The position numbers and the translations under genes were made by a program. From the NCBI RefSeq assembly GCF_014250475.1, contig NZ_CP060204.1, forward strand, positions 1,935,001 to 1,999,000: 64,000 bases of DNA, in the 5' to 3' direction. Below, piece by piece: positions 1-64,000 of the stretch (the first letter of the stretch is position 1; each line of letters opens with the position of its first letter). The notes beneath the pieces were generated by a model. That model saw only the letters and a program-made list of their open reading frames with translations. It did no database searches and was not told the origin of the DNA. Source of the stretch: Selenomonas timonae. Lineage in GTDB: Bacteria > Bacillota > Negativicutes > Selenomonadales > Selenomonadaceae.

Positions 1-98
1 GGATCCAATACCATCAGGCGGGAGCTGTCGCGCGGCTCGACAGGCAGCTGAGCGATGCGTTCCTCCGGAAGATCGTAGTCAAAATCAGAAATATCCAT
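1..98 (-). CDS. queA: S-adenosylmethionine:tRNA ribosyltransferase-isomerase QueA, N-terminal fragment
   Basis: Only the first 32 or so codons lie in the window; the gene continues past position 1. The translation begins [13 protein letters not shown] and continues to [12 protein letters not shown], the conserved N-terminus of QueA. QueA transfers and isomerises the ribosyl group of SAM onto preQ1-modified tRNA to give epoxyqueuosine. It follows the SpoIID-like gene by 17 bp on the same strand. queH, which acts on the QueA product, is two genes upstream, so the cluster makes biochemical sense. The assignment rests on a short fragment but the match to the family start is clear. Confidence 0.85.
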
Positions 99-115
99 GT
101 AAATAAGCACCTTGC

Positions 116-1264
116 CTAGTATAATTTTTCAAGTGTTACGCCGGAATAGTAATAGAGCAGAATGTCCTTGTATCCTTTCCCGCTGTCTGCAAGCGCCTTG
201 GCGCCCCATTGGGACAGCCCGAGCCCGTGCCCCGATCCGTATCCGCTGAAAACGACTTCTGTCCGACCGGCTCGTATGTCAAAAAGCGTACTGGGCAGAG
301 AGAACATAGAGCGCAGATCATTGCCCGAGAGACTGATACGCCCCTTCGTTCCAACAAATTCTGCCGCACGCACACGTCCTGACGGTGTTCGGTCTGTGCT
401 CCCCTTTCCAACGGTCAAAGGAGAAAGTCGTATCTCCTTGAGCATACCGAGATTTTTACCTCCTGCCTCGATTTTCTGCACAAAGGATGCCATGGAGACC
501 GTACGGCTCCACGGCTGTGTCTGCGTGCGGAGTTCCTTCACGGCGCGCAGATAGGGCACAGAGCTGCCCCATACATGCTCGCTGAACTCTGTCATCCCTC
601 CTGAATCCGTATGGAAGAGAGCGTCGATGATTGCCCCCTTATAGAAGAGAACCTCGCCGCGCGTGCTGTTGACGGCTTCTGTTGTAGACTGCATTTCAGC
701 GGACATGCCCTCATAGACCTGACAATGTGCAGTGCTGCAGAGATCAAAGCCCTCCGCGCTGTGACGCTTGCGATTCTTCAGGGCAAAGGTACGCGCTGCG
801 ACACTCTGAGCACGCAACGCTTCGGCAGACCAGCTTGGAGGCATCTCCTTCGGAACGACGCCATAGAGATAGTCCTCCACAGGCACATTGTTGACGACGA
901 TCATCCCCTGCTTCTTCAAAAGGGTGATAAATCCGCGGTAGGGCATCCCGTTCACCTTAACAAAACCCGTGGATTCGGGCTGAATCACCAAACGCTCGGC
1001 CTTGAGCTCCTTTTCGTTTGCTAAAAAACGATCCCGCATCATACGAACAGAAAGCTCTTGTCCCTGCGGAATTTTCATCATCGGCTCTTTCTCCGGATCG
1101 TCATAGACGTATAGAGCTCCGTTCGTTGCCGAGAGACGTATTTCCGATACACCCTGACTGAGCCCGATCGTGATTTCAGGCTGCCATGACGCTGCAGCCG
1201 TCATAGGAAGAACTGTAATTGCAGCAAAGAGCACGGAAACACATAGGAAAAGATACCGATTCAT
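116..1264 (-). CDS. SpoIID/LytB domain exported protein
   Basis: A 382-residue protein with an N-terminal signal peptide (hydrophobic segment about residues 4-24 ending AAA) and a SpoIID/LytB domain over most of the rest. Family features visible are [14 protein letters not shown], then [11 protein letters not shown], a [14 protein letters not shown] stretch and the C-terminal [16 protein letters not shown] motif. SpoIID is a lytic transglycosylase of sporulation; vegetative LytB-type relatives act on or stimulate turnover of peptidoglycan. No other sporulation gene is seen here, so a cell-wall role outside sporulation is more likely (inference). It lies between queH and queA with short gaps and is probably co-transcribed with them. 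Confidence 0.8.
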
Positions 1265-1285
1265 AGCAAACTCCCCTTCTGACCG

Positions 1286-1882
1286 TTATGCCATTAACCG
1301 CAGACGTTTCTTCTCTTTGTTTTCCTTGCGCTGCAGCTTGCGCAGCGCCCGACTGTACCGCTCCTCTTCGCTGAATACGCAGCCGCAGTAAGATTGGCGA
1401 TAGAGTCCCATCTCCTTGCTGATATCGATTCCCTCCTGCCAGCCGACACGAAAGTCCTCGTAGTAAAATGCAACACCGTATCGCTTCGCAAATTGTTCCG
1501 CAACGGAGCGCATGAGATCATGCTGCTGATAAATGCTGTAAAAGAGCGTAGATGTGAACGTATCAAAGCCGTGTGCTGCAGCATAGCGTGCCGTTTCCTC
1601 CAACCGCCATGTATAGCACATACGGCAGCGGCCTTTGCGCGTCCCCTCCGCCGGCAGCGCCCGTTTCAGGAACTCACGCATTGCATATTCCTCGTCTGCG
1701 ATAAAGGCCATCTGCGAGAGCTCGGCAAATTTCCGTGCATTTTGCAGGCGTTCCTCCCACTCCTGATAGGGGTGGATATTGGGATTGAAGAAGTATCCTG
1801 TGGGCTCGATTCCATCAGAGCGCAATTTTTTTAGAGGATAGCAGGAACATGGTCCGCAGCACATGTGCATGAGCAGATTCAT
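1286..1882 (-). CDS. queH: Epoxyqueuosine reductase QueH
   Basis: A 198-residue QueH (DUF208) protein, which reduces epoxyqueuosine to queuosine in tRNA and is unrelated to the cobalamin-dependent QueG. Visible cysteine motifs are MCCGPCSCYP at the N-terminus, GRCRMCYTW in the middle and YCGCVFSEEER near the C-terminus, as expected for Fe-S and metal ligands. The open frame extends 26 codons further upstream into ruvB. I chose the ATG at 1882 because it starts MNLLMHMCCGPC as in homologues and has AGGAGA about 10 nt upstream. That leaves one base after the ruvB stop, so translation is probably coupled. Confidence 0.88.
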   Translation of the reverse strand: MNLLMHMCCGPCSCYPLKKLRSDGIEPTGYFFNPNIHPYQEWEERLQNARKFAELSQMAFIADEEYAMREFLKRALPAEGTRKGRCRMCYTWRLEETARYAAAHGFDTFTSTLFYSIYQQHDLMRSVAEQFAKRYGVAFYYEDFRVGWQEGIDISKEMGLYRQSYCGCVFSEEERYSRALRKLQRKENKEKKRLRLMA

Positions 1883-1883
1883 C

Positions 1884-2921
1884 TCAGAGCAGTTCTCCTT
1901 GTCTGTCGTCGTTTTGTGGAAATGGAATACCCATATGCTCGTATCCGCCGCGCGTGACAATGCGGCCGCGTGCTGTACGTGCGATAAACCCCAGCTGAAT
2001 CAGATAGGGCTCATAGACATCCTCTATGGTCTCCGCCATCTCGCTGAGCGCCGCTGCCAGCGTCTTTAGCCCGACAGGGCCGCCGGAAAACTTTCGGATC
2101 ATGACCTCTAGCATATAGCGATCCTTGTTCTCGAGACCTCTTGCATCGACCTCGAGCGCTGCGAGCGCCTCGATGGTCCCTGCCTTCGATATGACACTCT
2201 CTCCCGCCACCTGTGCGATATCGCGGACACGCTTCAGAATGCGGTTCGCAACGCGCGGCGTTCCACGTGAGCGGCGCGCAATCTCGAGTGCCCCCTCGCG
2301 CTCAATGCAGACGGAAAGTATCTCCGCCGTGCGCTCGATGATGAGCAGCAATGCCTCCGGCGTATAGTATTCCAAGCGCGACTGAATGCCGAAGCGATCA
2401 CGCAGCGGTGCCGAAAGAGCCCCCGTCTTCGTCGTTGCACCGACGAGGGTAAACGGCGCAAGATCCAGACGCAAAGAGCGCGCACTCGGTCCCTTGCCGA
2501 TGATGATGTCAATGGCGTGATCCTCCATCGCAGAGTAGAGAATCTCCTCAACATGATGGGAAAGCCGATGAATCTCGTCGATAAAGAGAACATCGTGCTC
2601 CTGCAAATTGGTAAGCAGAGACGCAAGATCCCCCTGACGTTCAATGGCAGGAGCCGAGGTTTGACGGAAATTCGCCCCCATCTCATTCGCTATGATGGCG
2701 GCAAGTGTAGTTTTGCCAAGTCCGGGCGGACCATAGAGGAGCACATGATCCAGCGATTCGTTGCGCGAGAGCGCCGCCTGTATGAATTTGGACAAATTCG
2801 ACTTGACCTTGTCCTGTCCGATGTATTCGTTCAGACGCCGCGGGCGGAGGCTATACTGCCAGCCGTCCGTTGACTGTTCTTCGAAGGAGCTGATTTCCTC
2901 ATCCTCATACATATCGCTCAT
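1884..2921 (-). CDS. ruvB: Holliday junction branch migration ATPase RuvB
   Basis: A full-length 345-residue RuvB, the hexameric AAA+ motor that drives branch migration of Holliday junctions with RuvA. Walker A GPPGLGKT is at residues 64-71 and Walker [11 protein letters not shown] at about 111-120. The sensor stretch [20 protein letters not shown] follows. The C-terminal winged-helix region ends in [13 protein letters not shown]. The gene is 15 bp downstream of ruvA and one base upstream of queH, in a ruvC-ruvA-ruvB order. Confidence 0.97.
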
Positions 2922-2936
2922 CGAACTCCTCCTTTC

Positions 2937-3539
2937 TCAAAAACGCTGCAGCTCTGCCAATGCATAGCGAATCAGTTCCTCCGTACTCTCTCCATCGCTC
3001 TTTTTCTTAAATACCGACTGAATCTCGCTCTGCTGGAAGCCGAGGCTGAGGAGCGCCTCCGTTGCCTCTGCGGCCATGTCCCCCATGCCGTCGCCGATCT
3101 CCGTTATATCATTCGTATCGGTAGCCGCATCAAAGGACGTGGATGCGAGCTTGTCCTTGAGCTCCAAGATGATCCGTTCGGCGGTCTTTTTCCCGATGCC
3201 TGGGAGCTTCGTGATCGCCTTGACATCCTTCTGATGGATCATACGGTAAAAGTCGTTTGCCGTCGTTGCCGAGAGAATCCCCTGCGCCACCTTTGGCCCG
3301 ATTCCGGAAATACCAATCAGATGCTGAAAGAGGTCATACTCCTCCTGCGAAAAGAATCCATAAAGAAGAAGCGCATCCTCTCGTACATGAGTGTGCACAT
3401 AGAGCATGACCTCCTCACCGACGGAGAGATGCGTGCGTGTTGCGTGCGATATGAACACGCGATAGCCGACATCGCGGACATCCAAAAAACAGTAATCCGA
3501 AAATACATGCGTCACCTTGCCGCGCAAAAATCCAATCAT
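2937..3539 (-). CDS. ruvA: Holliday junction DNA-binding protein RuvA
   Basis: A 200-residue RuvA, the tetramer that binds four-way junctions and loads RuvB. The N-terminal OB-fold starts MIGFLRGKVTHVF. Two helix-hairpin-helix motifs are visible, LIGISGIGPKVAQGIL near residue 75 and LPGIGKKTAERIILELKD near residue 113. The acidic linker (about 140-155) leads to the small C-terminal domain that contacts RuvB. It sits 18 bp after ruvC and 15 bp before ruvB. Length and domain order are normal. Confidence 0.97.
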   Translation of the reverse strand: MIGFLRGKVTHVFSDYCFLDVRDVGYRVFISHATRTHLSVGEEVMLYVHTHVREDALLLYGFFSQEEYDLFQHLIGISGIGPKVAQGILSATTANDFYRMIHQKDVKAITKLPGIGKKTAERIILELKDKLASTSFDAATDTNDITEIGDGMGDMAAEATEALLSLGFQQSEIQSVFKKKSDGESTEELIRYALAELQRF

Positions 3540-3557
3540 TGCTCCCTGCTCCTCAAT

Positions 3558-4052
3558 CTAGATGCGATTGCGCCATGCAATGCTGTCTACACAGTGCGCG
3601 GCACTGATGGCGACGGCAAGTGCGTCCGCCGTATCGTCCGGATGGGGCGGCGCGGGAAGGTTCAGCAGCTTCGTCACCATGTATATGACCTGTTCCTTCG
3701 TCGCCTTTCCATAGCCCGTCACAGACTGCTTGACCTGCAGCGGCGTCCGCTCCACAATCGGAATATTGTTCTGCGCCGCCGCGAGAAGGACGATGCCGCG
3801 CGCCTGCCCGACTGGAATCGCCGTCGTGACATTCCGGTTGAAAAAAAGCTGCTCTACCCCCATTGCATCGGGGGAATACTTTTGAATGAGCGCTTCCAGT
3901 TCTGTATATATTTTCAGCAGGCGTTTTTCCACCGCCATCTTGGATGGTGTTGTAATGGCGCCATAGGAACGGGCACGCAGACGCGAACCTTCCTGCTCCA
4001 CAAAACCATAGCCGCAAATGGCAGTTCCAGGATCGATACCGAGTACTAACAT
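3558..4052 (-). CDS. ruvC: Crossover junction endodeoxyribonuclease RuvC
   Basis: A 164-residue RuvC, the dimeric nuclease that resolves Holliday junctions. The acidic catalytic set is present: D7 in GIDPGTA, E67 in GVEQLFF, and the D139/D140/D143 group in HPDDTADALA. It is first in the ruvC-ruvA-ruvB-queH run. Its upstream region is occupied by a dispersed repeat copy, so I could not place a convincing promoter. The start is the ATG at 4052 with only a weak purine-rich site upstream. Confidence 0.96.
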   Translation of the reverse strand: MLVLGIDPGTAICGYGFVEQEGSRLRARSYGAITTPSKMAVEKRLLKIYTELEALIQKYSPDAMGVEQLFFNRNVTTAIPVGQARGIVLLAAAQNNIPIVERTPLQVKQSVTGYGKATKEQVIYMVTKLLNLPAPPHPDDTADALAVAISAAHCVDSIAWRNRI

Positions 4053-4066
4053 CTTCTCATTCTCAT

Positions 4067-4227
4067 GGAATCGCTGATAAAATGAAGTCCATCAGATTGG
4101 TATAGATTTTTTGTCCTATCAAGGAGACAAACCGGACGCATAGCAGAGGCTATGTGGAGGATTTGTCGACGATGAGAGGGCGAAAAAGATGCGCCAAGGT
4201 GATGGTGCTGAATTTATCAGTGCTTCC
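4067..4227 (+). repeat. Dispersed MITE-like repeat, copy A
   Basis: A non-coding element of about 161 bp whose near match lies on the opposite strand at 29491-29652. The two copies agree at roughly 80% of positions by eye. The left end GGAATCGCTGATAAAAT is an imperfect inverted copy of the right end, whose reverse complement reads GGAAGCACTGATAAATT. A 6-bp hairpin CATAGC/GCTATG (4139-4154) is preserved in both copies although the loop differs. The element sits between yebC and ruvC and runs antisense to them. Its right edge touches the yebC terminator. No coding frame is evident. Confidence 0.75.
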
Positions 4228-4270
4228 TTTAAAAAGAGTGCAGACACAAAGCGTCTGCACTCTTTTAAGG
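4226..4270 (-). terminator. Intrinsic terminator after yebC
   Basis: On the minus strand a near-perfect stem of about 18 bp (arms around GAGTGCAGAC and GTCTGCACTC) with a short loop is followed by a U-rich stretch. It lies 10 bp after the yebC stop. It should end the PBP-tyrS-yebC transcript. Confidence 0.9.
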
Positions 4271-4280
4271 AATCCTCCGC

Positions 4281-5009
4281 TTATTCATCCATTTCGTAGT
4301 TGCTGTAGACATTCTGGACATCATCATTGTCCTCGAGCGCGTCGATCAATGTCTGCATCTTTTCGGCATCCTTGTCAGCGAGATGCACTGTCGTGTCCGG
4401 CACCATCGTCACCTCGGCAGATGCCGTCTCAATGCCCTTTTCTCCAAGCACTGTTTCAATTGCCTCGAATGCCTCCGGCTCGGCAATGATCTCAAAGACA
4501 TCATCCTCCGCGCGCATATCCTCTGCGCCGGCCTCCAATACGATCTCAAGGAGGGCATCCTCATCATCGAACGCCTCACGCTCTACGATAAAGACCGCCT
4601 TCTTCTTGAACATCCATGCAACGCAGCCATCCTGACCGAGGTTGCCGCCATACTTGGAAAAGAGGTGGCGCACATCCGCCGCCGTACGGTTGCGGTTGTC
4701 CGTCAGGATGTCGAGCATGACCGCAGTACCGCCCGGGCCGTAGCCCTCGTAGAGAACCTCCTCGTAATTGCTGCCCTCTGTCGCACCAAGTCCCTTCTGG
4801 ATCGCGCGATTGATATTGTCCTTCGGGATATTGTTCGCCTTGGCCTTGGAAAGCGCCAGTTTCAGGCGCATATTGCCCGTCGGATCACCACCGCCCATGC
4901 GGACGGCAATCGTGATCTCACGTCCAATCTTCGTTGTGATCTTTCCGCGAATGGCGTCATTTGCGCCCTTCTTACGCTTTATATTTGCCCATTTTGAATG
5001 TCCTGACAT
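4281..5009 (-). CDS. yebC: YebC/PmpR-family translational/transcriptional regulator (TACO1-like)
   Basis: A 242-residue YebC/TACO1 protein. The hallmark N-terminus MSGHSKWANIKRKKG is followed by KANNIPKDNINRAIQKG and YEGYGPGGTAV. The acidic C-terminal domain ends DDVQNVYSNYEMDE. Family members have been described as DNA-binding regulators and more recently as ribosome-associated factors that help translate proline-rich stretches; the sequence does not say which applies. It is the last gene of its unit, 39 bp after tyrS and before a strong terminator. Confidence 0.93.
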   Translation of the reverse strand: MSGHSKWANIKRKKGANDAIRGKITTKIGREITIAVRMGGGDPTGNMRLKLALSKAKANNIPKDNINRAIQKGLGATEGSNYEEVLYEGYGPGGTAVMLDILTDNRNRTAADVRHLFSKYGGNLGQDGCVAWMFKKKAVFIVEREAFDDEDALLEIVLEAGAEDMRAEDDVFEIIAEPEAFEAIETVLGEKGIETASAEVTMVPDTTVHLADKDAEKMQTLIDALEDNDDVQNVYSNYEMDE

Positions 5010-5048
5010 CGTTCGATCTCCTTCCAGACCTGCTCCGCATGGAGGAGG

Positions 5049-6254
5049 TCATCTATATACAAGCTGATAGTGCTTTTTCTTTCCCTTTTTGACAAGTACG
5101 GTGCCGTCGGTGAAATCCGACTCCTGCAATACGTAGTGTTCGTCCGCAACACGGACATCATTCAGCGTAAGCCCGCCCTGCTGAATCATACGGCGTGCCT
5201 CAGCCTTCGAGGGGAATACGCCGCCGCACGTGAGCGCATCCACGAGTTTTTCGCCGATCTCCACATGAATCTGCGGGAGCTCAGCCGTCATGCCGCCGCC
5301 AAAGAGGGTCTTCGCGGTCTCCTGCGCCTTCCGCGCCTCCTCTTCGCCATGAACGATCTTGGTCGCCTCATAGGCAAGGATTTCCTTGGAGCGGTTGATC
5401 TCCCGCCCCTCGGCAGCCGCAAGACGGCGCACTTCCTCCATTGGGAGATAGGTGAGCAGGGAGAGACAGATCTCTACATCGGCATCATCGATATTGCGCC
5501 AGTACTGGTAGAAGTCATAGGGCGAGGTCTTTTCTGCGTCGAGCCAAAGCGCGCCGCCTGCCGTCTTGCCCATCTTCGTACCGTCGCTCTTCGTGAGCAG
5601 CTTGTTCGTGAGCCCGAATACCGTGAGATTTTTCTTGCGGCGGCAGAGCTCCACCCCAGCGATGATATTCGACCACTGATCGTCTCCGCCCATTTCCAGC
5701 TTGCAGCCATAGCGTTTGTTGAGCTCGAGGAAGTCATACGCCTGCATGATCATATAGTTGAACTCGAGGAAGGTCAGCCCCTTCTCCCAGCGCTGCTTAT
5801 AACTCTCGGCAGCAAGCATGCGGTTGACGGTAAAATGTGCACCGACATCACGCAGCAGCTCGATGTAGTTGAGCTTGCGCAGCCAGTCCCCGTTATCCAC
5901 CATGATTGCTCGATCATTCGAGAAGTCAATGAAGCGCGAGATCTGCTTACGGAAACAGTCGCAATTATGGCGGATGGTCTCGTCCGTCATCACCTTGCGC
6001 ATGTCCGTGCGCCCCGAGGGATCACCAACGGTTCCGGTGCCGCCTCCCACGAGACAGATCGGACGGTGTCCCGCACGCTGCATGTGAGACATCGCCATGA
6101 GCGCGATCAAATGACCAGCATGGAGGCTGTCTGCCGTCGGATCGAATCCCGTATAAAAGGAAATTTGTTCCTGACTGAGCAGCTCGCGCAGCCCATCCTC
6201 ATCGGTGCATTGTGCAAGAAATCCGCGTTCCTTCAGTATGTCAATGGCGTTCAA
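5049..6254 (-). CDS. tyrS: Tyrosyl-tRNA synthetase
   Basis: A 401-residue class I tyrosyl-tRNA synthetase. The HIGH-type motif is HAGH at residues 45-48 after GFDPTADSL, and the KMSKS equivalent is KMGKT at 227-231. The tyrosine pocket stretch [20 protein letters not shown] is intact. A C-terminal S4 RNA-binding domain spans about residues 335-401 and includes [20 protein letters not shown]. Only 25 bp separate it from the upstream penicillin-binding protein gene, so a separate T-box leader is not possible there. Confidence 0.97.
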
Positions 6255-6279
6255 TATACTACCTCTTTCTTAGGCTTCC

Positions 6280-8370
6280 TCAGTTCTGCCCTTTTTCTAC
6301 GCCCATCCCAGGTTCTGGCGCTTCTGCGGACGCAGGAGATGATATGCGCGATGGTGCAGATGTGGAGCGATCCGCTCCGCTCTTATTTGAGTTTGAAGAC
6401 GTCGACTTCCCTGCATCCTTCCCCTTATCATCCGTTTTCTTCTTCGCGTCTTTATCTTTTTCCGGGTCTTCAATCGAAACATCCGAATCAGACGAGGCGG
6501 AAAATGCGGGGGAACCCTCGAAATTTCTTACGGGAAGTCCCGCATGGGCTTTCAGCATGAAGGCCTGCCATATAACGGCGGGTGTGGTTCCGCCTGCCAT
6601 GCCGTGCAAATCTCCTACGCTGTCATTGCCGATCCAGACACCTGCCACGAGATCCGGCGTATAGCCGACGAACCATGCGTCATGATAATCGCTCGTCGTT
6701 CCTGTCTTGCCCGCCGCAGGTCTCCCGATGTTGGCGCGCGTTCCCGTACCGCGTCGGATGACATCTTCCATCATCGCCGTCATTGTGGCGGCATTCGCTG
6801 CAGAGATGACACTTTTTTCCTTCCGCTCCGCCTCCTCGAGCACCTTGCCCGTGCGCGAGACGACGCGGAGGATGGCAACCGGCTGGACATGAATGCCGCG
6901 ATTCGCAAACGTACCATATGCGCTCGTGAGCTCCAGCGGTGTGACACCGCGCGTCATACCCCCCAGTGCGATGGCAAGATTGCGGTCATTCGTCGCGCCG
7001 TCGAGCACAAACGTCGATATGCCCATCTCCTGTGCATAGTAGATTGCCTTATCGATGCCGATGTCCTGTGCGATGCGCACCGTCGGGACATTCAGCGACC
7101 AACGCACGACATCGCGCAGCCGCACCTTGCCCGAGAAGTTGCGGCTGTAGTTCTGCGGTTCCCATCCACCAATCTTCAGCGGCTTGTCGTCAATGATGGA
7201 ATCCGGCGTATACTTATTCTCGAGTGCCGCAGCAAAGACAAAAGGCTTGAACGCAGAACCGGGCTGACGCACTGCTTGCGTCGCACGATTGAACTGATCC
7301 GTGCCGCGTCCGCCGACCATTGCGCGGATATATCCCGTATGCGGATCGATGGCGACCAAAGCCCCCTGCGGCTGAACGATGCCATTTGCGTCCGTAAAGT
7401 ACGTAGGAAGATTCTGCATGGCGCTTTCCGCAGCGGCTTGGAGATCCATATCGATGGTGGTATAGATCTTGAGGCCATCCTTATAGATGGCATCATCGCC
7501 ATATTTCTCCGCAAGCTGCTGCAGCACATAGTCGACAAAATATGAGGGGCCGTTTCCGCCGTCGTTATTGCTCTTTGCGATGGAGAGCGATTCCTTCTTT
7601 GCAGTGTTTGCTTCGCTCTCCGTGATATAGCCATACTTGACCATCTGATCGAGAACCACAGCTTTGCGCTCGGTTGCGGCTTCGATGTTGTTGATCGGAG
7701 AATAGTAGTTCGGACTCTTGGGAATGCCCGCCAGCATGGCGCATTCATTCAGCGTCAGATCCTTGACGTCCTTGCCGAAATACGTGCGTGCCGCAGCCTG
7801 AACGCCATACGCTCCCTGACCGAAATAGATCTGGTTCATATAGAGCTCGAGGATTTCCTGCTTGGTATACTGACGTTCGAGCTGGAGTGCAAGAAACACT
7901 TCCTGAATCTTTCGTTTCAGCGTCCGATCCTGAGTTAGATAGGCATTCTTGGCAAGCTGCTGCGTGATCGTAGAGCCGCCCTCCGTGACCGTGCGGCCAC
8001 GAATATTTGCCCAAACGGCGCGGACAATGCCGCGGGGATCGATGCCGATGTGCTCGTAGAACCGATTATCCTCAACGGCAATAAACGCATTCTGAAGATC
8101 CTTCGGAATCTCATTGATCCCGACCGGTCTGCGGTTCTCAGCCGCATGGATATTGGCGATTTCATTGCCATGGATGTCGTAGATCTGAGACGATGCCGGC
8201 GGCACAATATCCTCCGCGAGATTTGGTCTGGTATTCAGACTTGCCGTGAGGAATCCGCAGCCGACGCCGATGATCATGACAAACAGGATCAGACCCATGA
8301 CGAGAATTGCTTTTCCAAGAACGGAGCCGTTATTTGACTTCTTTGTTGCTTTTTTTTCGCTTTTCTGCAT
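6280..8370 (-). CDS. Class A penicillin-binding protein (PBP1A type), bifunctional transglycosylase/transpeptidase
   Basis: A 696-residue class A PBP that polymerises and cross-links peptidoglycan at the outer face of the inner membrane. A cytosolic Lys-rich tail precedes one membrane segment (about residues 18-42). The GT51 domain has VEDNRFYEHIGIDPRG with the catalytic Glu near residue 100, then GGSTITQQLAKN. The transpeptidase has GSAFKP with Ser at about 370, and a KTGTT motif near the end of the domain. The C-terminal tail is low-complexity, rich in Ser, Lys and Asp. I chose the ATG at 8370, preceded by GGAAGG, over a TTG 16 codons upstream that begins close to the inferred transcription start. 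Confidence 0.93.
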   Translation of the reverse strand: MQKSEKKATKKSNNGSVLGKAILVMGLILFVMIIGVGCGFLTASLNTRPNLAEDIVPPASSQIYDIHGNEIANIHAAENRRPVGINEIPKDLQNAFIAVEDNRFYEHIGIDPRGIVRAVWANIRGRTVTEGGSTITQQLAKNAYLTQDRTLKRKIQEVFLALQLERQYTKQEILELYMNQIYFGQGAYGVQAAARTYFGKDVKDLTLNECAMLAGIPKSPNYYSPINNIEAATERKAVVLDQMVKYGYITESEANTAKKESLSIAKSNNDGGNGPSYFVDYVLQQLAEKYGDDAIYKDGLKIYTTIDMDLQAAAESAMQNLPTYFTDANGIVQPQGALVAIDPHTGYIRAMVGGRGTDQFNRATQAVRQPGSAFKPFVFAAALENKYTPDSIIDDKPLKIGGWEPQNYSRNFSGKVRLRDVVRWSLNVPTVRIAQDIGIDKAIYYAQEMGISTFVLDGATNDRNLAIALGGMTRGVTPLELTSAYGTFANRGIHVQPVAILRVVSRTGKVLEEAERKEKSVISAANAATMTAMMEDVIRRGTGTRANIGRPAAGKTGTTSDYHDAWFVGYTPDLVAGVWIGNDSVGDLHGMAGGTTPAVIWQAFMLKAHAGLPVRNFEGSPAFSASSDSDVSIEDPEKDKDAKKKTDDKGKDAGKSTSSNSNKSGADRSTSAPSRISSPASAEAPEPGMGVEKGQN

Positions 8371-8426
8371 AGATACCTTCCTGTCTGGATGTCTCTCCAC
8401 TGCGCATACTGTGTCCAATTCTCCTT

Positions 8427-8454
8427 ATTTTAACACAAACTGCAAATTTTGTAA
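8427..8454 (-). promoter_or_regulatory. Promoter for the PBP-tyrS-yebC unit
   Basis: On the minus strand TTACAA (8454-8449) and TAAAAT (8432-8427) are separated by 16 bp in the AT-rich gap between mutS2 and the PBP gene. Transcription would start about 50 bp before the chosen PBP start. Confidence 0.65.
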
Positions 8455-8496
8455 GGATATTTTGTCAAAAATGGAGCCGCATGCTGTCAGAATCGC

Positions 8497-10854
8497 CTAT
8501 TTCAGTTCCACAACAGTCGCTCCGGTGCCACCTTCGGAAATATCCGCAAACGCAAATGACAGTACGGAGCGATGATGTTTCAGATACTCCTGCAGCCCTT
8601 GCCGCAGGGCACCCGTACCCTTCCCGTGAATCAAAAGGATCTTGGAGAGCCCCGTGAAAACAGCGTCATCGATAAATTTTCCAAGCACGGATTCCGCTTC
8701 GGACACGGTCATGCCGCGCACATCGATCTGCGGTCGGATCTCCGCCGCTTTTCTGGAAATCGATGCCGCAATGCGCACCTTCTCCACACGCGGCTTTGGT
8801 GCTTTCCGTTTGACAAATCTGCATGCGCTCATCTTGACAATCGTGCGCAGTCCGCCCACTTGAACAGCAAGCTCGTGCCCCTGAACGGAGAGCACCGTCC
8901 CCTCCTGTGCGAGGCTGTCAATATAGACAATATCGCCGGTCTGAATGTCATCGGGGCGCACGGGTTTGCCGACCGGAGTACTGCGCACTGTATGTGCCGG
9001 AACGTACGCCTCATCCAGTCTGTTTCGGGCTTCCTGAATCGCCTTGCGGCGCTCCTTGACACCGTGATCATCGAACTGATCCTTGAGTGACTTGATCGTT
9101 TCCTCTGCGCTGCGCCGTGCCTCGCGCACGATGTTATTTGCCTCCTCGCGCGCCTTGTGCAGGAGCTCCTGCCGAGAAGCGGCAAGTGTTTCACGTTCGC
9201 TGCGCAGGCGTGCCTCGACAGCTGTTATTTCACGCTCTTTGTCATACAGTACACGATTCCTTGCCTCATAGTCCTTCTTTTCCTGTTCGAGTTCATTGAC
9301 AACGCGTTCGAAATGCGTATGCTCCTCATTGACATAGATTTCTGCACGCGCAACAATCTCCTGCGGCAAACCGAGCTGCCGACTGATCGAAAAGGCATTG
9401 CTCGCTCCCGGAATTCCGATCAGGAGGCGATAGGTCGGACGCAGCGTCTTTAAGTCGAATTCCACCGAGGCATTCTCCACGCCCGTTTGTGTGTAGGCGT
9501 AGGTCTTCAGCGCCGCATAATGCGTCGTTGCAAGAACTGCAATATCACGCTGCAAGAAGTGCTCGATAATGCTGCGCGCAAGAGCAGCACCCTCATCGGG
9601 ATCGGTGCCCGCCCCGACCTCATCCAGCAGGATCAGGTCGCCCTGCTGCGCCTTGTCGATGATGCGGACGATGTTCCTCGTATGCGCCGAGAAGGTGGAA
9701 AGGCTCTGTTCAATGCTCTGCTCGTCTCCGATATCCGCATAGATATTGGGATAGACGGGAAGTTCCGAATCCGGCGCCGTCGGCAGGAAGCAGCCAGACT
9801 GCGCCAGAAGTGCCAAGAGTCCGAGCGTCTTCATGCTCACGGTTTTGCCGCCCGTATTTGGTCCCGTAATGAGGAGTATGGAAAAGTTCTTGCCGAGCTC
9901 GATATCAATTGGTACGACCTTATCCTTTGAAAGCAGCGGATGCCGCGCCCGCTTTAATCGGACAACACCGTCCCGATTCAGCGTCGGCGGATATGCCTCC
10001 ATCTCGCGCGCAAGACCCGCACGGGCAAAGATAAGGTCAATCTCCGCGAGAATCTCACAATTTTCCGCGAGAATCGCGGCGGACTGTGCAATCTCCCCCG
10101 AGAGCTTCTGCAAGATGCGCTGAATCTCCTGCTCTCGTGCAAGCCCCATCTGCCGCACGGTATTATTCAGCTCTACCGTCGCCAACGGCTCCACGAAAAG
10201 CGTTGCACCGCTTGACGATTGATCGTGAATCACACCAGGGAAATAATTGCGGTATTCCTGTTTGACGGGAATAACGTAGCGCTCATCGCGCACGGTGACA
10301 ATCGCTTCCTGAAAATATTTCTGATTCGCCGCATCGTGCAGGATGGCGGACAGCCGATCCTTTACACGTGCCTGCGCCGTATGGAGTTCGCGCGTGATCC
10401 TGCGCAGCTCAGGGCTGGCATCATCGCGAAAATTCCCGTGCTCATCAATCGTATCCTTGAGATGACGCTCCAATGTGCCAAGGATTTCAATCGGTCTTGC
10501 CATATCCTTGAGGAGCGAAACATCCTGCACGAGATCGCGAAAAAAATATTTCACATTCCGCATGCCGCCCATTGTACTCATAATGGAACGAAGTTCATCG
10601 AGCTCGAGAACGGAGCTCATTGTCGCCTTTTTCAAGATTGCACGCAGATCGTAGATCCCTCCGAAGGGCGGCGACTGCATCTGTTGAATCTGTACCGCCT
10701 CCGCCGTTTCCGCATGGAGTCGCACGACCTCATCGTAGTTGCCGGACGGTATGACACTGCGGCAGCGCTCCTTACCGCGTACGGAGGCGGCAAATGATGC
10801 CAGCCAATTTGTGATTTTCTCGTACTCCAAGACCTTGAATGACTCAGTGTCCAT
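8497..10854 (-). CDS. mutS2: MutS2 family ATPase/endonuclease
   Basis: A 785-residue MutS2. Known roles include suppression of recombination and rescue of collided ribosomes. The N-terminal clamp/core region is followed by the MutS-type ATPase with Walker A GPNTGGKT at residues 331-338 and LLDEVGAGTDPDEGAAL further on. Next come a long charged coiled coil (about 515-640), a KOW-like segment and a C-terminal Smr domain (about 709-785) with DVRGMTVSEAE and LLIHGKGTGALR. It lacks the mismatch-recognition domain of MutS, as expected. It follows the U32 gene by 9 bp. Confidence 0.95.
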   Translation of the reverse strand: MDTESFKVLEYEKITNWLASFAASVRGKERCRSVIPSGNYDEVVRLHAETAEAVQIQQMQSPPFGGIYDLRAILKKATMSSVLELDELRSIMSTMGGMRNVKYFFRDLVQDVSLLKDMARPIEILGTLERHLKDTIDEHGNFRDDASPELRRITRELHTAQARVKDRLSAILHDAANQKYFQEAIVTVRDERYVIPVKQEYRNYFPGVIHDQSSSGATLFVEPLATVELNNTVRQMGLAREQEIQRILQKLSGEIAQSAAILAENCEILAEIDLIFARAGLAREMEAYPPTLNRDGVVRLKRARHPLLSKDKVVPIDIELGKNFSILLITGPNTGGKTVSMKTLGLLALLAQSGCFLPTAPDSELPVYPNIYADIGDEQSIEQSLSTFSAHTRNIVRIIDKAQQGDLILLDEVGAGTDPDEGAALARSIIEHFLQRDIAVLATTHYAALKTYAYTQTGVENASVEFDLKTLRPTYRLLIGIPGASNAFSISRQLGLPQEIVARAEIYVNEEHTHFERVVNELEQEKKDYEARNRVLYDKEREITAVEARLRSERETLAASRQELLHKAREEANNIVREARRSAEETIKSLKDQFDDHGVKERRKAIQEARNRLDEAYVPAHTVRSTPVGKPVRPDDIQTGDIVYIDSLAQEGTVLSVQGHELAVQVGGLRTIVKMSACRFVKRKAPKPRVEKVRIAASISRKAAEIRPQIDVRGMTVSEAESVLGKFIDDAVFTGLSKILLIHGKGTGALRQGLQEYLKHHRSVLSFAFADISEGGTGATVVELK

Positions 10855-10863
10855 AGATACCTC

Positions 10864-13371
10864 TTATAAGATTCCGCGGAAATAGTGACCGCGTGTAATA
10901 TCATTGCCCTCCTGCATACGCAGATACTGCTCATCTTCTTCCCTGAGCGGGCCTTTGTGCCGCATTGCAGCCCGATACATCCGAATAATGCCCGCCAGCT
11001 CATTGACCGGCATCCCGCGCCCCTCAATCCGCAGCGTTGCCACGCCCATATGGAGAAACTGATGCACATAGGGCAGCAGGGATAATTGCTTGCTGTTCAA
11101 GATGTGCATACGGCAAAATTGATCGGTCATCACGGGGAAATCCACGCCCTTGCGGTCACGGAGGTAAAAGTCCTGTCTGCGGCAGGGCATCGAGCATTTC
11201 CCCGTATCGAGATTCCCAAGAAAACTGCCCAGGACGCAGTACTCCGAAATCATAAGCGGGAGACGTCCGCTGACAAGAGCCGTGAGGGGCATGGGACTTG
11301 CCTTTACAAGGCGCTCCATCTGTCTGCCGTTGAGTTCGGGCGAGAGCGTTGCTTCGCCGAATCCATATGAATAGAGAAAATCCAGTGCAGACGGGTTATA
11401 GGAGATCATCGAATAATCCGCATGGAGCGTAACGTGAACGCGCTCGCGTGCAAGGAATGCCGTACCGATGTGATGGACGTGCAGCGCCGACGGCAATTTC
11501 TCTCCAAAGCACTCAAAGAGACGGATCAGAGCCGCCTGCTCGTCCCCGCGCACAATGCGGGGCGTGTTGTAGTCGATCCGCACGCCGCATTCCTGTGCAT
11601 AGTCCCATGCAGCTTCATAGTCCTTCGGATGCAATGAAATACCGCGGAGAGATTCGCCTCCGTAGAGAATGCCGTCCGCACCAGCGGCGACAGCCGCCTT
11701 CATCGCCGCCAGATCATCGACCGCAGCCATCAGCGCGGCGGGAGCTGGCAGCTCTGTTTTGTGTCTTACCGGCATTGCACTATTTTTCGCGGCAATCCGC
11801 ACGGTATCGCTTCGCTTTTGCTGAAAACGATGTATGCGAAGCTCCTCAAGTGAGGCAATGGCAGAGCGGCGCAGATTATTCAGTTCGCTGACGGGCACCA
11901 TCACAGCATCGTCCATCTCACAGGACAGTTCCGCAAGAGAAAACAGTGTTGTTCCGAGTCGTCCCATCTGTTTCTGCACAGTCTCGATGGTGAGCGGGCG
12001 GTTGTTCGCCCGCGCGACAACATAGTCACTCTCGCTGTCCACAGCGTTCCCCGCATCATCCTCAATGTGGAGGCGCAGCTTTTCTCCGAGTCTTGCGTGA
12101 AGAACGGCACGAAGCGGGATTTTTTCGCTGTGCGCAACATCATAGGAATGTCTTGCCGCATCCATGAGGTTCGCATCATAGACCTTGAATACACGGTCAT
12201 TCATATGCACCTTGCCACAGATGACGAATGACACTGTATCTCCCGCGGCGGCTTCACTGCACTCTTTTCCCTGTGCATTGTATAAATGCTCGATCTCAGC
12301 GCTGACACGGCCGCCGACCTTCACCCAAAAATCCACCTGATCTCCGATGGCGAGTTTTCTGGACAGCTTCACCGTGACACGGTGCGAACTACGGTCATAC
12401 GCAGAAACGCGCCCGATCAGGAGGCCGCGGTTGTTCGGCCGTCGATCGCTCATCATATATTTGCCTTGGCGTTTTTCCATATACGCCGTTGTAAAGTCAC
12501 GATTGAACACCTGCGCCAGATGATCGAGATCCTCTGCGTCAACGGGGGCACTCTCGCGATGGAGATAATGGTCGATCGCCTTGCGATAGGTATGCACAAT
12601 CGTTGCGACATACTCGGGGCGCTTCATGCGTCCCTCGATTTTCAGCGAATCAATGCCCGCATCAAGCAGCTCAGGGATGAGTTCGATCGTATTCAGATCG
12701 CGCGGCGAGAGAAGGAAGTTCCCTGCCGACTCCCCAAGTACATCCTTTCCATGGGCATCGACCAATGTATAGGGCAGACGACAAGGCTGCGCACAGCGCC
12801 CGCGATTGCCGCTGCGGCCGCCGATCATGCTGCTCATCAGACATTGCCCCGAGTAGCAGACGCAGAGCGCGCCATGCACGAACGACTCAATCTCAGCGCG
12901 GCTCTCTGCGCAGATGTGGCGAATCTCTGCAATGGAAAGCTCGCGCGCCAGTACGACACGCGAAAATCCAAGTTCCTCCAGCGCCCGAACACCAGCGAGA
13001 TTATGTACCGTCATCTGGGTACTCGCATGCAGCGGAAGCTGCGGAACGACCTCCTTCGCGACGCGTACAGCACCGAGATCCTGCAATAGCACAGCATCTG
13101 CGCCCACATCGTAGAGAAAGGCGAGATATTCTTTTAACCGCGGAAGTTCATCACTGTCGACAATCGTATTGACAGCAACATGTACCTGCACATTTTTGAG
13201 ATGTGCGTGCCGAATGACCTCCGCCATCTCATCCTCATCAAAATTGGAGGCATAGGCGCGTGCGCCGAACATCTTTCCAGCAAGATAAACTGCATTTGCT
13301 CCGTTTTCTACGGCAGCGAGAAATGCTTCCTTCGTTCCCGCAGGAGCGAGTAATTCAACCAATGACTTCAA
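10864..13371 (-). CDS. U32 family peptidase-like protein with DUF3656
   Basis: An 835-residue U32 protein. The N-terminal half carries family features LLAPAGTKEAFLAAVENGA, QCLMSSMIGGRSGNRGRC with CAQPCR cysteines, and DSLKIEGRMKRPEYVA. A middle DUF3656-type region (about 370-490) is followed by a second U32-like half with another cysteine pair (DTGKCSMPCRRQ) and LRIEGRGMPVNEL. Although named peptidases, several U32 proteins act in RNA hydroxylation (RlhA type) or ubiquinone hydroxylation. An Fe-S tRNA/rRNA-modifying role is possible here but not shown. The start is a TTG that overlaps the scpB stop (TTGA), so translation is probably coupled. Confidence 0.85.
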   Translation of the reverse strand: MKSLVELLAPAGTKEAFLAAVENGANAVYLAGKMFGARAYASNFDEDEMAEVIRHAHLKNVQVHVAVNTIVDSDELPRLKEYLAFLYDVGADAVLLQDLGAVRVAKEVVPQLPLHASTQMTVHNLAGVRALEELGFSRVVLARELSIAEIRHICAESRAEIESFVHGALCVCYSGQCLMSSMIGGRSGNRGRCAQPCRLPYTLVDAHGKDVLGESAGNFLLSPRDLNTIELIPELLDAGIDSLKIEGRMKRPEYVATIVHTYRKAIDHYLHRESAPVDAEDLDHLAQVFNRDFTTAYMEKRQGKYMMSDRRPNNRGLLIGRVSAYDRSSHRVTVKLSRKLAIGDQVDFWVKVGGRVSAEIEHLYNAQGKECSEAAAGDTVSFVICGKVHMNDRVFKVYDANLMDAARHSYDVAHSEKIPLRAVLHARLGEKLRLHIEDDAGNAVDSESDYVVARANNRPLTIETVQKQMGRLGTTLFSLAELSCEMDDAVMVPVSELNNLRRSAIASLEELRIHRFQQKRSDTVRIAAKNSAMPVRHKTELPAPAALMAAVDDLAAMKAAVAAGADGILYGGESLRGISLHPKDYEAAWDYAQECGVRIDYNTPRIVRGDEQAALIRLFECFGEKLPSALHVHHIGTAFLARERVHVTLHADYSMISYNPSALDFLYSYGFGEATLSPELNGRQMERLVKASPMPLTALVSGRLPLMISEYCVLGSFLGNLDTGKCSMPCRRQDFYLRDRKGVDFPVMTDQFCRMHILNSKQLSLLPYVHQFLHMGVATLRIEGRGMPVNELAGIIRMYRAAMRHKGPLREEDEQYLRMQEGNDITRGHYFRGIL

Positions 13372-14027
13372 TCCTTTGCATCGTGTGAGAACACAGAGAC
13401 ATTCTCTCCATCCGTCCCGCCATCGTCGTCCCCGTCTTCATGCTCGATGACATCTGCTGCAGCGCGCATTTCCTCGAAGAGGCGCAGCTGGTCATCGTCC
13501 AGCGTATCCTTGACATCGTCCATCTCCGGGAGTTCAGGAAGATCCGCAATCTGCTCGAGCCCGAATGCGCGCAGGAACAAATCCGTCGTTCCGTAGAGAA
13601 TCGGACGCCCGATCACCTGCTTGCGCCCCATTTCACAGATCAGCTCGAGTTCGAGCAGCCGTCCAATGGAACGCTCAGCGCGCACCCCACGGATATGCTC
13701 CACTTCCTGCTTTGTGATCGGCTGCTTATACGCAATGATGGAAAGCGTCTCCATTGCCGAAGACGAGAGTGTCGGCTGCACCTTTTCGGACAGCTTCTTC
13801 ACCCACGGAAAGGCGTTTGGATGTGTCACGAGCTGATAGCCACCTGCCGATCTTCGCAGAAAGATGCCGCTCCCGCGCTCCGAAAGGATATGTTCCAGCT
13901 CGGTTAGTGTTTCCTGCACTTCCCACTCGGGTGTCTCAATGATTTCAGCGAGTTTCGGTACGGAGAGCGGAATTCCAGCAGCGAACAGAACGGCTTCCAA
14001 TATGCCCGCCCGATTAAGAGACTGCAC
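13368..14027 (-). CDS. scpB: Segregation and condensation protein B
   Basis: A 219-residue ScpB, the winged-helix kleisin partner that binds ScpA in the SMC condensin complex. Recognisable stretches are LEAVLFAAGIPLSV near the start, METLSIIAYKQPITKQEVEHI and GRPILYGTTDLFLRAFGL. The acidic tail (about 170-219) is typical. The open frame extends upstream, but the GTG at 14027 is preceded by AAAGGAGGGG at proper spacing and gives the usual start. It overlaps scpA by 14 bp. Confidence 0.95.
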   Translation of the reverse strand: MQSLNRAGILEAVLFAAGIPLSVPKLAEIIETPEWEVQETLTELEHILSERGSGIFLRRSAGGYQLVTHPNAFPWVKKLSEKVQPTLSSSAMETLSIIAYKQPITKQEVEHIRGVRAERSIGRLLELELICEMGRKQVIGRPILYGTTDLFLRAFGLEQIADLPELPEMDDVKDTLDDDQLRLFEEMRAAADVIEHEDGDDDGGTDGENVSVFSHDAKD

Positions 14028-14742
14028 GGCTCCCCTCCTTTGCCGAAATGACGATTTCATAGTAGAGATGTTCCTGGGAGATATAGACCATCTGCATTTT
14101 TGCAAGTTCCAAAAGTGCCAAAAAGGCGGACAGAAGCTCCTCGCGCGTTCCCGTTGGAAACGCCTCATTCAATTTGATTCTGCCGTTCCTGTGCCTGAGC
14201 AGCTCGAGAATATCCGTCATCTTGTCCTGCACGCGATATTCCTCTGCCGATACAACAACGGCGGGAATCACAGGCTCTTCTCGTACGCGTTGCACATCCG
14301 CAAAGATGCGCATAAGAGCCTCTGCTGAAAGCCCCATAATCGGCAGCCGATGTGCGGGGAGCGGCATCGGCGCGCGCTCCACATACGGGCTCTGGGCATC
14401 GTTCAGGAAGAATAGTATGGACGAGACCTCCTTGAACCGACGATATTCAAGCAGCCGCTCCACAAGCTCCATGCGCGGATCTTCCTCCTGATCTTCCGCT
14501 GCATCGCTCTTCGGCAGCAGCATACGCGATTTGATCCGCAGGAGCGTCGCCGCCATCACGAGAAATTCGCTTGCATATTCAATATCAAATTGATACAACG
14601 TATCGATGTGGTCCAGATATTGACGCGTCAAATCCGCAATAGGGATGTCATAGAGATCAATTTTATTCTTTTCGATCAGATGCATGAGCAGATCCATCGG
14701 TCCCTCAAACGCATCCAATTTGACAAGATAATCTGCCGCCAT
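14014..14742 (-). CDS. scpA: Segregation and condensation protein A (kleisin)
   Basis: A 242-residue ScpA kleisin that bridges the SMC heads. The start shows LDAFEGPMDLLMHLIEKNK and DIPIADLTRQYLD, both family hallmarks, followed by MAATLLRIKSRMLLP. The C-terminal winged helix ends near LAKMQMVYISQEHLYYEI. It is encoded in the same run as scpB and smc, so all subunits of the complex appear to share one transcription unit. The start lies 8 bp after the M50 protease gene. Confidence 0.95.
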   Translation of the reverse strand: MAADYLVKLDAFEGPMDLLMHLIEKNKIDLYDIPIADLTRQYLDHIDTLYQFDIEYASEFLVMAATLLRIKSRMLLPKSDAAEDQEEDPRMELVERLLEYRRFKEVSSILFFLNDAQSPYVERAPMPLPAHRLPIMGLSAEALMRIFADVQRVREEPVIPAVVVSAEEYRVQDKMTDILELLRHRNGRIKLNEAFPTGTREELLSAFLALLELAKMQMVYISQEHLYYEIVISAKEGSRAVS

Positions 14743-14750
14743 AGACAGTC

Positions 14751-15380
14751 CTAGAACAAGAGCGCACTGCCGATCGCACTGTATACGCCGTATACCAGCC
14801 GAAACAGCGGCATGAGGACAACACTCAGCAGAGGTGTTGCAATGAACACAATCATAATGAGCAGACTGTAGCGCTCAATTGCCTGATAGCGATAGGCGAG
14901 ATCCGGCGGCAGAAGGTTGCGCACAATATGCGAGCCGTCCAGCGGCGGAATCGGAAGCATATTGAAGATTGCAAAGTTGACGTTGTAGACAAAGATCATC
15001 TGTATGATCCCGTATGTAATCGGTGAAACATCGATATTATGCGAGCGAATGAAGAGGATCATATAGAAGGCAATAAATCCAAGCAGCAGATTCATCGCAG
15101 GCCCGGCAACAGACACTAGAATATCATCCCGACGCGGCTGACGAAAATTGCTTGGATTCACCATGACAGGCTTTGCCCATCCAAAACGGACGAGAAAGAG
15201 CATGATGAGGCCAATGGGATCGATATGCGCGCGCGGGTCGAGTGTCAGGCGTCCCATCAGGCGCGGTGTGAAGTCTCCGAGTGAGACAGCAGCTCGCGCA
15301 TGCGCATACTCGTGAAAGGTCATGGCAATGATGAGCCCGGGGATTCCGAGCAACATCTCTTCAAAGTTAAATCCGAACAT
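14751..15380 (-). CDS. Site-2 protease family (M50) membrane zinc metalloprotease
   Basis: A 209-residue polytopic membrane protein of the short M50 group (YwhC-like). The zinc site HEYAH (H23, E24, H27) lies in the first half, and the third ligand motif PIPPLDGSH is around residues 142-150. Four or more hydrophobic segments are visible, including GLIIAMTFHE, a MIIFVYNVNF region and YSLLIMIVFIATPLLSVVL. No PDZ domain is present. The substrate cannot be told from sequence. It sits between the NUDIX gene and scpA. Confidence 0.88.
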   Translation of the reverse strand: MFGFNFEEMLLGIPGLIIAMTFHEYAHARAAVSLGDFTPRLMGRLTLDPRAHIDPIGLIMLFLVRFGWAKPVMVNPSNFRQPRRDDILVSVAGPAMNLLLGFIAFYMILFIRSHNIDVSPITYGIIQMIFVYNVNFAIFNMLPIPPLDGSHIVRNLLPPDLAYRYQAIERYSLLIMIVFIATPLLSVVLMPLFRLVYGVYSAIGSALLF

Positions 15381-15396
15381 ATATTTCTCCCACTCG

Positions 15397-15942
15397 TCAG
15401 ATGCTTAGGCGTTCTTCTGCCATCAACAAGGAAATGATGGTCTTGGAGTCGATGATCTCCCCCGTCTTCACCATTGAAAGAGCCTCGGTAAACGGCATTT
15501 GAACGACATTAACAAACTCATCATCATCCGTATGCTGCTCGCCGACTGAGAGTTTACGCGCAAGATAGAGATGAATGTATTCGTTGGAAAAGCCCACCGT
15601 TGTTGCAATGGTCGTCAGCTTCTCATACTGCTCTGCCGTATAGCCTGTCTCCTCCGACAGCTCGCGGCGTGCACAGTGCAGGGGATCCTCCCCCTCCATA
15701 TCAAGCTTTCCTGCGGGCACCTCGAGCGTGACCTTCCCGATGGGATAGCGAAACTGCCGCACCAGAATCACATTGCCGTTCGGCAGCACGGGGAGCACCG
15801 CCGCCGCGCCGGGGTGGTGAATCCACTCGCGTACGGACTCCTTCCCGTTCGGCAGACGCACCATATCACGGCGTACATGGAGCAACGTGCCGTCAAAGAT
15901 ATGCTCACCGCTGCACTTTGTTTCTATAAGATCCTCATACAT
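15397..15942 (-). CDS. NUDIX hydrolase, ADP-ribose pyrophosphatase type
   Basis: A 181-residue NUDIX enzyme. The Nudix box is visible from GKLDMEGED through CARRELSEETGY, with the preceding RQFRYPIGKVTLEVPAG typical of ADP-ribose pyrophosphatases. It probably splits ADP-ribose into AMP and ribose 5-phosphate. A longer frame reaches into ftsY, but the ATG at 15942 follows an AGGGGGA site and gives the usual MYEDLIE-type start. The gene lies 34 bp after the ftsY stop. Confidence 0.88.
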   Translation of the reverse strand: MYEDLIETKCSGEHIFDGTLLHVRRDMVRLPNGKESVREWIHHPGAAAVLPVLPNGNVILVRQFRYPIGKVTLEVPAGKLDMEGEDPLHCARRELSEETGYTAEQYEKLTTIATTVGFSNEYIHLYLARKLSVGEQHTDDDEFVNVVQMPFTEALSMVKTGEIIDSKTIISLLMAEERLSI

Positions 15943-15976
15943 GGCGGATCCCCCTTTCATCCACATACCACCTGCG

Positions 15977-16912
15977 TTATTCTTCCGTCTCATCCGCACG
16001 CTTGACAAACAGTGCGCTCACAAAATCCTCCGCATGGAAGGGGCGCAGATCGTCCATCCCTTCGCCGACACCGATCCACTTGATCGGGATGGACAGCTGG
16101 GACTTGATGCCGATTGTTACGCCGCCCTTTGCCGTTCCGTCGAGTTTCGTAAGCACGACGCCGGAAACAGGTGCAGCCTGCGTGAAGAGCTCTGCCTGAC
16201 TAATCGCGTTCTGCCCCGTGCCGGCGTCGAGTACGAGCAGCGTCTCATGCGGTGCCCCCGGGATCTCACGTCCGATCACACGATAGATTTTCTCGAGTTC
16301 CTGCATGAGGTTGGACTTTGTCTGAAGCCTCCCCGCCGTATCGACAATGACAATGTCAATATTGCGCGCCTTTGCCGCCTGCATAGCATCAAAGACAACA
16401 GCAGCAGGATCCGATCCTTCGCCGTGCTTTATCACCTGTGCGTCCGCACGCTTGCCCCAGATCTCGAGCTGATCGATGGCGGCGGCGCGGAAGGTGTCCG
16501 CTGCCGCGAGCAGCACCGATTTCCCTTGTCTGCGGTAGTAGGCGCTCAGCTTCCCGATGGTCGTCGTCTTACCGACGCCATTCGTTCCAACAACGAGCAG
16601 CACCGTCGTCCCCTGCTCCGCCATATGGAATGTATTCTCTCCTGATTCCAGGATCTGTACGATCTCCTTTTCCAAAAAGGGGATCAGATCCTCGGGCGTG
16701 CGTATTTCCTTCTGCTTGATCCCCCTACGCACTGCTGCAATGAGCGTCTCCGTCGTCTTAACGCCGACATCCGCCATCAGCAGCGTCTCCTCGAGATCGT
16801 CGATCAGCTCATCGTCAATATCGGCATATCCGATGATGAGGCGTTCAATATTATGCGTGAAGTTCTCCCGCGTCTTCGTCAGACCTTTTTTCAGTCGATC
16901 AAAGAATCCCAC
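15977..16912 (-). CDS. ftsY: Signal recognition particle receptor FtsY
   Basis: A 311-residue FtsY, the SRP receptor GTPase that docks nascent membrane proteins at the inner membrane. The N-domain begins GFFDRLKKGLTKTRENF. The G-domain has the P-loop GTNGVGKTT, then DTFRAAAIDQLE, DTAGRLQTK and LTKLDGTAKGG. The long acidic A-domain of enterobacterial FtsY is absent, as in Gram-positive relatives. I chose the GTG at 16912 because AAAGGAG precedes it at good spacing; an ATG 14 codons upstream lies inside smc. Confidence 0.95.
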   Translation of the reverse strand: MGFFDRLKKGLTKTRENFTHNIERLIIGYADIDDELIDDLEETLLMADVGVKTTETLIAAVRRGIKQKEIRTPEDLIPFLEKEIVQILESGENTFHMAEQGTTVLLVVGTNGVGKTTTIGKLSAYYRRQGKSVLLAAADTFRAAAIDQLEIWGKRADAQVIKHGEGSDPAAVVFDAMQAAKARNIDIVIVDTAGRLQTKSNLMQELEKIYRVIGREIPGAPHETLLVLDAGTGQNAISQAELFTQAAPVSGVVLTKLDGTAKGGVTIGIKSQLSIPIKWIGVGEGMDDLRPFHAEDFVSALFVKRADETEE

Positions 16913-16931
16913 AATAGCTCCTTTCTGCTTT

Positions 16932-19900
16932 TCAGACGGACTGCTCCGCTTCATAATCCTTCAGGCGTATGGACAGCACCTTTGATACGCCGGCATCCTC
17001 TACCGTAACGCCATACATGGTATCCGCCGCACGCATGGTTCCCTTTCGGTGCGTGACGACGATAAACTGCGTGTTCTTTGCAAACTCCTGCAGGAATTCA
17101 CCGAAACGCGAGACATTCGCCTCATCGAGCGGTGCGTCAATCTCATCCAGAATGGAGAACGGCGAGGGACGATAGCGCAGGAAGGAAAAGAGCAGAGCAA
17201 TGACGGTGAGTGCACGCTCTCCGCCCGAGAGCGCGGAGAGGTTCTGCCGTTTCTTGTCGGGCAGGGTTACGAGGATCTCAACGCCACTGCTTAGTATATC
17301 CTCTTTGTCCGTCAGACGCAATTCCGCAATGCCGCCGCCAAAGAGACGCACGAATATTTCATTAAAATATTCCTGAATCTGATGGAACGCATCGCGAAAT
17401 GTGCGCGTCATATCCTGATCGATCTTCTGGATAATCTGCTCGATGTCCTGCTTTGCGGCTCTCAGGTCGGCAATCTGTGCCTCTTCCTCCTCGTAACGAG
17501 CCTTCTTCTCCGCATACTCCTCGACAGCATTCGGGTTCACAGAGCCGAGCGCCTGAATGTCATTCTCCAATGCGCGCAGACGCTTCTCCAACGATGCCTC
17601 GTCCACGTCCAGAATACCTGCTGCCGCCGCCTCCGGCGTCAGTCCAAAGTCGGACAGGAGACGCGTATGGCAGTCCTCCATGCGTATATGAATGCGCTCC
17701 AACTGCTTATCACAGTCATGCTGCTTTGTGCGGATGGCTTCTATGCGCGAAACGGCGCTCTTGACGGCAGCGTCAAGGACACGGCTCTCCGCCTCATGTG
17801 CCAGTCGCTGATCCTTGAGTACGGCGCTGCGCTTTTCATGTTCTTGGAACGCGGTATCCTGGTGCTCAATATTGCCCTCGAGTTCCGAGAGCCGCTGATC
17901 ATCGACTCGCAGTTCATCCGCAAGCTGCGTCGCCTGATCCATGACTGCGTTCAGTGAACGGTGCGCCTCCGCATGTTCGAGTTCGCGCGATTTGCGATTG
18001 CGCTCTCCCGTCTCGATCTCTGCGGAGAGCGCAGCGACTGCAACATCCAGTGTATGCAGGTGCTCGTGCTGCTCCCTGCGCGCGTCGCGCAGCTCTTCGC
18101 AGCGTTCATTCAGCTGCGCGATCGCCTCGGTAAAGCGCACCTCGTGATCTGTGCATACGGCAATATGGCGCTCAATCCGCGTGCGTCTCGCAGCGAGCTG
18201 CGCTCCGCGCGCCAGACGCGCATCCTCCGCCCGCTCCATCTCCTGCAGCGTCGCCATCTGATCTGCGATGCGCTCCTCTAACACACGGCGTTTCCCGCGC
18301 TCATCCACGAGCTCCTGTGAGAGCCGATCTGCTGCCGTCCGATTCTCTGTATAACGATTGCTCGTCTCCTTGAGCTCCTGTTTCTTCTGCTCCAACGAGA
18401 CGCGCATTTCCCTATGGGCTTCCTCCTGCGCGCGCAGAGTGTCGCTCAACGTCTCGATCTCCGCACGCCGATTCAGCAGTGCGGACGACTGCTTGCGCCG
18501 TCCGCCGCCTGACAGTGAGCCGCCGGGATTCAACAGTTCGCCCGTCAGTGTTACGATGCGTAGGCGATACCCCTCCTGTTTTGCAACAATCAGGGCATCA
18601 TCCAAATTCTCCATCACGAGCGTCTGTGCAAGCAGATGCTCGGTGACCTTCTGAAATCTCCCCTCCGCCTGCACGAGTGTATTCGCCCAGCCGATTACCC
18701 CGTGACACCTCCGCAGGTCGACTGCACGCGGTTGGCGCACCGTGATCGTCGTCAGCGGCAGGAATGTGACACGTCCGCCATTTTTGCGCTTCAAATAGGA
18801 GATGGCAGCCTTTGCTGTATCTGTATCCTCCGTGACGATATTGCGCACGCTCCCGCCGAGCGCTACGTCGATTGCCGTGAGATAGCGCTCAGGGATGCGG
18901 ATGAGGTCGGCGACCGTTCCGGAGACATTTTTGCGCCAGCCCTCCTGTGCCTGCAGGACAATCTGCACATCCCGCCCGAAGCCTTCATAGCTGTCCTGCA
19001 TGCGCCGCTGAAAATCAAGGCTCTGCCGTATGCGCAGGAGCTCCGCATCCGACTGCCGCAGCTGCGCCTCATCACGATCAATCGTACGACGAAGGTCTCC
19101 AATCTCTGTATGAAGCTGATCTCCTTCCTGAGAGAACTGCTGCATCTTCTTCTCAGAGAGGTCGATGGCGTGATTGATGTGCGCGAGTTCGCCCTGCGCC
19201 GCCGCAAGGAGATCCTGACGCCGTGTACGCTCCTCCTCTTGCTGCCTGTTCTCCTCCTCCGTATGTGCCGCATTCCGAGCGACGGCAAGCTCCTCCCGCA
19301 GACGAGCCAGTACCCGCTGTACGGCATGACAGGAGTGCTCCTCCTGCGCCATGTGCTGCTCCTCGCCCGCAATGATCTCATCTAGCCGCTCGGACGCAAC
19401 CTGAGCCGCCGTCTGCTGCGAATTTTTTTCCGCAATCTCAGCGCGTTTGCGTTCTAACTGTGCTTGGATCTGGACGATTTCCTGATCGGTCGCGTCAATC
19501 TTGGCAGACGCAGATACACGCATGCGCTCGATATCCTCTTCGCGCTTCTTCCCCTGATCCTGCCGCCCCTTGATGAGCGCCGCCTCCTGTCGGAGTGTGT
19601 CCAGCTTCTCCTGCACACTGCGCCCCACCTGCTCCTCGGCTTGCATACGGTGGTCGATGGCGCTGATGTCAGCCTCAAGCGCGTTCTTTTTCCCCTCTGC
19701 ATCCATACGCGCACGCATTTCGCGCGCCTCTTCATCACGATGTGTGCGCAGCGTCTGATCCAAAGCATCCTGTTCCTGCATGAGACGCCCGTGCTGCTGT
19801 ACGAGCGCCGTCATCTGATACTGGCGCCGCTCGGCATCGAGACTGCGGAACTTCATGGTCTTTTCCGACTGCACGGCGAGCGGCTCAAGCTCTGCCGCAT

Positions 19901-20492
19901 GCGCGTACATGATATCATCCAGACGTACGAGGTCGCCCTCATTTTCACGCAGCTTGCGCAGAGCCTCCTGCTTGCGCGTGCGATACTTCGTGATGCCCGC
20001 AGTTTCCTCAAAGAATACGCGGCGATCCTCGGGGCGACTGTCGAGGATATCGTTCAATCGGTTCTGTCCGATGATGCTCATGCCGTCATGGCCGATGCCC
20101 GTATCCGCAAAGAGCTGGTAGATGTCCTTGATGCGGCAGCGAGAATCATTGAGATACACCTCGCTGTCGCCGTTGCGGTACAGGCGGCGCTTGACAACGA
20201 CCTCGTCATAGTCAATCGGCAGCATCTTGTCCGTATTGTTAAAGACAAGCACAACCTCTGCCACACTCAGCGCACGACGCGCGGCAGAGCCGGCAAAGAT
20301 GATGTCCTCGGAGCGCAGGCCGCGCAGCATGCGAATATTCTGCTCGCCGAGCACCCAGCGAACAGCGTCCGTGATATTGCTTTTGCCACTGCCATTCGGC
20401 CCCACTACGGCGGTAATCCCCTGATCGAACTGCACAACAATCCGCTCTGCGAATGACTTGAATCCGTACGCTTCCAAGCGCTTTAGCTGCAC
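16932..20492 (-). CDS. smc: Chromosome segregation ATPase SMC
   Basis: A condensin SMC of about 1186 residues. Walker A GPNGSGKS is at residues 31-38. Long coiled coils (about 165-500 and 660-1010) flank a hinge near 500-660. The C-terminal head carries the signature LSALSGGERALT and Walker B SILDEIDAPLDEANV. The start is ambiguous: the frame opens with GTG at 20501. The GTG three codons later (20492) gives the family start MQLKRLEAYGFKSFA and is used here. A strong promoter is just upstream and rnc is not next to it. It heads the smc-ftsY-...-mutS2 run. Confidence 0.95.
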   Translation of the reverse strand: MQLKRLEAYGFKSFAERIVVQFDQGITAVVGPNGSGKSNITDAVRWVLGEQNIRMLRGLRSEDIIFAGSAARRALSVAEVVLVFNNTDKMLPIDYDEVVVKRRLYRNGDSEVYLNDSRCRIKDIYQLFADTGIGHDGMSIIGQNRLNDILDSRPEDRRVFFEETAGITKYRTRKQEALRKLRENEGDLVRLDDIMYAHAAELEPLAVQSEKTMKFRSLDAERRQYQMTALVQQHGRLMQEQDALDQTLRTHRDEEAREMRARMDAEGKKNALEADISAIDHRMQAEEQVGRSVQEKLDTLRQEAALIKGRQDQGKKREEDIERMRVSASAKIDATDQEIVQIQAQLERKRAEIAEKNSQQTAAQVASERLDEIIAGEEQHMAQEEHSCHAVQRVLARLREELAVARNAAHTEEENRQQEEERTRRQDLLAAAQGELAHINHAIDLSEKKMQQFSQEGDQLHTEIGDLRRTIDRDEAQLRQSDAELLRIRQSLDFQRRMQDSYEGFGRDVQIVLQAQEGWRKNVSGTVADLIRIPERYLTAIDVALGGSVRNIVTEDTDTAKAAISYLKRKNGGRVTFLPLTTITVRQPRAVDLRRCHGVIGWANTLVQAEGRFQKVTEHLLAQTLVMENLDDALIVAKQEGYRLRIVTLTGELLNPGGSLSGGGRRKQSSALLNRRAEIETLSDTLRAQEEAHREMRVSLEQKKQELKETSNRYTENRTAADRLSQELVDERGKRRVLEERIADQMATLQEMERAEDARLARGAQLAARRTRIERHIAVCTDHEVRFTEAIAQLNERCEELRDARREQHEHLHTLDVAVAALSAEIETGERNRKSRELEHAEAHRSLNAVMDQATQLADELRVDDQRLSELEGNIEHQDTAFQEHEKRSAVLKDQRLAHEAESRVLDAAVKSAVSRIEAIRTKQHDCDKQLERIHIRMEDCHTRLLSDFGLTPEAAAAGILDVDEASLEKRLRALENDIQALGSVNPNAVEEYAEKKARYEEEEAQIADLRAAKQDIEQIIQKIDQDMTRTFRDAFHQIQEYFNEIFVRLFGGGIAELRLTDKEDILSSGVEILVTLPDKKRQNLSALSGGERALTVIALLFSFLRYRPSPFSILDEIDAPLDEANVSRFGEFLQEFAKNTQFIVVTHRKGTMRAADTMYGVTVEDAGVSKVLSIRLKDYEAEQSV

Positions 20493-20525
20493 GCAACGCA
20501 CCAGCCTTTCCCCATTAGTTTACCC

Positions 20526-20554
20526 ATTATAACAGAACGGATGGGAAATTTCAA
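20526..20554 (-). promoter_or_regulatory. Promoter for the smc operon
   Basis: On the minus strand TTGAAA (20554-20549) and a perfect TATAAT (20531-20526) are spaced by 17 bp. The -10 box lies about 30 bp before the smc start. It is arranged back to back with the fba promoter. Confidence 0.85.
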
Positions 20555-20581
20555 AAAACGGTATCTTCCGTAAATAAACTA

Positions 20582-20590
20582 TGCTATAAT
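20582..20590 (+). promoter_or_regulatory. Extended -10 promoter for fba
   Basis: TGCTATAAT (20582-20590) is an extended -10 element with a perfect TATAAT. No good -35 box lies 16-18 bp upstream, which is usual for extended -10 promoters. The leader to the fba ATG is about 40 nt with an AGGGGG ribosome-binding site. Confidence 0.7.
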
Positions 20591-20635
20591 AAAATCGTTC
20601 GTGGGATATTTTTAGCTTTAATAGGGGGTAATCAC

Positions 20636-21628
20636 ATGCCACTTGTCGGAACCAAGGAAATGTTTAAGAAAGCCTATGAGGGCGGCTACGCCATCGGTGC
20701 TTTCAACGTCAACAACATGGAGATCGTTCAGGGCATTACGGATGCTGCGGGAGAGCTCAAGTCCCCTCTGATCCTGCAGGTCTCCGCAGGCGCACGCAAG
20801 TATGCGCGCCATGAGTACCTTGTCCATCTTGTCAAAGCTGCACTCGAAATCAACGATATTCCCATTGCTCTGCACCTCGACCACGGCGCAGACTTCGATA
20901 TCTGCAAGTCCTGCATCGACGGCGGCTTCACCTCCGTCATGATCGACGGCTCGCATCTGCCGTACGATGAGAACGTCGCTCTTGCAAAGCGCGTCGCAGA
21001 GTATGCGCACGCACATGGCGTCGCCGTTGAGGCAGAGCTCGGACAGCTCGCCGGCATTGAGGACGATGTCAACGTCTCTGCAGAGGATGCATCCTATACG
21101 AAGCCCGAGGAGGTTCAGGACTTCGTCGAAAAGACGGGCGTTGACTCCCTCGCGATTGCAATCGGCACCTCGCACGGCGCGTTCAAGTTCACGCCGGAGC
21201 AGTGCACGCGCAATGCAGACGGTGTCCTCGTACCGCCGCCGCTCCGCTTCGACATCCTCGAGGAAATCGAGAAGCGCATTCCGGGCTTCCCCATCGTGCT
21301 GCACGGCGCTTCCTCCGTCATTCCGAAGTATGTGAAGATCATCAACGAGAACGGCGGACATATGCCGGATGCAGTCGGCATTCCCGAGGATCAGTTGCGC
21401 CGCGCGGCAAAGTCCTCCGTCTGCAAGATCAACATCGACTCCGACCTCCGTCTTGCAATGACAGCTGGCATCCGCGAGCACTTCAAGAAGGAGCCGTCCC
21501 ACTTCGACCCGCGTCAGTATCTGACCGACGGCCGCAGCTACATCAAGGAGCTCGTCACCCACAAGATCAAAGAGGTGCTCGGCTCTGACGGCAAGGCTCC
21601 TGAAATCCAGGCGCTCCTCAACAAGTAA
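20636..21628 (+). CDS. fba: Class II fructose-1,6-bisphosphate aldolase
   Basis: A 330-residue zinc-dependent class II aldolase of glycolysis and gluconeogenesis. The N-terminal AIGAFNVNNMEIVQ stretch, the zinc/active-site LHLDHGADFD (D82, H83), then VEAELGQLAG and the glycine loop AIGTSHGAFKF are all present. A second metal-ligand region is FPIVLHGASSVI. It is monocistronic: it has its own extended -10 promoter and an intrinsic terminator directly after the stop. Confidence 0.96.
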   Translation: MPLVGTKEMFKKAYEGGYAIGAFNVNNMEIVQGITDAAGELKSPLILQVSAGARKYARHEYLVHLVKAALEINDIPIALHLDHGADFDICKSCIDGGFTSVMIDGSHLPYDENVALAKRVAEYAHAHGVAVEAELGQLAGIEDDVNVSAEDASYTKPEEVQDFVEKTGVDSLAIAIGTSHGAFKFTPEQCTRNADGVLVPPPLRFDILEEIEKRIPGFPIVLHGASSVIPKYVKIINENGGHMPDAVGIPEDQLRRAAKSSVCKINIDSDLRLAMTAGIREHFKKEPSHFDPRQYLTDGRSYIKELVTHKIKEVLGSDGKAPEIQALLNK

Positions 21629-21659
21629 TATCGCCCCGTTCGCATAACGGAGTGCATGC

Positions 21660-21706
21660 AATATGACCTTATTTCGTGTCCAGCATGGAATAAGGTCATA
21701 TTTTTA
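21660..21706 (+). terminator. Intrinsic terminator after fba
   Basis: A 13-bp perfect stem (arms ATATGACCTTATT and AATAAGGTCATAT) is followed by a T run. It separates fba from the lysC promoter. Confidence 0.9.
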
Positions 21707-21739
21707 TCTCCGTATCCTCCCCATTCACATTCTGCTAGC

Positions 21740-21768
21740 TGGACAGTGCTTCATTTTCATTGTATAAT
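21740..21768 (+). promoter_or_regulatory. Promoter for lysC
   Basis: TGGACA (21740-21745) and TATAAT (21763-21768) are spaced by 17 bp. The start codon of lysC is about 54 bp downstream, too close for a lysine riboswitch. Confidence 0.75.
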
Positions 21769-21821
21769 GCGTTCAGCATTCACCGTTATGGGAATCATAT
21801 CAATCCATAGGGGGACATTAT

Positions 21822-23051
21822 ATGGCACTTATTGTAAAGAAATTTGGCGGAAGCTCCGTTGCGACGCCTGAAAAGATCAAGAATGTAGCAAAGCGGATTC
21901 TGAGCGAGAAAGCCCCCGACGACCGCATTGTCATGGTGGTATCGGCAATGGGCGACACGACGGACGACCTCATTGCCCTTGCCGGAGAGGTTGCACCGAG
22001 CCCCTATCAGTACGCCCGCGAGATGGATATGCTCATGACAACAGGCGAGCAGGTGTCTATTGCACTTCTCGCTATGGCATTTCGATCGATGGGTCATCCT
22101 GCGGTCTCCCTCACGGGCGCGATGGCAGGCATGAAAACCGACAGCGCCCACACGAAGGGACGCATCCTCGGACTTCATCCGGAGCGCGTCCACGAAGAGC
22201 TTGACAAGGGCAATATCGTCGTGATCGCAGGATTTCAGGGAACGGATGAAAAGGGCAATCCCGTAACCCTCGGACGCGGCGGCTCGGATACATCTGCGGT
22301 CGCAATTGCAGGCGCAATCGGCGCAGATGCCTGCGAGATCTACACGGATGTTGACGGCATTTACTCTGCCGACCCGCGCATTGCAAAGGGCGCACGCCGC
22401 ATGCGCGAGATCACCTACAACGAGATGCTCGAGATGGCACGCCTCGGCGCCGGCGTCATGCAGCCGCGCTCCGTGGAGATGGGGCAGCTCTACGGCATCC
22501 CCATCCACGTCCGCTCAACCTTTACTTCGGAACCGGGAACCATCATTAGGGAGGAATATACAGTGGAAGAAAAGTCCTTTATCATTCGCGGCGTTACCCA
22601 TGACGAGCATGTCTCGAAGATCACCGTACTCGGTGTCTCCAATGTCCCCGGTGTCGCGCACAAGATTTTCTCCGCGCTTGCAGAGGCAAACATTGACGTG
22701 GACATGATCGTTCAGAGCATTCGCAGCGCAGAGTCGAATATGACGGATATGGTCTTCACCGTCGCCACGATTGATGCCGAGGAGGCGCGTCAGGTGGTCG
22801 AGGGGATCTCGGCTGAGATCAAGGCTTCTGCGGTTGCCATTGACAACGATGTGGCAAAGATCTCCATCGTCGGTGCGGGCATGCTCGGCAATCCTGGGAT
22901 TGCCTCACGTATGTTCGGCGCACTCTCGCGTGCCGACATCAACATCGAGATCATCAGCACGTCTGAGATCAGCATTTCCTGCCTCATCAAGGGTGGCAGT
23001 GTAAAGGATGCAGTCAACCGCATTCACGACGAGTTCTTCCCCGAAGGCTAA
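21822..23051 (+). CDS. lysC: Aspartate kinase (monofunctional, with internal beta-subunit start)
   Basis: A 409-residue aspartokinase, the first step to lysine, threonine and methionine. The kinase domain begins LIVKKFGGSSVATPEK and includes VTLGRGGSDTSAVAIA. Two C-terminal ACT domains for feedback control follow (about 265-335 and 345-405). An in-frame GTG at codon 248 has a strong ribosome-binding site, as in Bacillus LysC, where the same gene makes a separate regulatory beta subunit. It is followed by a large hairpin and then an aminotransferase gene. Confidence 0.95.
   Translation: MALIVKKFGGSSVATPEKIKNVAKRILSEKAPDDRIVMVVSAMGDTTDDLIALAGEVAPSPYQYAREMDMLMTTGEQVSIALLAMAFRSMGHPAVSLTGAMAGMKTDSAHTKGRILGLHPERVHEELDKGNIVVIAGFQGTDEKGNPVTLGRGGSDTSAVAIAGAIGADACEIYTDVDGIYSADPRIAKGARRMREITYNEMLEMARLGAGVMQPRSVEMGQLYGIPIHVRSTFTSEPGTIIREEYTVEEKSFIIRGVTHDEHVSKITVLGVSNVPGVAHKIFSALAEANIDVDMIVQSIRSAESNMTDMVFTVATIDAEEARQVVEGISAEIKASAVAIDNDVAKISIVGAGMLGNPGIASRMFGALSRADINIEIISTSEISISCLIKGGSVKDAVNRIHDEFFPEG
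22548..22565 (+). promoter_or_regulatory. Internal ribosome-binding site and GTG start in lysC
   Basis: AGGGAGGA (22548-22555) lies 7 nt before a GTG (22563) in frame with lysC. It would yield a protein of about 162 residues with only the ACT domains, like the beta subunit of Bacillus aspartokinase II. Confidence 0.7.
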
Positions 23052-23123
23052 GAATACTTGTATACACCCGCCCCTTCGGTGGACAGGGGCGGAACAAAAC
23101 GATATCATCATAATGAATCCAAA

Positions 23124-23181
23124 GAAAGCACGGATGAATGAAGATCTGCCGCTTGGCGGACTTCATGATGTCCGTGCTTTC
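23124..23181 (+). repeat. Long inverted repeat between lysC and the aminotransferase gene
   Basis: Arms of about 20 nt, beginning GAAAGCACGGA and ending TCCGTGCTTTC, pair across a 17-nt loop that contains a smaller CCGC/GCGG hairpin. There is no T run after it, so it is not a classic terminator. It could be an attenuator, an mRNA processing site or a stabilising structure ahead of the aminotransferase start. Confidence 0.7.
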
Positions 23182-23206
23182 AAAACGAAAAGGAGAGCGT
23201 ATTACA

Positions 23207-24448
23207 ATGGCAATTCAGATGGCGGCATCCCACGCGGCTTCGAGGATACTGAAGGACGCGATTTTCGGTGCCAATGCAGCGTGCCGCGCTGCAATCGCAG
23301 AGCATGGTGCGGAACGTGTGACGAATGCAACAATCGGCGCAGTCATGGATGACGAGGGCAAACTCGCCCACCTCCCCACTGTCGAGCGCGTCTTTCGCTC
23401 GCTGCCCATTGAGGACTATATTGCCTATGCACCGATCTCGGGACTTCCGGAGTATCTGGAGGCGGCAATCGACATCACGTTTGCAGGCAATCGCCCGGAC
23501 GGCTACCTCGCTGCGATTGCCACTGCAGGCGGAACAGGTGCGCTACGCACAGCCGTAGACAACTATGTGGAAAAGGGCGATCAGGTACTCACCTCGGACT
23601 GGTTCTGGGGGACGTACAATGTCATCTGTCAGGAGCTCGGCTGCTCCGTGACGAATTTCCAGCTCTTTGACGCGGCAAACAATTTCAACCATGCGGCATT
23701 TTCCACAGCGGTCGATGCCCTCTTCAAGAAGCAGGACAGCCTCCTCATCATCCTCAACACACCGGCACACAACCCGACGGGCTACAGCCTCTCCTCGGAG
23801 GACTGGGCTCATGTACTCGACTGCGTGAAGAAGCACGCAGCCGCGGGCAAGAAGGTACAACTGCTCGTCGACATTGCCTACATCGACTTTGCAGGAGAAA
23901 AGCATGAAACGCGCGCCTTCATGCAGAAATTCGCCAATCTACCTGAAAATATCCTGACGCTTTTTGCCTTCTCCATGTCCAAGGCGTATACGTTCTACGG
24001 ACAGCGCTGCGGCGCTCTCATTGCACTCTCTGCGAGTAAAGCGGTCATCGATGAGTTCGGCGAGATCAGCAAATATGCGGCACGCGCCACATGGTCAAAC
24101 ATCAACCGCGGCGCAATGACCCTCCTGACGCGCATTCAGCAGGATGCGGCCGCTTATGCCTCCTACGAGGCGGAGCGCGATGCCCTCTATCGTCTCGTCC
24201 AGGAACGTGGCGACATCTTCATGAAAGAGGCAGCGGCATGCGGTCTCCCCGCCCTCCCCTACAAGGGCGGCTTCTTCCTCGCCATCCCGGCAGCAGATCC
24301 GCAGGCAGTCTGCGATCTGCTCCACGAGGATCTGATCTTTGCCGTACCGCTCAAAATGGGCGTGCGCATTGCAGCGTGCTCCGTCCCAAGCACAAAAATG
24401 CACGGGATTGCAGAAAAAGTCAAGCGCGCAATGGATAAAATGCCTTGA
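23207..24448 (+). CDS. Class I/II PLP-dependent aminotransferase, aromatic/aspartate type
   Basis: A 413-residue fold-type I aminotransferase. The PLP lysine is probably K259 in SMSKAYTFYGQRCG, resembling the active-site region of enterobacterial aspartate and tyrosine aminotransferases. Other supports are ATAGGTGALR for phosphate binding, NTPAHNPTGYSLS and VDIAYIDF. The arginine motif VRIAACSVP is near the C-terminus. A longer frame starts at 23138 inside the upstream hairpin; the ATG at 23207 with AAGGAG is better. Placement after lysC hints at aspartate or aromatic metabolism, but the substrate cannot be fixed from sequence. Confidence 0.87.
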   Translation: MAIQMAASHAASRILKDAIFGANAACRAAIAEHGAERVTNATIGAVMDDEGKLAHLPTVERVFRSLPIEDYIAYAPISGLPEYLEAAIDITFAGNRPDGYLAAIATAGGTGALRTAVDNYVEKGDQVLTSDWFWGTYNVICQELGCSVTNFQLFDAANNFNHAAFSTAVDALFKKQDSLLIILNTPAHNPTGYSLSSEDWAHVLDCVKKHAAAGKKVQLLVDIAYIDFAGEKHETRAFMQKFANLPENILTLFAFSMSKAYTFYGQRCGALIALSASKAVIDEFGEISKYAARATWSNINRGAMTLLTRIQQDAAAYASYEAERDALYRLVQERGDIFMKEAAACGLPALPYKGGFFLAIPAADPQAVCDLLHEDLIFAVPLKMGVRIAACSVPSTKMHGIAEKVKRAMDKMP

Positions 24449-24473
24449 CATTCCGCTCAAAATCTCATAGAAT
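24445..24473 (+). promoter_or_regulatory. Promoter for rplM-rpsI
   Basis: A consensus TTGACA (24445-24450), overlapping the aminotransferase stop, and TAGAAT (24468-24473) are spaced by exactly 17 bp. This is expected for a strongly expressed ribosomal protein operon. Confidence 0.88.
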
Positions 24474-24492
24474 AGCGACGTGTGATATTTTT

Positions 24493-24541
24493 CATGTAGC
24501 CATTAGCCCCGGAGACATGAGTGGATATTGCATCAACTCAT
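24493..24541 (+). promoter_or_regulatory. Structured 5' leader of rplM (candidate L13 leader)
   Basis: The leader of about 100 nt can form hairpin 1 (CATGT 24493-24497 with ACATG 24515-24519) or hairpin 2 (ATGAGT 24517-24522 with ACTCAT 24536-24541). They share bases 24517-24519 and so exclude each other. L13 leaders that bind their own product are known in Firmicutes; whether this is one is inference. Confidence 0.5.
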
Positions 24542-24578
24542 AATCATTGAATGCTCTTACTCTCTAGGGGGGAATTAC

Positions 24579-25019
24579 GTGAAAACCACGGTTATGGCAA
24601 AAGCCGCCGATATTGAACGCAAGTGGTATGTTGTAGACGCCGAGAACCAGACGGTCGGACGTCTTGCAGCAGAGATCGCGAAAATTCTACGCGGCAAGAA
24701 TAAGCCCATCTATACGCCGCACGTCGATACTGGCGATTACGTCATTGTTATCAATGCTGAGAAAGTGAAGTTCACGGGAAAGAAGCTGACGGACAAGACC
24801 TACTTCCGTCATTCCGGCTATCAGGGCGGCACGACCTTTACGACCGCCGGCGATATGCTCCGCCGCTTCCCGACCCGTGTCATCGAGCACGCTGTCAAGG
24901 GTATGCTGCCGAAGAACAGCCTCGGCGCTCAGATCTTCCGTAAGCTCAATGTCTACGTTGGCCCGGAGCATCCCCACGCAGCACAGAAGCCTGAACCGCT
25001 GGCGTTTGATATTCGCTGA
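24579..25019 (+). CDS. rplM: 50S ribosomal protein L13
   Basis: A 146-residue L13 of the large subunit. The start [20 protein letters not shown] and the conserved [17 protein letters not shown], then [18 protein letters not shown] are typical. The start is a GTG at 24579 after AGGGGGG; an ATG further upstream lies in the leader hairpins and would add 17 non-conserved residues. It is followed by rpsI after 26 bp, the usual pair. Confidence 0.97.
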
Positions 25020-25045
25020 GTTTCATAAAAGGAGGAATCTGTTCG

Positions 25046-25438
25046 ATGGCACAAGTCACTTACTACGGCACAGGTCGCCGCAAGACCTCAGTCGCACGCG
25101 TCCGCCTCGTCCCCGGCGACGGCAAGGTTACGATCAACGGTCGTGAGATGGCGGAATACTTCGGTCTCAAGACGCTCGAGCTGATTGTTCGTCAGCCGCT
25201 CAACCTGACCGAAACGGTTGATAAATACGATGTCATTGCCAATGTATCCGGCGGCGGTGCATCCGGTCAGGCCGGTGCAATCCGTCACGGCATCACGCGC
25301 GCACTCATCGAGATGGATGCAGAGCTGCGCCCTGCCCTCAAGAAGGCAGGCTTCGTCACGCGTGACCCGCGTGAGAAGGAGCGCCGCAAGTACGGTCTCA
25401 AGAAGGCACGTAAGGCGTCCCAGTTCTCGAAGCGCTAA
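25046..25438 (+). CDS. rpsI: 30S ribosomal protein S9
   Basis: A 130-residue S9 of the small subunit. It starts [19 protein letters not shown], and ends with the basic [11 protein letters not shown] tail that reaches the P-site tRNA. The ribosome-binding site AAGGAGGA is strong. It is the last gene of the rplM-rpsI operon and is followed by an intrinsic terminator. Confidence 0.98.
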
Positions 25439-25455
25439 TATCGCATTGCAATACA

Positions 25456-25490
25456 AAATCCCTTCTTCAGCGAAGAAGGGATTTTTATTT
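25456..25490 (+). terminator. Intrinsic terminator after rpsI
   Basis: A perfect 13-bp stem AAATCCCTTCTTC/GAAGAAGGGATTT with a 3-nt loop and a T run. Its end overlaps the -35 box of the next promoter. Confidence 0.95.
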
Positions 25491-25517
25491 GACATTTTCT
25501 CAGTTTTAACATATTAT
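25489..25517 (+). promoter_or_regulatory. Promoter for the Rrf2 regulator gene
   Basis: A consensus TTGACA (25489-25494) and TATTAT (25512-25517) are spaced by 17 bp. The -35 box overlaps the T run of the rpsI terminator. Confidence 0.8.
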
Positions 25518-25557
25518 ATTGCTATAAAAACTATGTTTTACTGAAAGAAGTGAGTTC

Positions 25558-26001
25558 ATGAAAATCTCTGCAAAAGGTCGCTACGGAATCGCGGCCATGG
25601 TATTTCTCGCACGCAACTACGATGCGTCCTCCCCCATCACGATCATCAGTATATCGGATCATCTGGGTATCTCAAAGATCTACCTTGAGCAGGTCTTTTC
25701 CCTGCTCAAGCGCAGCAAGCTCGTCAACTCAATCAAAGGCTCTCAGGGCGGCTATCAGCTCTCGCGTCATCCGCGCGAGATCACGGCATACGACGTTCTC
25801 TCCTCCATCGAAATCTCTCTCATCGAAAAGACCGGATTGGCTTCTGAGAAAATGGATCAGCTGAATCATGTTCTCTCGCGCAATGTCTTCGATGTGTTGG
25901 ATAAGAGCATATACGAGACACTGAACGCGATCACATTGGAGGAACTCCTTACCGCTCTGAACCACGAGGAGAGCAGCGAAAACCTCATGTACTTTATCTG
26001 A
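25558..26001 (+). CDS. Rrf2 family transcriptional regulator (CymR-like, no cysteines)
   Basis: A 147-residue Rrf2 regulator. It opens MKISAKGRYGIAAMVFLAR; the winged helix contains ISKIYLEQVFSLLKRSKLV and GSQGGYQLSR, both diagnostic. No cysteine occurs in the whole protein, so it cannot hold the Fe-S cluster of IscR or NsrR. That resembles CymR, which senses cysteine synthesis through CysK. No iron-sulfur or cysteine genes are adjacent, so targets are unknown. Its 3' end overlaps the convergent DUF445 gene by 8 bp. Confidence 0.88.
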   Translation: MKISAKGRYGIAAMVFLARNYDASSPITIISISDHLGISKIYLEQVFSLLKRSKLVNSIKGSQGGYQLSRHPREITAYDVLSSIEISLIEKTGLASEKMDQLNHVLSRNVFDVLDKSIYETLNAITLEELLTALNHEESSENLMYFI

Positions 26002-27283
26002 GAATGTTCATGCAGACAAAGAGCAAAAGTCCGATACATCCACCCACGAGAGAGCCGTTGACGCGAATCCAAAGAAGATCCTCCTCCACCTTGTCGTAGA
26101 TGAGATGATTGAGCTCATCGTCTGTGAGACGGGACAACACGTTATTGACAATGACACCAACGAGGGTCTGCGCGTGGAGCGCAGAGCGCGCCAAGAGATC
26201 ATAGAGTACCTTGGCGATGATCTTCTGCAGCTCCGTCCGCTCCTCCACGAGGAAGAGCATGTGCTGATATTCGAGGTGAAGGATGTTCTGCAGTTGTGTG
26301 TAAAAGGCGGGCATATGCTCCTCGATTGGATCGACCGCCCGATTCAAATCCATCTGAAAGTGCCTGCGCATCCCCTGAAAGAGTCGCGCGAGCGTTTCGT
26401 CAATCGGAAGCTCCTGTGCCAGTCGCTCCTGCAGTTCGCGGGCAAGGTGCAACAGTTCATCATCCTGACGCAGGTCTGATATGCAATCGTGGAGAAGTGC
26501 CACGGCATTTTTCTGCAGGGGTGAGCCATCTCGCCCAAGCTCCTCCAGAACATTGCAGGTATGTCGCTGGATCAGCTCTGCTCCCTCGTCGAGGTTGACC
26601 GTATTCGTCACCTCAAGCAGACGTGATAAGAAGCCATCGCCGATCTTCTCGCGCTCGAGCTCTGCCAATGTCTCCCGAATCGAATGACGCGTTTCCTCCG
26701 CAGATACCTCTCGTGCAAGAAGCTGCGCGATCCGTGAGAGCGCCTGCCGATCCCATCCATTCTCTGCAGACAGCGTATCAAATCGGCGCATCGACTCCGA
26801 CGGATCTTCACGCAGAATCAAAGCCTTGAAGCGCTCCGATAAATAGGCAATCGCTTTCTTATTGTTCTTCCGTAGAAATGAGGCGCGGATAAAATGCATG
26901 ACTGTTCCTGTCAGCTGCTCCTCGGTTTCTTTTTTATGCAGAAATTCCTGCAGCATCGGGAGCAGATGAATCTTTTCGATGTGGCGGAAAATCTTGCGCC
27001 GCGAGAAGAACTCCTTCTGCACCATGACAACGATTGCATGGATGAAGCTGTCCCGCCTGCGCGGCAGGATTGCCGTGTGATACGGAAATCCGAGGGGCTT
27101 GCGAAAGAGCGCCGTGACGGCAAACCAGTCTGCAACGCCGCCGACCAGAGCCGCCTCACTGACCATGAGCAGCCCCTCCGTCCAAAGCGTCTGCGGGAAA
27201 TGCAGATGCAGGCCGAGGGAGAGCAGAAAGAACAGAAAGGAGCCCAAAAGAGCCGTATCGGCCTTGTTCCATGTGCGCGTCAC
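25994..27283 (-). CDS. DUF445 family membrane protein, second of a tandem pair
   Basis: A protein of about 429 residues. Hydrophobic segments near the N-terminus (LLGSFLFFLLSLGLHL, then a region with AALVGGVADWFAVTALF) mark DUF445. A long, helical, charged middle leads to a C-terminal membrane segment GSLVGGCIGLLLFVCMNIL. The family has no firm function. The frame opens at a GTG at 27292. I prefer the GTG at 27283, which overlaps the stop of the preceding paralogue as GTGA and has AAAGGA at better spacing. It is probably translationally coupled to that gene. Confidence 0.82.
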   Translation of the reverse strand: MTRTWNKADTALLGSFLFFLLSLGLHLHFPQTLWTEGLLMVSEAALVGGVADWFAVTALFRKPLGFPYHTAILPRRRDSFIHAIVVMVQKEFFSRRKIFRHIEKIHLLPMLQEFLHKKETEEQLTGTVMHFIRASFLRKNNKKAIAYLSERFKALILREDPSESMRRFDTLSAENGWDRQALSRIAQLLAREVSAEETRHSIRETLAELEREKIGDGFLSRLLEVTNTVNLDEGAELIQRHTCNVLEELGRDGSPLQKNAVALLHDCISDLRQDDELLHLARELQERLAQELPIDETLARLFQGMRRHFQMDLNRAVDPIEEHMPAFYTQLQNILHLEYQHMLFLVEERTELQKIIAKVLYDLLARSALHAQTLVGVIVNNVLSRLTDDELNHLIYDKVEEDLLWIRVNGSLVGGCIGLLLFVCMNILR

Positions 27284-28509
27284 AGTCCCCACATCCTTTC
27301 TGCAAATGTCACAATGAGCGACAGCCCCATACCGACGAATGCACCGACGATGGCGCCGTTCACGCGGATCATCTGCAGATCAGTATGCACCTTCCCTTCG
27401 ACGAAGGTGATGAGCTCATCATCCGACTTCTGATTCAGATACTCCCGCACAAAGTCCGCAATCATCGCGTGATGCTTTTCCACCTCTCCGGCAGCGAGAT
27501 CCTTCATCCAGCGATCTGCACGATGCTGCCACGCCTCCGAATGGACAAAGATGTCTATTTTTTCATTGAGGAGCTCCTTGACATATGGAATCCAGAAGGG
27601 ATGATTCCCTTTCATGCGATGTTCGATAAAGTCGGTGAGAATGGTCTCAATCTCGAGCTGCTCGATCACGTGAATCTTGTACCGATGAAGCTCCTCATAC
27701 AGCTTCGGATTCGCGCGCAGCCCGGTCACAAAGGAGACCAGTGCCTGAACTCCATCCCGATGGCGGCGGTCATCCAACGCCGTTGCACAGGTCAGAATCT
27801 CCTCCAAGCGTACGGTCAGCCACTCCGCAATCATTGCATCGTCGAAAAAGGACAGGACAAAGGCACGTATCATCCCATCGCGTTCATATTCCGTGCGTAT
27901 GGATGCGATGTTCTCATGGAGCATATCCTGAAAGACCTGCGTCCGCACGAGCCGCAGCCCCATGCGGATCAGCATATTGAAAATGCGATCTGCATGGGGC
28001 TCTTCTGTCAGCACGTCAAGGAGCTCTGCAAAGCTCTCCTCCAAAGGAAGTGCATGGAGTGCCTGAATCACGTATGGAGTCAGTTCCTTTGCGATGCTGC
28101 GACTGTCCACATCCGAGGAAACATGGCGGAGAATGTCCACTGCAGCCTCGACGAGGCGCTCACGTCCACCGCGATGCTGCAAATACTCTACGAGGAGCGC
28201 CCCGATTTTCTCGCGCTCAACAACATCCATGATATTCTCTTTGCTGAGCAGATCATCGGCAGAGAAGCACACGAGGGACTCCATGATGCGGACGCGGTTG
28301 CGCCGAAGGATATCCGTCCGATGGGAGATGCCGAGCGGGCGCCCGAAGATTGCCTTGACCGCAAACCAATCCGCCAGTCCGCCGATCGTCGCCGCCAGAA
28401 ATCCGTGATGAATGGTTGTCAGTGCGAGCGAGCCTCCCTGCCCTGCCGTCCCGATGGCACCGATGACACTCAGCGCAAGCGCAAGATTTGCCTGATTTTC
28501 CTTCTGCAA
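27280..28509 (-). CDS. DUF445 family membrane protein, first of a tandem pair
   Basis: A 409-residue DUF445 protein, paralogous to the gene directly downstream. The N-terminal membrane region includes AATIGGLADWFAVKAIFGRPLG, matching the GGVADWFAVTALFRKPLG of its neighbour. The C-terminus has VNGAIVGAFVGMGLSLIVTF. The start is a TTG whose ribosome-binding site GAGG overlaps the galU stop. The order galU-DUF445-DUF445 suggests an envelope-related role, which is inference only. Confidence 0.82.
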   Translation of the reverse strand: MQKENQANLALALSVIGAIGTAGQGGSLALTTIHHGFLAATIGGLADWFAVKAIFGRPLGISHRTDILRRNRVRIMESLVCFSADDLLSKENIMDVVEREKIGALLVEYLQHRGGRERLVEAAVDILRHVSSDVDSRSIAKELTPYVIQALHALPLEESFAELLDVLTEEPHADRIFNMLIRMGLRLVRTQVFQDMLHENIASIRTEYERDGMIRAFVLSFFDDAMIAEWLTVRLEEILTCATALDDRRHRDGVQALVSFVTGLRANPKLYEELHRYKIHVIEQLEIETILTDFIEHRMKGNHPFWIPYVKELLNEKIDIFVHSEAWQHRADRWMKDLAAGEVEKHHAMIADFVREYLNQKSDDELITFVEGKVHTDLQMIRVNGAIVGAFVGMGLSLIVTFAERMWGL

Positions 28510-28519
28510 ACCAATCGCC

Positions 28520-29404
28520 TCACAGTGTCTTTACGAGATCTTGCAGATAAGACTTAAAATCCGCACCGAGATCTTCGCGGCGCAGTGCAAATTCAACGGT
28601 CGCCTGCAAAAACCCCAGCTTATCTCCGAGATCGTAGCGCTTCCCTTTGAAATCGTAGGCATAGACGGCTTCTCGCTGCGCCAGCACCTTGAGCGCATCC
28701 GTCAGCTGGATCTCCCCGCCCTTGCCCGGCTTCGTTTCGCCGAGAATAGAAAATATCTCCGGGCTGATGATATAGCGCCCAAGCACAGCCATGCGGCTTG
28801 GCGCCTCCTCCAAAGACGGTTTCTCCACCATGTCGGAAACGCGCATGAGGCGCGGATTCTCCAAAGTCTCCCCCGCAACAATACCATATGATGAGACCTG
28901 CTCATCCGAAACCACCTGACAGCCCAGAACAGAGCCGCAGGTCTCCTCATATACATCAATCAGCTGTCCCAGAGCCGAACGCTCGGGATGGTAGACAACA
29001 TCATCACCGAGCAGGACAGCAAAAGGCTCATGCCCAACAAAACTACGCGCGCAGAGGATGGCGTCGCCCAATCCGCGCATATATTTCTGCCGTACATAGT
29101 GAACGTTCACATCGGTGGTCTCGCGAACGAGGTTCAACAGATCATCTTTTCCCTTGCGCGCCAGCTCGTGCTCGAGTGCAGGCGCGGAGTCGAAGTGATC
29201 CTCGATGGCACGCTTTCCATGACCACTGATGATGAGGATGTCCTCGATACCGCTCGCGAGTGCCTCCTCCACAATGTACTGGATGGTCGGCTTGTCTACA
29301 ATGGGCAGCATTTCCTTCGGCGTTGCCTTCGTCGCAGGGAGGAACCGCGTTCCGTAGCCTGCGGCGGGAATAACGGCTTTGCGTATGCGCTGTTTCTCTT
29401 TCAT
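28520..29404 (-). CDS. galU: UTP-glucose-1-phosphate uridylyltransferase GalU
   Basis: A 294-residue GalU making UDP-glucose for envelope polysaccharides. The nucleotide-binding start is AVIPAAGYGTRFLPATKA, followed by KEMLPIVDKPTIQYIVEEA. Further family stretches are LGDDVVY, MVEKPSLEEAPS and GRYIISPEIF. The frame extends to 29470, but the ATG at 29404 has GGAG at 8 nt and matches homologues. A dispersed repeat (copy B) lies upstream, and two DUF445 genes follow. Confidence 0.94.
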   Translation of the reverse strand: MKEKQRIRKAVIPAAGYGTRFLPATKATPKEMLPIVDKPTIQYIVEEALASGIEDILIISGHGKRAIEDHFDSAPALEHELARKGKDDLLNLVRETTDVNVHYVRQKYMRGLGDAILCARSFVGHEPFAVLLGDDVVYHPERSALGQLIDVYEETCGSVLGCQVVSDEQVSSYGIVAGETLENPRLMRVSDMVEKPSLEEAPSRMAVLGRYIISPEIFSILGETKPGKGGEIQLTDALKVLAQREAVYAYDFKGKRYDLGDKLGFLQATVEFALRREDLGADFKSYLQDLVKTL

Positions 29405-29490
29405 CTTATCTGCTCCATTCATTATGTAAATAGAGCGCGAGGCGCACAGCTCCCCGCGCTTTTCATGCAAATTTTCAATTAGGGTTTTAA

Positions 29491-29652
29491 GAAAGCACTA
29501 ATAAATTCAGCACCGCCATCTTAGCCCATCTTTTTTACCCGCACTTCATCGGCAAATCCTCCACATAGCCCTCGCTATGCGTCAGGTTTGCCTCCTAGTT
29601 CGGACGAAAAAATCTACGCCAATCTGACAGACTTCATTTTATCAACGATTCC
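29491..29652 (-). repeat. Dispersed MITE-like repeat, copy B
   Basis: About 162 bp matching copy A (4067-4227) on the other strand. The minus-strand left end GGAATCGTTGATAAAAT and the complement of its right end, GAAAGCACTAATAAATT, are imperfect inverted repeats. The CATAGC/GCTATG hairpin is kept at 29564-29579. Both ends are flanked by TTAA. The element overlaps the last three codons and the stop of the dehydrogenase gene and lies in the same orientation as the genes around it. Confidence 0.75.
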
Positions 29653-30709
29653 TTAATATCTCAAGGACGGCGTCGCCGATCTCCGCGGTCTTGGCATGCC
29701 CGCCAAGGTCGGGCGTCAATGTCCTTCGCTCCACGAGCAGTGTCTCAATCGCAGTGAGCAGACGCTCTGCCCATACTGGCTCTCCAAGGAATTCCAACAT
29801 CTGACTGACCGACCATATGGATGCCAGTGGGTTTGCAATCCCCTGTCCCGCAATATCCGGCGCACTTCCGTGGATCGGCTCGAACATCGACGGATACTTC
29901 CGTTCGGGATTGAGATTCGCACCAGCTGCGAGTCCCATGCCGCCTGCAATCGCCGCACCGAGATCCGTCAGGATGTCGCCAAAGAGATTGCTTGTCACGA
30001 CAATCTCGAAGCGCCCCGGATCTTTGACAAAGAACATACTCGCCGCATCGACAAGAAGACTGTGTATCTCAACATCGGGATACTCTTTGCCAATCTCCGC
30101 GAAAATTTCATCCCAGAACACCATGGAGTAACGGAGTGCATTCCCCTTGGAGATCGAGGTAAGCGAGCGTTTTTCACGACGTGCAAGCTCGTAGGCATAA
30201 CGTATGACACGTTCGCAGCCATGACGTGAGAAGACGCTCGTCTGCAGTGCCACCTCACGCTCCGTTCCCGTGTAGAGGTGTGCGCCAACATTCGCATACT
30301 CCCCCTCGCTGTTCTCGCGCACAACAATCATATTAATGTCATCCGCTGAGACATCGGCAAGCGGACACGGAGCTCCCTTCAGGAGACGTACGGGACGAAG
30401 GTTGATGTATTCATCGAATCCACGGCGAATCCGAAGTAGGAGATCCCCTAGGGATATGTGATCCGGTACCCCGGGGTAGCCAACGGCTCCAAGATAGATG
30501 GCATCAAAATCCTTGAGGCGATCCAGACCATCCTCCGGCATCATTTCTCCCGTCTTCAGATAGTATTCACAGCCCCACGGGAAATCCTCAAAGGAAACGG
30601 AGAATCCCCCATCCATCTGAGCGATGCCGGAAAATACCTTCTTCCCTTCAGCAATGACCTCGGGGCCTATGCCATCCCCCGCAATGACTGCGATATCAAA
30701 GTACTTCAT
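29642..30709 (-). CDS. Tartrate/D-malate dehydrogenase-type beta-decarboxylating dehydrogenase
   Basis: A 355-residue member of the isocitrate/isopropylmalate dehydrogenase family. The start DIAVIAGDGIGPEVIAEGKK is followed by PWGCEYYLKTGEMMPEDGLD, the stretch that marks the tartrate dehydrogenase/DmlA group rather than LeuB. The motif SNLFGDILTDLGAAIAGGMG carries metal-binding aspartates, and MFEPIHGSAPDIAG binds NAD. The likely reaction is NAD- and metal-dependent oxidation of D-malate or tartrate. LeuB is the main alternative but no leuACD genes are near. The last codons fall inside repeat copy B. Confidence 0.85.
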   Translation of the reverse strand: MKYFDIAVIAGDGIGPEVIAEGKKVFSGIAQMDGGFSVSFEDFPWGCEYYLKTGEMMPEDGLDRLKDFDAIYLGAVGYPGVPDHISLGDLLLRIRRGFDEYINLRPVRLLKGAPCPLADVSADDINMIVVRENSEGEYANVGAHLYTGTEREVALQTSVFSRHGCERVIRYAYELARREKRSLTSISKGNALRYSMVFWDEIFAEIGKEYPDVEIHSLLVDAASMFFVKDPGRFEIVVTSNLFGDILTDLGAAIAGGMGLAAGANLNPERKYPSMFEPIHGSAPDIAGQGIANPLASIWSVSQMLEFLGEPVWAERLLTAIETLLVERRTLTPDLGGHAKTAEIGDAVLEILRNR

Positions 30710-30743
30710 GGATTTCCCTCCCGATCAATTTCCATAAAATTGA

Positions 30744-31946
30744 TTAGAACGCGTCCGCAATCGTCTTGATCAGCAGAGCTTCCTGCTGGCGCGGCAGCCC
30801 ACTCTGATGCAGTGCACGTCCGAAACCAATGAGGAAGTCGATCTTCTGAAGCCGCGTCAGCGTTGTATTCTCACGCAGCACCTTCGTAATCGCCCGCATT
30901 CCCGCAACGCTCGGATCCCGCTGCAGCTGAACCTCCATCGCAAGCTGACCTGCAAGGATGTGGCGGCGTACCTCATCCGAAATACCCGCGAGATCTTCCT
31001 CCGAGTTCTGAGGAATCTGTCTTGGTGCCAGCTCCGGAATCCCATCGGGACGCACAGAGTGCTCCACGGCAGGTGTGTGATCCTTTACGGGGGCGACGGC
31101 AGGACGCTGTGCATTTGTACTGTCCAGAGCCTCGAAGCGCTCCGGCTGTTTCGCTGCAGCCCCGTTCTCGGCGGGAGGTGTCAGAGAGAATTCCCTATGA
31201 GGAAGCTGTGGATAGCGCTGACGCTCGGGACGCTGTTCTGCCTCGGACGCAGAGACAGGGGGGCTTGTCGGCAATACAGAGACATTCTGCCCTGTCTTTT
31301 CTGCCTGCCGCTCCATGACGGGAGGCGGCGCAATCGGCTGTACGGCGGCAGAGTCTTGCCGCATCGCATGCTGCCCCGATGCAGGCGGCACATTCGTCTG
31401 CAGAGGCACGGATGCATCTGCTGCGTGGGGATTCATCACAGGTCGCTCACTGCTTGGGACAAGCAGTCTTTTCGGCTTTGGCGGCGGCGTCGGACGATTC
31501 ATATTCACGTCCCCAACCAGCTCCTGCACAGGGCGCCCTTCTTTTGCCGCCAGCTTCTCCTCGCGTTTGATGTCCTCCGCCGTAATGATGACAGGCTTCG
31601 CCTTTTGTGCGGAAAGGCTGAAGGACGGATCCCCATTTCGTGCGGCAAGACGTGCATCTACGCTGTCCCAACGAAGGCGTGCCGGCTGGGATGCCGCTTT
31701 TGCCACAGGCGGTGCCATCGCGGCAGTCACCGATTCTTTCTTCTGCGCCGATATGGATGCTTCATAGCGATTCGGAGCCGCGGTCTCCTCGACCGCAGGC
31801 TTTTGTGCAGGATCTGTCACCAATCGATTGGCGTGAAATAGTTCCTGCGAATCCACAGTACCCGGTGTAGCAGCATATGCCGTACCCGATGAGAGCGTAA
31901 GAAGCACCGCAGCGGTGAGCATTGTTCTCTTCGATGACATCTTCAT
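30744..31946 (-). CDS. Exported proline-rich protein of unknown function
   Basis: A 400-residue protein I do not recognise. A signal peptide (about residues 1-25, cut after AYA) is followed by some 290 residues rich in Pro, Ala, Gln and Glu, with short PPP and APPP runs, probably disordered. A compact helical segment closes the protein (about 315-400), including DEVRRHILAGQLAMEVQLQ and LQKIDFLIGFGRALHQSG. There is no cysteine and no lipobox. It may span the periplasm or bind the cell wall, which is inference. The ribosome-binding site AAGGAG is good; the upstream neighbour is another exported protein gene 43 bp away. Confidence 0.75.
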   Translation of the reverse strand: MKMSSKRTMLTAAVLLTLSSGTAYAATPGTVDSQELFHANRLVTDPAQKPAVEETAAPNRYEASISAQKKESVTAAMAPPVAKAASQPARLRWDSVDARLAARNGDPSFSLSAQKAKPVIITAEDIKREEKLAAKEGRPVQELVGDVNMNRPTPPPKPKRLLVPSSERPVMNPHAADASVPLQTNVPPASGQHAMRQDSAAVQPIAPPPVMERQAEKTGQNVSVLPTSPPVSASEAEQRPERQRYPQLPHREFSLTPPAENGAAAKQPERFEALDSTNAQRPAVAPVKDHTPAVEHSVRPDGIPELAPRQIPQNSEEDLAGISDEVRRHILAGQLAMEVQLQRDPSVAGMRAITKVLRENTTLTRLQKIDFLIGFGRALHQSGLPRQQEALLIKTIADAF

Positions 31947-31989
31947 TGATATTTCTCCTTCAATTCTCTCACTCTATGAAAGCAACTGC

Positions 31990-32637
31990 TTACTGCAGTG
32001 CCTGCATCGTACGTGCGCCCGCCAAAAAGGCAGAGACGGAGGAGGCACGCAGCTCCGGATTGTCGATGAGCTCGAGTCCATAACGCATACCGTTTGCACC
32101 GCGGAAGAAGAGCACCGCCATCTGGCTGTCCGCCTTTGCCGTTGCATCCGGTGTGCCATCGCCATCCTCATCAATCTCGATCTCCTTGGCAGTCGTTGCA
32201 AAGATCGCCTTGTTATCCTCTGTCAGATTGATGAGCATAATCCCTTCATATCCGTTGCTGCCCATAATCCCCTTGAGAAGCTCTACCGACTCCTCCGGGC
32301 TGATCGCATTAAGGTTAGGGACGCCGTCCTCCGGGAATGCATTCATGTGAATAACCCACGCGTGTTTGATATAGTAATCCTCGTTCTCGAAAATCAAAAC
32401 CTCACCTTCGTGCCCATCAAGCTCGACTGAGGGGATAACGAAAGCAGGTTGTTTGGGGCACATAATGCGATAGCCGTATGATCTACTCTCATATGCATAG
32501 GGCAGTTCGGAAGGCGCGGTCTCGCCTGCGCTCTCTTGAACAGCCTGCACCGTCTCTTCCGCAAAGGCATGAGGTACAGCAGAGAGAACTACCATGGCAC
32601 CAATGGCTGCGGCTATTTTTCGGTATCTCTTTATCAT
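31990..32637 (-). CDS. Exported protein of unknown function with a calcium-loop-like motif
   Basis: A 215-residue protein with a signal peptide ending about residue 26 (HAFA). A mature domain of mixed type begins YAYESRSYGYRIMCPKQP and continues through VELDGHEGEVLIFENED. At about residues 156-164 the sequence DEDGDGTPD resembles the Asp-rich calcium loops of thrombospondin type 3 repeats. The C-terminus FLAGARTMQAL is helical. I do not recognise the family. The start codon overlaps the stop of the CinA-like gene (ATGA), so it is co-translated with that gene despite being exported. Confidence 0.75.
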   Translation of the reverse strand: MIKRYRKIAAAIGAMVVLSAVPHAFAEETVQAVQESAGETAPSELPYAYESRSYGYRIMCPKQPAFVIPSVELDGHEGEVLIFENEDYYIKHAWVIHMNAFPEDGVPNLNAISPEESVELLKGIMGSNGYEGIMLINLTEDNKAIFATTAKEIEIDEDGDGTPDATAKADSQMAVLFFRGANGMRYGLELIDNPELRASSVSAFLAGARTMQALQ

Positions 32638-33125
32638 AGGAAACTCCTTATCAGATCGTGTATCATAGAAAGTGCTTTTTCGACAGCTGCACGCTTATTC
32701 TCTAGCCGTGTTCCGGAGAAATTGTTTTTTGCGACAATTGTATGCATTCGATCGGCTATGGCAATATAAACTAGACCGACCGGCTTTTCCTCCGATCCGC
32801 CGTCGGGGCCTGCAATGCCCGTAATGCCGACGCCAATATCAGTCTGCATGAGCTGTCGCACCCCCTCCGCCATCTCCCGTGCCGTCTCCTCAGAGACAGC
32901 ACCGTATTGTGAAAGAGTCTCCTCGGAAACACCAAGAACACGCGACTTCACATCATTTGAGTAGGAAACGACGCTGCCCATGACGTAGTAGGAGCTGCCT
33001 GGAATATCCGTCAGCGTACTCGTGAGGAGTCCTCCGGTACAGGACTCAGCACAGGCAATCGTAAGTCCGCGCGCGTATAGATCCCTCCCCAACTTATCAG
33101 AGAGCATTTCATATGCAGACTCCAT
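32634..33125 (-). CDS. CinA C-terminal domain protein, nicotinamide-nucleotide amidohydrolase (PncC type)
   Basis: A stand-alone CinA C-terminal domain of 163 residues. Hallmarks are TIACAESCTGGLLTSTLTD, YYVMGSVVSYSNDVKSRVLG and VGITGIAGPDGGSEEKPVG. PncC enzymes deamidate nicotinamide mononucleotide to nicotinate mononucleotide in NAD salvage. The start used is the ATG at 33125, which overlaps the rimO stop as TGATG, with GAGAGGG upstream; a TTG just before it is the alternative. The N-terminal CinA domain is absent, as in many stand-alone versions. Confidence 0.9.
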   Translation of the reverse strand: MESAYEMLSDKLGRDLYARGLTIACAESCTGGLLTSTLTDIPGSSYYVMGSVVSYSNDVKSRVLGVSEETLSQYGAVSEETAREMAEGVRQLMQTDIGVGITGIAGPDGGSEEKPVGLVYIAIADRMHTIVAKNNFSGTRLENKRAAVEKALSMIHDLIRSFL

Positions 33126-34453
33126 CAATGCACCCTCTCACCCACAATATCGTAGGTAAATCCCTGCAGCAGACGGACGCGGACAATCTCACCAACTTGG
33201 CTCTCGGCATCCCCCTCGATGTAGATTTGACCATCCACCTCGGGTGCCTCCCGATAAGAGCGTCCGACAGCGACCGCCTGCTGCTCCGCATCGCGCCCTT
33301 CGATCAGAACATCTATCTCCTGATCTTCAAGGCCGATATTGATCTCTTCGGAGATCTTGCTCTGCAGGCTCATGAGGTCATGATAACGCTCCTGCATGAC
33401 CTCCTCGGAGACCTTCTGCGCCATCGTGGCTGCAGGCGTATCCTCCTCCTCGGAGTAGGTAAAGATTCCCACCTTATCAAAGCGCTGCTCCTCCACAAAG
33501 GAGCGGAGTGCTTGATAGTGCGTGTCCGTCTCTCCGGGGAATCCGACAATGAACGTCGAGCGGATTGCAACGCCGGGGATGCGCTCACGCAGCTTTTTAA
33601 TCAGCTTCTCTACGCCCTCACGAGTATCGGGGCGATTCATTGAACGCAGCAATGCATTATGTGCGTGCTGCAGAGGGAGGTCGACGTATTTTACAACCTT
33701 GGGCTCGCTTGCAAACACTTCAATGAGCTCATCCGTGAAGTACTTTGGATAGCTGTAGAGCACGCGAATCCATGCAATTTTCTCAATCTTCGCCAGCTCC
33801 CGCAAAAGTGCAGGAAGCATCGGCTTTCGATAGCGATCGAGACCATAGTTTGCGCTGTCCTGCGCGATCAGGACGATCTCACGCACGCCACTCTCTGCGA
33901 GTCCACGTGCCTCTGAGAGAATATCCTCCATCTCCCTGCTGCGAAAGCTGCCACGAATGAGTGGAATCGCACAGAACGCACAGCGATGATCGCAGCCCTC
34001 GGCGATCTTGACATAGGCGGTATATTGGGGGGTCGTGCGCAGACGCGGCGTCTTGGCATCATAGATGGTCTCGTCCTTGCCTGAGATCAGAAGACGCCGC
34101 CCCTTCAGCGTCTCTTGGATGACCTCCATGATACGCCCCCATGCCCCTGTCCCAATGATGGCGTTCGCCTCTGGGATCTCATCGAGCAACTGCTGTCCAT
34201 AGCGCTGCCCGAGGCATCCTGCAACAATCAGGCTCCGACAGCGCCCCGTCTCCTTATAGTCCGCCATGCCAAGCACGGTTGTGATGGATTCTTCCTTCGC
34301 GGACTGGATGAAGGCGCAGGTGTTGACGATCAGGATATCCGCCTCCGCAGGCTCATTGGTGATCTCAATCCCGTGCTCCTGCATGATGCCGAGCATGACC
34401 TCCGTATCAACGAGATTCTTTGCACAACCGAGACTGATAAAACCTGCTTTCAC
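33125..34453 (-). CDS. rimO: Ribosomal protein S12 methylthiotransferase RimO
   Basis: A 442-residue radical SAM enzyme that methylthiolates an aspartate of ribosomal protein S12. The N-terminal UPF0004 domain supplies C10 (SLGCAKNLVDTE), C46 and C80 for one Fe-S cluster. The radical SAM domain has C154, C158 and C161 in EGCDHRCAFCAIP. A C-terminal TRAM domain (about 375-442) binds substrate. SLGCAKN at the start and LPLQHAHN in the middle favour RimO over MiaB. It overlaps the CinA-like gene. Confidence 0.93.
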   Translation of the reverse strand: MKAGFISLGCAKNLVDTEVMLGIMQEHGIEITNEPAEADILIVNTCAFIQSAKEESITTVLGMADYKETGRCRSLIVAGCLGQRYGQQLLDEIPEANAIIGTGAWGRIMEVIQETLKGRRLLISGKDETIYDAKTPRLRTTPQYTAYVKIAEGCDHRCAFCAIPLIRGSFRSREMEDILSEARGLAESGVREIVLIAQDSANYGLDRYRKPMLPALLRELAKIEKIAWIRVLYSYPKYFTDELIEVFASEPKVVKYVDLPLQHAHNALLRSMNRPDTREGVEKLIKKLRERIPGVAIRSTFIVGFPGETDTHYQALRSFVEEQRFDKVGIFTYSEEEDTPAATMAQKVSEEVMQERYHDLMSLQSKISEEINIGLEDQEIDVLIEGRDAEQQAVAVGRSYREAPEVDGQIYIEGDAESQVGEIVRVRLLQGFTYDIVGERVH

Positions 34454-34480
34454 TGATAAACTCTCCTCCGGCTTTCGTTA

Positions 34481-35527
34481 TTATTCGTAGAACCGCACCT
34501 CTTTGATCCAGCGATCCAGGAGGATCTCCTTTTCCTCCTTGCTGAAATACGGCCTGTTTCTAAAAATGTTGATATTCTTCCCTGCAAACATCTGATAGGA
34601 AAGCGTCATCGGATTCGTGGTGAGGAAGTAGAACCGATGCTGTTCCAGCGAGAGCTGCGCCTCATCCGTCAGCAGCCAGTCTGCAAAGACCTCTGCCGCG
34701 CGTGCATCGCGCTCCGACGCACGAAAGGCAATGCCCGTCCCATAGATGACCGCCGACGTGCCGTCCACGGGATAGAGAATGCGGATGGGGTACTCGTCAT
34801 GCACATAACGGAGTGTCTCGCTCAGAACCGCCACCGAGAGATCTACCTCCCCCATCCCCGCCTGCCGTACCGGCGTGTGCAGGTATTTGGAATACTGTAT
34901 GATCTTCGGCTGAATCCTGCGCCAAATCTCAAATGCGCGCTGATCACCGTACTCGGCAATCATGCTGTAGAGCAGATTCGACGAGGCATCTGCCGCCATG
35001 AAATCCGTGGTTCCGATGCGGATGTCACGCTGCTGTGTGAGCTGCTGCCAAGAGTTCGGCAGATCGAGATGCGTCCGCAGATAGTCCTGATTTACGGCAA
35101 AGACGACAGGATCATACCAGACTCCTGTCCAATAGCGGTTCGGATGGCGGAACGAGTCCGCAACCTGATCGCTCTTCTCCGAGATATAGGGTACAAGATA
35201 GCCTGCTGCAGCAGCGCGGTCAAGCGTCTCACGATCCGTCAGGACAAGCGCAGCCTTTCCATCCCCCTCCTCACGGGATTGGTCATTGAGACGCTTTAGA
35301 ATCTGTTCGGAGGACAGCTGAACGAAATTGACACGGATATTATGCTCTTTTTCATACTCCTCGGACAGAACCGCCGCAATCTCTGCGGGGAGTGATGTAT
35401 ATGCTGTCAGTTCCTGCATGGGATGGCGTTTCACCGTAGGCGAACCGGACGAGAGAAGTGCCGACCCTGCAGCAATCATTGTCACGAGAAGAGCAATCAC
35501 GACGATAAATAGCGTATACCGCTTCAT
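34481..35527 (-). CDS. Orphan extracellular solute-binding protein, iron(III)-binding type
   Basis: A 348-residue periplasmic binding protein with an N-terminal hydrophobic segment (about residues 3-27) and no lipobox cysteine. The start of the mature domain, LTAYTSLPAEIAAVLSEEYE, and later TGVWYDPVVFAVNQDYL and GTGIAFRASERDARAAEVFADW resemble the FbpA/AfuA type-2 fold. No permease or ATPase gene is adjacent, so it either serves a distant transporter or has a sensory role. It has its own promoter and may lead into rimO 27 bp downstream. Confidence 0.8.
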   Translation of the reverse strand: MKRYTLFIVVIALLVTMIAAGSALLSSGSPTVKRHPMQELTAYTSLPAEIAAVLSEEYEKEHNIRVNFVQLSSEQILKRLNDQSREEGDGKAALVLTDRETLDRAAAAGYLVPYISEKSDQVADSFRHPNRYWTGVWYDPVVFAVNQDYLRTHLDLPNSWQQLTQQRDIRIGTTDFMAADASSNLLYSMIAEYGDQRAFEIWRRIQPKIIQYSKYLHTPVRQAGMGEVDLSVAVLSETLRYVHDEYPIRILYPVDGTSAVIYGTGIAFRASERDARAAEVFADWLLTDEAQLSLEQHRFYFLTTNPMTLSYQMFAGKNINIFRNRPYFSKEEKEILLDRWIKEVRFYE

Positions 35528-35569
35528 GAGGCTTCTCTTTCTTTACATTGAAGAATCTAAACTCTCTCC

Positions 35570-35598
35570 ATTATAAACAATTCGCCGAAAATCCACAA
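35570..35598 (-). promoter_or_regulatory. Promoter for the solute-binding protein gene
   Basis: On the minus strand TTGTGG (35598-35593) and a perfect TATAAT (35575-35570) are spaced by 17 bp, about 43 bp before the start codon. Confidence 0.75.
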
Positions 35599-35635
35599 GG
35601 TATTTTATCCATCCCCCACTGCGGCGTTATTTTCG

Positions 35636-35674
35636 AAATAAAAAAGACGCCTCTACAAATGTAAAAGCGTCTTC
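35636..35674 (-). terminator. Intrinsic terminator after the transketolase genes
   Basis: On the minus strand AAGACGC pairs with GCGTCTT across a 16-nt loop and runs into a U stretch. It lies just after the stop of the C-terminal transketolase subunit gene. Confidence 0.85.
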
Positions 35675-35684
35675 CCATGTTCGT

Positions 35685-36626
35685 TTACTTCCCGACAAAG
35701 GTCTTCGTCTGCGCCACAATGTGCTCTGCCGTCAGTCCGAACTGCTTGAGCAGCTCCGCCGCAGGGCCGGAGTGCCCGAACTCGTCACGAACGCCGATGC
35801 GGTGGACGGGAACGGGGGCATGCTCGGTAACAACGCCTGCAACTGCCTCGCCAAGTCCGCCGAGGATATTGTGCTCCTCGACGGTCACAATCCTGCCGCA
35901 TTCCTGCGCCGCACGAATGACAAGCTCCTCATCGAGCGGCTTGATTGTCGCCATATTGATGACGCGCGCCTTGATCCCCTCAGCAGCGAGGAGCTTGCCT
36001 GCCTTGATTGCCTCGGGGACGAGAATGCCCGTCGCGATGATGGCGACATCCGTACCGTCCTGAATGACCTCGCCCTTTCCAATGGCGAATTCATATGACT
36101 CGTCATGATAGACCGGCGTCGCCGCACGCCCGAAGCGGATGTAGACAGGCCCCTCCATCTCGTACGCGGCGCGCACCATCTTGCGTGCCTCCACATCATC
36201 CGAGGGGCACATGACCGTCATGCCCGGAATCGTACGCATGAGGGCAAAGTCCTCACAGCACTGATGGGATGCACCGTCCTCACCGACGGAGATGCCGCCG
36301 TGCGTCGCACAGATCTTGACGTTCAGATGCGGATAGCCGATCGTGTTGCGCACCTGCTCGTAGGCACGCCCCGCCGCAAACATGGCAAAGGTGGACACGA
36401 ACGGCACGAGCCCCATCGTCGAGAGTCCCGCACCGACGCCGACCATATCACACTCTGCAATGCCGCAGTTAAAGTGACGATCGGGAAATGCCTTCTTGAA
36501 TGTTCCGCTCTTCGTCGCCCCTGCGAGATCCGCATCCAGAACAACAATATTTTCATGTTCTTTGCCGAGCTCTACAAGTCCGTTTCCGTAGCTGTCACGT
36601 GTTGCAACTTTCTTTACGTCTGCCAT
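35685..36626 (-). CDS. Transketolase, C-terminal subunit
   Basis: A 313-residue half-transketolase carrying the pyrimidine-binding and C-terminal domains. The stretches LVELGKEHENIVVLDADLAG, then FNCGIAECDMVGVGAGLS and THGGISVGEDGASHQ are typical. With the adjacent N-terminal subunit it would form the ThDP-dependent enzyme of the pentose phosphate pathway. Two ATGs are possible: one overlaps the upstream stop as ATGA at 36632, and the one used, at 36626, has GGAGG at better spacing. A terminator follows. Confidence 0.93.
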   Translation of the reverse strand: MADVKKVATRDSYGNGLVELGKEHENIVVLDADLAGATKSGTFKKAFPDRHFNCGIAECDMVGVGAGLSTMGLVPFVSTFAMFAAGRAYEQVRNTIGYPHLNVKICATHGGISVGEDGASHQCCEDFALMRTIPGMTVMCPSDDVEARKMVRAAYEMEGPVYIRFGRAATPVYHDESYEFAIGKGEVIQDGTDVAIIATGILVPEAIKAGKLLAAEGIKARVINMATIKPLDEELVIRAAQECGRIVTVEEHNILGGLGEAVAGVVTEHAPVPVHRIGVRDEFGHSGPAAELLKQFGLTAEHIVAQTKTFVGK

Positions 36627-36628
36627 GC

Positions 36629-37480
36629 TCATGCCTCCTCAATCTGCTTGCGAATCGCAGCCAGTTCCTCAAGGCCTCGTGCGAGTTCGTCATCATTGGG
36701 TGCCTTGCCATGCCAGCCGGCATTGTTCTCCATAAAGGAGATGTCCTTGCCCTTCACCGTCTTCATAAGGATCGCGGTTGGCTTTCCTGTCCCCTTGTTT
36801 GCATGGAACGCCTTGAACGCCTCTTCCAGCGCACTGTAGTCATGCCCGTCAATCGAGATAACCGCACAGCCGAACGCCTCAAACTTCGCGTCGATCGGTG
36901 CCGTGTTCATGACATCTGCCGTGGCACCGTCGATCTGAAGGCCGTTCACATCCACCGCAATGCAGAGATTGTCCAGCTTGTAGTGCGCCGAGAACATGAG
37001 CGCCTCCCAGACCTGACCCTCGGCAAGTTCACCATCGCCGAGCAGCGTGTAGACATTGATATCCTTGCCCAGATACTTTGCGCCCTTCGCCATGCCCGCC
37101 GCCGTCGAAATGCCCTGCCCGAGCGAGCCCGTGGACATATCCACGCCCGGCGTAAGGTTCATATTTGGATGTCCCTGCAGACGTGAGCCGATATGGCGCA
37201 GTGTCAGCAGCTCCTCCACGGGAAAGAAACCGCGATTGGCAAGCGTCGCATAGAGTCCGGGTGCGACATGTCCCTTCGAGAGAACGAAGCGATCGCGGAT
37301 CGGATCGTTCGGATTCTTCGGGTCAACGCGGATTTCCTTATTGTAGAGATAGGTAAAATACTCCGTCGATGAAAGTGAGCCGCCAGGATGCCCGCTCTTT
37401 GCTGCATGTGTGCTGCGCAAAATACCCTCGCGTACCTTCACCGCGAAAAGCTGGAGCTCCTTCTCTTCAGCTGCCGTCAT
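36629..37480 (-). CDS. Transketolase, N-terminal subunit
   Basis: A 283-residue half-transketolase with the ThDP diphosphate-binding domain. Marks are RSTHAAKSGHPGGSLSSTEY, then DRFVLSKGHVAPGLYA, TGSLGQGIS and LLGDGELAEGQVWEA, the last being the cofactor motif. The split-gene form is common in Firmicutes and archaea. The long frame starts at 37561, but the ATG at 37480 is preceded by GGAGGAG and gives the normal start. A promoter lies 44-72 bp upstream of it. Confidence 0.94.
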   Translation of the reverse strand: MTAAEEKELQLFAVKVREGILRSTHAAKSGHPGGSLSSTEYFTYLYNKEIRVDPKNPNDPIRDRFVLSKGHVAPGLYATLANRGFFPVEELLTLRHIGSRLQGHPNMNLTPGVDMSTGSLGQGISTAAGMAKGAKYLGKDINVYTLLGDGELAEGQVWEALMFSAHYKLDNLCIAVDVNGLQIDGATADVMNTAPIDAKFEAFGCAVISIDGHDYSALEEAFKAFHANKGTGKPTAILMKTVKGKDISFMENNAGWHGKAPNDDELARGLEELAAIRKQIEEA

Positions 37481-37523
37481 AAAACTCCTCCTCGCCCCAA
37501 TCAATACATTACCATACGGATTC

Positions 37524-37552
37524 ATTCTACCCCTTTTTCTACTTACCCGCAA
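37524..37552 (-). promoter_or_regulatory. Promoter for the transketolase genes
   Basis: On the minus strand TTGCGG (37552-37547) and TAGAAT (37529-37524) are spaced by 17 bp. It is inside the longer open frame, which supports the internal ATG at 37480 as the true start. Confidence 0.75.
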
Positions 37553-37592
37553 TATACACAAGGCTACAATTTTTCCGATATATTTACAAATA

Positions 37593-37620
37593 GAAAAGTC
37601 GCCCTAAATGGGCGACCTCT
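37593..37620 (-). terminator. Intrinsic terminator after the RNase J gene
   Basis: On the minus strand GTCGCCC pairs with GGGCGAC across a 6-nt loop, followed by a short U run. It is directly after the stop of the RNase J gene. Confidence 0.85.
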
Positions 37621-37634
37621 TTGTATCCGCTTTG

Positions 37635-39323
37635 TCAGATCTCCATAATGATGGGCAGTATCATCGGGCGGCGGCGCGTCTTATCGAAGAGATAGCGGCT
37701 GAGTGCGTCGCGCACATTCGACTTGATCGCCGACCACTCGCGCACATTCTCATCCTCACAGCGATCGAGCGCCTGCTGGACACGCGCACGTGCCTCCTCC
37801 ATCAGCGCCTCCGACTCACGCACGTAGACAAAGCCGCGTGAGACGATGTCGGGTCCCGATACAACGCGGTTGTTCTGGCGATCCATCGTCACAACGATGA
37901 TGAGGATGCCGTCCTGCGACAGCTGACGGCGGTCACGCAGGACGATATTGCCCACATCGCCGACACCGAGACCATCGACCATGACCATGCCGGACTGCAC
38001 GCGTCCGACAACCTGTCCCTTCTCCTTCGTGAACTCGAGAATCTGTCCGTTCTCACTGATGAAGATATTTTCCTTCGGCATACCGAGTTCGCGTGCAAGG
38101 CTTGCGTGCTGCACGAGGTGATGGTATTCGCCGTGCACGGGCATAAAGAACTTCGGACGCACGAGATTGTGCATGAGCTTGAGTTCCTCGCGGCTGCCGT
38201 GCCCCGAGACGTGAATGCCCTTGTCACGCCCATAGATGACGTTCGCACCGAGCTTCATCAGATTGTCCACCGTCTTAGAGACGAGCTTCTCGTTGCCCGG
38301 GATCGGCGTCGCCGAGATGATAACTGTATCACCCGGCACAATCGTAATCTTACGGTGATCGGATGCCGCCATGCGCGAGAGCGCAGACATCGGCTCACCC
38401 TGACTGCCCGTCGTCACGATGACGATCTGCTCGGGACGGAAGTTGTTCACCTCATCGATGCCGATGATCGTCCCCTCGGGTGCTGTCAGATAGCCCAAAT
38501 CAAGAGAGATACCAACCACATTCTCCATGCTGCGCCCGAGGACGGCAACGCGCCGCTTGTATTTCACCGCCGTGTCGATGACCTGCTGGATGCGGTGGAC
38601 ATTCGAAGAGAACGTCGCGACGATAATGCGCCCGCGCACATTGTGGAAGGCCTTGTCGAATGCCGCGCCGACCGTGCGCTCGCTCGCCGTATGCCCCTCC
38701 CTCTCCGCATTCGTGCTGTCGGCGAGGAGGAGCAGAACCCCCTTGTTGCCGAGATCGGAGAAGCGGCGGAAATCCGTCATCTGTCCGTCGACCGGCGTAT
38801 AGTCCAGCTTGAAATCCCCCGTGTGGACAATCATGCCCACAGGCGTCTTGATCGAGAGTCCGACCGCGTCGGGAATCGAGTGGTTCACGCGGATGAATCC
38901 GACGCTGAAGCAGCCGATGTTGATGATGTCTCCCGCCATCACGGAGTGCAGATTGCTTGAATCCACCCCGTTTTCCTTCAGACGCCCCTCAAGAATACCA
39001 AGCGTCAGCCGCGTCCCATAGACGGGTACAGGAATCTGCTTCATCACATAGGGCAACGCGCCGATGTGATCCTCATGACCATGCGTCAGGACGATTGCCT
39101 TGACCTTGTCCCTGTTTTCGATCAGATAGGTAATATCGGGAATGACGAGGTCGATGCCGAGCATGTCCTCCTCCGGGAACATGAGCCCGGAGTCCACAAC
39201 GAGAATCTCATCATCCACACGGATGGCAGTCATGTTCTTTCCGATCTCGCCAAGACCGCCAAGCGGTATGACCTGTACCTTCTGCACATTTTTCCCATGA
39301 TTGCCATTACGATTTAACGACAA
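37635..39323 (-). CDS. rnj: Ribonuclease J
   Basis: A 562-residue RNase J, a 5'-3' exonuclease and endonuclease central to mRNA turnover in Firmicutes. The metallo-beta-lactamase motif HGHEDH (H81, H83, D85, H86) follows VKAIVLT. The beta-CASP domain carries ATFSSNVHRIQQ and TTGSQGEPMSALSRM. The motif HVSGHGSREELK and the phosphate pocket PVHGEYHHL complete the core. An ATG at 39338 overlaps the ribosome-binding site itself; the TTG at 39323 lies 7 nt after GGAGGT and is the better start. A long structured leader precedes it. Confidence 0.93.
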   Translation of the reverse strand: MSLNRNGNHGKNVQKVQVIPLGGLGEIGKNMTAIRVDDEILVVDSGLMFPEEDMLGIDLVIPDITYLIENRDKVKAIVLTHGHEDHIGALPYVMKQIPVPVYGTRLTLGILEGRLKENGVDSSNLHSVMAGDIINIGCFSVGFIRVNHSIPDAVGLSIKTPVGMIVHTGDFKLDYTPVDGQMTDFRRFSDLGNKGVLLLLADSTNAEREGHTASERTVGAAFDKAFHNVRGRIIVATFSSNVHRIQQVIDTAVKYKRRVAVLGRSMENVVGISLDLGYLTAPEGTIIGIDEVNNFRPEQIVIVTTGSQGEPMSALSRMAASDHRKITIVPGDTVIISATPIPGNEKLVSKTVDNLMKLGANVIYGRDKGIHVSGHGSREELKLMHNLVRPKFFMPVHGEYHHLVQHASLARELGMPKENIFISENGQILEFTKEKGQVVGRVQSGMVMVDGLGVGDVGNIVLRDRRQLSQDGILIIVVTMDRQNNRVVSGPDIVSRGFVYVRESEALMEEARARVQQALDRCEDENVREWSAIKSNVRDALSRYLFDKTRRRPMILPIIMEI

Positions 39324-39344
39324 AAAACACACCTCCATAGATAT

Positions 39345-39451
39345 GGGACATCTTCACCGTGTCCCTATTCCTTAAATAATTGCTCATCCATTCGATCATG
39401 AAATCAGAATTCATCCACACGAAAATACAGCGACCGGAGGAGATTTCCTCC
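39345..39451 (-). promoter_or_regulatory. Structured 5' leader of the RNase J gene
   Basis: The promoter at 39564-39592 implies a leader of about 230 nt. It contains two perfect hairpins: GGAGGA/TCCTCC with a 4-nt loop (39436-39451), and GGGACA/TGTCCC with a 9-nt loop (39345-39365) just ahead of the ribosome-binding site. No protein gene is credible in 39324-39659. The leader may control translation or stability of the mRNA, which is inference. Confidence 0.55.
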
Positions 39452-39563
39452 ATCGTCGCCATATGGGAAAGCGCCGTCTTCGCTGTCATTGCTGTGAAAA
39501 AATACGACCGCACAGCAACGCGAAAACCGCAAGAAAAATGATCCGATCCATTCACTTGAGGCT

Positions 39564-39592
39564 ATTTTACCATTCCATTACCAACAATGCAA
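39564..39592 (-). promoter_or_regulatory. Promoter for the RNase J gene
   Basis: On the minus strand TTGCAT (39592-39587) and TAAAAT (39569-39564) are spaced by 17 bp, downstream of the terminator of the small barrel gene. Confidence 0.7.
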
Positions 39593-39610
39593 ATAAATTT
39601 TGTGCAGATA

Positions 39611-39648
39611 CACAAAAGGCACTCCCAACCGAGTGCAGGGAGTGCCTT
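39611..39648 (-). terminator. Intrinsic terminator after the small outer-membrane protein gene
   Basis: On the minus strand an 11-bp perfect stem AAGGCACTCCC/GGGAGTGCCTT is followed by U-rich sequence, 12 bp after the stop codon. Confidence 0.9.
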
Positions 39649-39659
39649 ATATCGTGCGC

Positions 39660-40163
39660 TCAGAAGCGCATGGTGAGACCGACACCGACGCCGTTCTCAC
39701 GGCTGCCGTGATCCGGCTTGAAGTTATGATAGTTTACATTGAGATCCAGATTTGCGATCAGGGACTTGTTCAGCCCGACCTGCGACTCGTTGAAATCCTT
39801 GCCCGCAATATAGGACGCATAGGCATTGAAGCCGAGTACTGTCGGTGTGCTGAGCGCCAAGCCCCCATAGAGATTGTTCTCGTCTGTCTGCCCCATATCC
39901 CAACGATAACCGCCGAGGAGGCGAACGTTCTGTCCAACAACATTGTACTGCATGTAGACATCCTTTGGATTGCCGTACTCATCGCGGTCATTCCGCCCTA
40001 TGCCAACGGCGATCTCGTCCGTTGCCTTGTACTCGATATAGGCCTCTTTCGTACCGATGCCGACAGCCGTATCATGTGTGCTGAGATGGTTGATCGGCGC
40101 TGCCGAAGCCGCCGTCGAAATGGAAAGACCAAGCACAGCAGCCAGAATTGCAATTTTCTTCAT
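39660..40163 (-). CDS. Small exported beta-barrel-like outer membrane protein
   Basis: A 167-residue protein with a clear signal peptide (MKKIAILAAVLG to AASA, about 22 residues). The mature part alternates polar and hydrophobic residues, with repeated short strands such as EAYIEYKATDEIAVGIG and DVYMQYNVVGQNVRLLGGY. It ends VGVGLTMRF with a terminal Phe. Those are marks of an outer-membrane barrel of about 8 strands and imply a diderm cell. The ATG at 40163 has AAAGGAG; the longer frame adds an unlikely extension. It is flanked by its own terminator, so it is a single-gene unit. Confidence 0.78.
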   Translation of the reverse strand: MKKIAILAAVLGLSISTAASAAPINHLSTHDTAVGIGTKEAYIEYKATDEIAVGIGRNDRDEYGNPKDVYMQYNVVGQNVRLLGGYRWDMGQTDENNLYGGLALSTPTVLGFNAYASYIAGKDFNESQVGLNKSLIANLDLNVNYHNFKPDHGSRENGVGVGLTMRF

Positions 40164-40275
40164 CGTAATTTCTCCTTTCCGATGTGGGTATATTATCCCT
40201 GTGCAGCGTTTGATATAACTTAACACGGGATTATTCTTTGATAAATCTTTAGCACCTGACGCTAAAAGAAGTGGC

Positions 40276-41700
40276 TCACAGGATCTGCTGCTTCGTCTCC
40301 AACGCCGAGAGTATGCGCTTCTCCTCCGCCATCAGTTCCTCTGCCGCAGTGAGCTGCATTGCGACCTGCTCGTACGAGGTACCGCCATAGGAGTTCCGTC
40401 CCGCAACGCAGGTCTCGGGGCGAATCGCCTCGTATACATCCTCTGCAAAGAGGTTCGACAGCTTCTGATAGTCCGTAAGCGGCAGATCTATAAGCCAGAT
40501 GCCACGCTCGATGCAGAGTGCGACCGCCTGTCCGGAGACGCTATGTGCCTGACGGAAGGGCATTCCCTTCCGAACGAGGTAGTCCGCAAGATCTGTTGCA
40601 TTCGAGAAGTCCGCCTCGACGGCGTGGCGCATGACATCCGCGCGCACCTTCATCCCACGGATCAGCTGTGCGTAGACGGCAAGGCTGAAGTTCACCGTGT
40701 CGATGGCGTCAAACAGCCCCTCTTTGTCCTCCTGCAGATCCTTGTTGTACGCAAGCGGAAGTCCCTTGACCGCAGTGAGCATCGCCATGAGATGACCGAC
40801 CACGCGCCCCGTCTTGCCGCGCACGAGCTCGGAGACATCGGGATTCTTCTTCTGCGGCATCATGGACGAGCCTGTGCAGTGCGCGTCGTCCAGTTCCACA
40901 AAGGAGAACTCACGCGAGCACCAGAGGATGATCTCCTCCGAGAGACGCGAGAGATGCACCATGAGGATGGACGCCGCCGAGAGGAATTCGAGGATGTAGT
41001 CACGGTCACTGACCGCATCCAAACTGTTCGTATAGATGCGCTCAAAGTTCAGCTTCTGCGCGACAAATGCACGATCAATCGGCAGCGTCGTGCCCGCGAG
41101 TGCCCCTGCGCCGAGCGGCATGATGTCCGTCCGCGCATAGACGCCTTGAAAGCGCTCAAAGTCGCGCGTAAGCATACCGAAGTATGCCATAAGATGATGC
41201 GCAAAAAGGATGGGCTGGGCGCGCTGCAAATGTGTGTAGCCCGGCATGATGACATCCTTATTGGCTTGTGCGGATTCCACCAACGCGTGTTGGAGCTCGG
41301 CGATGTGACCGAGCACCTCCACGACGGAGCGGCGCACGAACATATGGGTATCGAGTGCCACCTGATCATTGCGGCTGCGCGCCGTATGCAGACGGCTGCC
41401 CGCATCTCCAATCGCATCGGTCAGACGCTTTTCGATATTCATATGAATATCTTCGAGCTCGACGCTGAATTCAAATGCGCCGCTCTCGATCTGTCCGAGG
41501 ATATCTCGCAGCCCCTTGTCGATTGCCGCACGATCCTCCTCCGAGAGAATCCCCACCTTTGCAAGCATAGCAGAGTGCGCAAGCGATCCTGCAATATCCT
41601 CGCGGTACATGCGCCGATCAAAGGCGATGGACGCCTGAAACTCGTTGATCATCTCGTCCGTCGTCTTGGAGAAGCGTCCGCCCCAGAGCTTTTCGCTCAT
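40276..41700 (-). CDS. argH: Argininosuccinate lyase
   Basis: A 474-residue ArgH that splits argininosuccinate into arginine and fumarate, the last step of the pathway. It begins KLWGGRFSKTTDEMI. Fumarase-superfamily motifs are HTARSRNDQVALD (about 105-117), THLQRAQP (156-163) and the signature GSSMMPQKKNP (277-287). It is the last gene of the arginine operon and overlaps the argG stop by one base (TAATG). Confidence 0.97.
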   Translation of the reverse strand: MSEKLWGGRFSKTTDEMINEFQASIAFDRRMYREDIAGSLAHSAMLAKVGILSEEDRAAIDKGLRDILGQIESGAFEFSVELEDIHMNIEKRLTDAIGDAGSRLHTARSRNDQVALDTHMFVRRSVVEVLGHIAELQHALVESAQANKDVIMPGYTHLQRAQPILFAHHLMAYFGMLTRDFERFQGVYARTDIMPLGAGALAGTTLPIDRAFVAQKLNFERIYTNSLDAVSDRDYILEFLSAASILMVHLSRLSEEIILWCSREFSFVELDDAHCTGSSMMPQKKNPDVSELVRGKTGRVVGHLMAMLTAVKGLPLAYNKDLQEDKEGLFDAIDTVNFSLAVYAQLIRGMKVRADVMRHAVEADFSNATDLADYLVRKGMPFRQAHSVSGQAVALCIERGIWLIDLPLTDYQKLSNLFAEDVYEAIRPETCVAGRNSYGGTSYEQVAMQLTAAEELMAEEKRILSALETKQQIL

Positions 41701-42911
41701 TACTTCTGCCCCTCCTGCATGAGTGCGCGCACCTTGAGCGGCAGGCCAAAGAGGTTGATGAAGCCCGTTGCATCCGCCTGGTTGTAGACATCGTCATGCT
41801 CAAAGGTGACAAACTCCTGACTGTAGAGCGAATATGGCGACGTTGCGCCCGCAGAGATGATGTTGCCCTTGTAGAGCTTGAGGCGCACCTCACCCGTCAC
41901 AGTCTCCTGCGTGCTGTCCACGAATGCGGCAAGCGCCTCGCGCAGCTGGCAGAACCACATGCCATCGTAGACGAGCTCGCCATAGCGGATGGCAAGGCCT
42001 TCCTTGTAGTGGAAGGTGGCGCGGTCGAGGCAGAGATACTCGAGCTCACGGTGCGCGTAGTAGAGGATCGATCCGCCCGGATTCTCGTAGACGCCGCGCG
42101 ACTTCATGCCGACGAGGCGGTTCTCGCAGATGTCGACGATACCGACGCCGTTGCGTGCACCGATCTCGTTGAGCTTCGTCAGTAGTTCGACCGCCCCCAG
42201 CTTCTCCCCGTTGACAGCGACAGGAACACCCTGCTCGAACGAGATGGAGACATACTCGGGTGCATCCGGCGCATCCTCAGGCGCACAGGAGATAAGGAAC
42301 ATGGAGTTCTTCGGCTCATTCGCGGGATCCTCGAGATCGGAGCCCTCATGCGAGAGATGCCAGATATTGCGATCCATGCTGTAGGTCTTGTTCTCCGTCG
42401 CAACTGGGATGCCATGCTTCTTTGCATACTCGATCTCCGCCGTTCGGGAGTCGAGATCCCACTCGCGCCACGGCGCGATGATCTGGAGATTTGGTGCAAG
42501 CGCCTTGACCGTCAGCTCAAAGCGCACCTGATCGTTGCCCTTTCCCGTCGCGCCGTGTGCAATCGCATCTGCACCCTCGCTCTTTGCGATGTCGACGAGA
42601 GCCTTTGCAATCACAGGGCGCGCAAACGATGTGCCGAGCAGATACTTCCCCTCGTAGACTGCGCCCGCCTTGAGTGTCGGCCAGACGTACTCCTCAAGGA
42701 ATTCCTTCATCAGATCGACGATATGCACCTTCGATGCGCCTGAGGCAAGAGCCTTGTCATGTACGGGCTCAAGCTCCTCGCCCTGCCCGACATCCGCGCA
42801 GACGGCGATGACCTCGCAGTTGTCATAGTGCTCCTTCAGCCACGGAATGATGACCGAGGTATCCAGACCGCCGGAATACGCAAGGACTACTTTTTTGATC
42901 TGCTTTGCCAT
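41700..42911 (-). CDS. argG: Argininosuccinate synthase
   Basis: A 403-residue ArgG that joins citrulline and aspartate using ATP. The N-type ATP pyrophosphatase loop [10 protein letters not shown] is at residues 11-20. The stretches [15 protein letters not shown] and [18 protein letters not shown] are family-specific. It lies 24 bp after argF and overlaps argH by one base. Length is normal. Confidence 0.97.
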
Positions 42912-42935
42912 GTTTGAAACAACTCCTTAGTAAAT

Positions 42936-43874
42936 TCAGTCGCCCATTACGAGCGCCATGATTGCCTTTTGGACATGGAGACGGTTCTCCGCCTCATCAA
43001 AGATCACATCGGCGAAGTTCTCAAAGACCTCCTCCGTGATCTCCTCACCGCGATACGCGGGCAGACAGTGCATGACGATGCAACGTTCCTCCCCCGAGGC
43101 GGCAACAAGCTCACGGTTGACCTGATAAGGACGAAAGAGTGCAATACGCGCATCGTGCTCATCCTCCTGCCCCATGCTCGCCCACGTGTCCGTGACGATG
43201 ACATCTGCGCCCTGCACCGCCTCTTTCGGATCGGTGGTGATCGTCACCGTTGTGCCCGATGCCGCTGCATCCGCCTTTGCATTTGCCACAACCGCCGCAT
43301 TCGGCGCATAGCCCTCGGGCGTTGCCGCAGCGAAGTGCATGCCGACCTTTGCCGCCGCATACATGAGTGAATGCGTCATATTGTTGCCGTCGCCGACATA
43401 TGCCATCTTCAATCCCGCGAGATTCTTGCCCTTGTACTCACGGATTGTGAGAAGATCCGTAAGTGCCTGACATGGGTGCAGAAGATCGCTGAGCGCGTTG
43501 ATGACGGGGACATCCGCCCAGCGCGCCAGCTCCTCGATGCGGTCATGCCCATAGGTGCGGATCATAATGCCGTCGAGATAGCGTGAGAGCACGCGCGCTG
43601 TGTCCTTGATCGGCTCGCCGCGCCCAAGCTGCAGGTCGCGGCTGCTGAGAAAGAGCGCCTGCCCACCGAGCTGGTACATCCCCACCTCGAAGGAGACGCG
43701 CGTCCGAGTCGAGGACTTCTCGAAGATCATGCCAAGCGTCTTCCCCGCAAGCAGAGGATGCGGAATGCCCGCCTTCTGCTTTGCCTTTAGATCAGCCGCA
43801 AGCGTCAGTATCTCCTCTACGTCATCTGCACTGAGTTCGTGGATGGAGAGCAAATCCATTCCCTTGTTCATCAT
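42936..43874 (-). CDS. argF: Ornithine carbamoyltransferase
   Basis: A 312-residue OTCase forming citrulline from ornithine and carbamoyl phosphate. The carbamoyl phosphate site STRTR is at residues 55-59, with HPCQALTDLLT for catalysis and the ornithine loop MHCLPAYRGEEI near residue 270. Two adjacent ATGs are possible; the first overlaps the argD stop as ATGA. An AGGAGG site lies just upstream. Confidence 0.96.
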   Translation of the reverse strand: MMNKGMDLLSIHELSADDVEEILTLAADLKAKQKAGIPHPLLAGKTLGMIFEKSSTRTRVSFEVGMYQLGGQALFLSSRDLQLGRGEPIKDTARVLSRYLDGIMIRTYGHDRIEELARWADVPVINALSDLLHPCQALTDLLTIREYKGKNLAGLKMAYVGDGNNMTHSLMYAAAKVGMHFAAATPEGYAPNAAVVANAKADAAASGTTVTITTDPKEAVQGADVIVTDTWASMGQEDEHDARIALFRPYQVNRELVAASGEERCIVMHCLPAYRGEEITEEVFENFADVIFDEAENRLHVQKAIMALVMGD

Positions 43875-45091
43875 AGTCCTCCTCGGTCACATATGTCAAG
43901 GATGCAGCGATCCAAAACAGCAATCAGTTCATCCACTTCAGTCTTCGAGAAAATCAGCGACGGGATAAAGCGCAGAACATTCCCGGCCGTACAGTTGATG
44001 ATAACGCCCTGCTCCAACATCCGTCGGGCGATTGCCGCCGCATCCTCATTCCTCTGCATCTCCATGCCGAGAATCAGCCCCGTGCCGCGCACCTCTCTGA
44101 TATGCGCAGGGTATTTCTCCTGCAAGCCGCGCAGTGCTTCTTTGAAATATGTGCCGACCGACTGTACTTCACGCAGGAAAGTCTCGTCTGCAATCGTATC
44201 AAGGACGACGTTTGCCGCCGCACACGCAAGCGGATTCCCGCCGAAGGTGGAGCCATGGTCACCCGCGTGAAATGCAACGGCGACCTTCTCCGTGACGACG
44301 AACGCCCCAATCGGTACACCGCCCGCAAGCCCTTTGGCGAGCGTGACAACATCCGGCATTACGCCCTGCGCTTCATAGGCGTAAAACGTCCCTGTGCGCC
44401 CCATCCCCGTCTGAATCTCGTCAAAGATCAGGAGGGCATCGTGCTTGTCACAGAGTTCCCGCACCTCTTTCAGATAGCCGTCCGACGGCATGCGCACGCC
44501 GCCCTCGCCCTGAATTGGTTCGAGCATGACCGCCGCCGTATTCTCGCTCATCTGTGCTTCAAGCGCCGCAATATCGTTGAACGGCACATAGTCGAACCCC
44601 CCCGGCAGCGGCTCGAAGCCCTTGTGGAATTTCTCCTGTCCCGTTGCCGTCAGCGTCGCGAGTGTACGGCCGTGGAAGCTGCCGAGCGCCGTGATGATCT
44701 GCGATTTGTCGGGAGAGATTGTATGCGCGTATTTGCGCGCAGCCTTGATTGCGCCCTCATTCGCCTCTGCACCCGAGTTGCCGAAGAACACCTTGCCGCC
44801 CGCCGTGAGCTGCGACAGCTTTGCCGCAGCATCCGCCTGCGCCTCGGTGTAGTAGAGGTTCGACACATGGATGAGACGCGCTGCCTGCGCGGCAATCGCG
44901 TTTACGAGCGGCGCGTAATTATGTCCGAGCACATTCACCGCAATTCCGCCGAGCGCATCGAGGTATTTTCGCCCATTGACATCCCACACATACGAACCGT
45001 CCCCGTGGTCGAGCACAATCGGATAGCGTGCGAACACGGGCAGATAGCTCGCCGTGTCCCTTGCAATAATTTCATTCTCGTTCTTCATCAT
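43871..45091 (-). CDS. argD: Acetylornithine aminotransferase
   Basis: A 406-residue class III aminotransferase converting N-acetylglutamate semialdehyde to N-acetylornithine. The start includes RYPIVLDHGDGSYVWDVNG. The aldehyde/PLP region has FFGNSGAEANEGAIK and LLIFDEIQTGMGRTG, and the PLP lysine is in VVTLAKGLAGGVPIGA. The position between argB and argF in an arginine operon fixes the role better than sequence alone. Confidence 0.95.
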   Translation of the reverse strand: MMKNENEIIARDTASYLPVFARYPIVLDHGDGSYVWDVNGRKYLDALGGIAVNVLGHNYAPLVNAIAAQAARLIHVSNLYYTEAQADAAAKLSQLTAGGKVFFGNSGAEANEGAIKAARKYAHTISPDKSQIITALGSFHGRTLATLTATGQEKFHKGFEPLPGGFDYVPFNDIAALEAQMSENTAAVMLEPIQGEGGVRMPSDGYLKEVRELCDKHDALLIFDEIQTGMGRTGTFYAYEAQGVMPDVVTLAKGLAGGVPIGAFVVTEKVAVAFHAGDHGSTFGGNPLACAAANVVLDTIADETFLREVQSVGTYFKEALRGLQEKYPAHIREVRGTGLILGMEMQRNEDAAAIARRMLEQGVIINCTAGNVLRFIPSLIFSKTEVDELIAVLDRCILDICDRGGL

Positions 45092-45100
45092 ATCTCCTGC

Positions 45101-45985
45101 CTACGGAAGCACCATCGTTCCGATACCGCGCGAGGTGAAGATCTCCAAGATGATGGAGTGTGCAAGCCGCCCGTCGATGATATGGGTCTTGTGCGCCCCC
45201 GCCTCAAGTGCCCTAAGACACGCCTCCACCTTCGGAATCATGCCGCCCGCAATGACGCCGCTGCGTATGTATTCCTTCGCCTCGTCCATGTGCAGCTGCG
45301 AGAGGAAACTGCTCTTGTCGCCAAAATCCTTGTAGACGCCTTCCACATCCGTAAGGAGCAGGAATTTCTCTGCATGCAGCGCCCCCGCAATCTCCGCTGC
45401 AACATAGTCCGCATTGATATTGTAGCTCTCTCCCTCAGCCCCCATGCCGATGGGGGCAATGACGGGTACATAGCCCTGATTGAGGAGATCGACGATGATG
45501 CCCGTATCGATCTCCGTGACCTCCCCGACGTAGCCGATGTCCACCGTACGCGCCTCGTCGTTTTCATAGACAGTCGCGTGCTTCTTCTTCGCCTTGATGA
45601 GCCCTGCGTCCTTGCCGCTGAGCCCGACCGCACGCACGCTGCGCAGATTGAGCAGTCCCACAATCTCTGAGTTCAGCTTACCGTCGAGAACCATCTCGGC
45701 GATCTCGACAGTCTCCTCGTCGGTCACACGGAGCCCCGAGACAAACTCACTCTCCTTGCCGACCTTCTTGAGAAAGCCCGTGATCTCGGGTCCTCCCCCG
45801 TGCACGAGGATCGGACGGATGCCGACAAACTTCATCAGCGCCACGTCGCGCATGACATTTTCCTTCAGTGCGTCGTTGATCATCGCGTTGCCGCCGTATT
45901 TGATGACGACCGTTTTCCCGTAGAACTCCTGAATGTATGGGAGTGCGTCTACAAGAATTTCCGCCTTGTCATGATCGGAGTACAT
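45101..45985 (-). CDS. argB: Acetylglutamate kinase
   Basis: A 294-residue amino acid kinase phosphorylating N-acetylglutamate. Marks are [15 protein letters not shown] at the phosphate-binding lysine, [15 protein letters not shown] for the substrate site, and [14 protein letters not shown]. The extended N-terminal helix ([14 protein letters not shown]) is of the type found in arginine-inhibited hexameric enzymes, so feedback control by arginine is likely. It follows argJ by 13 bp. Confidence 0.96.
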
Positions 45986-45998
45986 CGCCGTCCCCCTC

Positions 45999-47210
45999 TC
46001 AGGTATGATACTCGCCGTTGATCTTCACATATTCATAGGAGAAATCGCAGGTCCAGACCGTGGCTTCCGCAGCGCCATCGTCAAGGTCGATATCAATGAC
46101 GATATCATGCGCTGTCATCACTGCACGCAGTGCATCCGCATCGTATGCCGCACCCACGCCTTCCGCATAGACGGGAATGCCGCCGAACTTCACAGTCGTC
46201 CGATTCGGATCCATCGGGACGCCCGCATAGCCAACCGCACAGATCACGCGTCCCCAGTTCGGATCCTCACCGAAGAACGCAGTCTTGACGAGCGGACTGT
46301 TTGCCACACTCATGCCAACCGTCTTGGCATCAGCAAAATTATTTGCCCCCTTGACGTGAATGGTGATGAATTTCGTCGCCCCCTCGCCGTCTGCTGCGAT
46401 CTTCTCCGAGATCCCCTGACAGAGCGCGAGGAGTGCTCCTTTGAACGCCTCGTAGTCCGCATTCTTCTCCGTGATCTTCGGATTTCCTGCAGCCCCGTTC
46501 GCAAGCACAATTGCCATATCGTTCGTGCTCATGTCGCCGTCGATCGAGATCATATTGAGGCTGTACTCCATGACCTCAGAAAGCGCTTCCTGCAGGAGGA
46601 TGGCATCGATATCCGCGTCGGTCGTAATGAAGCAGAGCACGGTCGCCATATCCGGGCATATCATGCCAGAGCCCTTTGCGATGATGCCGAGACGGACTTC
46701 CTTGCCTCCGAGCACGACGGACGTCGTCCCCGCCTTGGAATAGGTATCCGTCGTGATGATGGCGTTTCCCGCATCCGCGCTGCCATGCGGCGAGAGCTCC
46801 TTTACCGCCGCATGAATGCCCTTCTCCACCTTGTCCATCGGCAGGAGCTGACCGATGATGCCCGTCGAGGCGACAATGACATCCTGCACACCGCAGCCAA
46901 GGGCATCGGCTGCGATTTTCTGCATGGCGGCGGCATCCGCCTCGCCCTGCGCCCCCGTGCAGGCATTGGCGCAGCCCGCATTGGCAACAATGGCGCGTGC
47001 CGTATGCGTGGCAACAACCGCCTTTGAGACATGGACGGGCGCTGCTGCAACGGCATTCTTCGTAAAGGTTCCCGCGACAGCGGCTTCCCTGTCACTGTAG
47101 ATCACGGCAACATCGAGATTCCCGCTCTTCTTGATGCCCGCCTTGACGCCGGCTGCCTGAAATCCCTTCGGGTAGGTAACCCCGAGCTTCGCACTCTCTT
47201 CGCTGAACAT
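45999..47210 (-). CDS. argJ: Bifunctional ornithine acetyltransferase/N-acetylglutamate synthase
   Basis: A 403-residue ArgJ that recycles the acetyl group from acetylornithine to glutamate. It is made as a precursor that cleaves itself before the Thr in [13 protein letters not shown]. The upstream half has [14 protein letters not shown] and [17 protein letters not shown], and the downstream half [18 protein letters not shown]. ArgJ in place of argA/argE indicates the cyclic pathway. It is 26 bp after argC. Confidence 0.96.
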
Positions 47211-47236
47211 ATATTTTCCTCCATTTTCCTACAAAA

Positions 47237-48271
47237 TCACGGATACATGGGCACGAGATCCAGCCCCGCACGCTCATCCAGACCAAATGCAATATTCATA
47301 TTCTGTATTGCCTGCCCCGCCGCCCCCTTGACGAGATTGTCAATGGCAGAGAATACAATGACACGCTGCGTTCGCGGGTCGATATGCCACGCGATATCAC
47401 AGAAGTTCGTGCCACGTACACATTTCGTTGCGGGATACGCACCTCTTCCAAGCAGGCGGATAAAGAACTCATTCGCATACATCTCCGCAAAGGCCGCATC
47501 AATCTGCTCCGGCGTCACGCCTTCGTTCATTTTCGCATAGCAGGTTGCGAGAATGCCGCGCGAGATCGGTGCAAGATGCGGCGTGAAGTTAATCGTGACC
47601 GCAGCGCCGCCCACATTGGAAAGCGCCTGCTCGATCTCCGGCGTATGACGGTGCGATACGGCGCCGTATGCCGTAAAGCTATCATAGAACTCCGGAAAAT
47701 GCGTACTTTCCTTCGGTGTGCGCCCCGCTCCCGATACACCCGACACAGCATCGACGAGGATCGAATCCATCTGCACCAGACGGGCTTTCACAAGAGGCGC
47801 AAGTGCAAGTATGCTCGCCGTCGTATAGCAGCCCGCATTTCCGATGATGTGCGCTGAACGCACCTGATCGCGATAGAGCTCGGCAAGACCATAGGCGCGA
47901 TCCGCATCGGGGTCGATATGATCCACATGATACCACTCTTCATACACGGAGATATCTGCAAACCGATAGTCTGCGCCCAGATCAATGATGCGCAGCGGCA
48001 GATCCGAAACACTCTTTGCAATCTTCATTGCATGTCCATGCGGAAGTGCGATAAAGAGGACATCGCTGACCTCGGCAATGCGTCGTACATCCTCCATGGA
48101 TTCAAGCTCTTTGTTATAAATATTCAATAAATGTGAATAAAGCGTGGATATGCGTTCGCCTGTATGACGCTCCGATGTCAGATGTGCAATCTCGACATTC
48201 GGATGTCCATGTAGCAGGCGAATCAGTTCTTCCCCGGCATATCCAGAAGCTCCGATAATACTTGCCTTCAT
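47237..48271 (-). CDS. argC: N-acetyl-gamma-glutamyl-phosphate reductase
   Basis: A 344-residue ArgC reducing acetylglutamyl phosphate to the semialdehyde with NADPH. The Rossmann start is KASIIGASGYAGEELIRLL. The catalytic Cys lies in HIIGNAGCYTTASILALAPL. The region FTPHLAPISRGILATCYA is also conserved. It heads the arg operon behind a good promoter; its ribosome-binding site is GGAGGGG. Confidence 0.96.
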   Translation of the reverse strand: MKASIIGASGYAGEELIRLLHGHPNVEIAHLTSERHTGERISTLYSHLLNIYNKELESMEDVRRIAEVSDVLFIALPHGHAMKIAKSVSDLPLRIIDLGADYRFADISVYEEWYHVDHIDPDADRAYGLAELYRDQVRSAHIIGNAGCYTTASILALAPLVKARLVQMDSILVDAVSGVSGAGRTPKESTHFPEFYDSFTAYGAVSHRHTPEIEQALSNVGGAAVTINFTPHLAPISRGILATCYAKMNEGVTPEQIDAAFAEMYANEFFIRLLGRGAYPATKCVRGTNFCDIAWHIDPRTQRVIVFSAIDNLVKGAAGQAIQNMNIAFGLDERAGLDLVPMYP

Positions 48272-48308
48272 TTCATCCCCTCCGTTTCATCTTCGAAAAG
48301 ATTTTATA

Positions 48309-48338
48309 ATTATACATCTTTACTGCATAAGATTTCAA
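48309..48338 (-). promoter_or_regulatory. Promoter for the arginine operon
   Basis: On the minus strand TTGAAA (48338-48333) and a perfect TATAAT (48314-48309) are spaced by 18 bp, about 40 bp before argC. The AT-rich -10 area could host an ArgR site, but I see no clear palindromic ARG box. Confidence 0.75.
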
Positions 48339-48344
48339 GTCTTT

Positions 48345-48398
48345 TTTCAAAAAATTACCGGTTCCACTGCAGTCCATAGAACTGCCCGTGAAACCGGC
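48345..48398 (-). terminator. Intrinsic terminator after thrB
   Basis: On the minus strand a long stem (outer arms CCGGTT/AACCGG, inner partial pairing CACGGGCAGT with ACTGCAGTG) is followed by a run of six T. It separates hom-thrB from the arginine operon. Confidence 0.85.
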
Positions 48399-48408
48399 AC
48401 AATACATA

Positions 48409-49362
48409 TTATTTTTTCTTTACGGAAGATTCCTTGCGATGCAGGACACGCGCCCCCTTCGTATCGAGACGCAGATGAAGGGGGCGTGCCTTCACATCGT
48501 GCGCAAGGAACGCTTCCTGCATGGCGGCTGCCACTTCCTCCGTGCATTTGCGATGCTCGGGAGCAAAGGCAATGAGGCAGGGTCCCGCCCCGCTCAAGAC
48601 TGCCCCGTAGGCGCCTGCCTTCTTCGCTGCGGCAAAGACATCAAACATGCCCGGGATGAGGGATGCGCGATAGTTCTGATGGAGTGCGTCCTCAAAGGCA
48701 TTGCCGAGATGTTTCTCCGAACCGCGCGCGAGCGCTGCGACCATCATCGCTGCATGGCTGACGTTGAATACAGCGTCCTTCATGGGGACTTCCGAGGGCA
48801 GCACCTCACGCGCAGATTTTGTCGAGAGATAGAAGTCCGGCACCATGACGACAAAGCGCATAAAGATACGCGGCAGGAAGGAAAAACATTCCACATGACC
48901 GTTTGTCACCGTGTTCACCGTAAATCCGCCGAAAATCGCAGGCGCAACATTGTCGGGATGTCCCTCGATGTCTGTCGCCAGCTGCAGGAGATCATCACGG
49001 CTGAACGGACTGCCGACAATGGCATTTGCCGCAGTAAGCCCCGCCACAATCGCAGTTGCACTGCTGCCGAGTCCACGTGACAGCGGAATCCGATTGTTCA
49101 TGCGGATCTTTGCGCCCTGGAACTCCTCCGCACGGTCGGCACGCTGGAGAAGATATTGAATGGATTTCCATACGATATTGCGCTCATCGCCCGGAATATA
49201 CGCCGCGCCTTCGCCGCGCGCAGAGATATGAAGCCCCTTTTCGTGCGTGAGCGTCAGCGTCATTTCGTTATACAGCGTACAGGCAACCCCCAACGCGTCA
49301 AAACCCGGGCCGAGATTCGCACTTGTCGCAGGAACGCGCACCCGTACGGATCGCTCATTCAT
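48409..49362 (-). CDS. thrB: Homoserine kinase
   Basis: A 317-residue GHMP kinase phosphorylating homoserine in threonine synthesis. The N-terminal VRVPATSANLGPGFDALG is diagnostic. The ATP loop PLSRGLGSSA is at residues 93-102. The C-terminal GAVLSGAGPCLIAF is the third GHMP motif. It overlaps the hom stop by 4 bp (ATGA) and is followed by a strong terminator. Confidence 0.95.
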   Translation of the reverse strand: MNERSVRVRVPATSANLGPGFDALGVACTLYNEMTLTLTHEKGLHISARGEGAAYIPGDERNIVWKSIQYLLQRADRAEEFQGAKIRMNNRIPLSRGLGSSATAIVAGLTAANAIVGSPFSRDDLLQLATDIEGHPDNVAPAIFGGFTVNTVTNGHVECFSFLPRIFMRFVVMVPDFYLSTKSAREVLPSEVPMKDAVFNVSHAAMMVAALARGSEKHLGNAFEDALHQNYRASLIPGMFDVFAAAKKAGAYGAVLSGAGPCLIAFAPEHRKCTEEVAAAMQEAFLAHDVKARPLHLRLDTKGARVLHRKESSVKKK

Positions 49363-50660
49363 AGCAGATCCTCCTGCCCGTCTGCAACGCGGATCAAGCT
49401 GCGCACCTCACGTACGACGGGGAGCGCCTCGAGTGCCTCTACTGCTGCAGATGCCGCTGCATGGGTGACGACATGGGTCACGGCGACGATCTCTGCATCC
49501 CCAGTCTCCGTCCAACGCGCCTGAATCACGGACTTGAGGCTGACCCCCGCACGCCCGAATGTCGTTGCAATCTCTCCGAGCACACCCGGCTCGTCTGCAA
49601 CAACGAGACGCAGATAGTAGGAGGACTTCGTCTTTTCCACGGGACAGAGCTTTTTTCTCTCCCCGATCTTGTACTTCATGCGACCCGTCGTACCGGACAC
49701 AATATCACGCGCAATCTCGATGATGTCCGCAACCACCGCCGAAGCCGTAGGGAGCGAACCTGCACCGCGTCCGTAGAACATCGCATCACCGAGCACATTG
49801 CCGCGCACAAAGATCGCGTTGAACACCCCGTTCACCGAGGCAAGCGGATGCGTCTTCGGCAGGAAAACGGGGTGGACGCGGACGTCGATTCCCTCCTCCG
49901 TATTGCGACCAACCGCGAGGAGTTTGATGACGTAGCCGAGGTTGAGTCCGTACTCTATGTCATCCTCGGTGATATGCGAAATGCCCTCAACGGAGACATC
50001 TTCGAAACCGATGACCGTATCAAAGGCAAGTGAAGCAAGGATTGCAGCCTTGCGCGCAGCATCGAGACCATCCACATCCGCCGAGGGATTTGCCTCCGCA
50101 TAGCCCTTTTCCTGGGCACGTCGCAGGACGGCATCATAGCTGACGTGCTTTTCGGTCATCTTCGTCAGCATGTAGTTCGTTGTACCGTTGACAACGCCCA
50201 TAATCTCCGAGATGCTGTTTGCTGTCAGACACTCCTTCAGCGGCTTGATGATGGGAATGCCACCGCCGACACTCGCCTCATAGAGGAAGTCAACATTGTT
50301 CTCAGCCGCAGCAGCATAAAGCTCGGCAAGGTGCTCTGCAATGACATCCTTATTCGCCGTGACAACGTGCTTGCCCGCCGCCATCGCGCGTAACATATAG
50401 TCCTTTGCAGGCGTAAGTCCGCCCATCACCTCGACGACAACCGAAATCTCCGTATCATTCAGGATCTCGTCAAAATTATCCGTGAGTGCAATGCCCTCAG
50501 CCTCGGGACGATGTTTTTTTGCATCGCGCACGAGAATCTTTGTAATCTCAATATGTGTGCCGCTGCGTCCCGTAATCGTATCCGCATTCATCGCAAGCGT
50601 ACGCACGACACCAGAACCAACAGTTCCTGCCCCGAGAAGTGCAATCTTTATCGTATTCAC
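49359..50660 (-). CDS. hom: Homoserine dehydrogenase
   Basis: A 433-residue enzyme reducing aspartate semialdehyde to homoserine. The NAD(P) loop GAGTVGSG is at residues 10-17. The catalytic domain has TANKDVIAEHLAEL, GIPIIKPLKECL and VNGTTNYMLTKM. A C-terminal ACT domain (about 345-433) suggests threonine inhibition. The start is a GTG at 50660 after GGGGGA; the open frame runs seven codons further. It forms an operon with thrB. Confidence 0.95.
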   Translation of the reverse strand: MNTIKIALLGAGTVGSGVVRTLAMNADTITGRSGTHIEITKILVRDAKKHRPEAEGIALTDNFDEILNDTEISVVVEVMGGLTPAKDYMLRAMAAGKHVVTANKDVIAEHLAELYAAAAENNVDFLYEASVGGGIPIIKPLKECLTANSISEIMGVVNGTTNYMLTKMTEKHVSYDAVLRRAQEKGYAEANPSADVDGLDAARKAAILASLAFDTVIGFEDVSVEGISHITEDDIEYGLNLGYVIKLLAVGRNTEEGIDVRVHPVFLPKTHPLASVNGVFNAIFVRGNVLGDAMFYGRGAGSLPTASAVVADIIEIARDIVSGTTGRMKYKIGERKKLCPVEKTKSSYYLRLVVADEPGVLGEIATTFGRAGVSLKSVIQARWTETGDAEIVAVTHVVTHAAASAAVEALEALPVVREVRSLIRVADGQEDLL

Positions 50661-50729
50661 CAAATTATATCCCCCAGTCAAGCCTGTCCAATTACTTCGA
50701 GGCGATAGAACGATTTTTATAGCAGTCTG

Positions 50730-50758
50730 AGTATACCATATCTAAGCGTAATCAACAA
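50730..50758 (-). promoter_or_regulatory. Promoter for hom-thrB
   Basis: On the minus strand TTGTTG (50758-50753) and TATACT (50735-50730) are spaced by 17 bp, about 70 bp before the hom start and just after the plsY gene. Confidence 0.65.
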
Positions 50759-50769
50759 ATAAAAGGACG

Positions 50770-51351
50770 CTAAATCTTATTCTCTGTCCCGTTCATCAGG
50801 CGCTTGATGTTCTCACGATGTCGGACGATGACAAGAATCGCAGCAATCACGGTAAACAGCACATATTCCATCGGATAGCCGTAGAGCGCCGCAAGAATCG
50901 GTGTAAGAAAACCCGCGACCACCGAGCCGAGTGAAACATAGCGTGTCATATAGACAATCGTAAACCAAACGACAAATACAATGAATGTCACATTTCCCAT
51001 CAGCATTGTCAGAACGCCGAGCGATGTCGCAACGCCCTTTCCCCCGCGAAACCGCAGGAAAAGAGAAAAGCTGTGCCCGATGATCGCAAAGAGCCCACCG
51101 ATGACCGCCGCAAGCGGCGTCCCGACAAGGAAAATCCCCAGTGCAACACCTGCCTGCCCCTTGAGGCTGTCTGCAATGAAGACGGCGATGCCGGGTCCCT
51201 TCCCCAATGTCCGCCATGCATTCGTTGCACCAATATTATGGCTGCCGTGCTCCCGCAAATCCGTATGCCAGAAGAGCTTTCCAAGAATCAGCCCGCTCGG
51301 AATCGAGCCGATCAGATAGGCGAGAATTGCCGTGAGAATATAGTCCGTCAT
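50770..51351 (-). CDS. plsY: Acyl-phosphate:glycerol-3-phosphate acyltransferase PlsY
   Basis: A 193-residue polytopic membrane acyltransferase for the first step of phospholipid synthesis. The conserved loops are IGSIPSGLILGKLFWHTDLR, then EHGSHNIGATNAWRTLGKG and FRGGKGVATSLGVL. About five membrane segments are visible. The start codon overlaps the der stop by one base (TAATG), so it is the last gene of DUF512-der-plsY. Confidence 0.95.
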   Translation of the reverse strand: MTDYILTAILAYLIGSIPSGLILGKLFWHTDLREHGSHNIGATNAWRTLGKGPGIAVFIADSLKGQAGVALGIFLVGTPLAAVIGGLFAIIGHSFSLFLRFRGGKGVATSLGVLTMLMGNVTFIVFVVWFTIVYMTRYVSLGSVVAGFLTPILAALYGYPMEYVLFTVIAAILVIVRHRENIKRLMNGTENKI

Positions 51352-52676
51352 TATTCCTCCTCCTTGCGTGCACGTACGACAAGGCGCAGCGGCGTTCCCT
51401 CGAAGCCAAAGCTCTCACGCAGACGGTTCTCAATGAAGCGCAGGTAGGAGAAGTGCATGAGCTCGGGATCGTTCACAAATACGATGAACGTCGGCGGCGC
51501 AATTCCCACCTGTGTGACAAAGAGGATCTTTAGCTGCTTGCCCTTCTTCGTCGGCGGTGGATTGACCGAGACCGCATCGCGGATGAGTTCGTTGAGCACG
51601 CTCGTCTTGATGCGCATGGACTGCTGCTCCGCAACGTATTTGACCAGCTCCGTCACGCGCTCGACGCGCTGTCCCGTGAGTGCCGATGTATAGAGCACAG
51701 GTGCATATTGCAGGAAGCCCAGTTTCTCGCGCAGATCATCCGTGAAGCGGAGCGTCGACTTATCGTGTTTCTCCGGGAATATATCCCATTTGTTCACGAC
51801 AATGATGACACCCTTGCCAGACTCGTGGACGTATCCCGCAATCTTCGTATCCTGCTCGAGAATTCCCTCGGCGGCGTTGATGACCATGAGCACCACGCCC
51901 GCACGGTCGATTGCGCGCAGGGAACGCATGACACTGTAGCGCTCCACGGGCAGAGTGATCTTCCCCTTGCGGCGCATCCCCGCCGTATCGATGAGCAGAT
52001 ACTTCACGCCGTCCCGCGTGAAATGCGTGTCGATCGCATCCCGCGTCGTCCCGGGCACGTCGCTGACGATGACACGTTCCTCGCCGAGCAGACGATTCAC
52101 AAGCGAGGACTTGCCGACGTTCGGGCGGCCGACAACGGCGATTGCAATCTCGTCGGACTCAGCGCCGTCGCTGATCTCCTCGGGGAATGCCGCAACGATT
52201 GCATCGAGCAGATCGCCGAGATTCATCGCATTCGACGCGGAGATGGGAATCGGGTCGCCTAGTCCCAGCGCATAAAAATCGTAGATCAGTGACTCGCGAT
52301 CAAAGCTGTCGATCTTGTTGACGGCAAGGATGACGGGCTTCTTCGTCCGCCGTAGGAGGCGCGCCACCTCCTCGTCCGAGGAGGTCAGCCCCGCACGTCC
52401 GTCGACGAGGAAGAGGATGACATCCGCCTCCTCCATCGCCAGCTCTGCCTGACTGCGCATCGAGCGGAGAATGTGGTCGCTCTCGTCGAACTCGATGCCC
52501 CCCGTATCAATAATTGTAAACTCGTGATTCAACCACTCCGCATCCATATAGATGCGGTCGCGCGTTACCCCCGGCATATCATCGACAATTGAAACGCGCT
52601 TCTTGCCAATCTGATTGAACAGCGTCGATTTGCCGACATTCGGCCGTCCGACGACCGCCACAATAGGCTTGCTCAT
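51351..52676 (-). CDS. der: Ribosome biogenesis GTPase Der
   Basis: A 441-residue Der (EngA) with two tandem G domains, needed for assembly of the 50S subunit. The first P-loop GRPNVGKS is at residues 10-17 and the second GRPNVGKSSLVN begins near 186. DTGGIEFDE and DTAGMRRKG are the two G3 motifs, and NKWDIFPEKHDK a G4. A KH-like C-terminal domain closes the protein. The frame starts 37 codons upstream, but the ATG at 52676 follows GAGGAG and is the family start. Confidence 0.95.
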   Translation of the reverse strand: MSKPIVAVVGRPNVGKSTLFNQIGKKRVSIVDDMPGVTRDRIYMDAEWLNHEFTIIDTGGIEFDESDHILRSMRSQAELAMEEADVILFLVDGRAGLTSSDEEVARLLRRTKKPVILAVNKIDSFDRESLIYDFYALGLGDPIPISASNAMNLGDLLDAIVAAFPEEISDGAESDEIAIAVVGRPNVGKSSLVNRLLGEERVIVSDVPGTTRDAIDTHFTRDGVKYLLIDTAGMRRKGKITLPVERYSVMRSLRAIDRAGVVLMVINAAEGILEQDTKIAGYVHESGKGVIIVVNKWDIFPEKHDKSTLRFTDDLREKLGFLQYAPVLYTSALTGQRVERVTELVKYVAEQQSMRIKTSVLNELIRDAVSVNPPPTKKGKQLKILFVTQVGIAPPTFIVFVNDPELMHFSYLRFIENRLRESFGFEGTPLRLVVRARKEEE

Positions 52677-52702
52677 CCGCTTCACTCCTCTCCTGCATCC
52701 AG

Positions 52703-54103
52703 TTAGCTTACCGCAGACTTTGTATAGCCCGCATTGCTCTGCCACGTATAGCCGCCGCTCGGGCGCTCGCGATGGTACGCGCCCCATGCCGCAAGCGCCT
52801 CCCGATAGTCACGCCCCGTCGCCACAGGCTCGATGCGGACAGAGGGAAAGGACTCCCTCATCGCGTCGAGACTCATATCGTCGAGAAAGACATCTTCGCC
52901 CTCACGCAGCGCAGACGCGGGAATCAGTACACCATCCACCTCATGCGTGAGAGCGTTCAGCGCCTGCATAATATCGTGCCCCGTCAGAAGCCCCGATACA
53001 TTGACCGTCGCACCGAAATGTTCATTCACGACAGGAAGAACATGAATGCGCCGCGCATCAGGGTCGAGCTCGCGCGCCAGCTGCTCCATCACGGGCGCAA
53101 CTGCCGTACCGCTGACGACCGCAATGCGCGCCTCATCATCCTCATCATCCTCCTCATCCATCGCTGCGCCGGCCTTCACCCACTCCTCGATGAAATTGCG
53201 CGTCAGTCCGATTCCGTTGTCGAGCTGCGGGAATCCATCGTACATCTCTGCGGACGGCACCTCACGTCCCGCGAGGAAGTAGAATTCATCGCCGAGATAG
53301 ATGAAGGTGCGCCCCTCCTCCGCACGCATGCGTTCCTGCCATGCTTCCACCTGATCGATCACGTGCGCAGCGCCCTCTCGGTCGAATTGGACAAGCGGAA
53401 AGGAATCGCTGCGGTGCTTCGTGAGCCCGACGGGCACGATGGCAAGTGAGAGGGCATGGGGACGGCGCGCGGTGATATCGCGAATTGTGCGTTCGAGCTC
53501 CTCCCCGTCATTCAGCCCGTAGCAGAGAACCACCTGCGTATGATAGTCCGCGCCCGCTGCCTCGAGTTTTGCGAGCTGTCCAAGGATATCCGCCGCGCCC
53601 TTATAGCGCAGCATCTCGGCACGCAGCACAGGATTTGTGCACTGAACCGATACGTAGAGCGGAGAGAGATGATAGCGCTCTATACGCGAAAAATCCGCCG
53701 CCCCCATATTCGTCAGCGTCACAAAATTACCGTAGAGAAAAGAAAGACGGTAGTCGTCATCCTTGACGGAGAGACTGTGGCGCATATCCGGTGCAATCAT
53801 ATCAACAAAGCAGAAATAGCAGTGATTGGCGCAGGGGCGAATCCCGTCAAAGACAGCATGCTCGAACTCCACGCCGAAGTCCTCATCGTAATCCTTATCG
53901 AATGCAATCAGCTCCTGCTCCCCATTTGCATGCTCCACGAGGAGCTCGATCTCCTCGTCCGCCATTGCAAAACTGAAATCAATGATGTCGCGCAGCGGCA
54001 TATCGTTGACCGCGAGGATCTTATCCCTCGGCACAAGCCCCAGTTCCTCGGCAATGCTCCCTTCCAGCACGCGCAAGATAATGCCCGGATACATTCTCGC
54101 CAT
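52703..54103 (-). CDS. DUF512 family PDZ/radical-SAM-like protein
   Basis: A 466-residue DUF512 protein of unknown function. A PDZ-like N-terminus (GIILRVLEGSIAEELGL to about residue 60) precedes a Cx3Cx2C motif, CANHCYFC (C91, C95, C98), typical of radical SAM Fe-S ligands. Conserved stretches follow: RLSFLYGNFVTLTNM, YVSVQCTNPVLRAEML and HTQVVLCYGLNDGEE. The C-terminal DUF512 domain includes IVPVGLTKHR and FIYLGDEFYF. It sits directly upstream of der, suggesting a role in ribosome or tRNA maturation (inference). Confidence 0.88.
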   Translation of the reverse strand: MARMYPGIILRVLEGSIAEELGLVPRDKILAVNDMPLRDIIDFSFAMADEEIELLVEHANGEQELIAFDKDYDEDFGVEFEHAVFDGIRPCANHCYFCFVDMIAPDMRHSLSVKDDDYRLSFLYGNFVTLTNMGAADFSRIERYHLSPLYVSVQCTNPVLRAEMLRYKGAADILGQLAKLEAAGADYHTQVVLCYGLNDGEELERTIRDITARRPHALSLAIVPVGLTKHRSDSFPLVQFDREGAAHVIDQVEAWQERMRAEEGRTFIYLGDEFYFLAGREVPSAEMYDGFPQLDNGIGLTRNFIEEWVKAGAAMDEEDDEDDEARIAVVSGTAVAPVMEQLARELDPDARRIHVLPVVNEHFGATVNVSGLLTGHDIMQALNALTHEVDGVLIPASALREGEDVFLDDMSLDAMRESFPSVRIEPVATGRDYREALAAWGAYHRERPSGGYTWQSNAGYTKSAVS

Positions 54104-54123
54104 ATTCCCCTCCTTTCCATTTC

Positions 54124-54155
54124 ATGAAAAAGGAGTGATTTGCATCACTCCTTTA
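54124..54155 (-). terminator. Intrinsic terminator after the S1-domain gene
   Basis: On the minus strand an 11-bp perfect stem AAAGGAGTGAT/ATCACTCCTTT is followed by a T run. It lies about 20 bp before the DUF512 start, so the DUF512 promoter must lie within or before it, or the gene relies on read-through. Confidence 0.85.
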
Positions 54156-54185
54156 TTGTTCTTATAAAGTTATTCGCAGTCCGAC

Positions 54186-55355
54186 TTACTTCAGCCAATC
54201 GAGGTGAGCCTCGACCTGTCCCTCTGTATTTTCGCTGGCTTCCGCCTTCTCTGCCTGACGCTCATCGACATACTTCTTGATCTCTGCCGCATCTGCGTCA
54301 CGCTTCGCCTTGGTGATCGAAAGCGAAATGCGCTTGCGCTTCGTGTCGATGCGGAGAACCTTAACCGTCACAACATCGCCCGTATGAACAGCCTCATCGG
54401 CACGCTCAATGCGCTTCTCGGCAAGTTCGCCCATCGGAATGAGACCGTCAAAGCCCGGCTCGATCTCCATGAACGCACCAAAGTCCGTCAGCTTGATGAT
54501 CTTGCCTTCGATGAAGTCGCCCTCGGCGTACTGCTCCGCCTTCTCCACCCACGGATCCGGAAGCGTATCCTTCACCGAGAGGGAGATGCGCTTTGCATCG
54601 CGGTCGACGCTCTTGACAAAGACATCGAGCTCCTGCCCAACCTCGAGCACCTCAGAGGGATGCTTCACACGATGCCATGCGAGATCGGAGATATGCGCCA
54701 AACCATCCACGCCACCGATATCGATGAATGCACCGTAGTCGACAAGGCGCTTGACCGTGCCGCGGACAGTCTGCTCCGGCTCGATGACCGAGAACACAGC
54801 CTCTTCCTTCTCCGCGCGGTCACGCTCGAGAAGCTTGCGGCGCGAGAGCACAAGACGGCGCTTCTGAACGTCGATCTCGATGATCTCCGCCTCTACCGTC
54901 TGATCGACATAGACCGCGAGATCCTTGACGAAGTGCAGCTCCATCTGAGATGCTGGAATGAATCCGCGCAGCCCCATGACGTAGGCGACGAGTCCGCCCT
55001 TGACTTCTTTCGCAATCTTTGCCTCGACTGTCTCGCCCTTCTCCTGAATCTCCTCGATGACCTTCCATGCAGCCATCTTGTCGGCTTCCACCTTGGACAG
55101 GCTGCCGCCGTTGTCGCCGCCAAGCGACTTGATATAGACATCGATCACATCGCCGACCTTCACGACATCGCGTGCATCGTCCGGCGCAGGAACGGCAAGC
55201 TCCCTCTTAGAGACAGGAATCTCCTGCTTGTAGCCGATATCGATATACGCCTCGTCGCGGGATACCTGAACGACTTCCCCTTTGACAACCGTACGCTCCT
55301 GGATATCGGGCATATCTTCCTGTTCCAAAAGTTCCTTCATGCTCTGCTCTGACAC
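54186..55355 (-). CDS. Ribosomal protein S1-like protein with four S1 domains
   Basis: A 389-residue protein of four S1 RNA-binding repeats. The repeats start at about residues 20, 105, 190 and 275; the third (GTVKRLVDYGAFIDIGGVDG) and fourth (GKIIKLTDFGAFMEIEPGFDG) are the best conserved. A charged tail follows. In many Firmicutes it is fused to IspH; here it is a separate gene that overlaps the ispH end by 19 bp. The start is a GTG with GGAGG about 10 nt upstream. It probably helps mRNA binding on the ribosome. Confidence 0.9.
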   Translation of the reverse strand: MSEQSMKELLEQEDMPDIQERTVVKGEVVQVSRDEAYIDIGYKQEIPVSKRELAVPAPDDARDVVKVGDVIDVYIKSLGGDNGGSLSKVEADKMAAWKVIEEIQEKGETVEAKIAKEVKGGLVAYVMGLRGFIPASQMELHFVKDLAVYVDQTVEAEIIEIDVQKRRLVLSRRKLLERDRAEKEEAVFSVIEPEQTVRGTVKRLVDYGAFIDIGGVDGLAHISDLAWHRVKHPSEVLEVGQELDVFVKSVDRDAKRISLSVKDTLPDPWVEKAEQYAEGDFIEGKIIKLTDFGAFMEIEPGFDGLIPMGELAEKRIERADEAVHTGDVVTVKVLRIDTKRKRISLSITKAKRDADAAEIKKYVDERQAEKAEASENTEGQVEAHLDWLK

Positions 55356-56167
55356 TGTTTATAAACCTCCTTGATAATCCAGTCCGGTGTAGATGCACCG
55401 GCTGTAATACCAATTTTATTAACATGATTCATCCATTCGTCCTGCAGCTCTGCCACAGTTTCGATATGGTATGTTTTACATTTTGTTGCGCATAGCTGGG
55501 CAAGGCGCGTCGTATTCGCACTGTTCTTGCCGCCGATGACAAGCATTGCGTCAACCTTCTCGGCCAGCTCCAAGGCTGCTGCCTGACGCAGATCTGTTGC
55601 CGTGCATATGGTGCGTAGGATCTTGATCTCACGCGACTTTTCCAAAAGGCAGGACACAATGCTCTGAAACCGATCGCCTGAGAATGTTGTCTGTGAGACA
55701 ATCCCGAGCTTTCCGATGCGCGGCAGTGCCTCTGCCTCCGCCTCTGTCTCGATAATATGAGCACCATGCCCCGTCCATTCGAAGATACTCTTGACCTCCG
55801 GATGATCCTTCTCTCCGACAATGACAACTGTATAGCCTTCCTCGGACAACAGTTTTGCAGAGAGCTGCGCCTTCTTGACGTGCGGACAAGTCGCGTCCAC
55901 GAGTTCTAAACCGCGTGACTCCGCCTCCTCATACACCTTGGGTCCCACCCCGTGCGAGCGGATGATGACGAGGCCGTCATCCATCTCGTTGAGTGAGCCG
56001 ACAGTGCCAACGCCCTCATTCTTGAGGCGCTCCACCATCTGTGGATTATGAATGATCGGACCAAGTGTACTGGACGAGCCATCCGAAGAGGCATTCTGAC
56101 GGGCGATCTCAATGGCGCGCTTCACGCCATAACAGAACCCCAGATGTTCAGCTAAAATGACCTCCAT
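55337..56167 (-). CDS. ispH: 4-hydroxy-3-methylbut-2-enyl diphosphate reductase
   Basis: A 276-residue IspH, the last enzyme of the MEP isoprenoid route, yielding IPP and DMAPP. The three Fe-S cluster cysteines are C12 (HLGFCYGVKRA), C94 (DATCPHVKK) and C188 (ICTATDLRQ). GGKNSANTTRLA is also typical. The frame opens at a TTG four codons upstream; the ATG at 56167 gives the family start MEVILAEHLGFC. It is transcribed with the S1-domain gene from a nearby promoter. Confidence 0.95.
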   Translation of the reverse strand: MEVILAEHLGFCYGVKRAIEIARQNASSDGSSSTLGPIIHNPQMVERLKNEGVGTVGSLNEMDDGLVIIRSHGVGPKVYEEAESRGLELVDATCPHVKKAQLSAKLLSEEGYTVVIVGEKDHPEVKSIFEWTGHGAHIIETEAEAEALPRIGKLGIVSQTTFSGDRFQSIVSCLLEKSREIKILRTICTATDLRQAAALELAEKVDAMLVIGGKNSANTTRLAQLCATKCKTYHIETVAELQDEWMNHVNKIGITAGASTPDWIIKEVYKQCQSRA

Positions 56168-56241
56168 AGACCTCACCAAAGCGTATATTGATTCTCAATG
56201 AATCGACACATACAGAATCCTATCCACACAATCTGTGTAAC

Positions 56242-56270
56242 AGTATAACACGCCTGCCTCTCCCACGCAA
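56242..56270 (-). promoter_or_regulatory. Promoter for ispH and the S1-domain gene
   Basis: On the minus strand TTGCGT (56270-56265) and TATACT (56247-56242) are spaced by 17 bp, about 75 bp before ispH and right after the fluoride channel gene. Confidence 0.65.
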
Positions 56271-56289
56271 ATAAAATTTATTTTTTCCC

Positions 56290-56664
56290 TCACAAGTACG
56301 ATCCACTGACAAAATTTCTCGCCGCGAGGAGGGCAATGAGTCCGAGGAGAACACTCAAAACGATGTAGAGAATGCCGATTGCGAGCCGCCCCTCCTCGAT
56401 GAAGGTCAGGGTTTCCAGTGAGAACGTAGAAAATGTTGTAAAGCCGCCGCAGATGCCCGTCTGCAAAAAGAGGATGAGGCGCGGATCGATATCGCCGTGC
56501 CTGCCCGCAATGCCGACGACAAGACCGATTGCAAAGCATCCGATGATATTGACGGCGAATGTGGCGAGCGGAAATCCGCTGCCGAGTTTCGGAATGACCT
56601 GTCCGAGGAGATAGCGGCAAACGGCGCCAAGTGCACCGCCAAGCCCGACCGCAAGGATGTTCAC
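56290..56664 (-). CDS. crcB: Fluoride ion channel FluC/CrcB
   Basis: A 124-residue four-helix membrane protein of the Fluc family, which exports fluoride as a dual-topology dimer. The pore motif GFTTFSTFS, with its conserved Phe residues, is at 74-82. N39 in FAVNIIGCFAIG also matches the family. It overlaps the cobC-type gene by 4 bp at the end of the cobalamin operon, so there is no room for a fluoride riboswitch directly before it. Placement next to cobalamin genes is unexplained. Confidence 0.95.
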   Translation of the reverse strand: MNILAVGLGGALGAVCRYLLGQVIPKLGSGFPLATFAVNIIGCFAIGLVVGIAGRHGDIDPRLILFLQTGICGGFTTFSTFSLETLTFIEEGRLAIGILYIVLSVLLGLIALLAARNFVSGSYL

Positions 56665-57284
56665 TGCGCATCCCCCACACGTAGATGAGAGGTATCATTC
56701 ATCAGAGTGACTACGGCAAAGCCGTCGTCCTCGAAGCGAATCTTATTGACCGCCGTATTGAGCTGAGAGAGATGCCAGATGGAGCGGATCGGCATGGAGA
56801 GAAGATCAGCGAGCAGGATGCGGATGGATGCGCCATGCGAGACGATCACAACGCGCTTCCCGCGCTCGTGTGCGACGATCTCACGCACGCGCCCCGCGAC
56901 GCGCCGCTGAAACTCCGGAAACGGTTCGCTCTCAGGAATGTCCGCCTGCTCCGGATCGGTGTAAAAATTCTTCATGGCATTGGGATTCTCGGCGTTGACA
57001 TCGTTGAAGTTGCGCCCCTCCCACGCCCCGAAGTTCAGCTCGCGCAGCTGCGGATCCGAAATGACGGGCAGCCCGAACCGTGCCGCAAGCGGCGCCGCCG
57101 TTTCCATCGCACGCGTGAGGTCGCTCGCATAGATTGCATCCACATGATCGACAATAAGATTTTTTCCGAGCGCCGCCGCCTGTGTGCGTCCCTCCGCCGA
57201 GAGCGGTACATCCGAATGCCCCTGAAAGCGTCCCGTCTTGTTCCACTCCGTCTCCCCGTGGCGTATGATGATGATTTCTGTCAT
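56661..57284 (-). CDS. cobC: Histidine phosphatase, probable alpha-ribazole phosphatase CobC
   Basis: A 207-residue phosphoglycerate mutase-fold phosphatase. The catalytic motif RHGETEWN has R8, H9 and E11; a second conserved region is SDLTRAMETAAPLA, and VSHGASIRILLADLL holds the second His. In this operon it most likely removes the phosphate from alpha-ribazole phosphate or cobalamin phosphate. The family is broad, so a general phosphatase is the alternative. The ATG at 57284 follows AGGGGGA. Confidence 0.85.
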   Translation of the reverse strand: MTEIIIIRHGETEWNKTGRFQGHSDVPLSAEGRTQAAALGKNLIVDHVDAIYASDLTRAMETAAPLAARFGLPVISDPQLRELNFGAWEGRNFNDVNAENPNAMKNFYTDPEQADIPESEPFPEFQRRVAGRVREIVAHERGKRVVIVSHGASIRILLADLLSMPIRSIWHLSQLNTAVNKIRFEDDGFAVVTLMNDTSHLRVGDAQ

Positions 57285-57306
57285 ATCCCCCTCCCCTTTC
57301 TGTATA

Positions 57307-58185
57307 TCAAGACCTAATCTCACAGACAACGCCGCCTGAGATTAGCCGCGCAGTCTGCATATAACTGTAGTCTGCACCAAACTCTGCGGCAAGCTCCTGC
57401 GTCCTTCTCTCCACGTCCGATGCCTTCAGATCCGACGCCCACAGCGCGCCGACCACGGTGCCGCTGTGCGCTACGAGAACGCCAAGCCCTCCCTTGCTCT
57501 GTGCCGATCGAATGAACGCCTCCAGCTGCGGTTTTTCCAGATGTTCCTGATTGAGACGTGCGCTCACCGTCGCCGCCTGTCCGAGCAGGATTTCCTGTCG
57601 ATGTCCCTCCGCGCGGAATGCCTGCCCCACCGTATCGAGCAGCTGTCGATATGCTGCATCCTGATTTCCACGGTTTCCCTTACTCTGATAATAGGCGATT
57701 GTATCCACTGTTCCGCCCACATCGAAGATGGAGACAGCGAGAAGTGGCACATTCGCATACTGTCCGAAAAGCTCCCCTGTCGTATGGCTGACGTGGGAGA
57801 GTCCTGCAAAAGCGATGCCGTCGCTCGGCTCGATCGAGATCGCAATGTCCATGATCTCACGCGCCGTCAGCTCCAGCCCGAAGGCACGCGCCGCCGCATA
57901 GGAGACGGCTGCAATATCCGCACTCGAGGATGCCATCCCCTTTCCCTGCGGAATCTGTGAATCGAGCCGTATACCAAATGGAAGGGAGTCCTTGCCAATA
58001 TAGGCAAGCGTCCTCCGCAGAGCCTCCTCCGCCTTTTCTCCAAGCCCATGCACGCCCGTGAACTGATCTGAGACCGTCGCCACGGCATACATGCTGATGG
58101 GCGCGGTCACAAGAAATGGCGTCCCGTCGAGGACGCCTTCCACGAGTTCGCCGCAGGAAGCCGGCGCTTTTGCAATTATTTCCAT
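57307..58185 (-). CDS. pduX: L-threonine kinase PduX-like GHMP kinase
   Basis: A 292-residue GHMP kinase. It starts MEIIAKAPASCGELVEGVLD, the PduX form of motif 1, followed by IPQGKGMASSSADIAAVSYA for ATP binding and LGVLVAHSGTVVGALW near the C-terminus. PduX makes L-threonine phosphate, precursor of the aminopropanol arm of cobalamin. A frame 63 codons longer runs through cobS; the ATG at 58185 has GGGGGA and overlaps the cobS stop by 10 bp. The following enzyme, threonine-phosphate decarboxylase, is not in the window. Confidence 0.9.
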   Translation of the reverse strand: MEIIAKAPASCGELVEGVLDGTPFLVTAPISMYAVATVSDQFTGVHGLGEKAEEALRRTLAYIGKDSLPFGIRLDSQIPQGKGMASSSADIAAVSYAAARAFGLELTAREIMDIAISIEPSDGIAFAGLSHVSHTTGELFGQYANVPLLAVSIFDVGGTVDTIAYYQSKGNRGNQDAAYRQLLDTVGQAFRAEGHRQEILLGQAATVSARLNQEHLEKPQLEAFIRSAQSKGGLGVLVAHSGTVVGALWASDLKASDVERRTQELAAEFGADYSYMQTARLISGGVVCEIRS

Positions 58186-58943
58186 AAAATCCCCCAAACA
58201 TTCGGATATGATGACGCAAGTGAAAATACGGCGAGGACAAGGGTCTCCGTGAGTACGGTTGCCGCCCCGTAGACATCGCCCGTAACCCCGCCGAGGATAT
58301 TGGTCATCGTACGGCAGAAGAGGAGCGCAAAGAGCGTGCCGAGTACAAGCGCAGCTGTGGCGAGCATACCCCACGGCAGGACGAGCACCGCCGTCGTCAG
58401 CGCGGCGATCACAGCGGTACTGCGATCCGCCATATCCGCGAACGTCTTGCCCATGCCGTCCTCACGCGCATAGGGAAAGCACGCAACGGCAAGCACCATC
58501 GCGAGCCTGCCGATGATCGGCATGACGAAGAGTGCAGGTACGAAGAGCATAGGCGCTAGGTCGGAGAGCAGCGCATACTGAACGAACATGAGCATGACAA
58601 ACGACACGACGCCAAATGCGCCGACACGGCTGTCCTTCATGATCTCGAGCTTGCGCGCACGATCCCGCCCCGAGAACACGCCGTCCGCTGTGTCCATGAA
58701 GCCGTCCGCATGCAGCCCACCTGTCAATAGGAGCGGCAGGATGAGCAGGAGCGCGGCAGTCAGCGACCGCATTCCGAATGCATAGAGCAGCAGCCACGCA
58801 GCAAGCGCATAGCAAATGCCGAGCACAAGCCCGACGAGCGGGAAGAAGCGCGTACTGCGCCCGAAATCCTCCGCTGTCCACACGGTCTGTCTGACGAGAT
58901 GAATGCGCGTGAGAAATTGAAGTCCGATCAGAAAAGAATTCAT
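58176..58943 (-). CDS. cobS: Adenosylcobinamide-GDP ribazoletransferase
   Basis: A 255-residue integral membrane cobalamin synthase that joins adenosylcobinamide-GDP to alpha-ribazole. The metal-binding motif HADGFMDTADGVF (D80, D84, D87) continues to LEIMKDSRVGAFG, which is diagnostic. At least five hydrophobic segments follow. It lies 9 bp after cbiB. Length is normal. Confidence 0.96.
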   Translation of the reverse strand: MNSFLIGLQFLTRIHLVRQTVWTAEDFGRSTRFFPLVGLVLGICYALAAWLLLYAFGMRSLTAALLLILPLLLTGGLHADGFMDTADGVFSGRDRARKLEIMKDSRVGAFGVVSFVMLMFVQYALLSDLAPMLFVPALFVMPIIGRLAMVLAVACFPYAREDGMGKTFADMADRSTAVIAALTTAVLVLPWGMLATAALVLGTLFALLFCRTMTNILGGVTGDVYGAATVLTETLVLAVFSLASSYPNVWGILWK

Positions 58944-58952
58944 GAAGTGCCT

Positions 58953-59915
58953 CTAAACAGAGTAATACAGAGATAAGATATAGTAAAGCAGCAGATAGAG
59001 GACGGTCACGGTATACATGAGGCGGATTGCGCCGAGGATGTGCTTCGCCGTAATCTCCATATGCGCGTCTCCCATATAGGCGCGGAAGTGCCGCTCGCCA
59101 AAGTAGTAATTGACACCGCCGAGGCGGATGTGCAGCGCTCCTGCAACGGGCGCCTCCGCATGACCGCCGTTCGGACTCGGATGCCCTGCGGCGTCGCGCA
59201 CGAGAATGTTCAGCGCGTTGCGCCCGTCATAGCCGAGCAGGAACGCCGCCATCACGAAGAGTATGCCTGTCATGCGTGCTGGAACAAAGTTCAACACATC
59301 GTCCACACGCGCCGCCATGCGCCCAAAGTAGAGATAGCGCTCGTTCTTATAGCCGAGCATGGAATCCATCGTATTCGCCGCGCGGTAGAGCACGGCAAGC
59401 GGAGCACCGCCAAGAGCAAAGAAGAAGAGCGGCGCGATTACGCCATCCACGGTGTTCTCCGCAACCGTCTCGATTGCCGCACGCGCGGCATCCGCCTCAT
59501 CCAGCTCTGCCGTGTCGCGTCCAACGATGTAGCCGACGTGCTCGCGCGCCGCCGCAATGTCGCCCTTGACGAGCAGCGCATAGATGTCCTGCCCCGCCTT
59601 TGCCAGCATGCGCGGCGAGATGCAGAAGTAGAGAAGGATGACGCTGACGACATCCGCGCCCCAGGCCACGGGCAGCTGACGCGCCGCCAAGAGAAGCCCA
59701 TCGGCAAACGCATAGGAAATGCAGAGCACAAGCAGTGTCAGGAGCGATCCCATCGCAAATTTCTGCGCGTCGCTCCCCCGCAGCGGATAGAGCAGCTTCT
59801 CCAAAAATGCAATCAGGCGTCCCAGCACAGCGACGGGATGCCATCGCGTCTGCGGATCGCCGAGCACAGTGTCGAGAAAGAACGCCGCCATGGCGATGAG
59901 GGAGGGCGAGATCAT
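58953..59915 (-). CDS. cbiB: Adenosylcobinamide-phosphate synthase CbiB
   Basis: A 320-residue membrane protein that attaches the aminopropanol arm to adenosylcobyric acid. The start FFLDTVLGDPQTRWHPVAVL is typical, followed by VGRDTAELDEADAARAAIE and a VAENTVDGVIAPLFFFALGG segment. PNGGHAEAPVAGALHIRLGG marks the C-terminal third. It overlaps the cobQ stop by 4 bp (ATGA). Hydrophobic segments are spread over the length. Confidence 0.95.
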   Translation of the reverse strand: MISPSLIAMAAFFLDTVLGDPQTRWHPVAVLGRLIAFLEKLLYPLRGSDAQKFAMGSLLTLLVLCISYAFADGLLLAARQLPVAWGADVVSVILLYFCISPRMLAKAGQDIYALLVKGDIAAAREHVGYIVGRDTAELDEADAARAAIETVAENTVDGVIAPLFFFALGGAPLAVLYRAANTMDSMLGYKNERYLYFGRMAARVDDVLNFVPARMTGILFVMAAFLLGYDGRNALNILVRDAAGHPSPNGGHAEAPVAGALHIRLGGVNYYFGERHFRAYMGDAHMEITAKHILGAIRLMYTVTVLYLLLYYILSLYYSV

Positions 59916-61444
59916 CTGCGCTCCTCCACGATTTCGCGCAGCTTCTCCATGTCGAGGCTCGTGCGCACCGTCTCGGCGAGGCGGTCATAGGCGCGCTCCT
60001 TCTCCGCACGGTAACGATACTGCACGGGCAGCTCTTCCCTGCCGCACCGCACGCGCAAACGGTTAAGCAGTGCGCGGCGGAAGTTGTCGTCATCGAATAC
60101 GCCGTGGATGTACGTGCCCACGACAAGCCCATCCGCCGAGACCGCTCCGTCAAGCAGATCCACCGCCGTCCCCGCTGCCGAAACAATGCGGAACGGACGA
60201 TGAACATCTTCGATAAAGCGCGTCTCCCCCATATGAATCTCATAACCGGGAAGCCCCGTGCCCGCAATCCGCATCCCCAAAAAGGGAAGGTCAGCGGACG
60301 CCGTAACCTGACGCAGACGCTTCGTCGCCGCAAAGCTCGTCTCAATCGGCAGATAGCCGAAGCCCGCCGTCTCATCGTGCTCGGACTCCGTATGCAGCGG
60401 GTCGCGCACAACACTCCCGAGCATCTGGTAGCCGCCGCAGATGCCAAAGAGCGGCGTCCCCTCTGTCACGCGCGCACGGATTGCATCCTCCAAGCCCGAC
60501 TCGCGGATGTAGAGCAGATCCTCCGTCGTATTCTTCGATCCGGGGAGGAGAATGAGGTCGGGCATCCCGAGCTCACGCGGCGTGCCCACATAGTAGAGTG
60601 CGACATCCGGCTCGTTTGCGAGCGCATCAAAATCCGTAAAATTCGAGAGCTTCGGCGTACGAATGACGGCAATGCGCAGCTGATCGCTGTGCGCGGCGCC
60701 ATCCCCATAGTGCTTCTCATCGAGCGATACCGAATCCTCCTCGTCAATGCCGAGCTGCTCGATATGCGGCACAACACCGAGCACGGGCTTCCCCGTCTTT
60801 TCCTCAAGGAAGTCGAGTGCAGGCATCAGTAGGGTCACGTCGCCGCGAAATTTGTTGATGACGAGTCCCTTGACGAGGGCACGCTCCTCCTCGTCGAGGA
60901 GTTCCAGCGTACCCACGAGGGAGGCGAGCGCGCCGCCGCGGTCGATGTCTGCGATGAGGAGGACGGGCGCGCGCAGATGCTTTGCAACGCGCATATTCAC
61001 AATGTCATTTGCCTTGAGGTTGATCTCGGCTGGACTGCCCGCCCCCTCGATCACAAGCAGGTCGTAGTTTTCCTGCAAGACATCAAGGGCTTCCTCGACC
61101 GCGCCCCACGCCTTGAGCGAGTAGCCCTTGTGATACTCACGCGCGCTCATATTGCCGACTGGCTCGCCCATGATGATGACCTGCGACTGCGAATTCCCCG
61201 TGGGTTTCAGCAAAACGGGATTCATATGCACCTCGGGCGCAAGCCCCGCCGCCTCTGCCTGTGCAACCTGCGCACGCCCCATCTCGCGCCCGTCGAGCGT
61301 GACATAGGAGTTCAGCGCCATGTTCTGTGCCTTAAACGGCACGACGCGCTTCCCCTCCTGCCGAAAGATACGGCAGAGCGCCGTTGTCAATATGCTCTTG
61401 CCCACATGGGAGCTTGTTCCCATCAACATAATGCTCTTAGCCAT
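59912..61444 (-). CDS. cobQ: Cobyric acid synthase
   Basis: A 510-residue glutamine-dependent amidase that amidates four carboxylates of adenosylcobyrinate diamide. The N-terminal P-loop GTSSHVGKS is at residues 9-17, with VVPFKAQNMALNSYVT next. The class I glutaminase-like domain has FGICGGYQMLG near residue 335 as the catalytic Cys region. It overlaps both its neighbours by a few bases. Also called CbiP in anaerobic-pathway organisms. Confidence 0.96.
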   Translation of the reverse strand: MAKSIMLMGTSSHVGKSILTTALCRIFRQEGKRVVPFKAQNMALNSYVTLDGREMGRAQVAQAEAAGLAPEVHMNPVLLKPTGNSQSQVIIMGEPVGNMSAREYHKGYSLKAWGAVEEALDVLQENYDLLVIEGAGSPAEINLKANDIVNMRVAKHLRAPVLLIADIDRGGALASLVGTLELLDEEERALVKGLVINKFRGDVTLLMPALDFLEEKTGKPVLGVVPHIEQLGIDEEDSVSLDEKHYGDGAAHSDQLRIAVIRTPKLSNFTDFDALANEPDVALYYVGTPRELGMPDLILLPGSKNTTEDLLYIRESGLEDAIRARVTEGTPLFGICGGYQMLGSVVRDPLHTESEHDETAGFGYLPIETSFAATKRLRQVTASADLPFLGMRIAGTGLPGYEIHMGETRFIEDVHRPFRIVSAAGTAVDLLDGAVSADGLVVGTYIHGVFDDDNFRRALLNRLRVRCGREELPVQYRYRAEKERAYDRLAETVRTSLDMEKLREIVEERR

Positions 61445-62013
61445 CAGATCGCCTCCGCAATTTTCTTGATGTTCACGGGAATGCCGCAGGTGACGAGATA
61501 GACCTCTGCGGCGCTACGCGCAATCTGCTGATTCGCCAGCCCCGCCATATCGCGGTAGAGGCGTCCAAGCCGATGTTCGGGCACAATGCCCGCCCCGACC
61601 TCGTTCGTGACGAAAATCGTCGTTGCCTCCACCTCCTGCGCCGCCTGAATCAGCGCACCGATCCGCTCCTCCACATGGAGGACGAAGGAGTCACGCTCCT
61701 GCTCCTCCTCCGGATATTGGAGCATATCATTGCTCAGGAACATCGTAATGCAGTCAAAGAGAATCACGCCGTGCGACTTCCCCGCCGCGCGGATTGCGTT
61801 CTCAGAAAAAAAGGGCGCCTCATAGGTAGACCAGTTGGCAGGACGGCGCGCCTGATGGAGATCGACGCGCTGCTGCATCTCCGTATCGTAGACCTGTGCC
61901 GTTGCAATGTAGGCGACCTGTGCCCCAGCTGCGGCACAATGTGCGGCATAGCGCTCGGCAAATGCGGACTTGCCCGAGCGGACGCCGCCTGTCACGAGAG
62001 TTATCTGCCCCAT
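61444..62013 (-). CDS. cobU: Bifunctional adenosylcobinamide kinase/adenosylcobinamide-phosphate guanylyltransferase
   Basis: A 189-residue CobU that phosphorylates and then guanylylates cobinamide. The P-loop is GGVRSGKS at about residues 9-16. The His-containing RRPANWSTYEAP and the late TNEVGAGIVPEHRLGRLYRD are family stretches. The frame opens at a GTG directly on the ribosome-binding site; the ATG at 62013, 10 nt after GGAGG, is preferred. It overlaps the cbiA stop by 13 bp. Confidence 0.95.
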   Translation of the reverse strand: MGQITLVTGGVRSGKSAFAERYAAHCAAAGAQVAYIATAQVYDTEMQQRVDLHQARRPANWSTYEAPFFSENAIRAAGKSHGVILFDCITMFLSNDMLQYPEEEQERDSFVLHVEERIGALIQAAQEVEATTIFVTNEVGAGIVPEHRLGRLYRDMAGLANQQIARSAAEVYLVTCGIPVNIKKIAEAI

Positions 62014-63368
62014 CTGCGACACGCCTCCGTAAAATGCGCTGCGGCTTTCGTGCAGCCCGCAAAGTGCAGATGCAGATAGCTGCCGAGCGCATTTTTGTAC
62101 GCATGCCCCGCAGCATACTGCGCGTTATTGCGCAGCTTCGTGAAGCGGAGCGGACGAACTGCCTTCGCGCCCTCGTCCGGCTCCTCCACGGAAAAGTGGA
62201 ATTCATGTCCGTGAAGCACAAGCCCCGCCGCACCGAGCACGGTATCTGATGTCTGCTCCGCCTCCACATAGCCGACCATCTGCAGCTTTTCCGTCATGCG
62301 TGCGCGCGCGGGGAAGATGCTGACCATCTCATGTTCTGCCCCATCGAAGTCGATCAACGAACGCATCAGATACATATAGCCGCCGCATTCGGCGTAGATG
62401 GGCATCCCCGCCTCTGCCGCACGGCGGATCGAGGCACGCATCGCCGTATTCTCCGCCAGACGGCGCGCAAACATCTCGGGGAATCCGCCGCCGATGATGA
62501 TGCCGTCCACATCGGGCAGTGCTTCATCGTGCAGGGGGCTGAACGTGACAATCTCCGCGCCGTGGGCCTCGAGTTCTGCGAGGCTCGCCGCATAGTAGAA
62601 GGAAAACGCCTCGTCGCGCGCCACGCCGATGCGGACGGAAGATACAGTATCCGTCCGCACGGGAGGGGCAACAGACAGCGGAGAGGCACTGCGGGCAAGT
62701 TCCAGAATTGCGTCCAGATCCAGCCCAGCCTCGACCCGCTGACCAACGGCGGCAATCGTCTCCGCCGCCGCGTGCTCCTCCACGGGCGTCAATCCGAGAT
62801 GACGCTCGGGCAGTGCGAGCGCGGCGTCGCGACGTAGGGCACCATAGACGCGCAGATCGACGCCCTCCATCGCCATGCGCACCATCTCCTCATGTGTCTC
62901 GCTACCAAGGCGGTTGAGGAGCACACCCGCGAGATTGACCGTGCGGTCATAGACACGAAAGCCGAGTGCCGTTGCCGCCGCAGACGCTCCGACGGATTTT
63001 GCGTCTATGACGAGGAGGACGGGCGCATCCAGCGCCTTTGCAATCGCAGCCGTCGAACTGACGCCGCGCCGCCCGCCGTCATAGAGCCCCATGACGCCCT
63101 CGATGACGGCGATGTCCGCATCCGCGCATTCGCGCGCGAAGATCTCCGTCAGACGCTCCTCCGGCACGAGCCACGTGTCCAGATTATGCCCCGTGCGCCC
63201 GCTCGCCAGCTGATGATAGCCGAGGTCGATGTAGTCTGGCCCCACCTTGAAGGACTGCACGCGAAGGCCACGCGCGCGCAGGGCTGAGAGAAGCCCTGTC
63301 ACGAGCGTGGTCTTTCCGCCGCCCGACTGCGTCGCCGCAATCACAATGCGCGGGATATTCCACTGCAT
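62001..63368 (-). CDS. cbiA: Cobyrinate a,c-diamide synthase
   Basis: A 455-residue amidase making the a,c-diamide of cobyrinate from glutamine and ATP. The P-loop region TQSGGGKTTLVTGLL lies at about 13-27, with KVGPDYIDLGYHQLASGR following. The glutaminase part shows IIGGGFPEMFARRLAEN and YAECGGYMYLMRSL with the catalytic Cys near residue 330. It is 14 bp after cbiC and runs into cobU. Confidence 0.96.
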   Translation of the reverse strand: MQWNIPRIVIAATQSGGGKTTLVTGLLSALRARGLRVQSFKVGPDYIDLGYHQLASGRTGHNLDTWLVPEERLTEIFARECADADIAVIEGVMGLYDGGRRGVSSTAAIAKALDAPVLLVIDAKSVGASAAATALGFRVYDRTVNLAGVLLNRLGSETHEEMVRMAMEGVDLRVYGALRRDAALALPERHLGLTPVEEHAAAETIAAVGQRVEAGLDLDAILELARSASPLSVAPPVRTDTVSSVRIGVARDEAFSFYYAASLAELEAHGAEIVTFSPLHDEALPDVDGIIIGGGFPEMFARRLAENTAMRASIRRAAEAGMPIYAECGGYMYLMRSLIDFDGAEHEMVSIFPARARMTEKLQMVGYVEAEQTSDTVLGAAGLVLHGHEFHFSVEEPDEGAKAVRPLRFTKLRNNAQYAAGHAYKNALGSYLHLHFAGCTKAAAHFTEACRRWGR

Positions 63369-63382
63369 GAATCCATCTCTCC

Positions 63383-63997
63383 TTAGGGACGCGTGTTGTC
63401 AATGAGATACATGAGCGCGTTGATCGCCGCAGCAGCAATCGGGCTGCCGCCCTTCGTGCCCTCGACGGTGATATAGGGAACGATGCCGTGTGATGCAAGC
63501 GCCGCCTTGGACTCTGCCGCGCCCACAAAGCCGACGGGAATGCCCACGATGCAGGCGGGACGGATACCCTCCTCACGCACGAGGCGCAGCACCTCAAAGA
63601 GTGCCGTAGGCGCGTTGCCGATAGCGACAATACTGCCGTCGAGCGCCTTGCCGAACTGGCGCATGGCAACCATCGAGCGCGTAATGCCCTCTTCCTTCGC
63701 ACGGACGGCAACCTCTGGATCGGCAACCAAACAGTGCACCTCACCCCCGAAGGAGGCGAGCTTCTTCTTGTTGATGCCCGTGCGCACCATCTCGACATCC
63801 GTATAGATGTGCGCACCCGCCTTCAGTGCCTCGATGGCACGGTCAATCGCCTCGGGATGCACGCGCGTGATCGGCGCATAGCCGACATCGCCCGATGCGT
63901 GAATCAGGCGCGAATAGAGCTTCGTCTCGCGCTCATCCAGATGAAGTCCCTCCAGATAGGGGGCAATCAGCTCCATGCTGCGGTTTTCAATCGCCAT
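63383..63997 (-). CDS. cbiC: Cobalt-precorrin-8 methylmutase CbiC
   Basis: A 204-residue methylmutase that moves the C11 methyl to C12 to give cobyrinate. Marks are RLIHASGDVGYAPITRVHP, then AIGNAPTALFEVLRL and PVGFVGAAESKAAL, and the C-terminal KGGSPIAAAAINAL. The ATG at 63997 lies three bases from the window end, so its ribosome-binding site and any upstream start cannot be checked. It is the first cobalamin gene in view of an operon that begins beyond the window. Confidence 0.93.
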   Translation of the reverse strand: MAIENRSMELIAPYLEGLHLDERETKLYSRLIHASGDVGYAPITRVHPEAIDRAIEALKAGAHIYTDVEMVRTGINKKKLASFGGEVHCLVADPEVAVRAKEEGITRSMVAMRQFGKALDGSIVAIGNAPTALFEVLRLVREEGIRPACIVGIPVGFVGAAESKAALASHGIVPYITVEGTKGGSPIAAAAINALMYLIDNTRP

Positions 63998-64000
63998 TGG

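Follow-up and report, generated by a model that had tools for sequence, protein, structure and literature searches.

Two copies of a short element in the window

The window, which is the whole stretch of 64,000 nucleotides that was analyzed, carries two copies of a short repeated element. Copy 1 is a full-length element of 161 bp (positions 4067 to 4227, plus strand) that separates two minus-strand genes, which we take to be ruvC-like and yebC-like genes, and is antisense to both. Copy 2, also full length at 162 bp, lies on the minus strand (positions 29491 to 29652) and is sense to its flanking genes. A sequence-only reading of this DNA had described two intergenic segments of about 160 bp, one antisense and the other sense to the neighboring genes, that align over their whole length at about 80% identity by eye. 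The end-to-end alignment gave 83% identity, and both orientations were as described. Copy 1 is intergenic, but copy 2 is not strictly so because the upstream minus-strand open reading frame (ORF) at 29642 to 30709 ends inside its left terminal repeat, which supplies the last codons and the stop.

The ends are imperfect terminal inverted repeats, as had been claimed, but they are 15 bp long with 2 mismatches (GGAATCGCTGATAAA and GGAAGCACTGATAAA) rather than about 17 bp. In copy 1 the left repeat is GGAATCGCTGATAAA (4067 to 4081, plus strand) and the right repeat is TTTATCAGTGCTTCC (4213 to 4227, plus strand). In copy 2, read on the minus strand, they are GGAATCGTTGATAAA on the left (29638 to 29652) and TTTATTAGTGCTTTC on the right (29491 to 29505). 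Copy 2 is bounded by a TTAA target duplication (left, 29487 to 29490; right, 29653 to 29656). Copy 1 has no exact target duplication, its flanks being TCAT and TTTA. Inside the ends is a structured core (copy 1, 113 nt, 4092 to 4204, plus strand; copy 2, 29514 to 29627, minus strand), the portion modeled below as R1/R2. The previously noted central hairpin, whose loop differs between the copies, is present and has a stem of 6 to 7 bp. It reads GCATAGC-AGAG-GCTATGT in copy 1 (4138 to 4155, plus strand) and ACATAGC-CCTC-GCTATGC in copy 2 (29563 to 29580, minus strand; the CCTC loop is as read on the plus strand).

Copy number and insertion history

The Selenomonas timonae genome (G000; 2.35 Mb, one contig) contains many more copies than the two in the window. 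A blastn search with copy 1 gave 42 matches, representing about 40 distinct copies, the majority of which reach the same ends. The best E value for another copy was 4e-67, and the similarity of the two window copies far exceeds chance. The element is 157 to 163 bp long and has no ORF. All 13 of the other genomes examined from the genus have matches, with many copies in 11 and a single match in each of G002 and G013. Exact core matches were found in named genomes of Selenomonas felix, S. flueggei, S. infelix, S. massiliensis, S. noxia, Selenomonas FOBRC6, Selenomonas oral taxon 892, and Centipeda periodontii. The element was unmatched in plasmid and phage collections. One contig of 114.5 kb in IMG/VR, classed as viral, has two exact core matches (L275 and L276) and is possibly host sequence.

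Exact 4-bp target duplications flank 107 of the 188 full-length copies with both ends, compared with 0 to 16 of 188 for every alternative length between 1 and 8 bp and 0 to 4 of 188 at shifted offsets. The target type is YTAR; the duplications are chiefly TTAA, TATA, CTAA, and TTAG, with TTAA predominating. Relatives have empty sites, in which the joined flanks match contiguously, at the positions of copy 1 (G008, G005, and G003) and copy 2 (G008 and G005). A third tested site is empty in G008 and most other relatives. G008 is 92% identical at this third site and 94% and 97% identical at the two window sites. At the third site (L016), G005 holds a copy of a different subfamily at the same target (G005:C1:1308428-1308697, L308), which suggests either that the site was hit more than once or that one copy replaced another.

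The placement of the copies relative to genes is unremarkable. With genes predicted by a simple codon-usage ORF caller, gene-context frequencies of the 188 copies were those of the background, overlap with a predicted gene never exceeded 60 bp, and orientation was random, with 67 sense and 56 antisense copies among tandem gene pairs.

Other arrangements of the same parts were observed in the S. timonae genome. Miniature elements of 36 to 56 bp (G000:C1:77433-77468, 632335-632389, and 594778-594833) consist of hardly more than two terminal repeats. Cores with differing outer sequence are found at G000:C1:497194, 567355, 647804, 704599, 755553, and 1085787. In the predicted folds the outer stems still pair at 497194, 567355, 647804, and 755553 and only partly at 704599 and 1085787, and the cores at 647804 and 755553 sit inside a larger duplicated repeat.

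A partner insertion sequence of the IS5 family

The sequence-only reading had proposed to look for a full-size relative in which these ends enclose a transposase, and such a relative was found. Two copies of a 1.24-kb insertion sequence (G000:C1:1726391-1727637 and 1731276-1732510) terminate in the 15-bp ends of the element, and the second has a TTAA duplication. Both are degenerate, with in-frame stops. Intact ORFs of 332 to 333 amino acids between such ends are present in G002, G005, and G015, and G006 and G007 have open frames of similar length. The predicted transposase matches NCBIfam IS5_4 with 309 bits (cutoff, 140) and has the Pfam domains DUF772 and DDE_Tnp_1. The target of the insertion sequence is of the same 4-bp YTAR type. 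In the region G000:C1:1730265-1732510, an IS5-type end is followed by an ORF, which we take to resemble an IS256-type transposase, and the second IS5-type copy interrupts this arrangement as a nested insertion.

The genome comparisons thus establish the same ends, the same target, exact duplications, empty sites, and a predicted intact transposase in relatives. The element is also short, lacks a transposase gene, and is multicopy, and it therefore has the properties of a miniature inverted-repeat transposable element (MITE) with an autonomous partner, in keeping with the MITE-like, mobile or formerly mobile element that the sequence-only reading had seen in two copies. An IS5-family transposase is the most likely agent of its movement. 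No match to this transposase was found in seven congeners (G001, G003, G004, G008, G009, G010, and G012) that carry 15 to 90 or more copies of the element, and thus another enzyme, or one since lost, has to be assumed there.

The possibility that the element is an internal-deletion derivative of the IS5-family insertion sequence was ruled out because there is no homology between the element and the interior of the insertion sequence, the only interior matches being nonsignificant (E values of 2.8 to 6.6). The two have only their ends in common.

A fold favored on one strand

The apical hairpin is only the tip of a larger structure, a single rod hairpin that takes in the entire element. Predicted fold energies of the full-length plus strands ranged from −60 to −96 kcal/mol, and every complement was weaker. 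Among 181 distinct copies the stem sequences vary and pairing is preserved. Internal loops in which G-A faces A-G are phased along the rod with a spacing of about 10 to 11 nt (29-30/132-133, 39-40/122-123, and 58-59/102-103) and are present in roughly 75 to 95% of copies. Pair sets were derived from single-sequence folds of both strands, as the RNAalifold consensus was too sparse owing to gap shifts. In the both-strand pair set, the positions that are not normally Watson-Crick pairs were G-A at 7, G-T at 6, and A-C at 1.

A hairpin on one strand with conserved mismatches would fit an element moved by an HUH/Y1 transposase of the REP/RAYT or IS200/IS605 type, which would also explain the strand specificity. 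However, elements moved in that manner normally have neither terminal inverted repeats nor target duplications. The presence of both here, the duplications being exact at 4 bp, and of a DDE insertion sequence that shares these ends disfavors a REP/RAYT or IS200/IS605 derivative and leaves this explanation very improbable.

The types of mismatch bear on when the fold is selected. Counted over majority states and common alleles, G-T outnumbered A-C by 13 to 3 (p = 0.02), a count for which the genus offers few independent sites. Private mutations, each confined to one copy, gave 26 G-T to 21 A-C and were equally dense at paired and unpaired sites. It could be argued that the element is an ordinary MITE with a functionless fold, in which shared ancestry and template switching, as in quasi-palindrome correction, match the arms of a palindrome. 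Template switching can yield compensatory changes without selection (PMC8794818), and the private mutations do reveal no constraint on individual copies. However, such correction should remove mismatches, and the tandem G-A pairs persist at fixed positions in most copies. The G-T excess is strand specific, and loops are laid out in a similar way in highly diverged elements from different families, both of which are contrary to a functionless fold. We therefore regard this alternative as unlikely, although it is the strongest of the competing explanations.

The substitution patterns suggest instead that individual copies drift once they have inserted, whereas the lineage that propagates retains the fold. 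Because the G-T bias is absent from private mutations and orientation relative to genes is random, selection on the fold appears to act as the element propagates rather than to serve the host at individual sites. We infer that selection at the level of propagation is the best current reading of the conservation of the fold. A promoter pointing inward from the left end (TGATAAAAT) was also considered as a feature of the element and was dropped because distant relatives do not have it.

Spread of the fold beyond the genus

What the sequence-only reading overlooked is that the body of the element is a conserved, strand-specific fold common to very diverged elements in Negativicutes and other Bacillota. 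A covariance model of the core (R1) matched 45 of 200 sampled genomes of the class, including multicopy sets in other families. In a diverse alignment of 46 distinct rows, 95.2% of cells were paired, compared with 37 to 47% in slid controls, the rows having been fitted to the model, which favors the pairing score somewhat. Both sides had changed in 36 of 40 pairs, and none of 500 shuffles scored as high as the alignment. G-T outnumbered A-C by 124 to 21 alignment cells, which are not independent of one another.

A second model (R2) matched 30 of 398 genomes in a sample of the phylum, some of them multicopy and with bit scores near 77, and the fold thus persists across Negativicutes and into other Bacillota families. 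Several R2 matches in the phylum sample are near-perfect palindromes with little strand difference, so that the membership of the weakest ones is uncertain. In some matches from outside the class, the difference in folding energy between the strands is lost, which counts against a fold kept on one strand.

The fold occurs with more than one type of end. Ends like GGAANCRCTGATNA with 4-bp CTAG, TTAA, or TTAG duplications (YTAR) are found in several genera of at least two families. Ends of the type GGGCGTGTTGATTAA with a TA target are found in G015, in many copies of equal score (L217, L235, L241, L246, L251, and L256) that point to a recent burst. A search of G015 with paired end sequences found no partner insertion sequence of the TA type. 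Further end types also accompany the fold. It is possible, although we hold this only tentatively, that these elements form a Bacillota-wide superfamily in which one folded chassis is used by several transposase systems and the single-stranded fold is actively required for propagation.

No Rfam family describes the element at either gathering or loose thresholds; a known RNA family tied to neighboring genes was the alternative that the sequence-only reading had raised. The Rfam matches obtained were to a T-box, tRNA, and riboswitch in the flanks of elements, together with subthreshold chance matches. In L293, around 1344 to 1665, a subthreshold match to a T-box leader on the opposite strand spans the position of the element, which may have inserted into such a leader.

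A conserved copy in the S10 operon

One old copy (G000:C1:1085787-1085892, L047) lies between rplB and rpsS, antisense to the S10 operon, and has no recognizable terminal repeats. The two genes were named from their translated ends, and the orthologous regions L312 to L324 were compared. In six species, including S. timonae, the core at this site is 90 to 99% identical, compared with 61 to 94% for the adjacent noncoding sequence, and a paired double change converts GGGAGC/GCTC to GGCAGC/GCTG. Five congeners have a short version minus the core, and three have nothing at the site. This copy looks constrained in the six species, and interspecies recombination of the S10 operon could be part of the explanation for its conservation. 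It is a candidate for an element of this kind that a host has adopted.

The retention of this copy, with its compensatory swap, favors the possibility that the element is a host RNA, either a cis-acting regulator or a small RNA, that was spread by a transposon and is used at the sites of insertion. However, the copies in general are randomly oriented, have background context frequencies, and are unconstrained after insertion, and relatives have empty sites for all three insertions tested. Even at the S10 site, the five congeners noted above have lost the core and three have nothing, and the element has no match in Rfam. A general host role is therefore improbable, more so than a functionless fold.

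Proposed mechanism and significance

It is probable, from the comparisons described above, that the element is a nonautonomous MITE moved in trans by an IS5-family transposase, with a body that does not derive from an insertion sequence and a fold kept by selection on one strand during propagation. In the proposed mechanism, the DDE transposase would be supplied in trans by the 1.24-kb insertion sequence, whose 15-bp ends match those of the element. The transposase would recognize GGAANCRCTGATAAA at both ends of the element, which would insert at YTAR sites, mostly TTAA, with duplication of 4 bp. The body between the ends would be a rod hairpin with tandem G-A loops that is selected on one strand during propagation. 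If so, a single-stranded form, more likely RNA and possibly single-stranded DNA, would matter to the element itself. Such a form seems to matter because a fold of one strand is kept during propagation, a conclusion drawn from substitution patterns. A milder G-T excess over A-C would also be expected for single-stranded DNA.

MITEs are usually regarded as short-lived remnants left by deletions in insertion sequences. The body of this element does not come from an insertion sequence, and the fold outlives its own sequence across bacterial families and is not tied to a single type of end. Should propagation depend on the fold, a seemingly passive DNA parasite would have a functional folded strand, and the element would provide a simple system in which to learn why.

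Comparison with known systems

No family of this kind from Selenomonas or Negativicutes was found described in the open-access literature. IS5-family insertion sequences (NCBIfam IS5_4) match the element in their 15-bp ends and 4-bp YTAR target but differ in having an ORF and an interior to which the element has no homology. Correia/NEMIS and ERIC elements resemble it as short MITEs; their transcripts form stable stem-loops, and RNase III cleaves Correia-containing transcripts (PMC10969869). They differ from the element in hosts, ends, and targets. Chunjie of Geobacter uraniireducens is likewise a MITE with conserved ends, direct repeats, and many intergenic copies, but it is 178 to 235 bp, is described in one species, and in the accessible part of that report is presented without mention of a fold conserved across families (PMC10969869).

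The nearest parallel known to us may be bcr1 of the Bacillus cereus group, likened here by description only as MITE-like, intergenic, of similar size, and with a predicted fold. The length of bcr1 is given as 147 bp in the literature and as 167 bp in PMC2267715, a title cited in the latter describes it as specific to the B. cereus group, and bcr1 to bcr3 are often within untranslated regions or operon intergenic regions (PMC3446304). The Selenomonas-type element is unusual in having a conserved fold that is strand specific and that has been reused with different ends. In target, bcr1 differs from the Selenomonas-type elements, with a 5-bp TTTAT duplication in contrast to their YTAR or TA sites.
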